Both the position numbers and the translations under genes were made by a program. The notes under the pieces were generated by a model, which saw only the letters and a list, made by a program, of their open reading frames with translations, searched no databases and had not been told where the DNA came from. Of a stretch of DNA of 43,157 nt, positions 1 to 43,157 are shown one piece after another. Source of the DNA: Lachnospiraceae bacterium A4 (lineage in GTDB: Bacteria > Bacillota > Clostridia > Lachnospirales > Lachnospiraceae); NCBI GenBank assembly GCA_000403215.2, contig KE159544.1:1-43157 (forward strand), read 5' to 3'. The number at the start of each line of letters is the position of its first letter. The stretch's first letter is position 1.

Positions 1-95
1 GCCTTATACTCAGCATTCCAAAATGTTAATCATTTTAAAGAATGCTGAGAAATAAGACGTTTTACTGCTAAAAGATGGGCATTATTCGTTAGCGC
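1..95. repeat. left end of RIT element: outer and inner inverted-repeat blocks plus a palindrome
   Basis: The outer block (1-36) begins GCCTTATAC and the inner block (70-85) begins AAAAGATG. Both recur inverted at the right end at identical distances. A long palindrome is nested here: CTCAGCATTC at 9-18 pairs with 40-49, AAAATG at 20-25 with 31-36, and CTTAT at 3-7 with 52-56. These are probably recombinase binding sites. The palindrome could also terminate transcription leaving the recombinase operon, which stops at 89. Confidence 0.75.
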
Positions 96-1126
96 AACCC
101 GCAAAGTCTTGCCATTTCATCTTCGTTGCCCTCCCACATTGGCACCTCATCAGATGCGGGTGTTGGGACAGATTCCATTGCGTCTCTAAGCTGTTCTACC
201 GATGGCTTTGCATAGTAGCTTTTAGTTGTATCAGTTCTGGCATGTCCTAACACTGTAGAAACTAGCTCAATGGCGATTCCATCCTGATAAAGATTTGTGG
301 CTCTGGTCCGGCGGAACATATGACAGTGAACCGAATCCGGAAGGCTAATCCCTGATTCTCTGACCAGAGCTGCATATTTTTTTATAATCCGCTGGACATT
401 TCCAACGGACATCCTGTCTGTTACACCTTTTATGGTTGTGGAAAATAAGTATGCTTCTTTGGAAGAATTACTGTGATATACACGTATATATTCCCTAAGG
501 TGTTCGACTGCTTTAGCTGTTAATTGTATGGTTCTCTCTTTATTACCTTTGCCGGTTATGAAAATGTTGGGATATTTTGATTCCATTGCGATATCACATA
601 AGCGAATACTAAGTAGCTCACTGATTCTTACAGCTGTATCGTAGAGAAGAATCAAAATAGCACGGTCTCGTACACCGAATTTCGTATTCGGCGGTGCGGA
701 CAGTATTGCAGCAAGTGCATCATCGGACAGAATAGGCTTTTCCTTTTTTATGGTTTTGCATGGTGAGATCTGACTGATTGCCAGGGCAACTGACTGGATT
801 GATATGTCCATATCCGAGGCATAATTCAGATAAGCACGGATAGCCGCGACTCTTACATTTACAGTTGATGGCTGGCTGCCATTTGCAAGCAGATATTCTC
901 TAAAATTATAAATACATTCTTTGGTGCAATCGGAAAACTGAAAGGTGCTTATAGACTTACCTAATTCACCTACAAGGTAGTTTTTAAATATTGTAAGGGA
1001 ATCTCTGTAGGATTCTGCTGTAGCCTGACTGCGTCCGGCCTGCTTTGCCAAATAAACATTTAGAAAGTTCCATGTCTGAGAAAAGAACAGCTGGTCAGTC
1101 GATATCTTTGCTGATTTATTCTTCAT
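89..1126 (-). CDS. tyrosine recombinase, third gene of the RIT trio
   Basis: 345-aa site-specific recombinase. The N-terminal SAM-like core-binding domain (about residues 15-115) precedes a catalytic domain. Visible catalytic motifs are an Arg in AVRISELLSIRL, the beta-hairpin Lys in GKGNKERTIQL, HMFRRTRAT (HxxR), LGHARTDTT (H) and the nucleophile Tyr in KSYYAKP. All RKHRHY positions appear present, so the enzyme should be active. The start is preceded by GGAGGTGATACCCT, and the gene overlaps the end of the preceding recombinase by 11 bp, indicating translational coupling. It is the last gene of the trio, and its stop lies between the inner inverted repeat and the coding region. The role within the trio (strand exchange or accessory) cannot be assigned from sequence. 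Confidence 0.9.
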   Translation of the reverse strand: MKNKSAKISTDQLFFSQTWNFLNVYLAKQAGRSQATAESYRDSLTIFKNYLVGELGKSISTFQFSDCTKECIYNFREYLLANGSQPSTVNVRVAAIRAYLNYASDMDISIQSVALAISQISPCKTIKKEKPILSDDALAAILSAPPNTKFGVRDRAILILLYDTAVRISELLSIRLCDIAMESKYPNIFITGKGNKERTIQLTAKAVEHLREYIRVYHSNSSKEAYLFSTTIKGVTDRMSVGNVQRIIKKYAALVRESGISLPDSVHCHMFRRTRATNLYQDGIAIELVSTVLGHARTDTTKSYYAKPSVEQLRDAMESVPTPASDEVPMWEGNEDEMARLCGLR

Positions 1127-2084
1127 AGGGTATCACCTCCGGAATGACCTTTCCAGACACTGAATCTTTCTCCCGGATGGTATCAAATGCCTTTTCTACA
1201 AGATGATAGTAATAATACGTTTCATCAGGACTTTTGTGTCCAAGGTATCTGCTTAAATATGGGAGCATAGTGTTTGTATCAATTCCCTGATGCATCCACT
1301 CATTAAATCTCTCTACTACAAAAGCATGGCGTAAACAGTGGGGTGTCGGATGTTTATCAATCGTCTTGGCAACCGGAAGCATAGCCCAATGGCGGTTAAA
1401 ACTTGATTCTACTCCAGAGCACGAAACAGGCTTATGTGGATCTTTTCCCGGAAAAGCCCAGTCAATTCCGGGGAAAAGCGTTTCCTGACGTTCTTTATAG
1501 TTTTTAAGTACCGGAAGGCTATCCTGTGGAAGATATACAAGACGGTCCTTGTTACCTTTTGAGCCAAGGACAGTAAGTATTCCTTTATCCAGGTCTATGT
1601 GCTCCCATTTTAGCAATCGCCCTTCTGACAGACGCAGACCACAGCAAAAATATAGGAGAAAAAGAATTTTGCACTCTCTATCGAGTCTAAATTGCTCTGA
1701 ATTATGAGACGTGCGGATATCCATTTTCTGTAGCAGTTCCTTTACTTCCTCTTTTGATGGAATGTAAAGAACAGGACGGTAAGCCTTGCAGAAAAAATTA
1801 GGAATGTATGCTTCCTGACCAAGGGAAAGGATATATTCACTCAGCACCTTCACTATCGACATACGGCGATTATGATAGGCATCTCCTTCGCCTGGTCTGG
1901 CTTCAGACCATTTGGCTGCCATTTCATAGGTGACTGTTGTCAGTTCCGGATAATTCTGTACGCAAAAGGTATCAAAGCGTTTTAACAGCTTTTCTTCGGA
2001 ATTATAGGCATATCCATCAGCTCGTTTTTGCTGTATAAGTCCTTCGATATGATGTGCCAGACCGCTCTCAAAAATGTATGTCAT
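1116..2084 (-). CDS. tyrosine recombinase, second gene of the RIT trio
   Basis: 322-aa phage-integrase-family protein. The N-terminal part (1-100) is the DNA-binding arm. The catalytic half shows GLRLSEGRLLKWEHID (first Arg), GSKGNKDRLVYLP (Lys), PHCLRHAFV (HxxR), LGHKSPDETYYYYH (His and the tyrosine cluster). The ATG overlaps the stop of the upstream recombinase as ATGA and has GGAGGTGTTTTATC before it, so start choice is firm. It ends 11 bp inside the third gene. The three proteins are clearly divergent from each other rather than recent duplicates, as expected for RIT elements, where the order of the three subfamilies is conserved. Confidence 0.9.
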   Translation of the reverse strand: MTYIFESGLAHHIEGLIQQKRADGYAYNSEEKLLKRFDTFCVQNYPELTTVTYEMAAKWSEARPGEGDAYHNRRMSIVKVLSEYILSLGQEAYIPNFFCKAYRPVLYIPSKEEVKELLQKMDIRTSHNSEQFRLDRECKILFLLYFCCGLRLSEGRLLKWEHIDLDKGILTVLGSKGNKDRLVYLPQDSLPVLKNYKERQETLFPGIDWAFPGKDPHKPVSCSGVESSFNRHWAMLPVAKTIDKHPTPHCLRHAFVVERFNEWMHQGIDTNTMLPYLSRYLGHKSPDETYYYYHLVEKAFDTIREKDSVSGKVIPEVIPYEE

Positions 2085-3982
2085 GATAAAACACCTCCAA
2101 ATTCCAAAGGGCAGAGCCTCATTTTAACTTCGTCACGTTCAAGATATACCTCGGCAGTTTCCTGACGTGCATGCCCGAGAGCATTGGAAATATCATCAAG
2201 TTTGTTGTCTGCCCGGAGCATTCTTGTGGCAAATGTTTTTCGTGTCATATGAAAGCCCTGACCAGCAGATAATTCAAATCCATATTCAGCAAGTATTCTT
2301 TTTAAAGCTCCACGGCACGCCGTTGTAACTTTAAGCGGAATATATGGCGCCTGATGGCGGATAAATATATATCCGCTGCCTGTGGCAGCTGCTTCCGGAC
2401 GTCCATTCATGATGTATTTATATACAGAATTACCTGCATCTGTTGGGACTGGAAGCGTGATTGCTTTCCCTGTTTTCTGCTGGATGAAGGAAACAGTTTT
2501 GTTTTTCCAGTCAAAATCATTTACCTGAAGCTTTAGAATGTCTGCTCCCCTGATACCCATCCTGAGGCCGAGCATAACCATAGCTGTGTCCCTGAGTTCT
2601 ATGGGAGTGGAAGCTTTCTCACGGTATTCATATATTTTTTCGACCATATCGTCGCTCAGAACATCAGCTATGCTGCGATGGGGAGCGCAGCTTGCGGATA
2701 CTGCAAAAACAAGTGTTGGCGGAACCAGATCCTGGTCAGCCATGTACCGCAGAAGCTGACGGAGCTTTGCCCCATATGCATTTTTACTTTCCGGGGTCGA
2801 GTGGACATCATGGTTATGAAACGCTTTCACTACATGAGGTGTTATGGACAATGGGTTGTCTATTCCATTATCTTCAAGATATTTGAAGAAACCGCATCCG
2901 GCAGCCCTGCACATGGTAAGTGTATTATTAGTCATTCCATCCCGCCTTCGGTTCTCTATAAAACCATCAAGGATGCTTTTGCTCCATGGCGGAAGATGAT
3001 CGGACGCACGCTTTGGATCAGCAGTCATATTAGATTCCATTGTGCCCTGGAGATACTTTTCAAACATTTTGATCGTGTGTGAACGGTGGGCCGATACAGA
3101 ATTGCTGGCTTTGGACTGATTCGGACAATCCGGAAGTATATCTATCCATAGGGCTACAGTTTCTGCCGAATGTTCCAGGCGGTTAAGTTCCAAAAACATG
3201 AAATACCATGTGAAATCATTGCGGTAAACAGCTTTTGATGATTCCGTGTATTTCCAATCGTCCAAGGCGTCAAGATACTCTTCCGCTTTATGTTCAAGAG
3301 GTACACTGGGATGGAATGCGGCGCCTGTTTTGGGGAGTTTCATACCGGGCAGTATTTCAGCGTTACCGCCAAAAAGAACCAGCTGATAACACTCCGGCAC
3401 ATCACCCCGGAGGTGAAGGTATTTCATAAGCGCCGTCATGGCGCATACGGCGTTCTGGCATCTGTCGGGAGAGCCACAGGATTTGCAGTAAGTATTCCAG
3501 TATTCGATAAGAGTATCTATGGTGACTGCTTCCGGCTCTGTAATTCCAAGGGAAGTCGCAAGCTTGAAAAACTCTTTTGTGGCAACGGAATACGTATGGT
3601 AATAGCTGGGATTCTGGTTGGACGCATAGTATTTCTCCAACTCATATGTCAGGCGGAAAAAGGATTCCGACATCCCGCTACGGCAGAAAAAACTGTCTTC
3701 TGAGCGGCAGAAAGGACTTTCGATATCTCCAAAGAGCAGGTAATGCTCAAGGCGGAACAGGGCGTTTCTATATTGGGAACATGTCTCATAGGAAATTTCC
3801 TGTTTCTTAATCTCAAGCCAGTCCAGCGCGGCATCCACTGAAAAAGGAATGCCCTTTTCCATCAGGTGTTTGAAGAGCGTGGTGTAACAGGTTCTGTGCA
3901 TGTCTATATTCTTACATGCACTGTCTGGCTGCTTCATCATATTGAGGACTGATGAAACAGCATCTAAATAGTTTATTTGCAT
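2081..3982 (-). CDS. large tyrosine recombinase, first gene of the RIT trio
   Basis: 633-aa recombinase, much longer than the two that follow. The open frame extends upstream to 4138, but that stretch reads through the element end. The ATG at 3982 (MQINYLDAVSS) has AAAGGAG about ten bases upstream and is preferred. The long N-terminal half (to about residue 390) looks like repeated core-binding helical segments. The catalytic domain follows: LRMGIRGADILKL (Arg), QKTGKAITLPV (Lys), FHMTRKTFATRML (HxxR), LGHARQETAEVYLERD (His and Tyr). Size and architecture recall TnpB of Tn554, but Tn554's third gene (TnpC) is not a tyrosine recombinase, whereas here all three are. It is probably transcribed from inside the right end of the element. 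Confidence 0.88.
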   Translation of the reverse strand: MQINYLDAVSSVLNMMKQPDSACKNIDMHRTCYTTLFKHLMEKGIPFSVDAALDWLEIKKQEISYETCSQYRNALFRLEHYLLFGDIESPFCRSEDSFFCRSGMSESFFRLTYELEKYYASNQNPSYYHTYSVATKEFFKLATSLGITEPEAVTIDTLIEYWNTYCKSCGSPDRCQNAVCAMTALMKYLHLRGDVPECYQLVLFGGNAEILPGMKLPKTGAAFHPSVPLEHKAEEYLDALDDWKYTESSKAVYRNDFTWYFMFLELNRLEHSAETVALWIDILPDCPNQSKASNSVSAHRSHTIKMFEKYLQGTMESNMTADPKRASDHLPPWSKSILDGFIENRRRDGMTNNTLTMCRAAGCGFFKYLEDNGIDNPLSITPHVVKAFHNHDVHSTPESKNAYGAKLRQLLRYMADQDLVPPTLVFAVSASCAPHRSIADVLSDDMVEKIYEYREKASTPIELRDTAMVMLGLRMGIRGADILKLQVNDFDWKNKTVSFIQQKTGKAITLPVPTDAGNSVYKYIMNGRPEAAATGSGYIFIRHQAPYIPLKVTTACRGALKRILAEYGFELSAGQGFHMTRKTFATRMLRADNKLDDISNALGHARQETAEVYLERDEVKMRLCPLEFGGVLS

Positions 3983-4033
3983 ATCAAATGCGCTCCTTTC
4001 CGGCTTCCCATTCGAGGGGAAAACCTGAGAACA

Positions 4034-4127
4034 GCGTATCTGATAATGCTCATCTTTTGTACAAGAAAGTGAGGATTTATGGGAGATAATATAAAAAATC
4101 AACATTATAAAAACATGGGTATAACGC
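4034..4127. repeat. right end of RIT element: outer and inner inverted-repeat blocks
   Basis: Read on the minus strand from 4127 it begins GCGTTATAC, the partner of the left end. The inner block at 4043-4058 matches the left inner block in 15 of 16 positions, and in both cases the block starts 69 nt in from the end. The strong palindrome of the left end is not conserved here. Base 4128 onwards belongs to the interrupted antirestriction gene. Confidence 0.75.
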
Positions 4128-5522
4128 CTGTACCTCACGGGTGCGGCGGTCTGGTCGGTCTGCCTGCTTCTCTGCGGGTGCGTTAAGGTCTATGTCATGC
4201 AGCTTGGCGTGTGCAATCTCATGTATCAGCGTTTTAAGGTTCTGCAGCTCGCTCATGCCCTCGTTAATGGCAATGCGTTTTTCGGTCTGTGAGTAGTAGC
4301 CCTTTGCGCCGTTTTCTATCTTTTCAAATCCTACCGGGGCGGGGCTTGCCTGCTCGGTTGCCTTGAAGAAATCGGCGTACTGTGCCACGTCCCCGGTCAG
4401 CTCGTCAACGCCGATAGTGGGAAGCTCCTTTCCCTCGGTCTGCGACACGTCAAAGACGGAAACCACCTTGAACGCCGGGACGGTTACTTCCGTTTCTTCC
4501 TTGACGGGTTTTCCGTCTTTGCCAATCACGGGCTTTTGGGTCTTGGGGTCGATTTTGTCAACTTCCTTTTTCACTTTGTAGGGGGACGGGGCAATCACTT
4601 TGATACTTTTTGCATGGCTTACCACCTGCCGCCCGTATTTCTGTTTCCATGAGGTATAGCCCGCTACAAAGGTTGCGTCCGGCTTCTGCATGGCGATTAA
4701 GAGGGTATTGTTAAAGCTGTAATCATGGAATGTTGACATTACCTGCAAATATTCTTTGAAGCGGTCACTCTCGAATAAATCCTGTATGCCCTGTTCCAGT
4801 CTGTCCGTTATCTCTTTCATCTTCTCGGCGGGCTTCTGCGCCGTTAATTCAATGGGGCGTATGGGATTGGCGGCGGCTATGTCAACCGGGGCGGTGCGTT
4901 CCGCTTCGGGGTAGCCCATGATACGGTATTTCTCCGGCGTTTCCTGCCCGGCGTAAACCTCTTTCCAGTCCGTCCCGCTTCTTGCGATATAACCGTAGTC
5001 GGTCAGCTTCCCGTCCTCATGGAGTGCGGCGTTGAAGCCGAAACTTTCCTTGTCAATCCCGGCTTTCCATTCCTCCGGCATTTGCACTTTGCCGCTGTCA
5101 TTGAGGAAATAATCGCCCAATTCCTTATAGCTTAAAATTCCCGGAATGTAGGAATAAAAATCTGTGTTATAGGTGTGGTCTATCAGCTTGTCAAGGCTTT
5201 CCGGCTTGAAGCCGCTGTGCATAACAGCGTCCAGTTTTTCAAGCTGCTCCGGGGTCATTTCTTCCAGTCGGGAAGCAAGGAAATTTATCCTGTCAAGGTC
5301 GCCGTCCCTTATCCAGTCAGAGGGTATCTCAATCCGTCTGCCCTCGGCGGTGGAATAGCCGTTCAAGAAAAAATCCTGTGGGTTATCGGCTGTGATGTTC
5401 AGTGCTTTCATGGCTTCGTGGAGTTCTTCTTTTGTGGCGGGCAGGGAGAGGAACACGGTCGCCGGGTTGCCCTTTTCAAATTCGGTGCGGTTCTGTATCA
5501 GCATGGTAAAATCATCTTTCAT
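4077..5522 (-). pseudogene. ArdA/ArdC-like antirestriction metalloprotein, C-terminus removed by the RIT insertion
   Basis: About 465 codons of ICE coding sequence (5522 down to 4128) are followed by 17 codons read from the RIT end. The N-terminal part resembles ArdA-type antirestriction segments (PATKEELHEAMKALN, NPQDFFLNGY). The middle resembles the ArdC/LtrC ssDNA-binding domain (FKEYLQVMSTFHDYSFNNTL, TWKQKYGRQV-like). A zinc-protease motif, LIHEIAHAKLHD, follows. The expected continuation after the REVQA stretch is missing, so the product is truncated after the HEIAH helix. The start at 5522 is chosen over 5528 because GGAG is 8 nt away. In intact ICEs such proteins are thought to protect incoming single-stranded DNA from restriction. 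The remaining C-terminal coding part should lie left of the window. Confidence 0.8.
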
Positions 5523-5581
5523 TGGCATAGCTCCTTTCTCGGTTTTTGATTTTTAGAGGGTTTGGGACACTTCCCAACAAG

Positions 5582-5645
5582 CAAAATCCCCACAAGTCCG
5601 CAGGACGGAAAAGTGGGGGTTTTACGGGATTGGGTACTCAATCCC
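5582..5645 (-). terminator. two hairpins between topB and the antirestriction gene
   Basis: GGGATTG pairs with CAATCCC at 5626-5645. Next in the direction of transcription, CCCCAC/GTGGGG (5588-5593 with 5613-5618) encloses TCCG/CGGA and is followed by ATTTTG. The second resembles a rho-independent terminator or attenuator that would lower expression of the downstream antirestriction gene. The U-run is short, so efficiency may be partial. Confidence 0.5.
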
Positions 5646-5668
5646 TATGCTTGCTATTCTTCTGTGGG

Positions 5669-7765
5669 TTACTTCTTGGGTTTTGGCTTCTTGGTCTGCT
5701 TCAACTCGATTTTGTAATTGACATACTTTTCTCCCGTGTCTGCAAGCAGCACGTCAGCTTCATAGGTCTTGCCCGTTTTCTCGGAATACAAGCCTTTCAT
5801 GGCTGCCCTGCCTTTGCTAAGTAAAGCGGCGGCAATGGAAGCGGTCAGCTCCTTTTTCTTGCCCGTAAAAAAGCGGTCATTTTTCCACATGGAGAATTGA
5901 CAGTCTTTGCTGCTGCAATAAAAATTTTTCTTCCCCTCATAGACGGGAGAGCCACACCGGGGACACTTGCCGATTTCCTTTCGCTCCGGCGCAAACAGCT
6001 TTTTCTTTTCCTCCGGGACGGCGGCATAATCATTGACAAGCCCCGCCGCCATAGCTTCAATGCCACGCATGAAGCTGTCCGGGTCGGCTTCGCCTTTTGC
6101 AATCTCCGTCAGAGCGTTTTCCCATTCAGCGGTCAGCTTCGGGCTTGTGAGGGTGTCGGGCAGGACGGCGACAAGGTTCTTGCCATCTTTGGTGGGGATA
6201 AGCTGCTTTTTCTTCCTCTCCACAAATCCCGCCTGCACAAGTTTTTCCAGTACCGCCGCACGGGTGGCGGGAGTGCCTAACCCTTTTCGCTCTGCGTCCT
6301 CGGTAATGTCCCCGCTTCCTGCCCGTTCCATTGCGGACAGTAAAGTATCTTCCGTATAGGCTTTCGGGGGCGTTGTGTCATGCTCGGTCATGGCTGCTTT
6401 TGCCTTGATTTCCTGTCCCTCGGTCAGCTCCGGCAAGGGGGGTTCTTTTGCGGTTTTCCCGTCCTCCGGCTTGGTTTTTAAGGTGGCACGGAAGCGGTGT
6501 TCCAGTTCCTTAAAGCCCTCGCATTTGACGGTCTTTCCTTTTGCTGTAAAGGTTACGCCGCCGCAGGAGAGGGAAGCGGTCACGGCTTCGTATCGGTGGG
6601 GCTGCGCCGTTGCGGATAACAGTTTCATGGAGAGCAGGAGCAGGATATTTCTTTCACTTTCCGGCAGGCTGCCCTTGTCCGTCTTTACCGCTTCGGCGGT
6701 GGGAATGATTGCGTGGTGGTCGGTCACTTTTTTGCTGTTCAGTATGCGGGAATAGTCCGGGGCAAGGTCAACGCCCTTTGCAAAGTCCAGTGTACCGAAA
6801 AGCCCGGACACGATAGTTTCAGCGGTGGGGAGCATATCGTCCGTGAGATATTGGCTGTCCGTCCGGGGGTAGGTGCATAGCTTCTTTTCATAGAGCGATT
6901 GGGTATAGTCAAGGGTCTGTTTGGCGGTGTAGCCGTAAAGCCTGTTTGCTTCCCGCTGCAAGGTTGTTAAGTCGTAAAGGCGGGGCGGGTTCTCGGTCTT
7001 TTCTTCCCGGACAAGGGAAGTGCATACCGCCGTTTCCCCGTCACAATCCTTGCGGAGCTTTTCGGCTTCGGTTTTCTCTGTGTAAGGCGGGCTTGTCGCT
7101 TCAAAAGTACCGTTGCCGATATGCACCACATAGTATTTTTTCTTCTGAAAATTTTCTATGGCGTTGTCACGTTCCACAAGCAGGGAGAGGGTCGGTGTCT
7201 GTACCCGCCCCACGTTCAAGGTGTGGTTGTAGAGGACGGAAAAAAGACGGGTCGCATTGATACCGATCAGCCAGTCAGCCTTTGCCCGGCAGAGTGCGGA
7301 ATGATACAGCGGGTCGTAGTCGTGTCCGTCCCGCAAATCCTCAAAGCCCTTTCTGATTGCGCTTTCCTCCATGCTGCTAATCCATAGGCGGTAGAACGGC
7401 TTTTCACACCCGGCTTTCTCATAGACAAAGCGGAAAATCAGTTCCCCCTCACGCCCTGCGTCCGTGGCGCAAATGAGGGCTTCCACGTCTGCCCGGTGCA
7501 TGAGGTTCTTTAAGGTTTCAAACTGTTCTTCCTTGTCCGGGGATATGACGGTTTCCCACGTTTGGGGCAGGATTGGTAAATCCTCATAACGCCATTTCTT
7601 AAAATCCCCGTAGTGGGTAGCGTCTGCCAGTCCCGCAAGATGTCCCACGCACCAACTAACAAGATAGCCTGCGCCCTCCATGTAGCCGTCCTTTTTTTCG
7701 TCTGCGCCGATCACGGCGGCGATTGACATTGCCACGCTCGGTTTTTCTGCGATTACCAACTGCAT
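5669..7765 (-). CDS. topB: DNA topoisomerase III (type IA)
   Basis: 698-aa type IA topoisomerase that relaxes and decatenates DNA by cleaving one strand. The Toprim domain starts MQLVIAEKPSVA and carries ICATDAGREGELIFR. The active-site tyrosine lies in LCTYPRTDSQYL near residue 298. The C-terminus carries a zinc-ribbon-like CPRCGSPVYE...CSSKDC segment and a lysine-rich tail. The open frame extends to 7807, but the ATG at 7765 has AGGAGG 7 nt upstream and begins at the conserved MQLVIAEKP. Topoisomerase III genes are a constant part of Tn1549/CTn4-type ICEs, where they probably resolve transfer intermediates. A terminator lies just upstream, separating it from the flavodoxin gene. Confidence 0.95.
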   Translation of the reverse strand: MQLVIAEKPSVAMSIAAVIGADEKKDGYMEGAGYLVSWCVGHLAGLADATHYGDFKKWRYEDLPILPQTWETVISPDKEEQFETLKNLMHRADVEALICATDAGREGELIFRFVYEKAGCEKPFYRLWISSMEESAIRKGFEDLRDGHDYDPLYHSALCRAKADWLIGINATRLFSVLYNHTLNVGRVQTPTLSLLVERDNAIENFQKKKYYVVHIGNGTFEATSPPYTEKTEAEKLRKDCDGETAVCTSLVREEKTENPPRLYDLTTLQREANRLYGYTAKQTLDYTQSLYEKKLCTYPRTDSQYLTDDMLPTAETIVSGLFGTLDFAKGVDLAPDYSRILNSKKVTDHHAIIPTAEAVKTDKGSLPESERNILLLLSMKLLSATAQPHRYEAVTASLSCGGVTFTAKGKTVKCEGFKELEHRFRATLKTKPEDGKTAKEPPLPELTEGQEIKAKAAMTEHDTTPPKAYTEDTLLSAMERAGSGDITEDAERKGLGTPATRAAVLEKLVQAGFVERKKKQLIPTKDGKNLVAVLPDTLTSPKLTAEWENALTEIAKGEADPDSFMRGIEAMAAGLVNDYAAVPEEKKKLFAPERKEIGKCPRCGSPVYEGKKNFYCSSKDCQFSMWKNDRFFTGKKKELTASIAAALLSKGRAAMKGLYSEKTGKTYEADVLLADTGEKYVNYKIELKQTKKPKPKK

Positions 7766-7786
7766 ATAAATTTCCTCCTTTTTGGC

Positions 7787-7819
7787 ACAAAAAAAGAGCA
7801 ACCGCATTAACGATTACTC
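7787..7819 (-). terminator. rho-independent terminator after the flavodoxin gene
   Basis: On the minus strand GAGTAATCG (7819-7811) pairs with CGGTTGCTC (7804-7796), with two G-U pairs, and is followed by seven T residues. It ends the transcript of the flavodoxin gene only 22 bp before the topB start codon. topB must therefore rely on read-through or a promoter inside this interval. Confidence 0.75.
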
Positions 7820-7852
7820 TTAAAAATATAGGATTGATAAGTTTTTTTGTGT

Positions 7853-8434
7853 TTAGGAATATATATTTTTCCCAAACTCATAGGCTCTCTGTAAATGGTC
7901 TGTTTTGTCAATCTGTGGTTTCCCGTTTGTGTCCCCGCAGCCGCCCGCAAGCAGCATACCTTTGTCATGGAAGCCTATGTAATTGACAATGGCAAACTGA
8001 TAATAGGACGCTGCCTGTTCAAACGTCCAAAAGAAATTATCAGCGGCGGTCATAAGGAGCGCACTGTCTTTGACGGGGTATTTCTCATAGCGTCCCAATG
8101 GCGGGTTATTATCTTCCTCCGCAATACAGTAAAATCTTTCGATAAATGCTTTTATTCTTGATGATATAGTCCAAAAATAAAGCGGGGAAGCAAAAACAAT
8201 CAAGTCCGCATTTTTGATTTTGGGGACAAGTTCGTTGAAGCTGTCTTTCTGAATACATGGCTTTCCATATCGGCAAGCGTTACAGCCTAAACAGCCTTTT
8301 ACCTCGTTCTTCAAAAGGGAGATTGTTTCAACGCTGTGTCCTGCGTCCGTTGCGCCTTTTTCAAAACTTGCCGTTAATTGTGCGGTGTTGCCTTTGGGTC
8401 GTCCCCCGCCTTTAATGATAAGTATATTTTTCAT
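7853..8434 (-). CDS. flavodoxin-family NAD(P)H-dependent FMN oxidoreductase
   Basis: 193-aa cytosolic flavoprotein of the NADPH-dependent FMN reductase/iron-sulfur flavoprotein type. The N-terminus MKNILIIKGGGRPKGNT is the FMN phosphate-binding loop, and GCLGCNACRYGKPC is the cysteine cluster seen in this family. ASPLYFWTISSRIKAFIERF is the flavin-contact segment. The family reduces quinones, flavins or nitro compounds, and the substrate here cannot be told. It has its own AAAGGAAAGATACACC ribosome-binding region and its own terminator. It sits inside the conjugation operon between topB and the Cys-rich gene, a position with no obvious transfer role, so it is probably cargo. Confidence 0.85.
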   Translation of the reverse strand: MKNILIIKGGGRPKGNTAQLTASFEKGATDAGHSVETISLLKNEVKGCLGCNACRYGKPCIQKDSFNELVPKIKNADLIVFASPLYFWTISSRIKAFIERFYCIAEEDNNPPLGRYEKYPVKDSALLMTAADNFFWTFEQAASYYQFAIVNYIGFHDKGMLLAGGCGDTNGKPQIDKTDHLQRAYEFGKNIYS

Positions 8435-8505
8435 GGTGTATCTTTCCTTTCGTGGTAAACTGTTGAGTTGATTTTATCACAATGCAAGGCGTAAATCTAT
8501 CATTT

Positions 8506-8703
8506 TCAGCGTTCCGGCTCGGTGCTTTTCTTTGCAAGCAGCTTCTTGATACAGTACCCGATACAAGGGGATAGCCCCTTGTGGTAAGGGCAGCCAGTAC
8601 AAGCCGGGGAATGGGGGACGGGCGGCGTGTCGTCCCCATGCCGCCCGTGTCCCGGTTTCTGTGTCATCATTCTTTCATAAGGGCTGTCAGTGAACCACGT
8701 CAT
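8506..8703 (-). CDS. small cysteine-rich mobile-element protein
   Basis: 65-aa protein beginning MTWFTDSPYERMM, with a CTGCPYHKGLSPCIGYC core. Four cysteines spaced like a zinc-binding or disulfide knuckle lie near the middle, followed by a basic tail. The ATG overlaps the stop of the DUF4366 gene by 4 bp (ATGA), so it is translationally coupled and belongs to the conjugation operon. Small proteins of this type accompany DUF4366 genes in Tn1549-like ICEs, and their function is not known. An alternative frame through 8412-8639 was judged a shadow because it lacks this coupling. Confidence 0.65.
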   Translation of the reverse strand: MTWFTDSPYERMMTQKPGHGRHGDDTPPVPHSPACTGCPYHKGLSPCIGYCIKKLLAKKSTEPER

Positions 8704-9521
8704 ACGCCGCCCTCCGTATCATCTTCAAGCCCTGTTTCTTCGGCTTCGGTGTCGTCCCCGTAGTCCGTTTCTTCGTCCGCTTCGGTATCGTCTGCGCCGT
8801 CCGTATCGTCCCCGTAGCTGTCATAATCGGTGTCGTCCTCATAGCCGCTTTCTTCGTCCTCGTCAAAGTCAAAATCGGAAAAATCCGGGCTGCCCTTTGC
8901 GGTGTCCTTTGGCTTGATAAACTTGAAATAATAGAACGCCCCGCCGCCTGCAAAGAGCGTCAGCAGAAAGAGCAGGAGCAGGCTCTTTGTGCCTTTATTG
9001 TCCTTTGGCTGTTCCGGCTCGGCTTTGGTTTCCGGCTCGGTTTCTTTCTCTATGCCAGTGCAGGAATTACGGTTATTAAGGCACACGGGACAGCTTTCGT
9101 TGACCGCCCCGGCTTCGCATTTCTCCTTGCAGGTGCAGGTCTGCGGCATGACCGTTGTTTCCTCCTTTTCCCCGTCCTCAATCAGTGCCATAAGGTCGGC
9201 TTCGTCAACCATGTTAAGGAAATGCACGGTGTTTTCCCCCTCGGCGGCACGGTCGATAAGGATATAAAAATAATTGCCGTTCTTGGTGGTTACTGTGATA
9301 AGCTGCTTGTTCTCGCCCCAAATATCATCAACAAGGGTAGCGTTCCCCTCCGGGGTTAAAGGGTCGCTCGGCTCTGCCGTTTCCTCCGGCTTCGGTTCGG
9401 GCGTGGGTTCGGTAACTTCGTATTCCTCCCCGCCGCCTGCGTAGGCGGTCATGGAAAAGCCGCCCGTAAGGATAAGGGCGGCGGCAAGTGCGATAAAGGT
9501 ATGTAAGATTTTTTTACTCAT
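8700..9521 (-). CDS. DUF4366 (CD1107-family) surface-exposed mobile-element protein
   Basis: 273-aa protein with a signal-peptide-like N-terminus (KKILHTFIALAAALILTGG) and an acidic Pro/Glu-rich stretch. A folded middle domain contains NGNYFYILIDRAA and a cysteine group (CTCKEKC...CPVC). A transmembrane helix follows near residue 205 (SLLLLFLLTLFAGGGAFYYF), and the C-terminus is a long Asp/Glu/Tyr/Gly-rich tail. The start at 9521 was chosen at the signal peptide; the longer frame to 9587 only overlaps the upstream gene further. It overlaps the DUF4315 stop by 8 bp. The family is restricted to ICEs and is presumed to be part of the envelope-spanning transfer apparatus, though its precise role is undescribed. 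Confidence 0.82.
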   Translation of the reverse strand: MSKKILHTFIALAAALILTGGFSMTAYAGGGEEYEVTEPTPEPKPEETAEPSDPLTPEGNATLVDDIWGENKQLITVTTKNGNYFYILIDRAAEGENTVHFLNMVDEADLMALIEDGEKEETTVMPQTCTCKEKCEAGAVNESCPVCLNNRNSCTGIEKETEPETKAEPEQPKDNKGTKSLLLLFLLTLFAGGGAFYYFKFIKPKDTAKGSPDFSDFDFDEDEESGYEDDTDYDSYGDDTDGADDTEADEETDYGDDTEAEETGLEDDTEGGV

Positions 9522-9777
9522 TCTCGGTGTCCTCCTGTCTTGAAAAAAGGGTGCTGTTTGCGGGTGCTGTGGCTGCTGTCGGGGCATTGTCCGGCTTGCC
9601 CTGTAAAAAGGTGGAAAGCTCTGCCGGGGTCATGCGTAATGCCCTTACCATTTGTACGATTTGCAGGTTTTCAACCTCGGTTTTCTGTGCTTCCAGTTCC
9701 CTAAGCCTTGCCTGCTGTTTGGAGATTGCGTCTTTGGTCTTGTCAATCTCCGCAATGATACGTTCCAGTTTCATCAT
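9514..9777 (-). CDS. DUF4315 family protein
   Basis: 87-aa protein. The first 45 residues form a charged coiled coil (IIAEIDKTKDAISKQQARL), followed by a helix with ALRMTPAELSTFLQG and a disordered tail. It lies between the NlpC/P60 gene (32 bp upstream) and the DUF4366 gene, which it overlaps. This is the standard position of DUF4315 in Tn1549-like ICEs. The small-coil architecture suggests a structural or adaptor role in the transfer complex, but no function is established. Confidence 0.8.
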   Translation of the reverse strand: MMKLERIIAEIDKTKDAISKQQARLRELEAQKTEVENLQIVQMVRALRMTPAELSTFLQGKPDNAPTAATAPANSTLFSRQEDTENE

Positions 9778-9808
9778 AAAAATAATTCCTCCAGTTCAGA
9801 TTTTTTTG

Positions 9809-11785
9809 TTACGGTAGCCTGCCGTAAGAATAAAAGTGTGACTGCCAGTAGGGGGTGTTGACGGAAGCGTAGGAAATGGGGTTGCCGCAATGTATCATCA
9901 TGCCGTTTCCTGCATAAATCCCCACATGGCTAACCGCCGATCCGCTGTCATACGTCCCCGTGAAAAAGATAATGTCCCCCGGCTTGGCTTCGCTTGGGGC
10001 GATTGGCGTTGTGTAATTGAAAATCCCCTGCGCCGTTGTCCTGCCGACACTCCCTGCGCCGGAATGGTTGATTACCCAACACACAAAGCCCGAACAGTCA
10101 AAGGACGTTGACGGGGAACTGCCGCCCCAAACGTAAGGGTAGCCTAAGTATTTTTCCGCTTCCGCAATCATGGCGGCAAAGCGTTCATCAGAGAGGGCTT
10201 CCGGGGGTATCTCATAATCCGTGTATTCCCCGCTGCCCGGCGTTCCCGCTGCGTAGTCCTCCCCGAACACGTCCGGCTTGTTGCCTTTGGTTTCCATGTA
10301 GATGTCAAACATTTCTTTCTGCTCCGGGGTTAAAAGTTCCCCGGCAAGGGTTTCTATGTTTTTATTTGTCAGCGTCACATGGAGAATGTAATAATCGTAG
10401 GGGATTTCCTCGGTGGTCGTTTCCCCGGTTTCCGGGTCGGTGGTGGTTTCCGTGCGGTAGCGTGTCTGTATTTCTTCCCGCAGGGTAAGGGTGTACTGCT
10501 TTTCAAACAATGCCCGTATCTCTGCCCTCGCTTCCTCCCTTGTATAGTCGTAGAGCTTGGCGGTAAGGTAGGACGCAAGCGCAAAAGGGTCATGCCCGAT
10601 TTCGTCTAAATGGTACTGGTATTCGTCATAGTCCGGGTAGTCCGTTTCTATGTCTGCGATTTCCTCCCGCAATTCGCTTTCCAGTTCCTTATAGTCGGCT
10701 TCTACTTCCCGGATTGCTTCGTCCTCGGCGGTGTAGGAAGTGCCTAAGACAGAGGAAACGCCGCCCTGTATCACGGCGGCGCAGGAAGATAGCCCGGTAA
10801 ATATCATCACGATTAAAAGCAGGAACACGCAGGCGGTCAGTATGCCTTTCCAGTGGCGGGCGATAAAGTCCGTGGTCTTTTTCGTGGCTTCCCCGGCTTT
10901 CTGTGCCGTTTTGCGGGTGTTTTTTGCCGTCTTTCCGGCTGTCGCCCCGGCTTTCTGTGCCGCCCGTAAATCCTTTGCGTACTGTTTTTTAATCTGCTGT
11001 TTTTGGTGGAAACGGGAGAGGGGGTTGCTCGCAAGCTCCGGGTTCTCCTTTAGCGTCTTGTGGTAGAGATAGTTTGTATCTGCTTTCTGTGACGCTGCTT
11101 CCGCTTTGGCGGCTTTTCGGTAGGGCTTTAGCTTGTGGCTGCGGTAGCCCTCTTTCAGCTTCCGGCTTGCGTAGCTGCTTGCCCGTTCCGCAAGTTTCTC
11201 CGACTTGTGCGCCCCCTCAACGCCGGAATTGTCTTTCTCAACCTCGCTCACTTTCCCATGCACATAATTCTTGATTTCCCGCACGGGGCGGTCAGCCGGG
11301 TTGTGGTGCAGCTTCCCGTTCGGGGGCTTGTCGGTCTTTTCAAAGTAAAGGCGGGTCTTTGCCCGCCCGGTGGCTTCGTCAAATTCCCTTGCCGCCTTGA
11401 TACGTTTCTGCTTGGGTATCTTTTCCCTTGCCGTTTCCAGTTTATCAGCGGCTTTCTCGGATTTCTTCACATACTTTGCAAGCTCCGGGTCGCTGCGCTC
11501 CGCTTCGGAAAATTGCAGGCGGGTTGTCTGCTTCCCCGTGGCTTCCTGTGCTTTTTTGTCGGCTTTATTTGCCTTTTTCCTGCGTTTCTTCGCCTTGTGG
11601 TGCTGCCTTTCGGCGGCGGCACGGTTTAGGGCTTTCCCGGTCATGTTTTCCGCCGTGCCGCCGGAAAAATCGTCTGTTTCCCTTTGGCTCTTTTTGGTCT
11701 GCTCCCCGGTGGCTTGGTTGGTTTCCACAACGCCGTCACGGGTCATTTTCTGCGTGGTCTTTGCCTTTGCCTTAAATTCCTGCAT
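9809..11785 (-). CDS. CD1108-family NlpC/P60 (C40) cell-wall hydrolase of the conjugation machinery
   Basis: 658 aa. Residues 1-310 are very basic and Lys/Ala-rich (cytoplasmic, probably partly coiled coil). One transmembrane helix follows (ILTACVFLLLIVMIFTGLSS), then an extracellular linker. A C-terminal NlpC/P60 domain of about 120 residues follows: YPYVWGGSSPSTSFDCSGFV contains the catalytic Cys, HVGIYAGNGMMIHC the catalytic His and its partner. It probably cuts peptidoglycan peptide bonds to let the transfer channel cross the wall, the VirB1/Tn916 Orf14-like role. The ATG is preceded by AAGGGGGGATAACCATTC. Its neighbours match the Tn1549/CTn4 order. Confidence 0.88.
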   Translation of the reverse strand: MQEFKAKAKTTQKMTRDGVVETNQATGEQTKKSQRETDDFSGGTAENMTGKALNRAAAERQHHKAKKRRKKANKADKKAQEATGKQTTRLQFSEAERSDPELAKYVKKSEKAADKLETAREKIPKQKRIKAAREFDEATGRAKTRLYFEKTDKPPNGKLHHNPADRPVREIKNYVHGKVSEVEKDNSGVEGAHKSEKLAERASSYASRKLKEGYRSHKLKPYRKAAKAEAASQKADTNYLYHKTLKENPELASNPLSRFHQKQQIKKQYAKDLRAAQKAGATAGKTAKNTRKTAQKAGEATKKTTDFIARHWKGILTACVFLLLIVMIFTGLSSCAAVIQGGVSSVLGTSYTAEDEAIREVEADYKELESELREEIADIETDYPDYDEYQYHLDEIGHDPFALASYLTAKLYDYTREEARAEIRALFEKQYTLTLREEIQTRYRTETTTDPETGETTTEEIPYDYYILHVTLTNKNIETLAGELLTPEQKEMFDIYMETKGNKPDVFGEDYAAGTPGSGEYTDYEIPPEALSDERFAAMIAEAEKYLGYPYVWGGSSPSTSFDCSGFVCWVINHSGAGSVGRTTAQGIFNYTTPIAPSEAKPGDIIFFTGTYDSGSAVSHVGIYAGNGMMIHCGNPISYASVNTPYWQSHFYSYGRLP

Positions 11786-11802
11786 GAATGGTTATCCCCC
11801 CT

Positions 11803-12582
11803 TTATAAAGCCGCTTCCTGCGCTTTCTGCGGGGCTTTCTTCTTGGGCTGTTCCGGCTTTGCGGCTGCGGCTTTGATTTCCTCACGGATAGAGGGTTTTT
11901 CTTTGCCTTTGGCGGCTGCCTGCTCCAACCGTTCCACCCGTGCCATTGCCCGGTCAATGTTCTTTTCCATGCCCTCTAAAGTGGTTTTATGCCGTTTTAA
12001 GGGCTTGGCAATGGCGGCAAGCACGCCCTTGTCCTCGTTGCGCTGTGTCAGCTCCTTGCGCTCCTTTCCCGTCAGCGCACGCCCTAAGTTCTTTGCGTGT
12101 TCGTTAAGGGCGTGGAGTTCGCTGCCTATGGCGTTGATACGGTCAATGCTGCCCTGTGTGGAAGCGATAGCGTCCTGTACGCTGCCTTTCATTTCCGCAA
12201 GTGCCTTTTTCACGCCTAAGAAGTCAGCCGCCTTGTTCAGTGCTGAAATGCCGTGCTGCTTGACGGCGGCAAGCGTCTTTCTGATTTTGTCGGTCATGTT
12301 CTCCTTTAAGGTGGAGAGGGTTTCTTTTGCCTGCGTGATGTGCGCCTGCGTCTGCTTGGTTTCCTGCATGGCGGCGGCTCTGTTTCCCCCGTCATGGAGC
12401 GTGGCAAGCTGCTCACGCACGGCGGCAAGTTCGGAAAGCACTTTCCCGTACTGTGTTTCCATAGCTGCGAATTGTGAGAATAAAGCGGAAAGCTCGGCGG
12501 CTTCCTGCTTTTTCCCGTTCTGTGTCAGCAGGTCAAGGAGTTCTGTCAATGCGTCCTGCTGTTTTGCGTCCTTTGCGCCCAT
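11803..12582 (-). CDS. coiled-coil mobile-element protein, uncharacterized
   Basis: 259-aa soluble protein, Ala/Lys/Glu-rich, with heptad-like segments over most of its length (for example ELAAVREQLATLHDGG and ALAEMKGSVQDAIASTQG). It has no catalytic motif that I recognise, and the C-terminus is a low-complexity Lys/Ala/Pro/Glu tail. AAGGAGGATTGAAAC directly precedes the ATG. It is part of the conjugation operon, 3 bp after the Mom-like gene and 17 bp before the NlpC/P60 gene. Proteins like this occur at this locus in other Tn1549-type elements; a scaffold role is a guess. Confidence 0.75.
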   Translation of the reverse strand: MGAKDAKQQDALTELLDLLTQNGKKQEAAELSALFSQFAAMETQYGKVLSELAAVREQLATLHDGGNRAAAMQETKQTQAHITQAKETLSTLKENMTDKIRKTLAAVKQHGISALNKAADFLGVKKALAEMKGSVQDAIASTQGSIDRINAIGSELHALNEHAKNLGRALTGKERKELTQRNEDKGVLAAIAKPLKRHKTTLEGMEKNIDRAMARVERLEQAAAKGKEKPSIREEIKAAAAKPEQPKKKAPQKAQEAAL

Positions 12583-12585
12583 GTT

Positions 12586-13383
12586 TCAATCCTCCTTTTT
12601 GTCCCCGTATTTCTGCGGGTTATAGTTGCACACGTCCCGGTCAAACCGGGGCGGCGGTATCTGCCTGTACTGCCTTTGCCCGGTGCGGACGGCAAAATAT
12701 AAATCTTTGTCTTTGGGGTAGGGTATGGCGTTATACTGCGGGTAGCTGTTCAAGATTTTCTTTGCTTCCCCGGTCAGAGGAAAGATGTAGCGGAACATTC
12801 GCCCGTTGATCTTCTCAATTCCTTTTGCAGCGCAAAAGTCATGGGTCAGCCAGTTCTTTTTTGCAACGCCCTCCAACGCCGCATTTTCTGTTAAAAGCTG
12901 CCCGGCACTCCGGGGGTGTATCTTCTCCCCGGTGGCGGTGTCCCGGTAAACGCTTGTCGTGAAATGCCCCAAATAGCGGAAATTCGCCGCTTGGTACACA
13001 TACCCGCATTTCCCCATAATGCCGTCCGCAAGGGTGTAAAGGAAAAGGCAGCCCGTGTTGTCCCGTACCCAACGTATGAGTGCGGAGAGCGCAAGGCTGC
13101 CGAAATACCCGGTGTGGTTCAGTTCCGGGAGAAAGCACATTTTTCCAATCTCCAAATAGTCAGAGGTCAGAAAGCCGTGCCGTGGGAAAATCTTTCTTAT
13201 CGTCTGTAAAGGCTGCGTCCCCCAACCTAAGAGGACAACGCCGGAAAGCTGCCCGCCCCGGTAAATCCCCAAATAATGGCGGGTAAGGCGGGGCAGCACT
13301 TTTGAGTAGTGGTATTTTCTGATAAACGCAACCGCCGTTTCCGGGTCAGTCCTTTGTACGGTAAGGGCGGTTTTTTTATCCAT
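12586..13383 (-). CDS. Mom-like GNAT-fold protein, candidate DNA adenine modification enzyme
   Basis: 265-aa protein. The N-terminal RKYHYSKVLPRL, the middle YLEIGKMCFLPELN, and LYTLADGIMGKCGYVYQAAN followed by FRYLG match the pattern I associate with phage Mu Mom-type proteins: an HYS motif, a conserved E.. LW/F..P strand, and a YAD..G..G.VYQA.N signature. Mu Mom converts adenine to a carbamoylmethyl-type derivative that blocks restriction. The ATG at 13383 has GGAGG 9 nt upstream; a TTG two codons earlier is possible. It overlaps the virB4 stop by 8 bp and lies in the conjugation operon. A role in protecting ICE DNA after transfer is inferred. It could also be another GNAT-fold transferase with a different substrate. 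Confidence 0.55.
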   Translation of the reverse strand: MDKKTALTVQRTDPETAVAFIRKYHYSKVLPRLTRHYLGIYRGGQLSGVVLLGWGTQPLQTIRKIFPRHGFLTSDYLEIGKMCFLPELNHTGYFGSLALSALIRWVRDNTGCLFLYTLADGIMGKCGYVYQAANFRYLGHFTTSVYRDTATGEKIHPRSAGQLLTENAALEGVAKKNWLTHDFCAAKGIEKINGRMFRYIFPLTGEAKKILNSYPQYNAIPYPKDKDLYFAVRTGQRQYRQIPPPRFDRDVCNYNPQKYGDKKED

Positions 13384-15802
13384 TGGCAAGTTCCTCCGGG
13401 CGGGTCGTCATTATGCGGTAAAGCTCGGTGTCGGTCGGGAAACGGTCTACAAAGGGCAGTATCACGTTGCCGTAGAAGATAAGCCCCTGCCCGGCTTCGG
13501 AGTGGGTCACATAGGAAAGCTGCTTATTGGATATGCCTAACTGTTTCGCCAAAATCTGCCTGTCGCCGCCCGCTTGGTTCAGCATATAGATAAAGTCGCT
13601 GTTTTCAAAGATATTTTCGATTTCCCGGCTTGCAAGCAAATCTTTGACGTTCTGCGTGATACCCGTGGGTATGCCGCCCCATTTTCTGAAACGCTTCCAA
13701 ATCTCCACGGAATAAGCCGCCGTCTGTTCCTCTTTCAGTAACAAGTGAAATTCGTCACAATAGAACCATGTGTTGGCGTGTAGCTCCCGGTTTTCCGTCA
13801 CACGCCCCCAAACTTGGTCTTGTATGATGAGCATACCTAACTTTTTGAGCTGCTTTCCCAATTCCTTAATGTCAAAGCAGACAAGGCGGTTATGTATGTC
13901 TATGTTGGTGCGGTGGTTGAACACGTTAAGGCTTCCATGCACATATAATTCCAGTGCTGCGGCTACCCGTGCGGCTTCCGCTTCCGGCTGTTTCTTTAGT
14001 GCATTATACAAATCCTCCAAAATCGGCATTTTCGCCGGGTCGGGGTCGGCAAGGTACTCACGGTAAACCTCCCGCACGGCTCGGTCAATCACGGTCTTTT
14101 CGATAGGCTCTAAGCCGCTTTTGCCGCCCACGACAAGCTCACAAAGGGAAAGGATAAAATCGCTTTTCAGTGACAGGGGGCTTTCGTCCTCGGAATAGTT
14201 GAGGTTCAAGTCCATAGGGTTCACAAAATCCCGGCTTGTGGGGGAGATTTTCACTACCTGCCCGCCTAAACGGTTGACAAGCGGTGCGTACTCTGCTTCG
14301 GGGTCGCATATCAAGATACAGTCCTTTTTGTCCGCAACAAGGAATACGTTTGTGATTTCACGCTTTGCGGAAAAACTCTTGCCGCTGCCCGGTGTCCCTA
14401 AAATTAAACCATTAGGATTTTTGAGCTTTTTCCTGTCCGCAAGTATCATGTTGTTAGAAAGTGCGTTCAAGCCGTAATAGAGGGCTTCCCCGTTCTGAAA
14501 AAGCTCCTGCGTGGTAAACGGCACGAAAATAGCCGTGCTGCTTGTCGTAAGCCCCCGCTGAATGGGTATCTCATTCAGTCCCAAAGGCAGGGACGACATA
14601 AGCCCGGCTTCCTGCTGATAGTCAAGGCGCACAAGGGAGCAGTTCGCTTTCTGCGCCACGCCCGCCGTCTGAAAAATCTGATTGTCAAGCTGCTGTCTGT
14701 TGTCCGCAAGGTTTACCACAAGCAGCGTAAGTAAAAACATTCGCTCGTTGCGGCTCTGCAAGTCCCGCAAGAGGTCTTTAGCGTCCCCGCCGTAGGTGGC
14801 AAGGTCGGACGGGATTATATCCATGTCATACCCGGAACGTACTGCCTTTTTCTGCTCGGCTATCTTCATTGCGTCAAGGTCGGTTATCTTGCGCTTAATG
14901 GTCTTTATGGCTTCGCTTTGGTCGATACTGCGGATATGCAGGTTGACTAATAAATGCCCGTCCACGTTCAAGAGGTCGGCAAGCAGGCGGTCATTCAGTT
15001 CCGGCGCAAGTATCTGTAAGAACGATACCGCCCCGGTCTTGTCGCCCATGCCGAACATACGCCCGTTTCTGAAAGCGAATGAGGGCGGCGCAATGAAGTC
15101 TTTTGTGGAAAGCCCGGACGGTACAAGCCATTTCCAGTTGAATAAAAATTTCCTGTCCCCGTCCGGGTGGAAAATGCCGTGCAGCACTTCAAGCCGTTCT
15201 TTCCCGTCAAGGGGTCGGTTCGCTGCCCCTAAGATTTTGAGGTGGTTTAATATATCCGTTTCCAGTCTTGAAAGTCTTGATTTTGCATTTTTAAGGCTGT
15301 CGGCTTCCAGTGTGAACGTCAGATATTTACGCTTCACAAGCCCGTTATTGCCCTTTGCAAGCTGTTCTTTGAGCATGGCGGCGTATTCCTTCCGCACGTC
15401 ATCAAAACCGTCCTGCTGCGGCGGTATGGCGATACTCTTTGAGAAGTCCCCCTGCCCGGCGACACGGTTCACAAAGGTAAGCTGCAAGCCAACGGAGCTG
15501 TCAAGCGAATTGTAAAAATCGCAAAGGGCTTCAAAGGTGGCTGTCTTGTCGTCCGGCTGTGCAAGCTGATAGTTGATGTCGGAAAACTCAATGCTCTTTG
15601 AAAAGAGGTTGTCCCGTAATTTACATATCCCGTCCGGGTACATGGTTTCATAGGGGATTGTCTGCTGTGCGGTGTGCTTTTTCCCGTCCCCCTTTGCCTG
15701 CCGCATGAGGGCGGCAATCTGCTTTTTTTCTGCCCGTGTGAGCTTTATTTTCTCCTTTGTACGCTGTTCCTGCGGTCTGTCTTTGATAGCTTTTTTTCGC
15801 AA
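13376..15802 (-). CDS. virB4: VirB4/TraE-family conjugation ATPase
   Basis: 808-aa ATPase that powers the type IV secretion channel at the membrane. The N-terminal 420 residues are the CagE/TrbE/VirB domain. The ATPase domain carries a Walker A motif, GTPGSGKS (about residue 467), a Walker B-like motif, WFYCDEFHLLL (about 680), and a downstream TGITQNVKDLL segment. The start is TTG at 15802, preceded by AAAAAGGAGGTAACAGCCA, so initiation at this non-ATG codon is well supported. The frame begins inside the 3' part of the PrgI gene. Length and position between PrgI and the later genes match CTn4/Tn1549. Confidence 0.95.
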   Translation of the reverse strand: MRKKAIKDRPQEQRTKEKIKLTRAEKKQIAALMRQAKGDGKKHTAQQTIPYETMYPDGICKLRDNLFSKSIEFSDINYQLAQPDDKTATFEALCDFYNSLDSSVGLQLTFVNRVAGQGDFSKSIAIPPQQDGFDDVRKEYAAMLKEQLAKGNNGLVKRKYLTFTLEADSLKNAKSRLSRLETDILNHLKILGAANRPLDGKERLEVLHGIFHPDGDRKFLFNWKWLVPSGLSTKDFIAPPSFAFRNGRMFGMGDKTGAVSFLQILAPELNDRLLADLLNVDGHLLVNLHIRSIDQSEAIKTIKRKITDLDAMKIAEQKKAVRSGYDMDIIPSDLATYGGDAKDLLRDLQSRNERMFLLTLLVVNLADNRQQLDNQIFQTAGVAQKANCSLVRLDYQQEAGLMSSLPLGLNEIPIQRGLTTSSTAIFVPFTTQELFQNGEALYYGLNALSNNMILADRKKLKNPNGLILGTPGSGKSFSAKREITNVFLVADKKDCILICDPEAEYAPLVNRLGGQVVKISPTSRDFVNPMDLNLNYSEDESPLSLKSDFILSLCELVVGGKSGLEPIEKTVIDRAVREVYREYLADPDPAKMPILEDLYNALKKQPEAEAARVAAALELYVHGSLNVFNHRTNIDIHNRLVCFDIKELGKQLKKLGMLIIQDQVWGRVTENRELHANTWFYCDEFHLLLKEEQTAAYSVEIWKRFRKWGGIPTGITQNVKDLLASREIENIFENSDFIYMLNQAGGDRQILAKQLGISNKQLSYVTHSEAGQGLIFYGNVILPFVDRFPTDTELYRIMTTRPEELANG

Positions 15803-16154
15803 TGGCTGTTACCTCCTTTTTCAATTTCTGCTGTCTTTCAAGGACGGCGTAATAGTTTTCCGTCCTGTACGGTCGTTCCTTTGGCGTGAGGAAAAACACC
15901 CTTATGATGTTTCCTAAAACCGTTTCAAGGGGCTGCCCGTGCTTCTCATACATGGCGAACAGGAAAAACGGGAGCATGGCAAGCACCATGATAAAGGTTG
16001 CGGCGGTCTGCGGGACGCTGCCCTTTATGAGAAAGAACAGGGGAACGCCCACGGCTGCCGCCATACTGAAACACACAAGCTGCCGCTTGGTAAGGTTTAA
16101 CGCTACTTTGGTCTTTACTTTTGTAAGGTCTTTGGGTACTGTGACATACGCCAT
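15648..16154 (-). CDS. PrgI-family membrane protein of the type IV secretion system
   Basis: 168-aa protein beginning MAYVTVPKDLTKVKTK. Two membrane helices follow at about residues 32-50 and 55-75 (QTAATFIMVLAMLPFFLFAM), then a cytoplasmic domain with PYRTENYYAVLERQQKL. PrgI proteins are VirB3-like partners of VirB4. The ATG at 16154 has a GGAGG-type site upstream (AAAGGAGGTTATCA). The last ~50 codons (basic, RQTAGTAYKGENKAHTG) overlap virB4 in another frame for 155 bp. The folded family domain ends before this, so the tail may be a simple run-on or the product of a frameshift. Confidence 0.85.
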   Translation of the reverse strand: MAYVTVPKDLTKVKTKVALNLTKRQLVCFSMAAAVGVPLFFLIKGSVPQTAATFIMVLAMLPFFLFAMYEKHGQPLETVLGNIIRVFFLTPKERPYRTENYYAVLERQQKLKKEVTAIAKKSYQRQTAGTAYKGENKAHTGRKKADCRPHAAGKGGREKAHRTADNPL

Positions 16155-16195
16155 TGATAACCTCCTTTCTGCCCGCATGGGGCGGCATCTTAAAC

Positions 16196-17065
16196 CTAAT
16201 GTGCATGGAAAATGCTCTTTGCAATGCTTCCCGTCTTAAAAAGGGAAAAGCAGAGTATCACGGTGTAGGCGGCTATGCTGAATATGGCACTGTGCAGGTT
16301 TGCGGCGATAACCATTTCATTCACAAGCACGGCGTAAATCCCCACGCATACCATGATGAAAAAGCCCTGTACGCCCAATGCGAACAAGCCTTTTAGGTAG
16401 TTGTTCCCAATGCTTCCCCATTCCCGGTTTGTCATGGTGGCAAAGGGGATAGGGGCAACGGAGCAGGTCAAGTATATCTCTATCATTCTGCCGTAAAGGA
16501 TTACCGTAATCAGCACGGACATAATCTTCATGCACATACTAACGGCTGCGGTTTCCATTACAAGCAAGAGAAGTTCGGGGACTTCCATTGTTTCCATGTT
16601 GGCGGTCATGGCGGCAAGGGTGCTTTCCACGTCAATAGCGGTGTCGGAGCTTATCACGCCCGCCGCACTGTTGACTAAATGCTGCCCCACGTCAAAGACT
16701 GCCATAGTAATGTCAAAGACGTGGGTAACAAGAAAAACCGCTACCCACGCTTTGAATACATACTTAAAGAACATGAAAGTATCAATGTCATGCAGGCTGT
16801 TCTTGTCCGTAACCATGCCGATCAGCTCCACGCATAGCACATAGGTAATGACAAGCCCCGCAATGGGGAGTATGACGGTCTGTGAAAGGTTCTGTATCAT
16901 GGAAAACACGCCGCCATTCCACCCCTGCGGAGTCTGCCCTGCCTGCGCCGCTATCGTGCCGACTTTCTCGTTCACGTCCCCGAACATATTTGAAAGATTA
17001 CCGTTAATCGCCCCGATTAAAAGCTCCTTTAGCCATTCGTTAATGGCTTCAAATATGCTCTCCAT
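16196..17065 (-). CDS. VirB6/TrbL-like conjugal transfer membrane protein (CD1112 family)
   Basis: 289-aa polytopic inner-membrane protein. After an amphipathic N-terminal region come hydrophobic segments such as VILPIAGLVITYVLCVELIG, YVFKAWVAVFLVTHVFDITM, a long LLLLVMETAAVSMC helix pair, GLFALGVQGFFIMVCVGIYA and SAIFSIAAYTVILCFSLF. It ends FHAH. By position and topology it is the channel component equivalent to VirB6/TrbL. It lies 19 bp downstream of Maff2 and 41 bp upstream of the PrgI gene, all on one strand. Confidence 0.88.
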   Translation of the reverse strand: MESIFEAINEWLKELLIGAINGNLSNMFGDVNEKVGTIAAQAGQTPQGWNGGVFSMIQNLSQTVILPIAGLVITYVLCVELIGMVTDKNSLHDIDTFMFFKYVFKAWVAVFLVTHVFDITMAVFDVGQHLVNSAAGVISSDTAIDVESTLAAMTANMETMEVPELLLLVMETAAVSMCMKIMSVLITVILYGRMIEIYLTCSVAPIPFATMTNREWGSIGNNYLKGLFALGVQGFFIMVCVGIYAVLVNEMVIAANLHSAIFSIAAYTVILCFSLFKTGSIAKSIFHAH

Positions 17066-17084
17066 AAGCGGCTACCTCCCCGGA

Positions 17085-17300
17085 TTAACCGAACAGCCCG
17101 GAAAGCAGCGGGATTAAGGTTGTGCCGATAAGGGCAACGCCGCCGCCTGCCATAAGCTGTTTCATGCCCTGTGATTTTGCGCCGGGGTTGTCGTTGCCGT
17201 AACCCTCTAAAAGATTGATAACGCCCCATACGCCCAAACCTGCGCCCAATGCGATAACAAGTGTCTGCAATACGTTTACTGCGCTATTAAAAAATGCCAT
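17085..17300 (-). CDS. Maff2-family small membrane protein
   Basis: 71-aa hydrophobic protein starting MAFFNSAVNVLQTLVIALGA. It has two membrane helices separated by a short loop (EGYGNDNPGAKSQGMKQL) and ends in LIPLLSGLFG. It resembles VirB2-like pilin proteins in size and topology, and Maff2 proteins occupy exactly this slot in Tn1549-like ICEs. The ATG at 17300 has GCGAGGGCT upstream. The same frame stays open upstream to a better ribosome-binding site near 17510, but that stretch contains a terminator-like hairpin and is treated as leader. Confidence 0.85.
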   Translation of the reverse strand: MAFFNSAVNVLQTLVIALGAGLGVWGVINLLEGYGNDNPGAKSQGMKQLMAGGGVALIGTTLIPLLSGLFG

Positions 17301-17754
17301 ATAGCCCTCGCTTTCTGCCGCTTCCTGCGGCTTGGAAAAATGTATTTGTCGGTTTTTGGGTATGAAAAAAGCCGCCTTATCTTTGGCGGCTGTCCCCACG
17401 CTGCGTAGGTGCTGCGGCGTGGCGGTATTCAGTTGTAGCGGGGTAGTGCGTTTCCCTGTGGGCGCACGAACCATGTACCCGGTGTTTACGGTCTTGATGA
17501 TGATTACCTCCTTTAAGGTTCTATGCCCTTATGAATGAAAGAAAGAGGGGAGTGTGCTTTTCGCCGTCTTAGTCGGCGTTGTGGAACTGTGTATAACTGG
17601 CTTGTATATTGCGTTGTGGGTAACACTGTTTGCAGGACGTGGGAAAGCCGCACTTTGGCTTTTCCATGTGCTGTGAATGGTGTTATCCATGACGCAATAG
17701 CCTGTTATGCACATTTCCATGACGCAAAGGTCTTTTCCCTGCGTTTTTAAGCTG
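17301..17754 (-). other. long intergenic leader between the 56-aa gene and Maff2
   Basis: 454 bp with no convincing gene. It holds a 12-bp direct repeat TCCATGACGCAA at 17686-17697 and 17716-17727 (30-bp period), with a further TCCATG near 17663. It also holds a strong AAAGGAGG site near 17510 that is followed by ATC codons, not ATG, and the terminator-like hairpin at 17365-17390. The spacing and repeats suggest an operator/promoter region for the downstream half of the transfer operon. Confidence 0.5.
17365..17390 (-). terminator. attenuator-like hairpin in the Maff2 leader
   Basis: On the minus strand GCCGCC (17390-17385), loop AAAGATAA, GGCGGC (17376-17371) is followed by six T residues. 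It lies 65 bp upstream of the Maff2 start, inside a frame that is open through it. It is therefore a plausible attenuator controlling the VirB6-PrgI-VirB4 part of the operon. Confidence 0.6.
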
Positions 17755-17925
17755 TCACTGTTGCGGGATAAGCCCCCGGCGTGTGACATACTCCGTTGCA
17801 TAAATGCGGTTTTCCGTTTCCCGCTCCTGCCAGTATTCCCGCATGGTGTTTTCTGCGGTTTCCGCAACTTTCATCAGAAATCTTTCAATCTCTTTTTCTT
17901 TTGCCTTTGCGCTACGTCTGCTCAT
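17755..17925 (-). CDS. 56-aa basic protein overlapping virD4
   Basis: Short frame beginning MSRRSAKAKEKEIERFLMKV and ending RRGLIPQQ. It is highly charged and almost certainly helical. AGGAGGAAACAGACC lies immediately before the ATG, and the gene overlaps the virD4 stop by 14 bp, so it is probably translated with virD4. I recognise no family. Conserved position after the coupling protein and strong translation signals argue that it is real. Confidence 0.65.
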   Translation of the reverse strand: MSRRSAKAKEKEIERFLMKVAETAENTMREYWQERETENRIYATEYVTRRGLIPQQ

Positions 17926-19705
17926 GGTCTGTTTCCTCCTGTAAATCGTCCCCGTCTATCTCGTAGAGGTCAAAGGGTTCTTCCGGCTTGATAACCGCCG
18001 GGCGGCGTTTCAGATATTTTTCAATGTCAAATTCATTCTTTTTGTCAAAGTCGGAGAGGAATTTATATCTTGGGTGCTTGGTAATGTCGAATTTGTCACT
18101 GAAAAAAGGACGTGCGCCCCTTACCTGCAAGATACATTTGCCGCCGTCCATGATGGAAATCTCGTCTTGGCTCATAAGCTCCTTACCCAACTTTTGGTAG
18201 TTCAGCCCGTAGGTCTTTTCCTTTCCCCGGTTCTCGGAAGTGTTGTATAAATCTATGGTTTCTTTCCCTAAAAGCTCCGACATTTCTTTGAGCGTGGTTT
18301 TCTCCTTGCCGCCTAAAAACAAAGTGGTGTCACAATTCCCCGTGATCGTGTCGGCGTTGTCCTTGTAAATGGCTTTTAACTGGCTCTGTGCCTGCAAGAT
18401 AAGGCAGGCGGATATTTCCCTGCTTCGGATTGTGGCAATCAGCTTTTCCAGTTTCGGTATCTGCCCGATATTGGCTACCTCGTCAAGCAGGCAGCGGACG
18501 TGTACGGGAAGCCTGCCGCCGTAAAAATCATCTGCCTTGTCGCACAAGAGGTTGAAAAGCTGCGTGTACATCATGGCTACAATGAAGTTGAAAGTGTCGT
18601 CCGTGTCGGAGATAATGACAAAGAGGGCGGTTTTCCTGTCCCCCAATGTGTCAAGCTCCAAATCGTCCGTTTCCATAAGCTCCCGCAGTTCTTTTATGTC
18701 GAACGGGGCTAACCGTGCGCCGCATGAAATCAAGATAGATTTAGCGGTCTTGCCCGCCGCAAGTTTGTACTTTTTGTACTGCTTTACGGCAAAGTGTTCC
18801 GGGTCTTTTTCTTCCAGTCGGTCAAACATCAAATCCACGGGGTTCTTAAAGTCCTCGTCGTCCTCCCTCGCTTCGCTTGCGTTTATCATGTCAAGCAGGG
18901 TCGTAAAATTCTTTTCTTCCTCCGGGGCTTCGTAGTAGATGTAGCCGATTAGTGCGGTGTAATAGAGCTTTTCCGCTTTCGTCCAAAAATCCTCGGACGA
19001 CTTTTCGCCCTCGCCTTTGGTGTTTACCATGATTGTGTTGACAAGTTTTAATATGTCTTTTTCGCTGTGCAGGTAGGCAAAGGGGTTGTAGTGCATACTC
19101 TTTTTGAAATTGATTGTGTTAAGCACTTTTATCTTATAGCCGCCCCTGTCTAAGAGCTTCCCGCACTCTATTAGGATTGTGCCTTTCGGGTCAGTGACGC
19201 AATAGGAGCTGTGCATTTGCATTAAGTTTGGCTTGACGAAAAAGCGGGTCTTGCCGCTTCCCGAACCGCCTATGACAAGCACGTTTTTATTCCTCGCATA
19301 CTTGGGGCTTTTGGGGCGGCTGTTCATGGTAAGCCGTTCCGTCTGCGTCAGCAGCACGTTGTTGTAAAAATCCGGGTCTATGTAGGGTTCAATGTCCTTT
19401 GCGTTCCCCCAACGTGCAGAGCCGTATTCAACGCCCTTGCGGTACTTCTTGGCGTTCTTGCCTTTCATGTAGACGGCAAGCCGCAGGATAACCGCCCCGG
19501 CAACGCCGATTAGAAAATCCTGCCCGTTAAGGCTTGGGAATGGCTTTTCAAAGGCGGCGGTCACGCCCTCCATGATGTGTAGCAGCTTCCCGGAGAGGTC
19601 AGCCCCCGGAGAGAGCCGGAACGCTTCGCCAATCTTCATAAAGAGCCATACAAAGAGCAGGTACGGCGCATTGAGGATAAGCAGCTTTTTGATGTTCGGT
19701 TTCAT
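17912..19705 (-). CDS. virD4: VirD4/TraG-type conjugal coupling protein
   Basis: 597-aa type IV coupling ATPase that brings relaxase-bound DNA to the secretion channel. The N-terminus has two membrane segments (YLLFVWLFMKIG near residue 15; FLIGVAGAVILRLAVYM near 65). Walker A is IGGSGSGKTRFFVKPN around residue 147, and Walker B is CLLDEVANIGQIP around 407. RSREISACLILQAQSQLKAI is the conserved TraG/VirD4 motif. The C-terminus is acidic. The gene overlaps the PcfB/DUF3801 gene by 4 bp. It is intact and of usual length. Confidence 0.95.
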   Translation of the reverse strand: MKPNIKKLLILNAPYLLFVWLFMKIGEAFRLSPGADLSGKLLHIMEGVTAAFEKPFPSLNGQDFLIGVAGAVILRLAVYMKGKNAKKYRKGVEYGSARWGNAKDIEPYIDPDFYNNVLLTQTERLTMNSRPKSPKYARNKNVLVIGGSGSGKTRFFVKPNLMQMHSSYCVTDPKGTILIECGKLLDRGGYKIKVLNTINFKKSMHYNPFAYLHSEKDILKLVNTIMVNTKGEGEKSSEDFWTKAEKLYYTALIGYIYYEAPEEEKNFTTLLDMINASEAREDDEDFKNPVDLMFDRLEEKDPEHFAVKQYKKYKLAAGKTAKSILISCGARLAPFDIKELRELMETDDLELDTLGDRKTALFVIISDTDDTFNFIVAMMYTQLFNLLCDKADDFYGGRLPVHVRCLLDEVANIGQIPKLEKLIATIRSREISACLILQAQSQLKAIYKDNADTITGNCDTTLFLGGKEKTTLKEMSELLGKETIDLYNTSENRGKEKTYGLNYQKLGKELMSQDEISIMDGGKCILQVRGARPFFSDKFDITKHPRYKFLSDFDKKNEFDIEKYLKRRPAVIKPEEPFDLYEIDGDDLQEETDHEQT

Positions 19706-20178
19706 CTTTCCCGCCCCCTGTCCTTGTTTTTCTCTTTCTGCCTGCTTTGGTTCATCTGCTTTGCCTTATCCCGGAAATTGGCTAACATCTTGCGTATGGA
19801 CGGCTTTTTCTCCCTGTTTAGCTGCTTGGCGGCAAACTCCTTAAAGGCTTCCGTCATAACGTCCACGTCCCGCCCCTTGAAAAAGACAAGGTAGCGGGGC
19901 GGTTCTTCGCCCTTGACTTTCTTTAGGCTGTAATCAAGCCCGTATTTTTTGGCAATGGGTTCAAACGCCTTTATGTTAGCGTCCGTAATCTCCATACTGG
20001 AAACGCCCGTGTTCTGCTTCATAAGGTGCTTTAGCGTCTGCCTGCCCTTGTATATCTTCGGTGCTTTGTGCTTCTTTGCGTCAAGCAGCTTTTTTATGGC
20101 TTTCTGTAAGACTTCGGCGGTCAGCTTCGCCGTCTTGATTGAGATAGCAACGGTCTTTTCGTTGATCTGCTCCTGCAT
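19702..20178 (-). CDS. PcfB/DUF3801 family protein
   Basis: 158-aa basic protein: MQEQINEKTVAISIKTAKLT leads into a helical domain with KHKAPKIYKGRQTLKHLMKQ, MEITDANIKAFEPIAKKYGL and a final Lys/Arg/Gln-rich tail. PcfB of pCF10 is a relaxosome accessory factor acting with the coupling protein PcfC. The same gene pair is found here (4-bp overlap with virD4). The ribosome-binding site is AAGGAGGGACTGACAGCCC. A terminator separates it from the upstream DUF5348 gene. Confidence 0.85.
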   Translation of the reverse strand: MQEQINEKTVAISIKTAKLTAEVLQKAIKKLLDAKKHKAPKIYKGRQTLKHLMKQNTGVSSMEITDANIKAFEPIAKKYGLDYSLKKVKGEEPPRYLVFFKGRDVDVMTEAFKEFAAKQLNREKKPSIRKMLANFRDKAKQMNQSRQKEKNKDRGRER

Positions 20179-20237
20179 GGGCTGTCAGTCCCTCCTTTCT
20201 TGGTTTCATGTGGTACGGGTGGCGGTAGCCGGGCATG

Positions 20238-20270
20238 GAAAAAGGGGCAGCCGATTTTTATGGTCGCCCC
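20238..20270 (-). terminator. rho-independent terminator between DUF5348 and DUF3801 genes
   Basis: On the minus strand GGGGCGACC (20270-20262) pairs with GGCTGCCCC (20252-20244), one central mismatch pair, and T residues follow. It lies directly after the DUF5348 stop. The first two genes of the ICE thus form their own transcript unless read-through occurs. Confidence 0.7.
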
Positions 20271-20274
20271 TCTG

Positions 20275-20502
20275 TTATCTGTTATGCACACGCACACGCA
20301 AGCCGTCCAGTACGTCCGTCTTGATACCGACAAGATACCATTCCTGCCCGGCACTCATTTCAATGCGTGTCGGCTTCCATTTGCCGCCTGCGAATACGTC
20401 AAAACATTCTCCACAATGCAAGCCGCCGTAGTAATCATTCAGCCCAAAACGAATATCATAGCGTCCGCTTTCCCTGTCAAAAATCAATGCTCCCTGCTTC
20501 AT
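20275..20502 (-). CDS. DUF5348 family protein
   Basis: 75-aa small soluble protein with the family pattern: FDRESGRYDIRFGL, YYGGLHCGECFDV, a GGKWKPTRIEM strand and LDGLRVRVHNR. It is probably a compact beta-fold. The two-Cys HCGEC motif could bind metal, but four ligands are not visible. The ATG overlaps the stop of the DUF6017 gene (ATGA), so it is co-translated with the replication/regulatory gene. Function unknown. Confidence 0.8.
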   Translation of the reverse strand: MKQGALIFDRESGRYDIRFGLNDYYGGLHCGECFDVFAGGKWKPTRIEMSAGQEWYLVGIKTDVLDGLRVRVHNR

Positions 20503-21419
20503 AAGGTGTCGCCCTCCCTTTCCTGTGATAAAAATGCGCCGCTTGCCATATCGTGAGCGACAAGGGCGGTATAATAGCTGTCAATGGTGTTTGGTGCGTT
20601 AAAAAGAACCGCAAGCAGATACTTCTTGATGTTGCGTATCTTGGTGGTGTTTTGGTGCATACAGTCAATCACAAACTGGATATGGCTGCTGTTTAATTTC
20701 ATAAACTTAGACTTCACAAGCTCGGCGGGGTAGTCGTCCCCGGCAATGCGTATTACTTTGCGGCGGGTGCAGACGGTTTCAAGCATGAGGGAAACAATCT
20801 CGTCAAGCATACCCCTGTCAATGTTTTTGTCCTGTATCAGATAGCAGTATTCGATATTGTCCTTTATGACTTCCTCATAAGCCCGTACTGCGTCCATGTT
20901 TGTGCTGCCGTTTCCTTTCCGTTCCTGCGGCTGTGCCGCTTCCCCTTTGGAAAGGGTGGAAAGGATAGGAATGGAATGGTTATTTAATAAATCCGTATTT
21001 GATAATTCTTTACTTGATAGTTCTTTATTTAATTGCGTTGGATTTTCCTGCATAGGGTTTTCCAATGTTGGATTTTCCGATATAGGCTTGTCCTGTGTTG
21101 GATTTTCCAATGCAGGCTTTGGCGGTACTGGAAATTCATGTATCACATAATCAGCCGCCCCTAACTGTCCTTTTTCGTTCCGTACCCTTGTACGGGTCAC
21201 ATATCCTGCCCGTTCCAGTTCCCGTATTGCTTCCCGGATAGCGTCTATGCCCTCACGGTTGATTTGGGAAAGCCCCTTTAGGGTGTAGTCCCATTCTTCG
21301 GGCAGCGATAGCATTTGTGAAAGCAGTCCCTTTGATTTTAGGGAGAGGTCAGCATTGCGTAGGTGGTGGTTTGACATAACGGTGTAGTCCCTGTTTTTTT
21401 CCACTCGGAATACTGCCAT
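20499..21419 (-). CDS. DUF6017 helix-turn-helix replication/regulatory protein
   Basis: 306-aa protein. The N-terminal ~95 residues form a winged-helix domain of the RepA_N/DnaD-like type (MAVFRVEKNRDYTVMSNHHL, LSQINREGIDAIREAIREL, GYVTRTRVRN). A linker with repeated EN-PT motifs follows, then a C-terminal DUF6017 domain (VSLMLETVCTRRKVIRIAGD, RNIKKYLLAVLFNAPNTID). Such proteins open Tn1549-like ICEs and probably bind an element origin or control transfer. The start at 21419 was chosen at the conserved MAVFRVEKN; the frame reaching 21488 crosses a terminator-like hairpin. Only AAGGGG serves as ribosome-binding site, so translation may be weak. Confidence 0.82.
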   Translation of the reverse strand: MAVFRVEKNRDYTVMSNHHLRNADLSLKSKGLLSQMLSLPEEWDYTLKGLSQINREGIDAIREAIRELERAGYVTRTRVRNEKGQLGAADYVIHEFPVPPKPALENPTQDKPISENPTLENPMQENPTQLNKELSSKELSNTDLLNNHSIPILSTLSKGEAAQPQERKGNGSTNMDAVRAYEEVIKDNIEYCYLIQDKNIDRGMLDEIVSLMLETVCTRRKVIRIAGDDYPAELVKSKFMKLNSSHIQFVIDCMHQNTTKIRNIKKYLLAVLFNAPNTIDSYYTALVAHDMASGAFLSQEREGDTL

Positions 21420-21450
21420 GTAATCAGCCCCTTTCATCAGCCCGGACAAT

Positions 21451-21483
21451 GAAAAACGCCCGTTCCGTGTGGAAAAGGCGTTT
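21451..21483 (-). terminator. attenuator-like hairpin before the first ICE gene
   Basis: On the minus strand AAACGCC (21483-21477) pairs with GGCGTTT (21460-21454), with an inner TTCC/GGAA pair, and a T-run continues. It stands 30 bp before the DUF6017 start. It is either a terminator for transcription entering the ICE from outside or an attenuator of the ICE operon. Confidence 0.6.
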
Positions 21484-21570
21484 ACCATGTGGTTATAGGG
21501 CTTCGTGTTTAGTTTTCTTGTTTCTTAAAAGCCTTGTTTTATGCGGTGTTGCGGTGGTTGTCTATAAATA

Positions 21571-22248
21571 CTTGCTCCGAATGGAGCAGGAAAATCTACC
21601 ACAATGAAGATGTTGTTGGGGCTGACATCGCCTACGGGTGGAAGTTTCACGGTTGACGGAGGTCGTTTTCCAGATGACCGGATTAGCATTTTAAAGAAAG
21701 TAGGTTCTTTTATCGAATCTCCGTCTTTTTATGCAAATTTGACAGGTCGGGAAAACCTTGATATTATCCGCAGAATTTTGGGGTTGCCGGAGAATGCGGT
21801 GGATGATGCATTGGAGTTAGTCGGTTTGACAGAGTTTGGTAATCGGCTTGCAAAAAAATATTCGTTGGGCATGAAACAGCGCCTTGGGCTTGCGGGTGCT
21901 TTGCTTGGACGTCCGCCAATCCTGATTTTAGACGAACCTACAAATGGTCTTGATCCTTCCGGCATTCACGAAATCCGTAATCTGATAAAGTCATTGCCGA
22001 GCCTTTATGATTGTACTGTCTTGATATCTTCTCATATGCTGTCAGAAATAGAACTGATGGCAGATGACATTGGTATTCTTAATCATGGTCGGCTGCTGTT
22101 TGAGGGAAGTCTTGACGAGCTTAGGCAGAATGCAGTACAGGCAGGTTTCGCAGCAGACAATAAGATTAGTTCGGCTAATCTGGAAGATATGTTCCTTTCC
22201 ATGATTGATAAGGATAACGCAGCCAGAAAGCAGAGGGCGCAATTATGA
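21571..22248 (+). pseudogene. lantibiotic-immunity ABC transporter ATPase (LanF type), 5' truncated
   Basis: Frame readable from CTTGCTCCG (LAPNGAGKSTT, the Walker A region) but preceded two codons earlier by TAA and by ICE sequence. About 30-35 N-terminal codons, including the native start, are missing. The rest is intact: the ABC signature YSLGMKQRLGLAGALLG, Walker B ILILDEPTNGLDP and the H-loop region LISSHMLSEIELM. The first in-frame ATG (21604) lies after the P-loop, so a protein started there could not bind ATP normally. The stop overlaps the next permease gene. The missing 5' part may lie on the other side of the ICE. Confidence 0.8.
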
Positions 22249-22970
22249 ATACTCTTATCATTGAACTTCGGAAAGAAAAAAGGACTGGTGTTATTCCGCT
22301 GCTGTTGTTAGTTGGTGTTTTGGGTGCCGCCTATGCGTTTGTCAATTTTATTGTACGCAAGGATACATTACTGAATCTTCCGCTGGCTCCGATGGATGTT
22401 CTTTTAACACAGCTTTACGGAATGATTATGGTTTTGAATATGTTTGGTATTGTTGTAGCTGCCTGCATGGTTTATAACATGGAATTTAAAGGAACTGCAA
22501 TTAAAAAGATGTATATGCTGCCAATCAGCGTTCCTAAAATGTATCTGTGCAAATTCCTGATTTTAACAGTGTTGCTTTTGGCAGCGATTGTGTTACAGAA
22601 TTTGGCTCTGTTAAAAATCGGCATCAGTGACTTGCCAAAAGGCACTTTTGAAATAAGCACTTTGCTTAAATTTACGGTATATTCCTTTATTACTTCTATG
22701 CCGACATTATCTTTTATGGTTTTGGTTTCCTCACGTTTTGAAAATATGTGGATACCTCTTGGAATTGGAGTTGCCGGATTTCTAAGCGGAATGGCTTTGG
22801 CAAATTCAAATGTTAGTTTATTATTGGTTCACCCATTTGTTGTAATGTTAAAGCCTGCTGTTGCCATGAGCGCACAGCCTGACAATGAAATAGCTATTAT
22901 ATCTATGGCAGAAACATTTTTGTTTTTAGGAATGGGTTTGTGGATGGCGAAACATTTACGTTATGAATAG
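22245..22970 (+). CDS. lantibiotic immunity ABC permease, MutE/EpiE type
   Basis: 241-aa membrane protein with six predicted helices, for example GVIPLLLLVGVLGAAYAFVN, MIMVLNMFGIVVAACMVY, FLILTVLLLAAIVLQNLAL and a C-terminal AIISMAETFLFLGMGLWM. These permeases pair with a LanF ATPase to expel lantibiotics from the membrane. The ATG overlaps the ATPase stop (ATGA). It is intact, but because the ATPase is broken and its promoter lost, the transporter is probably non-functional as it stands. Confidence 0.82.
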   Translation: MNTLIIELRKEKRTGVIPLLLLVGVLGAAYAFVNFIVRKDTLLNLPLAPMDVLLTQLYGMIMVLNMFGIVVAACMVYNMEFKGTAIKKMYMLPISVPKMYLCKFLILTVLLLAAIVLQNLALLKIGISDLPKGTFEISTLLKFTVYSFITSMPTLSFMVLVSSRFENMWIPLGIGVAGFLSGMALANSNVSLLLVHPFVVMLKPAVAMSAQPDNEIAIISMAETFLFLGMGLWMAKHLRYE

Positions 22971-22981
22971 GAGGGATTTGT

Positions 22982-23746
22982 GTGAATTTTTTTGATTTAT
23001 TGAAAATTGAATTTAAAAAGGTAAAGCGGTCAAAAATCGTTCCTTTGATATTTATTGCACCTTTGTTGGTAGTAATATCGGGGATTGCCAATTTAAGCAG
23101 GTACTTTTCTCCGGAATATACAAATGCGTGGTCTGCAATGTTTATTCAAAGCGCATTAGTCTATGCCTATTATCTGTTACCGTTTTCCATGATTGTTGTA
23201 TGCGTGATGATTGCAGGGCGTGAAACACAGCATAATGGTATTCTGAAGATGTTGGCATTGCCAGTTAGCCGTTATGCTTTATCTTTAGCAAAATTTGGTG
23301 TTTTGATGTTTTACCTGTTTATGGAAATGGTTGTTTTTCTTATTGTGTTTTTGATTTCTGGTATTGTTGCTACACACATGGCAGGAATCACAGAAACTTT
23401 ACCATTGCTTTATCTTATAAAGTGGTGTGCAGGATTATTTCTTACAATGCTGCCTTGTCTAGCAGCTATGTGGGCAATTACAGTATTGTTTGAAAAAACA
23501 TTGCTTTCCGTAGGATTTAATCTGTTTCTTGTTATTCCCAGCGTTTTAATAGCCAATACACCGCTTTGGATTGCATATCCTTATTGTTACAGTGGTTATT
23601 TGGTATCTTGTTCGTTACATGATTTTACGGCAGAAGGCACAAGTACAATATTTTCGGTATTTCCATTTTTGCCATGTGCAATAGTGGTTTTTATATTAGC
23701 TCTTTTGTTGGCTGTTAGAAAATTTGGTAAGAAAGAAATGAGGTAA
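22982..23746 (+). CDS. lantibiotic immunity ABC permease, MutG type
   Basis: 254-aa membrane protein starting with GTG, preceded by AGGAGGGATTT. Six helices are visible: IVPLIFIAPLLVVISGIANL, a YAYYLLPFSMIVVCVMIAG segment, FLIVFLISGIVATHMAG, a TMLPCLAAMWAITVLF segment, LFLVIPSVLIANTPLWIAY and FPFLPCAIVVFILALLLA. It is the second permease of the LanFEG-type trio, 11 bp after the first. It is related in topology but not closely in sequence to its partner. Confidence 0.82.
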   Translation: MNFFDLLKIEFKKVKRSKIVPLIFIAPLLVVISGIANLSRYFSPEYTNAWSAMFIQSALVYAYYLLPFSMIVVCVMIAGRETQHNGILKMLALPVSRYALSLAKFGVLMFYLFMEMVVFLIVFLISGIVATHMAGITETLPLLYLIKWCAGLFLTMLPCLAAMWAITVLFEKTLLSVGFNLFLVIPSVLIANTPLWIAYPYCYSGYLVSCSLHDFTAEGTSTIFSVFPFLPCAIVVFILALLLAVRKFGKKEMR

Positions 23747-23749
23747 ACT

Positions 23750-24046
23750 ATGGAGAAGAAAAAATTACAAAATATAAGTATTATCGCCCTTATTATCAGT
23801 ATACTTCCCTTTGCAACACTGATTCCTGCATTTTTGCAAATCATATTGCCCGATGGAATACGTACAGTTTGGAGTGGTATCAATATTGCCTGTGTTATTA
23901 CTGGGCTGTGTCTGTCTATCATCTGTGTTAAAAATAATGAAAGCCGGAGCCTGATAAATATTATCTCTACAATTATCAGTGGATTGTTACTTTTACTGAT
24001 TAGTGGGATTATTGTTCTGGCATTGTTTTTAACTTTTCTTCAATAA
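23750..24046 (+). CDS. small three-helix membrane protein of the immunity operon
   Basis: 98-aa protein. The N-terminus MEKKKLQNISIIALIISILP begins the first helix. GINIACVITGLCLSIICV is the second, and a long hydrophobic C-terminus (TIISGLLLLLISGIIVLALF) the third. It follows the MutG-type permease by 3 bp and so is in the same operon. I do not recognise the family; an accessory immunity role is only suggested by position. Confidence 0.7.
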   Translation: MEKKKLQNISIIALIISILPFATLIPAFLQIILPDGIRTVWSGINIACVITGLCLSIICVKNNESRSLINIISTIISGLLLLLISGIIVLALFLTFLQ

Positions 24047-24082
24047 GGAGAGTGTGAAAATATTGAATAAATATTTGAATAC

Positions 24083-24089
24083 CATAATT
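24083..24089. repeat. target-site duplication, left copy
   Basis: CATAATT directly abuts the left inverted repeat of the insertion sequence. The identical copy is at 25701-25707. Confidence 0.85.
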
Positions 24090-25700
24090 CTTGTGAGTAA
24101 AAAGTTTGCGCTGCTTAAGAAGCCCGTGAACCCCAGTAGGTTCCGGACTCATCCTGCTGTTCCTGAATTATCTGCGTTATGCATAATTCTGGCTGTTTTC
24201 CTAAAAGGCGGAAAAAATGTTTCCGCAGATAGTGCATGACAGCGGCTTCTGACATCCGCCCCCTGGAAGGCGTCCTCTGGTAACGTATCTGCCCGGGGTG
24301 GAACTCTCCGGCAAAACGAATGGAAACGCTCTGCAGTATTCCCATTGCAATACAGGACAGTGCCATATGCATCTCAATAGCACGTACCGTTTCCAATACT
24401 TTCCGGCGGGATTTTTCATTTCCCACACGTTCAAGGGGTGACGGTTCATCTTTCTTCTGGTAATAACTCAATTTTGGCATATGCTTTGACCAGAAATGAT
24501 AGCAGAATGCGCCAACCTGCTGTTTCAGCTCCCGGAAGGTGCATTCGATCCGGAACCGGTAACTGTAAAGCCGGATGACCGACAGCGGCTCCAGTGCCAG
24601 GCTGGTGCTTGCCAGGATGCTCTGGATGCCATCCATTTCCACCAGCACAAACCGCAGCTCCTGATAAAGCTTCTGCCCCCACAGCAGGTCAATGCAGTAG
24701 TAACGGATGGATTCCTTCTTCCCATAAAGCTCAATCTCTGCATCCTGGAACTGTTCCTTTTGGGAGGTGAATAATTCTTTCAGGCGGACAGCGGCTCCCT
24801 TTTTGGGAGGACGTCCCCTTCCGGGTTTCCGGGGGCCGGGTTTTTCATATGCTGTGCAGGATTTCTTTGCCTTGGTAATGATCTCCATGTGCGCCGCCCC
24901 GCTGCTGTTAAGTGTTTTCAGCTTTTCAAGGGCCGGGACGGTAAGGAAATATCTGTCCAGCAGGAGCAGACAATCCCCAAATGTGAGGGCAGCCTGATAA
25001 GCATCCTCTACCATCTGTATTACATGGGAGGAGCTGGAAACAGCCGCGTCCTTCCACTCCCTGGCAGCCTGAAGGCCGTCGTGGAGCCGGATGCTTAAGG
25101 GGATACATGCCCAGCTGCGGACACTTCCAGCCAGAATGCCAAGTCCTCCAAACATATGCCCGTGGATGTACTCAGGCTTTGCGGAATTTTCAGATTCCTG
25201 GAACAGTTTTTTGACTCCCGGCATCCGGCGTCCTTCTTTTGACTGCTTTACCCCATCGCCTACAAGAACATGGAAGCCGCCTTCCCTATAAAGAGGTGCA
25301 TGATCCATGACGGCTGAAAACCAGCGTCTGCGTATATCTTCCAGTGACCAGGAGGATGCCCTGAAAAAATGCAGCATGGAATCATAAGAACCTGGGCTGA
25401 GGGCAAGGTCACGGATAACAGAAGTAAGTCCAAGTTTATCGGAACGCAGCATAAAGCCGACCGTAATGGTAACAAACCAGCGGAAAGCAGCTTTTCGGGA
25501 GAAACAGGATTCAAAGTGGCATAAAACAATTTCAATAAAATTCATCATAATCGTATGGTCAACCACTGGAAAGTATGGTAAACTCACACATGAAATAACT
25601 CTTTCCGTGGTGTTTGTATCTTTCTTAAGTGTGGTAACTTAAAGATACCATAAATCCATATGGAAGAGTTATTTTTTTGATAGAACTTTTTACTCTCAAG
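24090..25700 (-). mobile_element. IS4-superfamily insertion sequence, complete, 1611 bp
   Basis: Terminal inverted repeats CTTGTGAGTAAAAAGTT (24090-24106) and, inverted, CTTGAGAGTAAAAAGTT (25700-25684) match 16 of 17. Both ends are bordered by the 7-bp duplication CATAATT (24083-24089 and 25701-25707). A single transposase gene fills the element on the minus strand. Intact ends, intact gene and a perfect duplication point to a recent insertion. Confidence 0.88.
24115..25587 (-). CDS. DDE transposase, IS4 superfamily
   Basis: 490-aa transposase. The first catalytic Asp is probably in VLVGDGVKQSKEGRRMPG, and the second in LLLLDRYFLTVPALEKL. The Glu lies in the YREK signature, seen as YSYRFRIECTFRELK (Y-x2-R-x3-E-x6-K), which defines IS4-type enzymes. 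The RNase H fold is split by an insertion domain rich in Lys/Pro (KPGPRKPGRGRPPKKG). The start is GTG at 25587; an internal ATG pair about 13 codons in (MMNFIEI) is an alternative. It is intact and the only gene in the element. Confidence 0.85.
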   Translation of the reverse strand: MSLPYFPVVDHTIMMNFIEIVLCHFESCFSRKAAFRWFVTITVGFMLRSDKLGLTSVIRDLALSPGSYDSMLHFFRASSWSLEDIRRRWFSAVMDHAPLYREGGFHVLVGDGVKQSKEGRRMPGVKKLFQESENSAKPEYIHGHMFGGLGILAGSVRSWACIPLSIRLHDGLQAAREWKDAAVSSSSHVIQMVEDAYQAALTFGDCLLLLDRYFLTVPALEKLKTLNSSGAAHMEIITKAKKSCTAYEKPGPRKPGRGRPPKKGAAVRLKELFTSQKEQFQDAEIELYGKKESIRYYCIDLLWGQKLYQELRFVLVEMDGIQSILASTSLALEPLSVIRLYSYRFRIECTFRELKQQVGAFCYHFWSKHMPKLSYYQKKDEPSPLERVGNEKSRRKVLETVRAIEMHMALSCIAMGILQSVSIRFAGEFHPGQIRYQRTPSRGRMSEAAVMHYLRKHFFRLLGKQPELCITQIIQEQQDESGTYWGSRAS

Positions 25701-25707
25701 CATAATT
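25701..25707. repeat. target-site duplication, right copy
   Basis: CATAATT directly abuts the right inverted repeat. Joining the flanks through one copy restores an open frame. Confidence 0.85.
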
Positions 25708-25787
25708 GTAGTTGGGATTATATTTTCCTGCACAGCCTGTTCGTAATTAGATTCTTTTGCAGGCAGTCTGAAAAGTGGTGAGGAAAA

Positions 25788-26663
25788 ATGAGAAAACTGA
25801 TGACTAAAAAGGCTCTGATGACAAAGATATGTATACCAAGTATAATTTTTGTTGTTCTGCTTATTTGGACGATATGGGGCGATACGGCATTAACAGTAAG
25901 TACAATTAAAATTTCAAGCAACCATATTCCTGATTCATTTTCCGGGTTTCGGATAGCACAGATTTCTGATTTGCACAACGCACAATTTGGAAAAAACAAT
26001 ATAAAGCTGCTGGAATTATTATCAGAAAATGAACCAGACATTATTGTAATAACTGGGGATTTGGTAGACGCTGGGCATACAAATATTAAAGTTGCTATTG
26101 ATTTTGTGAAAGAAGCGGTTAGCATTGCGCCTGTTTATTACATAACAGGAAATCACGAAGCTAGCTTATCGCAATATGATGAACTCAAAACTGGTCTTGA
26201 AATGATTGGCGTAATTGTGCTTGAAGATAAAGCAATACAATTAGAACAAGACAATGAAACAATAACACTTATTGGGCTTTCAGACCCTAATTATACGGTG
26301 AAAGGTGATATGTATGGAGAAGTCCCTGCTATGGTTAGAACAAAATTGAATAATCTTGCTGATACTGAAAGCAGTTATATCATTTTACTGTCACACCGCC
26401 CAGAACTTTTTGAAAGCTATGTAAGCTGTAATATTGATTTGGTTCTAAGCGGACACGCACACGGCGGTCAATTCCGTCTGCCATTTATCGGCGGGCTGAT
26501 TGCCCCCGATCAAGGGATATTTCCAAAGTATGACGCTGGGCTGTTTACAAACGGCAGTACAAATATGATTGTTAGCCGGGGATTGGGTAACAGCATTATT
26601 CCTATCCGCTTTAATAACCGCCCGGAAGTCATTGTAATTGAACTTCTTAACACGGATTTGTAA
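25788..26663 (+). CDS. membrane-anchored calcineurin-like metallophosphoesterase
   Basis: 291-aa enzyme with one N-terminal membrane helix (IIFVVLLIWTIWG) and an outward- or inward-facing dimetal phosphoesterase domain. The five metal motifs are visible: QISDLHNAQFG (DxH), ITGDLVDAG (GDxxD), ITGNHEA (GNH), LLSHRPE (H) and LSGHAHGGQ (GHxH). It is similar to YkuE/YaeI-type phosphoesterases that act on lipid-linked or nucleotide phosphates; the substrate is not known. It is preceded by GGTGAGGAAAA. It is on the same strand as the immunity operon but separated from it by the insertion sequence, and is AT-rich like that operon. Confidence 0.87.
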   Translation: MRKLMTKKALMTKICIPSIIFVVLLIWTIWGDTALTVSTIKISSNHIPDSFSGFRIAQISDLHNAQFGKNNIKLLELLSENEPDIIVITGDLVDAGHTNIKVAIDFVKEAVSIAPVYYITGNHEASLSQYDELKTGLEMIGVIVLEDKAIQLEQDNETITLIGLSDPNYTVKGDMYGEVPAMVRTKLNNLADTESSYIILLSHRPELFESYVSCNIDLVLSGHAHGGQFRLPFIGGLIAPDQGIFPKYDAGLFTNGSTNMIVSRGLGNSIIPIRFNNRPEVIVIELLNTDL

Positions 26664-26776
26664 GAACAGCTTATAGAAAACTGAATGATAAAGTAATCTG
26701 CCGCACTACGGCAAAAGAAAAAAGCCGTCGTACAGCAGCCATGTTTTATTGCTTTAATCAAAAAGAGGGTTTAATT

Positions 26777-26806
26777 CCCCGCAGCTTGCTGCGGGGAGTT
26801 TCATTT
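26777..26806 (+). terminator. rho-independent terminator after the phosphoesterase
   Basis: CCCCGCAGC (26777-26785) pairs with the following GCTGCGGGG, giving a very stable hairpin, then AGTTTCATTTTT. It ends transcription of the plus-strand cargo block. Confidence 0.65.
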
Positions 26807-26885
26807 TTGCGGTGGCTTTGGAAAGCAAAGCTACCGTTTTTGTTTGGAAAATTAAAATGTGATGAGTTAAATCAGGAGGCAAATA

Positions 26886-26984
26886 ATGGGAAAAAGAAAA
26901 CTGAAAATATCGCTCTATAGAATAAGAAAAACAAAAGAATTACGGTTGATTTTACACATCAAGGTGTACTGCAATGAAGAATAA
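26886..26984 (+). CDS. 32-aa basic peptide ORF
   Basis: ATG at 26886 with a near-perfect site CAGGAGGCAAATA upstream. The product begins MGKRKLKISLYRIRKTKELR and ends VYCNEE: strongly basic, then short hydrophobic. It stands alone in the 455-bp gap between the phosphoesterase and MobC. It may be a leader peptide, the 5' remnant of a lost gene or a small peptide. The rest of 26664-27118 is AT-rich with the terminator above and nothing else I can support. Confidence 0.35.
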   Translation: MGKRKLKISLYRIRKTKELRLILHIKVYCNEE

Positions 26985-27118
26985 AACTTCACTGTGGCAC
27001 ACCTTTTTTAATGGTGCGAAATTTGTCTAATTTTAGATTTTTCTGTGATTTTCCTTTACAGATTTGTGGAAAAATTTTGAACGGCGATGTTTTGTTTTCG
27101 GTGGGATTTAGAAACAAT

Positions 27119-27460
27119 TTATTGTTTCATAGATGGTTGTTTTGCAAGCATGGCTTTCTGTGTATCCCATACCTGTTTCATTAGTTTTTTCACTTCCTCT
27201 ACATCGGATTTATACACGTTGCCTGTTGCGTTCATTCGCTTTGCTATCTGGTTCAGATTACCGCTGATTTTTCCAAGAGTGGCGTTGTAATCCCGTAAAT
27301 CAGAGTAGTCAATGTCATAGACAAATCCGTACAGAATCAAACGCCGCAGGAAAGTGGATTTACTTTTCATGCCGGAGATTTTTACTTTCTGCTCCAGTAT
27401 GTATTGTTCCTTGTCACTTAGATATATTTTCAGTTCATTTTTGCGCTCACGGTTTGCCAT
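27119..27460 (-). CDS. mobC: MobC-like relaxosome accessory protein
   Basis: 113-aa protein of the ribbon-helix-helix/MobC type: RERKNELKIYLSDKEQYILE, then KSKSTFLRRLILYGFVYDID and the conserved LGKISGNLNQIAKRMNATG. It ends with a helical tail. MobC proteins bind oriT and help the relaxase melt the nick site. AAGGAGAACACATC precedes the ATG. Normally a relaxase gene follows immediately downstream; here the next 450 bp hold none, so the gene is orphaned. Confidence 0.85.
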   Translation of the reverse strand: MANRERKNELKIYLSDKEQYILEQKVKISGMKSKSTFLRRLILYGFVYDIDYSDLRDYNATLGKISGNLNQIAKRMNATGNVYKSDVEEVKKLMKQVWDTQKAMLAKQPSMKQ

Positions 27461-27580
27461 TTTTGATGTGTTCTCCTTATCTGTTTTTTAAGGAAATTTT
27501 ACGAAAATAAATACCCTCATATATGGGGCATTCGTTCCAAAAAAATAAAAAACTCCGGCAGGGCAGTCCGTGATTTTTTG

Positions 27581-27724
27581 GACGCAAAGGGGGCTAGGGG
27601 GACTTCCCCCTACAAGCCGTTTTTTTCAAGTTTCCGCTCTGGGGAAATTTGAAAAAGCGGAGCCTGTGAGGGAACACAGGCAGTGCTTGCTATTACTTCC
27701 CGGAAAGGTTTTTGCCTTTCCGGG
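27581..27724 (-). other. candidate origin of transfer (oriT) with several hairpins
   Basis: Non-coding region just upstream of mobC. It contains TAGGGGGACTTCCCCCTA (27595-27612, 8-bp arms around CT), then GCCTGTG/CACAGGC (27662-27681) and CCCGGAAAGG/CCTTTCCGGG (27699-27724). GC-rich palindromes beside mobC are typical of mobilization origins of Firmicute elements. The nick position cannot be fixed. The whole gap 27461-27829 is otherwise gene-free. Confidence 0.55.
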
Positions 27725-27829
27725 CATTGGAAGAAAAAAGAGAAATTTTTTTTGAGGAAAGCCCCCATAGAGGGCATATTACTTTATCTACAATTAACAT
27801 CAGAACCAGCGGAGAGAGGAGGTGAGAAA

Positions 27830-28168
27830 ATGTTAGACCATGCATTCCGGCGGCGCAGGGAAATTGAGCGTATGCTGCTGTCGGGGAAGAAGCTGACCAT
27901 AGCGGAGCTTATGGGCAGGTTCTGCGTAGGCAGGAAGTCCATAAGCAGAGATTTTGAAGTCATAGGCGAAGAACTGCCTGTAGTTTCAAGACAGGGCTAT
28001 AACGGCGGCTACTTCCTCATGGACGGGGTAAGCAAAAACCAGAACTTACTCTCACAGGAGCAGTTGGAATGTTTGGAAAGAACCGCTGGTCTGTGTACGG
28101 AAAAGGACAGGAGTATTATCCTGTCGGTCATACATGAATTTGGACCGTACTGTGAAAAGAATACATAA
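27830..28168 (+). CDS. HTH (DeoR-like/HTH_11) regulator, first of a pair
   Basis: 112-aa protein starting MLDHAFRRRREIERMLLSGK. An N-terminal winged helix (LTIAELMGRFCVGRKSISRD, recognition helix) is followed by GYNGGYFL, typical of HTH_11 domains. The C-terminal helical part (LSQEQLECLERTAGLC) resembles that of its neighbour. GGAGAGAGGAGGTGAGAAA precedes the ATG. It is shorter than full WYL/DeoR regulators, so ligand-binding parts are absent. It is probably the element's own transcriptional control. Confidence 0.75.
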   Translation: MLDHAFRRRREIERMLLSGKKLTIAELMGRFCVGRKSISRDFEVIGEELPVVSRQGYNGGYFLMDGVSKNQNLLSQEQLECLERTAGLCTEKDRSIILSVIHEFGPYCEKNT

Positions 28169-28212
28169 AAACAAAGACGGTTTTCAGGACAGGAAACGGA
28201 GGGAGGTGCGGC

Positions 28213-28542
28213 ATGGACACAGCACATCGGAGAATGGAAATCATCAGCATTTTATCCGCAAAAGGTCATGTGACAATGGCGGAGCTTGCATGGGAACTGG
28301 AAGTTTCAAGGCGCACGATAATGAACGACATCATTTCACTGTCTTATGATTACCTGGTCTACACAAAACCGGGCGGGGGCGGCGGGGTTTTTATCACGGA
28401 AAATTATAAGCCTTACTGCAATACGCTTACGCAGACGGAGCTTGAAACACTGTGCAGGCTTTATGGAAAATCAGGAGGAAAAGAGAAAGAAATTTTATCC
28501 CGCATTATCCACAAATACGGTGCGGACAAACTGGAAATTTAG
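28213..28542 (+). CDS. HTH (DeoR-like/HTH_11) regulator, second of a pair
   Basis: 109-aa protein of the same build as the gene before it: MDTAHRRMEIISILSAKGHV, recognition region AWELEVSRRTIMNDIISLSY, the Gly-rich wing KPGGGGGVFITE and a C-terminal helix starting LTQTELETLCRLYG. Its ribosome-binding site is GGAGGGAGGTGCGGC. The pair lies 44 bp apart and probably arose by an old duplication. Such twin regulators are common in Lachnospiraceae mobilizable elements. Confidence 0.75.
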   Translation: MDTAHRRMEIISILSAKGHVTMAELAWELEVSRRTIMNDIISLSYDYLVYTKPGGGGGVFITENYKPYCNTLTQTELETLCRLYGKSGGKEKEILSRIIHKYGADKLEI

Positions 28543-28864
28543 CCGTACAGGCGGACACGTTTTCCTGCCGGAATGGATGAAAGCGCAAGGCGGGCTGACA
28601 ACTGAATATGGGTAGTCCTGTAAGACGTATGAAACAGTCGAGCTATGCGGAAACACGCCATGACTGTCTTTGATAAGGAGGGCGGGAGCGATAAATGTTT
28701 TACTGTAAACAAGGTGTGGGAACCTTGCGCCATGACACTGTTTCCTGATAATGATACTTCCGTAAAACGGTCACAAAGATGATGGTGCGATTCCAATGCG
28801 GGCTTTTCTCCCAAAAGCCGCTTGCAGGATATAAAATTTTGTAAAAATAAGGATTTTCAGTAAT
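28543..28864 (+). other. 322-bp gene-free leader with imperfect repeats and a 17-codon ORF
   Basis: Contains two related segments, CGCCATGAC followed by TGTCTTTGATAA (from 28656) and by ACTGTTTCCTGATAA (from 28728). ACAGTC near 28634 can pair with GACTGT at 28662. A 17-codon ORF beginning MFYCKQGVG follows AAGGAGGGCGGGAGCGATAA. The segments look structured, perhaps a regulatory leader for the 128-aa gene. I cannot match it to a known riboswitch. Confidence 0.4.
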
Positions 28865-29251
28865 ATGGCAGATAAAGATATATTGCAGGAGTTTCGGGAA
28901 TATTTCGCACAGCGGAGGAAGTCCACGATTACCCTGAATGGAAAACAGGTAAAGGCATATGACATCAGGACAATTACCCTCGGACAGTTCCGTATGCTGA
29001 TTGCCTGCGGGAATGACAGTCGCAATAACCAGATACGGGTAACAAAAAGCGGCATAGTCTATCTTTCTGAGGATATAGTGGGCGCAGAGCAGCTTGATGA
29101 TGTTGCGCTCTGTTTTGAAACGTTCAGCGCACATAACGGGTATGTCGGAGTGAAAGCAGCGGAGGATGACAGGCACGTTATCCCATTGTATTATGCGCTG
29201 AAGAGGAACTGGACAGAAGGATGTAGCCATGCCTATATAGACAGTTTTTAG
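28865..29251 (+). CDS. uncharacterized 128-aa mobile-element protein
   Basis: Soluble protein starting MADKDILQEFREYFAQRRKS. Recognisable features are a strand-rich middle (QIRVTKSGIVYLSEDIVG) and a C-terminal ALKRNWTEGCSHAYIDSF. No enzyme motif and no family are recognised. It lies between the twin regulators and the primase genes and is followed by a strong terminator, so it forms a unit of its own with the long leader. There is no good Shine-Dalgarno; AAGGATTTTCAGTAAT lies before the ATG. Confidence 0.65.
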   Translation: MADKDILQEFREYFAQRRKSTITLNGKQVKAYDIRTITLGQFRMLIACGNDSRNNQIRVTKSGIVYLSEDIVGAEQLDDVALCFETFSAHNGYVGVKAAEDDRHVIPLYYALKRNWTEGCSHAYIDSF

Positions 29252-29311
29252 ATTTTTGGTTAAGAGAATGATTGCGGGCATTGTCCGCTTATAATGATTT
29301 ATACAGCGTCA

Positions 29312-29354
29312 GGGCAGTTATAAACCTATTGATAGGTTTGTAGCTGCCCTTTTT
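29312..29354 (+). terminator. strong rho-independent terminator
   Basis: GGGCAG pairs with CTGCCC around a second stem AAACCTA/TAGGTTT, followed by TTTTT at 29350-29354. It separates the 128-aa gene from the primase operon, which must start within the next 20 bases or by read-through. Confidence 0.8.
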
Positions 29355-29372
29355 GCGTGCATGGAGGGTTGG

Positions 29373-30029
29373 ATGAACGTATTTGAAGCAATAAGGGAAA
29401 AAGGCATTACCGCAAGGCAGGCGGCGGAGCATTGCGGGATAAAGGTAAACCGTAACAGTATGGCGGTCTGCCCATTCCATAAGGACAAAAACCCAAGCAT
29501 GAAGATAGACAGGCGTTACTTCTGCTTCGGATGCGGGGAAAAGGGCGATGCCATAGATTTTGTGGCAAAATTCTACGGTCTTGGGAAGAAAGAAGCGGCT
29601 TTGCAGATTGCGTTGGATTTCGGTATCACTTTCGAGGAAAACAGGGGCAGGAAACCGCCGCCAAAGCGTAAGCGGCAGTTATCGCCGGAGCAGAGGTTTG
29701 AGAGGGCGGAAAAGAAGTGTTTCCGTGTGCTTTCCGATTATCTGTGCTGCCTGCGGGATTGGAACGAGAAGTATGCGCCGCACACGGCGGAGGAAGAATG
29801 GCACCCGCTGTTCTGTGAAGCGTTGGAAAAGAAAGACCATATTGAGTACCTGTTAGACATTTTACTTTACGCTCCGCTATCGGAGCGTGTGGAACTGGTA
29901 ACGGATTATGGAGAGGAAGTGTTGAGGATTGAAAGAAGACTGGAACAGTGTGCCGCCGGAGCAGAGGGCGGCGTTGGAAAAAACAATGGAAAAGATGGAG
30001 CAGGCATCACAGCCGGAAACATGGTTTGA
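29373..30029 (+). CDS. CHC2 zinc-finger DNA primase-like protein
   Basis: 218-aa protein. The CHC2 zinc finger is complete: VCPFHKDKNPSMKI, then YFCFGCGEKGDAIDFV (Cys, His, Cys, Cys). The helical AALQIALDFGI follows, then basic KPPPKRKRQLSPEQRFERAE and a helical C-terminus. Only the DNA-binding part of a primase is present; no Toprim catalytic domain is seen. It therefore probably works with the primase/helicase encoded next, with which it overlaps by 101 bp. ATG at 29373 (MNVFEAIREK) is preferred over 29361 for its GGAGGG. Confidence 0.82.
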   Translation: MNVFEAIREKGITARQAAEHCGIKVNRNSMAVCPFHKDKNPSMKIDRRYFCFGCGEKGDAIDFVAKFYGLGKKEAALQIALDFGITFEENRGRKPPPKRKRQLSPEQRFERAEKKCFRVLSDYLCCLRDWNEKYAPHTAEEEWHPLFCEALEKKDHIEYLLDILLYAPLSERVELVTDYGEEVLRIERRLEQCAAGAEGGVGKNNGKDGAGITAGNMV

Positions 30030-31302
30030 CGGGAGCAAAGTCAATGACGTGCTTTTCTGTGAGGATTTCCTTGCAGGACACCCTGTGAAGTGCATACATG
30101 GCAGGTTCTTTGATGTAAACGGCGCAATCAGTGATACAGAGCAGATTAAGGCGGAGATATACCAAAAAATCGCTCCTTATGTCACGTCTAATATTGCTAA
30201 AAAGGCAACAACATTGCTTGATGCACTGCGGATAAGGTGCTACTCGCCGCCGATACCCTACCAGACAGACCGTATCCATGTGGCGAATGGGACATATTTT
30301 TTATCAAAGGGTTTCTCCGCACAGAAAGAGTTCTGCATGAACAGACTTCCAGTGAAATACGTGCCTGATGCGCCACAACCGTCAAAATGGCTTTCCTTTA
30401 TCGGGCAGCTTTTAGAGCCGGAGGACATTATCACGTTGCAGGAATTTATGGGTTATGTGCTGTTACCGACTACCAAAGGGCAGAAAATGATGATTGTTAT
30501 AGGAAAAGGCGGGGAAGGCAAGTCACGCATCGGCAGGGTACTCCGTGCATTGCTTGGCGACAGCATGAATACGGGCAGCATACAGAAAGTGGAGGTTGAC
30601 CGTTTTGCAAGGGCAGACCTTGAATGGAAACTCCTGATGCTTGATGATGACATGAAACTGGAAGCGTTGCCGCAGACCAACAATATCAAATCCATAGTCA
30701 CATTAGAGGACAAAACGGACTTGGAGCGCAAAGGCAGGCAGAGCGAGCAGGGGTATCTGTGTGTGCGGTTCATCTGTTTCGGGAATGGGAATCTGGGTTC
30801 GCTGTATGACCGTTCCTACGGCTTTTTCCGCAGGCAGATAGTCCTCACTGTGAAAGAGCGTGAGCCGGACAGGGAAGATGATCCGTTTCTCGGTGAAAAG
30901 CTGATTGCGGAAGCGGAGGGCATACTCTTGTGGTGTCTGGAAGGGCTGCACAGGCTGGTCGGCAATAATTTCCGTTTCACCATAAGCAAGAGGGCGGAGG
31001 ACAACCTCACAAAAGCCATGCAGGACGGGAACAACATCATTGTATTCATGCAGTCGGAGGGATATATCCGGCTTGAGAAAGGCACACACGCCACGTCAAA
31101 GCAGCTTTACGGGGCATACAGCCAGTGGTGTGATGAAAACCTCGAAAAGCCGTTAGGGGAGCGCAGTTTTTCCAATTTCCTGCGGCAGAATGAGGACAGA
31201 TACGGGCTGACCTACACGAATAATATCGCACTCCAAAACGGAAAGACCGCAAGGGGATTTAAGGGTATCCATGTAAAAGTGCGGACAAGGGAGAGCCATT
31301 AG
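29929..31302 (+). CDS. P4-type primase/helicase (D5-like, SF3 ATPase)
   Basis: 457-aa replication protein. The N-terminal domain resembles D5_N. The helicase core carries Walker A VIGKGGEGKSRIG, Walker B LLMLDDDMKLEAL, a sensor region (FICFGNGNLG) and an arginine in YGFFRRQIV. A winged-helix C-terminus follows. It would unwind DNA at an element origin, as the alpha protein of phage P4 does. The start is TTG at 29929 after GAGGAAGTGTTGAGGA. Immediately downstream lie two tandem ~250-bp repeats that could be that origin. Confidence 0.85.
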   Translation: MKEDWNSVPPEQRAALEKTMEKMEQASQPETWFDGSKVNDVLFCEDFLAGHPVKCIHGRFFDVNGAISDTEQIKAEIYQKIAPYVTSNIAKKATTLLDALRIRCYSPPIPYQTDRIHVANGTYFLSKGFSAQKEFCMNRLPVKYVPDAPQPSKWLSFIGQLLEPEDIITLQEFMGYVLLPTTKGQKMMIVIGKGGEGKSRIGRVLRALLGDSMNTGSIQKVEVDRFARADLEWKLLMLDDDMKLEALPQTNNIKSIVTLEDKTDLERKGRQSEQGYLCVRFICFGNGNLGSLYDRSYGFFRRQIVLTVKEREPDREDDPFLGEKLIAEAEGILLWCLEGLHRLVGNNFRFTISKRAEDNLTKAMQDGNNIIVFMQSEGYIRLEKGTHATSKQLYGAYSQWCDENLEKPLGERSFSNFLRQNEDRYGLTYTNNIALQNGKTARGFKGIHVKVRTRESH

Positions 31303-31802
31303 ACGCATTAGACGCTTAGACGTGTAAAATCCGAAATCCTTTTTTATATATACATACATATGGGGGAAACTCCCCTGTTATATATATAAATATTTTTAAT
31401 TTTAAAATAAGAAAAGAAGTGTCTTAGCGTATAAAGGCAGGGAATATAAGGGCTCGGGGGCATTTTGGAAGTGTCTGGACAGCGTCCTTTTGATGCGTCT
31501 GATGCCCGGCAGGGAAAATGCACTGCCCTGTCCGGCATTATTCATGGGGCGTTAAGACGGACAGACGCACAGACGTGAAAAAACCGAAATCCTTTTTATA
31601 TATACATACGCTCATGGGGGATTCCCTTATTATATATATAAATATTTTTAAATTTAAAATAGAAAAAGAAGTGTCTTAGCGTATAAAGGCAGGAAATACA
31701 AGGGTTCAGGGGCATTTTGGAAGTGTCTGAACAGCGTCCTTTTAAAGTGTCTGTTACATGGCAGAGGAATTTTATACCCTGTCCGGCATTTAGACTGGCA
31801 GG
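31303..31802. repeat. two tandem ~250-bp repeats, candidate replication origin
   Basis: Segments 31303-31550 and 31551-31802 are clearly homologous. Landmarks GACGTG (offset 253) and CCCTGTCCGGCATT (31526 and 31777, offset 251) align. Each unit has CCGAAATCC, an AT-rich tract with TATATATA on both sides of a GGGG...CCCC or similar hairpin, then GTGTCTTAGCGTATAAAGGC. Lying directly after a P4-type helicase gene, they look like iterons or an origin. No gene in this 541-bp gap is supported. Confidence 0.7.
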
Positions 31803-31843
31803 GGAAAGACATATAAATATCTGATTTTGAGGAGGAATATTAT

Positions 31844-32038
31844 TTGAATAAAGCAAGACTGATAGTGACAAGAGTGTTTGACAGTCAGCGCACACCACAG
31901 GAAGCATTTGTGAGGGCAATACTAAACTCAGACAAATATGAAAAAAACTTGCAGGTTCAGGACAGTGACGGTATAATGAATGAGGAAGGGCTTATCTACG
32001 TTCAACCGGATTCAGACGAAGAAGGGAGAAACAGATGA
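31844..32038 (+). CDS. 64-aa protein translationally coupled to the serine recombinase
   Basis: TTG start after TTTTGAGGAGGAATATTAT. The sequence begins with NKARLIVTRVFDSQRT, then QEAFVRAILNSDKYEKN, and ends with an acidic DSDEEGRNR. The stop overlaps the ATG of the recombinase gene (ATGA). Small proteins at this position can be recombination directionality factors or regulators of the integrase. No motif proves that here. It is intact although its partner gene is truncated. Confidence 0.65.
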   Translation: MNKARLIVTRVFDSQRTPQEAFVRAILNSDKYEKNLQVQDSDGIMNEEGLIYVQPDSDEEGRNR

Positions 32039-32481
32039 GCAGGACAACATACAGAGATACACCAAAAGCGGGCTTATACACCCGGTTATCGGTTGACGAC
32101 GGATACGTTGACCGTGAAAGCAATTCCATAACAAGCCAGAAGCAGATGCTCACACAGTTTGCGGAATATCATGGCATAGAGATTGTCGAAACCTACGTTG
32201 ATGACGGATGGAGTGGGACAAATTTTGAAAGACCGGATTTTAAACGCATGATTGCGGATATTGAAAGCAGGAAAATCAACACGGTCATTACGAAAGACCT
32301 CTCACGCCTGGGGCGTGACTATTTGCAGACAGGGTATTACACCGATATGTATTTCCCCAGCAAGAGGGTACGCTACATAGCGATCAGCGACGGTATCGAC
32401 ACAAGCACAGGATATAACGAGATGGCGCCTTTCAAAAATCTGTTCAAGAACACGAGTCATTGGGGAGGGGTAAACTGCTAA
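32035..32481 (+). pseudogene. large serine recombinase, truncated after its catalytic domain
   Basis: The resolvase-type N-terminal domain is intact: AGLYTRLSVDDGYVDRESNS (Ser nucleophile in RLS), the Arg-bearing TKDLSRLGRDYLQTGYY and IAISDGIDTSTGYNEM. Homology ends after APFKNLF near 32445. The next 12 codons are foreign and end in a stop. The recombinase domain, zinc ribbon and coiled coil (about 350 residues) are missing. The break point coincides with the end of the neighbouring element, so insertion, not decay, is the likely cause. Confidence 0.85.
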
Positions 32482-32585
32482 TTTCTCTCCAATTCGACAA
32501 ATCAGTGTGCAACAATCAAATATCGCTGCTGTTACAGAATGTTTCCGTCTGGCTGCTGATGCGGTCAGGCGCTTTTTTTGCCCGA

Positions 32586-34223
32586 TCACACCAGCCCAAC
32601 AAAACGGTAGTAGATTTTAATGTCCTGGTGTCTTTGACCGTCTATGATGGTTCGTTCTCCAACTTCAATGCGGTCAATCAGTTCCTCAATGATTTCCCGG
32701 TTCAGTTCCTGCAAGTCCAGATACTGCCGTATGGTTCCGGCCCACTGGTGGATATTGGCGATGTCCTGCTGGGCTTTTCGTTCCCCGGCTAACAGACTGT
32801 CCAGGCGTTCCGATTTCTGGATGCGTTCCTGCTCGTTCTTTTGAATCAGAACCGAGAAGGAATCGCCGCTGATTGCCCCGCTTACCTTATCTTCATAAAG
32901 TTTTGCGGTGATCTGTTCCAGCTCCTCCAAACGCCGCCGCAAACGGCTGATTTCCTGTCGGTAGTCCTCTTGTTGCGCGGCGCTTGCGGATTGGATGTGC
33001 TGTTTCAGCTTATCCAGTGCAGCGGCTTCATCGGCTGCAACCGCTTTGCCATGCGCCCGGATTTCACTCAGCACCAGGTTTTTCAGGCTGATCTCAAAAA
33101 TCCGGTGCCAGGAGCAGATGCTGTGTCCGGTAGTGGCAAACCGGGAGCAGAAATAAGAAGTATAGTGCTTGACAGTGCCATTTTTCCGGCGCTGTGTTTC
33201 GCGGGCGGCAACCAGAGGATGCCCGCAGTCTGCGCAGACCAGCTTTCCGGTAAACAGAGATGCTTGGGGCGGCGTATTGTTAGCGGAAATCTGTTTCGCC
33301 GCCTGATTGATTTTCTGAACCGCCTCCCACAGCTCCGGCCCGATAATCGCCTCGTGCGCGCCCTCATGGGAAATCCATTCCGATTCCGGTTTCCTTATCA
33401 TGGTCTTATCCTTATAGGAACGGGAACCGGTGTAGTTCTGTGTGAGCGTACCGGCATAAACATCATCGTTCAGAAGGCTTCGGACGGTTGCGTAAGCCCA
33501 CAGCCGGGAATACTTGCAGCTGCCATTTCCGTAATGGACCGCCCAGTACCAGCGGGGAGGGAGAATCCCTTTCTCATTCAGGGCGGCGGCAATTTTCCCA
33601 TAGGCCATGCCGGACTGACGCATCTGGAATATCTGCCGCACAACAGCGGCGGATTCCCCGTCAATGACCAGCTTGTGTTTGTCCTCCTCGCTCTTGCGGT
33701 ATCCGTAGGGAGCGTAGGCGGCAAGATACTGGCCGCTTTTCTTCTTGGCATGAAGCACCGACTTGACCTTGCTGGACAGGTCCTTGAGATGGTAGTCATT
33801 CATCAGACTGCGGAAGTGCAGCATATCGGTGTTGTCCCCCTCGCTGTCCAGGCAGTCCAGAACCGACACGAACCGGCATCCGAGGGAGGGGAAAATGACG
33901 TCCGTATAACGGCCCACCTCCACAAAATCCCTGCCTAAACGGGAAAGGTCCTTTACCAGAATCAGGTTGATCAGGCCATGCCTTGCGTCCTCCAGCATTT
34001 CCAAAAATCCGGGCCGCTGAAAATTGCCGCCGCTGTACCCATCGTCCTGATAGGTCTTGACCTCTATCCAGCCGTTGAGCATGACGAATTTGGAGAGGAT
34101 TTCATATTGGTTCTCAATGCTCACCGATTCATCGCTGGGGATATAGCCCTTCGCTTTTGCGGAATTGGAGGCGTCATCCACACTCAGGCGGCAGTAGATA
34201 CCGACTTTATATTGCTTCGCCAT
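32586..34223 (-). CDS. large serine recombinase, second of a tandem pair
   Basis: 545 aa. The catalytic N-terminal domain (VGIYCRLSVDDASNSAKAKG; Ser in RLS; VKDLSRLGRDFVEVGRY) is followed by a recombinase domain, a zinc ribbon (CADCGHPLVAARE with later YFCSR), then a long coiled coil (EDYRQEISRLRRRLEELEQI) and a C-terminal domain. The ATG at 34223 (MAKQYKVGIYC) has AAAGGGGGCAGGATT upstream; the longer frame reads through the partner gene. It overlaps the first recombinase by 17 bp, so the two are coupled. It is intact. It probably cuts and joins attachment sites together with its partner. Confidence 0.9.
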   Translation of the reverse strand: MAKQYKVGIYCRLSVDDASNSAKAKGYIPSDESVSIENQYEILSKFVMLNGWIEVKTYQDDGYSGGNFQRPGFLEMLEDARHGLINLILVKDLSRLGRDFVEVGRYTDVIFPSLGCRFVSVLDCLDSEGDNTDMLHFRSLMNDYHLKDLSSKVKSVLHAKKKSGQYLAAYAPYGYRKSEEDKHKLVIDGESAAVVRQIFQMRQSGMAYGKIAAALNEKGILPPRWYWAVHYGNGSCKYSRLWAYATVRSLLNDDVYAGTLTQNYTGSRSYKDKTMIRKPESEWISHEGAHEAIIGPELWEAVQKINQAAKQISANNTPPQASLFTGKLVCADCGHPLVAARETQRRKNGTVKHYTSYFCSRFATTGHSICSWHRIFEISLKNLVLSEIRAHGKAVAADEAAALDKLKQHIQSASAAQQEDYRQEISRLRRRLEELEQITAKLYEDKVSGAISGDSFSVLIQKNEQERIQKSERLDSLLAGERKAQQDIANIHQWAGTIRQYLDLQELNREIIEELIDRIEVGERTIIDGQRHQDIKIYYRFVGLV

Positions 34224-35871
34224 AATCCTGCCCCCTTTCCTGTGCCAGCGCCCCATCCACATTCCCGACATAGCGGTAGTAGACCTTGACCTCACAAATC
34301 CGCTGCCCGTTGACCTTCTGGGTATCGCCAACCTCGATCCGGTCTACCAGTTCAAAGAGAATGGTTTCGTCCAGTTCCGAGATTTCCGTATAGCGCCGGA
34401 TAATTTCCAGCCAGCGGTCGGTATCCACCTGGTTTTCCAGGTGCGCCCGGACTTTCCTTTCCAGTTCCGGGACTGCCTCCGCCTTTTCTGCCCGTTCCGC
34501 TTCATATTTCTGCATCAGTGTCTGAAATACCGTCTGCGGGATGGAGCCGGTGCATTTGTCCTCGTAGAGATTCTGCATCAGGCGCTCCAAATCGGAAATA
34601 CGGGCTAAGGAGGATTTTAATTCCTGCTCATAGGAGAAAAGCCGGGTGTGGGATTCCTTCTCCTTCAGCCGGAGAATCTCGCCCATCAGCCGGTCCGGGT
34701 CATATTCCGCAAAGCGGGCCTTTTCCCGGATGTCCTCCAATACCAGCTGGGTCAGCACCGTTTCATAGATGGTGTGGATGGTACACGCGCCCCTTCCGCT
34801 GCGGGAGTAGTTGCCGCAGATGAAAGAGCTGTACCGTCCCGGCCTGCCATCCTTATAGGTGAACTTTTCGATGTGGTTCCGCATTTTGAAACCGCAGTCG
34901 GCACAGTACACAAGTCCGGTGAAGATGCTCTTGCAGCCATCGGACGGAGTGCTTTTCCGCACCTTCTTTTTGCCGATGCTGGCTACGGTATCCCACAGTT
35001 CCCGCGAAATAATAGCTTCGTGGGTCCCCTCCACCCGAATCCACTCGTCCTCCGATTTATTGACGAGCTTGCGGGATTTATAGGAGAGTGTGCCGCTTTT
35101 GCCCTGTACCATGTTCCCGATGTAGACCTCGTTGCGGACCATGTTTTTAACCGTCTGGTCGGCCCATTTGTGGTTGACCCTGCGGGGGTCGCTCTGGCTC
35201 TTGCGCTGGTAGTACAGCACACCGGGCGGCTGAATCCCTTCTTCATTGAGCGCCACCGCGATGGCGTGAAATCCCATGCCTGATGCCCGCATTTCAAAGA
35301 TACGGCGCACAACCGGCGCGGTTTCCTCGTCAATCACCAGATGGTGCTTATCCAGCGGGTCGCGCCGGTAGCCATAGGCGGGGTAGGTTCCCATGAATTT
35401 TCCGTTTTCGGCACAGGCTCTTTTGACCGCCTTGACCTTCTTGCTGGTGTCCCGGCTGTAAAATTCATTAAATAAGTTCAAAAAGCACATGACATCGGTG
35501 CTTCCGTTGTCGCTCATGGTGTCAATGCCGTTGTTCAGTGCGATGAACCGGCAGCCAAGGGAAGGGAACAGGTAATCTGTATATTGCCCAAATTCGATAT
35601 AGTTGCGGCCAAAACGGGAAAGGTCCTTCACCAGAATCACATTGATCCGCTTTGCCTTTGCGTCCTCGATTAACCGCCTGACGCCTGGGCGGTTGAAGTT
35701 CGTGCCGGAGTATCCGTCGTCGATATAGACATCGACCTCATTCCAGCCGCGCTGCCTGACATAGTTTTGAAGCAGCAGCTTCTGGTTCTCAATGCTGACC
35801 GATTCCCCATCACGTTCATCGTCGTTGCTTAACCGGCAGTAGATGCCCACGTTGTATGTTGTATCCATCAT
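34207..35871 (-). CDS. large serine recombinase, first of a tandem pair
   Basis: 554 aa. VGIYCRLSNDDERDGESVSI holds the Ser nucleophile, and VKDLSRFGRNYIEFGQYTDY the catalytic Arg region. A recombinase domain (YGYRRDPLDKHHLVIDEETA), a zinc ribbon (CADCGFKMRN...FICGNYSRSGRGAC) and a coiled-coil C-terminus follow. The start is the ATG pair at 35871/35868 after GGGAGGTAAAAGAAAG. The two proteins share the same domain plan but are only moderately similar, comparable to CcrA/CcrB in requiring two different enzymes, which is inferred. TnpW lies 135 bp upstream. Confidence 0.9.
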   Translation of the reverse strand: MMDTTYNVGIYCRLSNDDERDGESVSIENQKLLLQNYVRQRGWNEVDVYIDDGYSGTNFNRPGVRRLIEDAKAKRINVILVKDLSRFGRNYIEFGQYTDYLFPSLGCRFIALNNGIDTMSDNGSTDVMCFLNLFNEFYSRDTSKKVKAVKRACAENGKFMGTYPAYGYRRDPLDKHHLVIDEETAPVVRRIFEMRASGMGFHAIAVALNEEGIQPPGVLYYQRKSQSDPRRVNHKWADQTVKNMVRNEVYIGNMVQGKSGTLSYKSRKLVNKSEDEWIRVEGTHEAIISRELWDTVASIGKKKVRKSTPSDGCKSIFTGLVYCADCGFKMRNHIEKFTYKDGRPGRYSSFICGNYSRSGRGACTIHTIYETVLTQLVLEDIREKARFAEYDPDRLMGEILRLKEKESHTRLFSYEQELKSSLARISDLERLMQNLYEDKCTGSIPQTVFQTLMQKYEAERAEKAEAVPELERKVRAHLENQVDTDRWLEIIRRYTEISELDETILFELVDRIEVGDTQKVNGQRICEVKVYYRYVGNVDGALAQERGQDYGEAI

Positions 35872-36006
35872 CTTTCTTTTACCTCCCGACCATCTCAGAA
35901 TCCATACCTCGTGCGGCAAAATGGCTCCGCAGGTTTTACCCTGCATGAATATCTTACCGGAGAATCCACCGCCGCGCAATGATACGGCAGGCCGCGAGGC
36001 TTTCTG

Positions 36007-36180
36007 TTATCTGGAACCGCTGGCAGCTGGAATGGCTTCCGACATGGCGCGTCTGACTGCCAGCTGTTCCAGCGTCTTTCCCAGGTCCTTTTCTCCCGAA
36101 AAAAAGCTGGTGACGCGATAAATTGTTTTCCCGATCCGCACCTCTTTGTAGGAGCTTGTCGGGGTTGTCTGTTTGGTCAT
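36007..36180 (-). CDS. tnpW: TnpW-family small transposon protein
   Basis: 57-aa protein beginning MTKQTTPTSSYKEVRIGKT. The core IGKTIYRVTSFFSGEKDLGK is followed by TLEQLAVRRAMSEA. TnpW-family proteins accompany large serine recombinases in Tn4451-like and related clostridial elements; their function is unsettled, possibly control of excision. GGAGGTGCGTCTTT precedes the ATG at 36180; the longer frame upstream lacks a signal. It is encoded on the same strand and just before the recombinase pair. Confidence 0.8.
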   Translation of the reverse strand: MTKQTTPTSSYKEVRIGKTIYRVTSFFSGEKDLGKTLEQLAVRRAMSEAIPAASGSR

Positions 36181-36681
36181 AAAGACGCACCTCCGTTCAA
36201 AAAGTGTTTTTACTCTATGGTTAAAAAGCAGCCGTATCGAAAGATAAGGGCGGCGGTTGCCGCTGAACACCGTCCGGTACGGCTGCTGAAATTCTGTTTG
36301 GATGGTTCGTCATATTTGCCACGCCCCCTGACGATGGGGACATAACAGGCCGCTCCCGGCAGAGCTGTCATAACTCCGCAGCGCCGTTTTTCTCGCGCAC
36401 CGCAGGGTTCCCCCCAAGTCTTTGGCGGGCCGTGAGGAAGTATCTTTAAGCCCCCGTACCATCATCGCGCCCGGAACGCCATCTCCGGGTTTAAGGCTGG
36501 ACGTAGATCGCTCGGATTGCCTGTCTGTCATCACCTCCTGCAAGCAACCGTCCTGGCGGCGCGCCTTTTCCGCTTCGATACGGGTTATGTACCTGTTATG
36601 CCGTATATTCAGTTGTCAAGCTGCAATGAGGGGCAAGAGGACTTGTCCCTTCAATGTGTAGGCATTGGGAAAGGCGATTTG
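36181..36681 (-). other. 500-bp GC-rich gap between the sigma-like gene and tnpW
   Basis: No supported gene. A 77-codon frame (36310-36543, beginning MQEVMTDRQSER) stays open, and AGGAGGTGATG precedes its second ATG by only 3 nt, so I do not call it. The region probably holds the promoter of the tnpW-recombinase operon and may encode a structured leader RNA. Direct identification is not possible by eye. Confidence 0.4.
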
Positions 36682-37152
36682 TTAAGCCTTTTTCAAAAAA
36701 ATCTTGATTTTATTTATTCGCTGTGTGATTGCGCTCCGGGAACAGTTCCACAGCCTTGCGACATCGGCCTGCCGGTATCCGTCCACAATGAGCAGGGTCA
36801 GCAGTTCCAGATCGTCCTCCGGCAATTTGCAGAGCCGCCGGTACAGCAGTTCATCCTCCAGGGAGGACAGCCAGCCAAACCGCCGGGAATCCACATCGCC
36901 GGTGTCCCAGGTGCAGGACAGGGATTCAAATTTTCGGAACAGGCAGGACTGCTCGCTCTCGTCCTCACACTGTTCGCTGGGAAGGGCCTGTACGCGGTTC
37001 TGATAGGTTCGCTGGCTGCAAAACCAGGACCAGTCATATTCCTTCATCGCCGCGATCTGCCTATCGTCCATACCGGCTGCGCGGTATTCCTGTTCCAGCC
37101 GGGTCCATTCTGCATCAAACTTCCTTTTCTCATATCCATAGTGAAAGCCCAT
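36682..37152 (-). CDS. sigma-70-like HTH regulator of the recombinase module
   Basis: 156-aa protein. The N-terminal half is unique (MGFHYGYEKRKFDAEWTRLE, with AAMKEYDWSWFCSQR). The C-terminus is a sigma region-4-like helix-turn-helix: LCKLPEDDLELLTLLIVDGY, then RQADVARLWNCSRSAITQRI. No region 2 (-10 recognition) is present, so it is a DNA-binding regulator rather than a full sigma factor. The start at 37152 has AAATGGAGGAAAACT before it. In related ICEs such a gene precedes tnpW and recombinases and probably controls excision. Confidence 0.8.
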   Translation of the reverse strand: MGFHYGYEKRKFDAEWTRLEQEYRAAGMDDRQIAAMKEYDWSWFCSQRTYQNRVQALPSEQCEDESEQSCLFRKFESLSCTWDTGDVDSRRFGWLSSLEDELLYRRLCKLPEDDLELLTLLIVDGYRQADVARLWNCSRSAITQRINKIKIFLKKA

Positions 37153-37621
37153 AGTTTTCCTCCATTTCGATTCAGGCGTGGTTGACGGGTGAATCGAATG
37201 GAGGCGGGGATCGGCAGCGGTACACATCGGGAGGTTTCCCTAAAAATCGACAATAAGAAACGCCAGCTTCTCGCAATAAGAAACTGGCGCAACAAAAAAG
37301 ACTATGATTATGCTGATTTATATGGATTGATAATACTGATAGATAACTATAATATCCCGGAGGAGGGCCTATGCTTTTTTTAATTGATATATGTCATAGC
37401 TATTACAAATGAATATTGCAGACATGGCGGTATCCTCCTATATACCGCCCCTGCTGATTGCTGAGGGTCATCTGGGGGTCTGCTTTTTAGCAAAAAGAAA
37501 TGGCGGCCTTGATTACTCAAAACCGCCGAAGAAATCAGCTGTGCAGGAAAGCGCGCGAAATCCTCTGCCCGTCAGCGGTTTTTTTCTTTCCCCGCTGTGG
37601 AGGCAGATGTTTTATATTGAT
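37153..37621. other. gap between the sigma-like gene and the cargo operon
   Basis: 469 bp. CGCCAG...CTGGCG hairpin at about 37252-37280, with TTCT/AAGAA inner pairing and a repeated AATAAGAAAC, may terminate or attenuate. CGGTAT/ATACCG (near 37430-37448) is a second hairpin. GGAGGAGGGCCT precedes a 13-codon ORF starting at 37371. I see no gene that I would support. Confidence 0.4.
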
Positions 37622-37867
37622 TTACCACAAGCATAACCTACAAATGTTATACAAACTTCCTACTGCCAAGAGGATTGCTTCAAGGATAGATGGAACAGGG
37701 ATTACAACAATCCGAATGACGCCACTCTTGGCCGCCTCAATGAATGTGCCAAAGACACCCCGGTCTACTCCCTCATTTAGTGTAGGCAGATTGTTCAAAG
37801 TCACCGCTGGTCGTATGGACGTGTCAAAAGGGCTGCTGTACGATGGTTTTTTTTCTTTTGCCGCCAT
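37622..37867 (-). CDS. hypothetical 81-aa protein at the end of the cargo operon
   Basis: Frame beginning MAAKEKKPSYSSPFDTSIRP, with GVIRIVVIPVPSILEAILLA as a possible membrane segment. It follows the YIP1-like gene by 33 bp in the same direction but has no clear Shine-Dalgarno. No family recognised. The hydrophobic C-terminus with Cys and Trp could equally be a chance frame, so support is weak. Confidence 0.3.
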   Translation of the reverse strand: MAAKEKKPSYSSPFDTSIRPAVTLNNLPTLNEGVDRGVFGTFIEAAKSGVIRIVVIPVPSILEAILLAVGSLYNICRLCLW

Positions 37868-37900
37868 TCAACAAATCAATCCATATATAGAGTTTATCTC

Positions 37901-38479
37901 TTATAGAATAGGCGTTTTCAATCCAACATAACCATTTAGAGCGGCCATAACCGCAATCACGATGGTGATTATTACAAAAGCACCTAAGAACCTTGCCTTT
38001 ACCAACCCCGCAACTTCCCGCAGAAACAGTACATAGAGGATGATTTTCCAAATCAAAACACCCACAAAAATGATGCTCAATAGCATTCCCCATAGGGGAC
38101 TGTTCCAAAACAAATAGAAATATACTTCTGTAATGGCAACTGTGATTGAACAGATGATATTGGGGAAAAAAGAAATTCCCCATGTTTGGATATAAGATTG
38201 AAGGTTGGTTTTACTGCCAAAGCATTTGCAAACCAGCCACATTACCGTACAAATGAGCAAATAGCTTGCAACGCCCAACACAATAGTTTTTAAGAGTTGG
38301 GGGCCATCGATTTGGAAGTTAGTATCGGATGCCTTTCGCAAGACCGAATCCAATACAGTAACCATCAGTATCGTTATAGCCACAAGCAGCCATGCAATGC
38401 CTTTATATCGCTTATGATAAGCATTACCCGGCCTGTTGAGGGCTTCAAAAAAAAGCGACATAGTTCTATTAACCTCCAA
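37901..38479 (-). CDS. YIP1-like multi-helix membrane protein
   Basis: 192 aa with five hydrophobic segments, for example GIAWLLVAITILMVTVLDSV, LLKTIVLGVASYLLICTVMW, FPNIICSITVAITEVYFYLF, GMLLSIIFVGVLIWKIILY and AFVIITIVIAVMAALNGY. The pattern is that of bacterial YIP1-domain proteins found beside ABC-2 transporters and sigma factors. It overlaps the preceding small gene by 11 bp, so it is in the operon. Substrate or partner not determinable. Confidence 0.7.
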   Translation of the reverse strand: MEVNRTMSLFFEALNRPGNAYHKRYKGIAWLLVAITILMVTVLDSVLRKASDTNFQIDGPQLLKTIVLGVASYLLICTVMWLVCKCFGSKTNLQSYIQTWGISFFPNIICSITVAITEVYFYLFWNSPLWGMLLSIIFVGVLIWKIILYVLFLREVAGLVKARFLGAFVIITIVIAVMAALNGYVGLKTPIL

Positions 38480-38738
38480 AGAAACTAAGAAATATATTGG
38501 TGTAACGGGTTCCGAAAATCAAAGTAAAAGCTACTGCCTGCAAAGAAGAAATACCAAATGCAACCCTCCACGGATATAGCGAAACAAACCTGCCAATTTT
38601 TTCTCTCAAAGTAGTTTCGTTCTGGTGGGCTTGGGCAAGCACGATATGAAGCATTTTTTCTTTCTGCTGTTCAGATGGAACTTCGACGTCCCTAATAGTT
38701 TCAAATGCCTTTTGCAAAGGATCATGGTTGATGGGCAT
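38469..38738 (-). CDS. 89-aa single-pass membrane protein, possible anti-sigma factor
   Basis: The cytoplasmic N-terminal half (NHDPLQKAFETIRDVEVPSE, QQKEKMLHIVLAQAH) is followed by one membrane helix (WRVAFGISSLQAVAFTLIFG). It starts directly at the end of the ECF sigma gene (TAATG). A small, helical protein with one membrane pass immediately after an ECF sigma gene is the usual layout of an anti-sigma factor, or of YxlC-type regulators in the Bacillus sigY operon. There is no sequence motif (such as ZAS) to prove it. Confidence 0.65.
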   Translation of the reverse strand: MPINHDPLQKAFETIRDVEVPSEQQKEKMLHIVLAQAHQNETTLREKIGRFVSLYPWRVAFGISSLQAVAFTLIFGTRYTNIFLSFFGG

Positions 38739-39265
38739 TACTTTTCCTCCTTTCCATATAGGTTGATAAATGCACCTCTGGCCCGCTGCAACATACTTTC
38801 TACGGATTTCGGTGATTTATCAAGAATTTGAGCAATCTCTTTTACACGCTTTTCTTCGATGTATTTGAGAAGCAAAACAATTTTATATTGCTGCGGTAAC
38901 TGACGTAGACATTCTCTAACACGTTGACTTTCATAGGTCGTTTGCAGGTATTCTTCTAAGTCTTGGTTGTAATCACTGATCTGCTCGATCAAATTGCCAT
39001 CAATGGGGATGGTATCGGACGGCTGACTATATTGCTTTCTGTAAAAGTCAAACAACCTATTTTTCGCTATCTTAAATACCCATGTTCTTTCCGAACAAAG
39101 TCCTCGGAATCCATTTATGCCCTTGTAAACCTCAAGAAAGATGTCCTGTGTTAAATCCTCGGCAAGAGAAACATCATAGCCAGTTCGCAGAAAAATATAT
39201 TGGTATATTTCATCTACATAAGCCTTGTAGATGGAAATAAACTTCTGCTCTCCGTTTCCAGCCAT
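38738..39265 (-). CDS. ECF RNA polymerase sigma factor
   Basis: 175 aa. Region 2: FISIYKAYVDEIYQYIFLRT, then LAEDLTQDIFLEVYKGING and the -10-contacting WVFKIAKNRLFDFYRK. Region 4: LRQLPQQYKIVLLLKYIEEK, then RVKEIAQILDKSPKSVESML. The start at 39265 (MAGNGEQ) has GAGG 8-10 nt upstream; ATG at 39271 is too close. Positioned after the lipoprotein gene and before the likely anti-sigma, it probably activates this operon. Confidence 0.88.
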   Translation of the reverse strand: MAGNGEQKFISIYKAYVDEIYQYIFLRTGYDVSLAEDLTQDIFLEVYKGINGFRGLCSERTWVFKIAKNRLFDFYRKQYSQPSDTIPIDGNLIEQISDYNQDLEEYLQTTYESQRVRECLRQLPQQYKIVLLLKYIEEKRVKEIAQILDKSPKSVESMLQRARGAFINLYGKEEK

Positions 39266-39274
39266 ACTCATACC

Positions 39275-39682
39275 TCATTCGACGATAAGTTCCAGTGAAC
39301 AAAGAATATCATCGTTGTATGTGATTTCAAATTTTAAGGTTCCGACGGCCACTTGATCTGCCTCTAAAGAGTAGACAATCACTCCGGCCATGTCCGTTGT
39401 GGTTTCCTGTACATCTGTCTTTATTTCTGTGCCATCCAAGTACCAGTTTGCTGTGTATTCCATGCCTTTCGGGGACTCAATGAAATATACACTGGCATAC
39501 ACCGGTTCATTTTCAAACACCTTTTCCGGCTGCGTTGCGTCCTCAATGTCGGCTTTTTCCTCAAAGGGAGAGTTCGACACAACGAAACTCTCTACTGTAT
39601 TTTGTTGTCCGCATCCAGTCATAAGCATCATAAGCAATGCTGCGATCAATAAGAAAGCAGAAAAATTCTTAAAAACTTTCAT
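39275..39682 (-). CDS. secreted lipoprotein of the ABC/ECF operon
   Basis: 135 aa. The signal peptide KNFSAFLLIAALLMMLMTGC ends in a lipobox (LMTGC, Cys acylated). The mature part is an all-beta domain (VYASVYFIESPKGMEYTANW, then YLDGTEIKTDVQETTT), similar in style to small Ig-like or DUF extracellular domains. AGGAGGTAATACA precedes the ATG. It lies between the permease and the sigma gene, 12 bp from the former. A role as sensor or immunity protein is possible but only inferred. Confidence 0.75.
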   Translation of the reverse strand: MKVFKNFSAFLLIAALLMMLMTGCGQQNTVESFVVSNSPFEEKADIEDATQPEKVFENEPVYASVYFIESPKGMEYTANWYLDGTEIKTDVQETTTDMAGVIVYSLEADQVAVGTLKFEITYNDDILCSLELIVE

Positions 39683-39693
39683 TGTATTACCTC

Positions 39694-40467
39694 CTACTCG
39701 CCGTAATTGTATTCATCCTGATTTTTGAAAGCTATATAAGCAATTCCAAACAACACAACAATACCTATTGTAAATCCAACTACGACTGTTGTCCAACTTG
39801 AAGTGTTATTTGGATTAGAAAGTGCTTCCATCATAATTCCCGGCGAAATCATGCTGATTTTTTCTACTGTTTGTGTGGAAAGGTTCAGCACTTTTCCAAT
39901 GCCCTCCGGGATAAGGACAAAGAAACGAGGCATAAGCACAAGCCCGCTTGCCAAACTCCAAATCATAGCCACCTTGGAAGATCGGGCAAACACGGAAATC
40001 ATCAGCCCTAAAGCTGCAAATACCATGATAAAGCCCCAAAGCGGCAAGAGATATTTCCCAATCATTGCTGCCCTTTGTGCGCTGCTTAAACAGGTGACAA
40101 TGATCGCAATTGGCGCAAGATAGATAAAAGACAGGGCGAGAGAAACAATGGCTGTGGCAATAATCTTGGCTATGAAAACATGCTTTTTAGTCGTTCCAGA
40201 ACACAAAATGCAATCCAGCACATTCCGTTCACGGTCGGCGGATATAAGGTCAAAGAATACCGCCATAACTGCCCATGCGCCAAAAATAATTAAAGGCAGA
40301 AAGAGGGACATATATTCAAGCCGGTTATTCTCTACCAATTCCCGGCGGCCATTAGAGAAGAAAAAGAAATAGATGGTAAAGAGTGCCATAACCACCCAAA
40401 TCCCCAATGTTCGCAAACCAAAAGCCCGCCTTAAGTCACGGCATATCAATTTTGTAACAGACTTCAT
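39694..40467 (-). CDS. ABC-2 type transporter permease
   Basis: 257-aa membrane protein with six helices: LGIWVVMALFTIYFFFFSNG, LFLPLIIFGAWAVMAVFFDL, ATAIVSLALSFIYLAPIAII, LPLWGFIMVFAALGLMISVF, AMIWSLASGLVLMPRFFVLI and VVVGFTIGIVVLFGIAYIAF. This is typical of ABC-2 exporters (YxlG/NatB-like). GGAGGAGTCGAT precedes the ATG. It follows the ATPase gene by 11 bp and forms the transporter with it. Confidence 0.85.
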   Translation of the reverse strand: MKSVTKLICRDLRRAFGLRTLGIWVVMALFTIYFFFFSNGRRELVENNRLEYMSLFLPLIIFGAWAVMAVFFDLISADRERNVLDCILCSGTTKKHVFIAKIIATAIVSLALSFIYLAPIAIIVTCLSSAQRAAMIGKYLLPLWGFIMVFAALGLMISVFARSSKVAMIWSLASGLVLMPRFFVLIPEGIGKVLNLSTQTVEKISMISPGIMMEALSNPNNTSSWTTVVVGFTIGIVVLFGIAYIAFKNQDEYNYGE

Positions 40468-40478
40468 ATCGACTCCTC

Positions 40479-41327
40479 CTAATTGTTCATGTGTAACTGT
40501 TCCTGAACCACATCCTTCACATTAGAATGTACTGCTTCATAAACCAAAACCGAATTTGCAGTAAGCGCCCCAATGAGAGCGGCAACACCCTCTCGATCTG
40601 TTTTTGCATGAATCAAAGTTCGTTCCTGATTGCTGCTAAGAGAGAATTTTTGTGCCAACTGGGTAAACAGTTTATCCGGCACTATACTGGTTTCGATAAT
40701 GTAGCTGCTTTCAAGCTGACGATCATATATCAGTCGTCCACTTTCCATAATAGCAACATTGGTACAAATATCGTCCATATCTTGCAAAATGTGTGACGAA
40801 ATCAAAATGCTTTTCCCTTGTTGATGCAGCTCTTGGATCAGTTTATTCATTTCGTGGCTTGCATTGGGGTCTAATCCCGCAGTTGGTTCATCTAAGATAT
40901 AAAAATCGGGATCGCCGGTCATTGCAATCACCATTTGGAGTTTTTTCTGCTGGCCGGGAGAAAGATGCTTAACTCGTTTAGCTGTGTCCAACTCCAACTT
41001 TTGGCACAGCCGCAGACCGTTTTGCATATCAGCATTTCTCAAAGCCGAGAAAAATTGAATGGTACTGGCAACCGTTTGTGCCCCATCAAAGCGGCAGCTT
41101 TGGGGCATGTAGCCGATATAGTCCTTTTCCATATAACAGAGAATATTGCCCTTCGTGGGTTTCATCAGGCCCGCAATTAAGCGCAACAGTGTAGTTTTGC
41201 CAGCGCCATTCTGTCCGACAAGGCCGTACACATCACCTCTTGAAACTGAAAAATCCACATCATGCAATATCTCGGCTTGACCGAAACATTTATTCAAATG
41301 TTCTACGGCAAGAATTTGTGTGTCCAA
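40479..41327 (-). CDS. ABC transporter ATP-binding protein (YxlF-like)
   Basis: 282 aa. Walker A GLVGQNGAGKTTLLRLIAGL, signature HLSPGQQKKLQMVIAM, Walker B FYILDEPTAGLDP and the H-loop ILISSHILQDM. A C-terminal regulatory part follows. Start is TTG at 41327 preceded by AAAGGAGATGTAAAT; the open frame extends to 41390 without a good site. It is the first gene of the operon ABC-permease-lipoprotein-sigma. It is intact, in contrast to the plus-strand LanF homologue earlier in the window. Confidence 0.87.
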   Translation of the reverse strand: MDTQILAVEHLNKCFGQAEILHDVDFSVSRGDVYGLVGQNGAGKTTLLRLIAGLMKPTKGNILCYMEKDYIGYMPQSCRFDGAQTVASTIQFFSALRNADMQNGLRLCQKLELDTAKRVKHLSPGQQKKLQMVIAMTGDPDFYILDEPTAGLDPNASHEMNKLIQELHQQGKSILISSHILQDMDDICTNVAIMESGRLIYDRQLESSYIIETSIVPDKLFTQLAQKFSLSSNQERTLIHAKTDREGVAALIGALTANSVLVYEAVHSNVKDVVQEQLHMNN

Positions 41328-41346
41328 ATTTACATCTCCTTTCCGA

Positions 41347-41628
41347 AGCCGACTATCAGCTTCTGAAAAGGTAGTCGTATGACAGAACAAAATCCTTCGT
41401 AAATTTCAAAAAAATTTTTGTTCAAAACCGCCGTAAAATCAGAACATGGGATAATACCTACCCCTCAACGGTTTTTCCTTTCCCGTTAGGAGGTGCAGGA
41501 TGGCTTTAGGATTAGTATGCAGAAATATCTCTCTCAAAAAATCAGCATAATCAGACCTATTAAACGGCATAATAAGGTTATTCATTTGTGTGAATCAGCA
41601 CGATACAATATATTTGAGGTGAATGATT
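41347..41628. promoter_or_regulatory. divergent control region of the ABC/ECF operon and the XRE regulator
   Basis: About 280 bp between divergent genes. It holds an inverted repeat CGACTA/TAGTCG (41350-41355 with 41372-41377) ahead of the ABC gene and AT-rich stretches suitable for promoters. A TACAAT at 41604 lies before the XRE gene, but spacing to its ribosome site is very short. Regulation of both genes by the XRE protein is plausible and unproven. Confidence 0.45.
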
Positions 41629-41985
41629 ATGCCGATTGATGATTTGACTGCTTTAGGGCAAAAAATGCGGGAAGCCCGAAAGAAAAAAGACCTGACACAG
41701 CAGGAACTTTCTGATCTGAGCCATGTATCTGTAAAACAAATTGCCAACATCGAAAAAGGAAAGATGAATCCATCTTACTTGATTTTGAAAGCATTGGCAA
41801 AGGTGCTACCGATTTCTCTGGACTCTCTAATCAACCCAGATGTTTCTCCCGAAGATGATGGAAGCAATCAGATGAAAATGCTGTATTGCAGCTGTCCGTC
41901 AGAAATGCGTGAAACCCTCTTGCACCACACACAGGAGACCGCAAAAGAGCTAACAGAACTATCCGAGAAATTTGAAACGAATTGA
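41629..41985 (+). CDS. XRE-family helix-turn-helix transcriptional regulator
   Basis: 118-aa protein: LGQKMREARKKKDLTQQELS, DLSHVSVKQIANIEKGKMNP and ALAKVLPISLDSLI form a Cro/C1-type HTH in the first 65 residues. The remainder is helical (SEMRETLLHHTQETAKELTE) and could dimerise. ATG at 41629 is preferred (GAGG 9 nt upstream); the earlier ATG at 41623 is only 3 nt away. It is divergent from the ABC operon, which is the expected layout for its repressor or activator. Confidence 0.82.
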   Translation: MPIDDLTALGQKMREARKKKDLTQQELSDLSHVSVKQIANIEKGKMNPSYLILKALAKVLPISLDSLINPDVSPEDDGSNQMKMLYCSCPSEMRETLLHHTQETAKELTELSEKFETN

Positions 41986-42028
41986 GCCGGTGAGTGAAAT
42001 TTGACTGTTTCCTCACTGGCTCCTTTCA
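41984..42028 (+). terminator. terminator of the XRE gene
   Basis: GAGCCGGTGAG (41984-41994) pairs with CTCACTGGCTC (42012-42022) with a central mismatch, then a T-rich CTTTCATTT. It starts inside the XRE stop codon. Confidence 0.6.
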
Positions 42029-42033
42029 TTTCC

Positions 42034-42061
42034 GAGCAAAAAGAGGCGAGCAAAAAGAGGC
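42034..42061. repeat. 14-bp tandem repeat in the XRE-relaxase gap
   Basis: GAGCAAAAAGAGGC occurs twice in direct tandem, followed by a partial AAGC. In the same gap (41986-42218), GCGTTCCTGCGGAACGC is a hairpin near 42155-42171. No gene is supported there. Confidence 0.6.
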
Positions 42062-42218
42062 AAGCAATGCCCCAGGATAGCCATCCGGCTCCTGGCGCTG
42101 CTTGTTGGGGATTCCCCAAGCCCCTTTTGAACACAGAATTTCATTCTGTGGCTGCGCGTTCCTGCGGAACGCTTTTCACCTGCCTGCGGCGGTGAGAAAA
42201 TACGAAAAAACGGGCGCG

Positions 42219-43157
42219 TCAGCGGTCCTGCTCCTGTTCCTTTTCCCGGTCAATCTGGCGTTCCTCCCCGTATCCCATCAGCCGGTCTACGTTGGCTTTT
42301 GCGGCCAGCAGTTCCCGCATTTCCTCGCGGGATTGCCGGTACTCGGCATAGTCTTTTTTCTTTTCTTCCAACAATGTTGCGTACTCGGCCTGCAAGCTCT
42401 TGACGGTGGGCAGCTTCTTGATACCCAAATCGTCAAATGCCTGCTTTGCCGCCTTGTGGAGCAAAATATCCGCTTCATGTTCCGCTAAAAATTTCTTGGA
42501 ATATCCCGCCTTGCGGTAGGCCGCATAGACCTCGCGGGTTTTCACATAATTGATGATGTGGGTCCGCAGTACGGCTATCTCCGCCATGCGAGTTTCCGCC
42601 GCCTTGATCTGTGCCGACAGCTCATTGTGGCGGGTGGTAGCAGCAGCCGCTTTTTCTTCCAAGACTGCGTATTCCAGCAGGCCATGCTCGGTGAGACAGT
42701 TCATTGTCTGCGCCATCTGTTTCAGATTGAATACCTTTGCCCAGCGCGCGTAGCCAGCGCCTTTTCCGGCCTGCAATTTTGCCTGAATATCCACCAGAAG
42801 ATTGACCTTGGGAGTGGGAGTTGAAACCGCGTCTTTTCTGCGGGGCGTATGCTGCTTTTCTCCGGCAAGGACCGCCCGTATTTCATCTTCACTATATCCC
42901 TCGCCCAGTTTTTCATCCATGCGGGCAACATTCTTCCAGCCGGGGGCTTTGAGCCGGATTGCCTGTCCCCGGCGCGACACTTTACAGCCCATTTCTGTAA
43001 GCAGTTTTAACAGCCCGTCAAAGTCTGCCGGTTTCTGTTCTAATGCCTGGTCAATCATCATGCGGAGCTGTTCCCGGTGGGAGGGCTTCGCCTGATCCCC
43101 CAGCCATTTGTTGTAGCTTTTTCCATGCGGTTTTGGGTCCTCTACAATGGAATAGCC
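42219..43157 (-). CDS. relaxase of a Tn1549-like ICE, C-terminal part
   Basis: 313 codons, continuing beyond the window end. The visible part starts GYSIVEDPKPHGKSYNKWLG. It contains the Tn1549/CTn4-type segment EQLRMMIDQALEQKPADFDG, then LLKLLTEMGCKVSRRGQAIR and a KAPGWKNVARMDEKL turn. A long coiled-coil region follows (LEEKAAAATTRHNELSAQIK) and a Glu/Arg-rich end (REKEQEQDR). The N-terminal nicking domain, with its Tyr and metal-binding His residues, lies outside, so activity cannot be judged. It nicks oriT and leads the strand into the recipient. Confidence 0.85.
   Translation of the reverse strand, partial: GYSIVEDPKPHGKSYNKWLGDQAKPSHREQLRMMIDQALEQKPADFDGLLKLLTEMGCKVSRRGQAIRLKAPGWKNVARMDEKLGEGYSEDEIRAVLAGEKQHTPRRKDAVSTPTPKVNLLVDIQAKLQAGKGAGYARWAKVFNLKQMAQTMNCLTEHGLLEYAVLEEKAAAATTRHNELSAQIKAAETRMAEIAVLRTHIINYVKTREVYAAYRKAGYSKKFLAEHEADILLHKAAKQAFDDLGIKKLPTVKSLQAEYATLLEEKKKDYAEYRQSREEMRELLAAKANVDRLMGYGEERQIDREKEQEQDR

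Follow-up and report, generated by a model that had tools for sequence, protein, structure and literature searches.

A RIT element with a 20-bp palindrome beyond one end and a candidate attachment site with two opposed core sites

The RIT element at the start of the window

The window, the whole stretch of 43,157 nucleotides analysed here (contig KE159544.1 of Lachnospiraceae bacterium A4), starts with a RIT (recombinase in trio) element, a small mobile DNA with three recombinase genes. The initial annotation had recognised it as such, and this was borne out by three overlapping genes that run in the same direction and all encode a PF00589 domain. The locus comprises the following features.

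1..3, plus strand: GCC, the final 3 bp of the left 6-bp overlap, which continues past the contig edge (the four junctions with a left flank have GAAGCC or GAGGCC)
4..4124, minus strand: RIT element with imperfect terminal inverted repeats (TTATAC...GTATAA) and its operon on the minus strand
4..20, plus strand: left O1, outer core arm (offset 0-16), placed from the family consensus
9..49: 10-bp inverted repeat in the left end, CTCAGCATTC at 9-18 and GAATGCTGAG at 40-49
21..34, plus strand: left O2, degenerate direct copy (+17), placed from the family consensus
70..85, plus strand: left O3, the inner block of the initial annotation, 15/16 to the right end and seen in relatives
89..1126, minus strand: RitC, tyrosine recombinase of 345 aa with PF00589 and SAM-like domains
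1116..2084, minus strand: RitB, tyrosine recombinase of 322 aa with PF00589, 30.0% to the RIT of pHG1
2081..3982, minus strand: RitA, long form of 633 aa with PF00589, apparently four tandem helical modules and a catalytic domain
4043..4058, minus strand: right O3, the inner block, 15/16 to the left end and seen in relatives
4094..4107, minus strand: right O2, placed from the family consensus
4108..4124, minus strand: right O1, placed from the family consensus
4125..4130, plus strand: right 6-bp overlap CGCCTG (CAGGCG when read along the target gene)
4131..5528, minus strand: 5′ part of the interrupted target gene, an antirestriction fusion of the ArdA-ArdC type

The genes lie in the order A-B-C with overlaps of 4 nt (RitA/RitB) and 11 nt (RitB/RitC), and only 85 and 142 bp of the element lie outside them. 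For RitA, the ATG at 3982 was chosen as start; a 685-aa open reading frame with a GTG start extends into the flank. The three proteins are homologous to the canonical RitA, RitB and RitC. RitB was compared directly with pHG1 (30.0%, E 4e-31), which is among the 699 plasmid records with RitB homologues; RitC was compared with relatives other than pHG1, and the RitA alignment comprised 27 relatives, eight of them 407-419 aa long and none from pHG1. Residues R151, K176, R252, H283 and Y292 are invariant in the RitB alignment, as are R478, K503, H578 and R581 in that of RitA, where Y613 is nearly invariant. By reading of its single sequence, RitC has the catalytic residues as well. The tyrosine named as catalytic in each member of the trio is a predicted one.

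The window element belongs to the long-RitA group of RITs: among 51 clusters of elements from the survey below, RitA has at least 600 aa in 15 and fewer than 460 aa in 30. An AlphaFold model of the protein (mean pLDDT 84.1; pTM 0.49, with uncertain placement of the modules) matched XerA, an integron integrase, lambda Int, Cre and the Tn1549 Int in Foldseek. According to the model, RitA apparently carries four tandem core-binding-like modules in front of the catalytic domain, which were given this name because of their place and their helices. Using hhalign, module 1 matched module 3 (98.9%), module 2 matched module 4 (99.4%) and module 3 matched module 4 (96.0%), with modules 1 and 2 barely matching (7.5%); this pattern suggests the duplication of a core-binding domain pair. 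The Pfam SAM-like domain PF02899 was detected in 14 of the 28 aligned RitA proteins and is absent from the RitA of the window. A RitA with two core-binding domains and a RitC with an extra C-terminal helix have been described (PMC8138268; here and below, papers cited by PMC number are represented by the excerpts available to us), and modules 3 and 4 would supply these two domains as judged from the predicted model and the profiles.

The initial annotation had framed the element as 1..4127 and had reported ends composed of two blocks. In that frame both blocks were reproduced, the outer one at 24/36 positions and the inner one (AAAAGATGGGCATTAT and AAAAGATGAGCATTAT) at 15/16 with an offset of 69 nt on both sides; these values exceed those of all 5,000 trials with letter-shuffled 130-nt ends (maximum 21/36 and 12/16). 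In the frame 4..4124, the inner block matches at 15/16 with an offset of 66 nt. Repeats of 34 bp have been reported for RITs (PMC10214605), and terminal inverted repeats of about this length are present in weak form in the window element (23/36 in the frame 4..4124) and in strong form in its relatives.

Alignment of the ends of the 51 clusters gave the consensus TTATCCtcAgtaTTTta TTATCCtcAgtTTT, which represents one motif in two direct copies 17 nt apart. We take the outer 34 nt with these two copies to be the known 34-bp RIT repeat. A third, inverted copy (at least 11/14) was found at 78 of the 102 ends (0.75 on average after shuffling); the inner block corresponds to this copy. It is located at 66-69 nt in 61 ends, at 77-80 nt in nine, at 86-90 nt in six and once each at 56 and 109 nt; the remaining 24 ends lack it at the 11/14 limit. 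The spacing of 69 nt, originally proposed from a single element, is thus kept in relatives. The preferred positions lie ~10-11 nt apart, as expected if proteins must occupy one helix face, and the direct (O2) and inverted (O3) copies may serve as accessory sites held in helical phase. In the window element the motif copies are weaker (8-11 of 14). The suggestion of two recombinase binding sites per end holds in so far as two blocks exist, but there are three motif copies per end, and a palindrome lies outside one of the ends.

Junctions in the host genome and a natural empty site

The host assembly (7.0 Mb, 40 contigs) contains eight half-junctions of the window element, four with the right and four with the left flank, all at contig ends and without a mismatch over 4,124 nt. 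We read them as four identical copies that were collapsed by the assembler; multiple identical copies have been regarded as a hint of mobility of RITs (PMC3414803). Since every copy lies at contig ends, the flanks cannot be paired there, and since the contig breaks off at position 1 in a collapsed repeat, the left end placed there is an assembly limit and not a measured end. The junctions do allow the ends to be defined, as the initial annotation had expected of this copy, but its coordinates 1..4127 have to be replaced by 4..4124; positions 1-3 (GCC) are part of a 6-bp overlap and not of the element. A DNA search with the whole window element gave no match among plasmids and phages. In the sample of the family, 10 of 397 genomes matched, its own included and the others with short stretches only, and in the genus 2 of 38 matched, its own and one with a 50-nt end fragment.

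The gene interrupted in the window encodes PF07275 (ArdA), PF08401 (ArdcN) and metallopeptidase domains within 4200-5528. All eight flanking half-genes are homologous by translation and belong to related antirestriction genes. Their 5′ halves (T5) end with REVQA, REVQA, KEVEA and EEVEA, and the 3′ halves (T3) start with QAE or EAE and then share a conserved AY/SY.VCQ stretch. Identity among the 5′ halves amounts to 64-78% in their aligned parts, which indicates different genes. At the four T5 junctions, the target is joined directly to the element end with the 6-bp overlaps GAAGCC, GAGGCC, CAGGCG and CAGGCT. At all four T3 junctions, 6 bp, the exact 20-mer AAATGGATACATTAACATTT and another 6 bp are located between element and target. 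This 20-mer, in which six of ten positions pair, the outer five among them (positions by eye), is missing from all four T5 junctions, and a search of the whole genome with up to two mismatches returned only the four T3 places. It lies beyond the left end of the element at two of them and beyond the right end at the other two, and its orientation with respect to the element is constant. This indicates that both insertion directions exist and that the 20-mer travels with the element. As the right end of the window copy joins the target gene directly, its 20-bp stretch and 6 bp would be expected to the left, off the contig.

An independent, 93% identical copy with both flanks (L026) has the structure GAAGCG - element - TGCTTC - AAATGGAAACATTAACATTT - GAAGCG. 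Joining its flanks at the 6-bp repeat restored an open frame, and the joined flanks match a plasmid record of Vescimonas fastidiosa at 96% over 1,401 bp without a gap. This natural empty site does not contain the 20-mer and is uninterrupted, so that the insertion consists of the element plus 6 + 20 + 6 bp.

The 6-20-6 layout and opposite insertion directions among RITs

For a survey of the family, the RitB alignment was used to collect RIT loci from GTDB contigs, with the best 80 of 186 relatives retained, and from IMG/VR (64 loci); five plasmid loci (L084-L086, L088 and L089, from the 699 records) were added. We parsed 119 loci, leaving out L142, L167, L184, L204-L207, L209-L231 and the plasmid locus L087. 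RitA and RitC of at least 300 aa were present in 100 of the 119, and 73 of these 100, which had enough flank, formed 62 clusters at ≥90% identity; an Allorhizobium RIT (L086) was dropped because of its short RitC.

Terminal repeats of at least 18/24 were found in 58 of the 62 clusters and none at that limit in the other four. Under a strict test (TSD of at least 5/6 and palindrome of at least 7/10), the layout 6-element-6-20-6 was detected in 37 of the 62 clusters from several phyla (38 under slightly different limits), compared to a mean of 0.02 and a maximum of 1 in 200 runs with shuffled flanks of the 58 clusters with terminal repeats; as the ends were picked with the tested features inside the score and the shuffle control was limited to end pairs at most 6 nt away, this comparison somewhat favours the layout. 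The palindrome alone (at least 7/10) occurred in 51 of the 58 clusters (null mean 3.65, maximum 9), and L026, L113 and L156, which are among the seven below this limit, were palindrome-like on inspection. The window element would itself fail these family limits, with end repeats of 17/24 and its palindrome of 6/10. Strict cases include Clostridium punense, Paenibacillus cremeus and a Parabacteroides, metagenome-assembled genomes assigned to Spirochaetales, Akkermansia and Chloroflexi, and plasmid RITs of Cupriavidus, Rhodococcus and Priestia; a Sphingobium plasmid RIT fits the layout weakly.

Agreement between the two target 6-mers of the 51 palindrome clusters is 6/6 in 23, 5/6 in 14, 4/6 in seven, 3/6 in five and 2/6 in two. 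The side of the palindrome is mixed (30 near ritA, 21 near ritC). Different elements have different palindromes, and copies of a single element carry the same or almost the same one. Most palindromes start with a TTAT-type motif, so that a circle junction would have this motif flanking both 6-bp overlaps. A scan of spacer lengths gave 38 clusters at 20, 23 at 18 and 30 at 22, with 3-13 at other even lengths and 0-2 at odd ones. Lengths of 18 and 22 also score because a palindromic junction allows the ends to shift by 1 nt, and 5/22/5 is possible in some elements; odd lengths shift the centre by half a base, so that their low counts test the centre and not the length alone. The junctions of the window genome, L026, Priestia and Rhodococcus fit 6/20/6.

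Two pairs of near-identical RITs at matching targets have the element reversed and the palindrome on the unchanged target side. The first consists of identical 3,436-bp copies on two plasmids of Priestia megaterium CDC 2008724142 (L088 and L236), which are inserted in opposite directions. Their flanks are homologous by eye, the palindrome lies on the same target side and hence at different element ends, and the 6-mers agree at 6/6 in one copy and 3/6 in L236. The second pair, from Rhodococcus opacus and R. pseudokoreensis (L085 and L238), consists of RITs that are 99% identical and share one insertion site but point in opposite directions; here, too, the palindrome does not change its target side, and the 6-mers match at 5/6 and 6/6. 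The neighbours of the Rhodococcus RIT are annotated as reverse transcriptase and intron maturase, and by our reading of the flank the place of insertion may be the GTPQGG/VISPL motif. RitB of the R. pseudokoreensis copy is annotated in two pieces. The side is also switched between L122 and L132 (97% identical; 6-mers of L132 2/6) and between L153 and L155 (96%; 6-mers of L155 2/6), and in the latter pair the orientation of the palindrome follows the target and not the element (by eye). Three further loci, L135 with a palindrome at both ends and no second copy in its genome, and L175 and L199 with a palindrome at neither end, look like products of recombination between copies.

Possible routes of insertion and relation to known systems

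We propose that the element would move by tyrosine-recombinase exchange over the 6-bp overlap via a circular form. The junction of this circle would read end - 6 bp (X) - 20-bp palindrome - 6 bp (Y) - end. X and Y would each lie between an outer arm (TTATnn, provided by the element) and an inner arm (one half of the palindrome), and the circle would thus contain two complete core sites that face opposite ways. Recombination of Y with the target would lead to one orientation and recombination of X to the other, and in either outcome one end would be joined directly to the target, with the other keeping 6 + 20 bp followed by the second 6-bp copy. Identity of the reverse complement of X with a target 6-mer is not required by a two-core circle. 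That the RIT moves through a circle, presumably double-stranded, with two opposed core sites, either of which may be used for integration, is in our estimate the probable reading of these sequences (roughly 0.63). For RITs as a family, we regard it as slightly better than an even bet that they possess a two-faced attachment site, in which a palindrome lies between two 6-bp overlaps and one core is intact in every integrated copy, and that they can insert in either direction and may invert while integrated.

X differs from the complement of Y at three of the four window-genome junctions at which both are visible. Together with the element-fixed orientation of the 20-mer, this favours re-integration from a circle. 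Among the 51 palindrome clusters, the reverse complement of X is exactly one of the two target 6-mers in 31, which would also allow an in-place flip or a folded single strand as substrate. For the family as a whole, the sequences are compatible with these two routes and with the circle.

A single-stranded substrate, which we consider unlikely, would let the joined ends fold so that an arm, the X:Y pair and a palindrome half form one core site, and insertion of either stem arm of the hairpin would give the two orientations. Such a principle exists in the attP of the CTX phage, in which paired inverted sites fold and the single-strand fold is the substrate. The RIT junction is often one long inverted repeat, with terminal repeats of 24/24 in 29 of the 51 palindrome clusters and at least 23/24 in 41, and the 31 clusters with exact agreement of X as well as the 37 clusters in which the palindrome pairs in 9-10 of 10 positions are in line with this route. 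However, the window element gave four identical copies despite its poorly matching ends and 20-mer, and the three junctions at which X does not complement Y argue against such a stem.

Orientation might also be set mainly by in-place inversion, in which the directly joined end would recombine with the intact internal core, the element would flip and the palindrome would stay. The Rhodococcus pair, with its opposite directions at one site and the palindrome on the same target side, agrees with this, as does the palindrome that follows the target in L153/L155. Furthermore, 21 of the 51 clusters have a direct-side 6-mer identical to the reverse complement of X (in 14 both target copies match it, in seven that side alone). 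In the window genome, however, the orientation of the 20-mer is tied to that of the element in both states, and no internal 6-mer complements any direct-side 6-mer under any pairing of the flanks. As the main source of orientation, in-place inversion therefore appears improbable to us, and it may instead act beside integration through either core.

It is very doubtful that the two states arose by homologous recombination between copies that had all been inserted one way. The apparent hybrids L135, L175 and L199 might be taken as its products, but exchange within the element swaps flanks between copies, and a left flank always stays a left flank, so that both states must pre-exist, and the element of L135 is single-copy in its genome. 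Lastly, the palindrome could be target DNA, for example a terminator, favoured as neighbour of RIT insertions, as it looks like flank at any single locus without a second copy, but this is hardly tenable given the same 20-mer at four junctions in different target genes of one genome, the natural empty site that lacks it and the element-specific palindromes common, or nearly so, to the copies of each element.

RITs, their ~34-bp repeats and IS66 and radC as targets are known already, and a palindromic sequence close to the ends has been mentioned. Insertions in radC and IS66 tnpA have been reported (PMC2864759). In 2012, no convincing repeats were described besides a '28-9 bp inverted repeat and overlapping palindromic sequence', and no mechanism was given (PMC3414803); a table from 2023 lists target specificity, empty site and movement of RITs as not tested (PMC10214605, Table 1). 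In the excerpts available, neither a 6-20-6 layout, both orientations or a two-core junction of RITs, nor a recombinase with four core-binding domains, nor a two-core attachment-site design of tyrosine-recombinase transposons is described; Ricker et al. 2013 (Plasmid) and Van Houdt 2009 lie outside this scope. At least the palindrome may have been described before, and PMC3414803 contains a hint of it. The ends, the overlap, the palindrome, the empty site, the two orientations and the three-copy end motif, all deduced from sequences that include relatives of several phyla, provide exact substrates for testing how three recombinases divide their work. They also suggest a boundary rule, according to which the true insertion of a RIT extends 6 + 20 + 6 bp past the inverted repeat at one end.

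Several mobile elements share parts of this organisation. The strand-biased circularizing integrative elements (SE) have a 6-bp overlap or footprint, inverted ends, two tyrosine recombinases and site selectivity, but their circle junction contains a single core site (C-6-C′), they have four conserved genes, tfp and srap among them, and they are larger (PMC10214605). GInt islands resemble RITs in three integrase-like genes, a circle and 6-nt staggered cuts, but contain a fourth gene, ginD, and cargo of 2.5 to ≥70 kb, and a 20-bp palindrome is not described in the available part of the source (PMC5385486). Neither a fourth core gene (ginD or srap) nor cargo was found in the window element, given the 85 and 142 bp outside its trio. 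Tn554 likewise combines one large and one ordinary tyrosine recombinase with a 6-bp footprint and imperfect inverted ends (PMC10214605). It differs in its set of two recombinases and TnpC, for which an influence on orientation is reported (PMC3414803), and the excerpts of these two papers describe no palindrome module for it; in the window element all three proteins contain PF00589, and no further gene would fit as a non-recombinase TnpC beside TnpA and TnpB. Integron attC sites, like the RIT junction, consist of paired inverted sites able to fold, and the attC substrate is the single-strand fold (PMC2727003). Among RITs, those of Cupriavidus metallidurans CH34 and pHG1 likewise have three overlapping genes in the same direction and terminal repeats of ~34 bp. 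The pHG1 RIT shares the 6-20-6 layout with the window element, which is set apart from both by its RitA of 633 aa with apparently four core-binding-like modules instead of two.

Neighbourhood and targets

Three genes were assigned to the following stretch, and together they may perhaps represent a piece of an integrative conjugative element:
within window 4131-8434, minus strand, interrupted ArdA-ArdC antirestriction gene
within window 4131-8434, minus strand, topoisomerase gene (Topoisom_bac)
within window 4131-8434, minus strand, FMN reductase gene

As read from the flank codons, the relatives L061, L062 and L064 are inserted in IS66 tnpB or tnpC genes; L061 and L096 are located on one and the same contig.

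Element ends and palindromes

The left end of the window element contains a 10-bp inverted repeat (window 9-18 and 40-49, loop of 21 nt), and no similar repeat was seen at the right end. A palindrome-like stretch of 50 nt at a contig end from the same genus (L024/L077; G421:C28:5-54) shares 88% identity with this left end and is possibly a remnant or miniature derivative. A palindrome, elsewhere lying outside one element end only, was detected at each of the two ends of the RIT copy L135 and at neither end of the RIT copies L175 and L199. Recombination between copies might have resulted in these end states.

RitA modules

According to the AlphaFold model and hhalign profile comparison, the long RitA (window 2081-3982, minus strand) seems to contain four core-binding-like modules in tandem, an arrangement that looks like a doubling of the usual pair.
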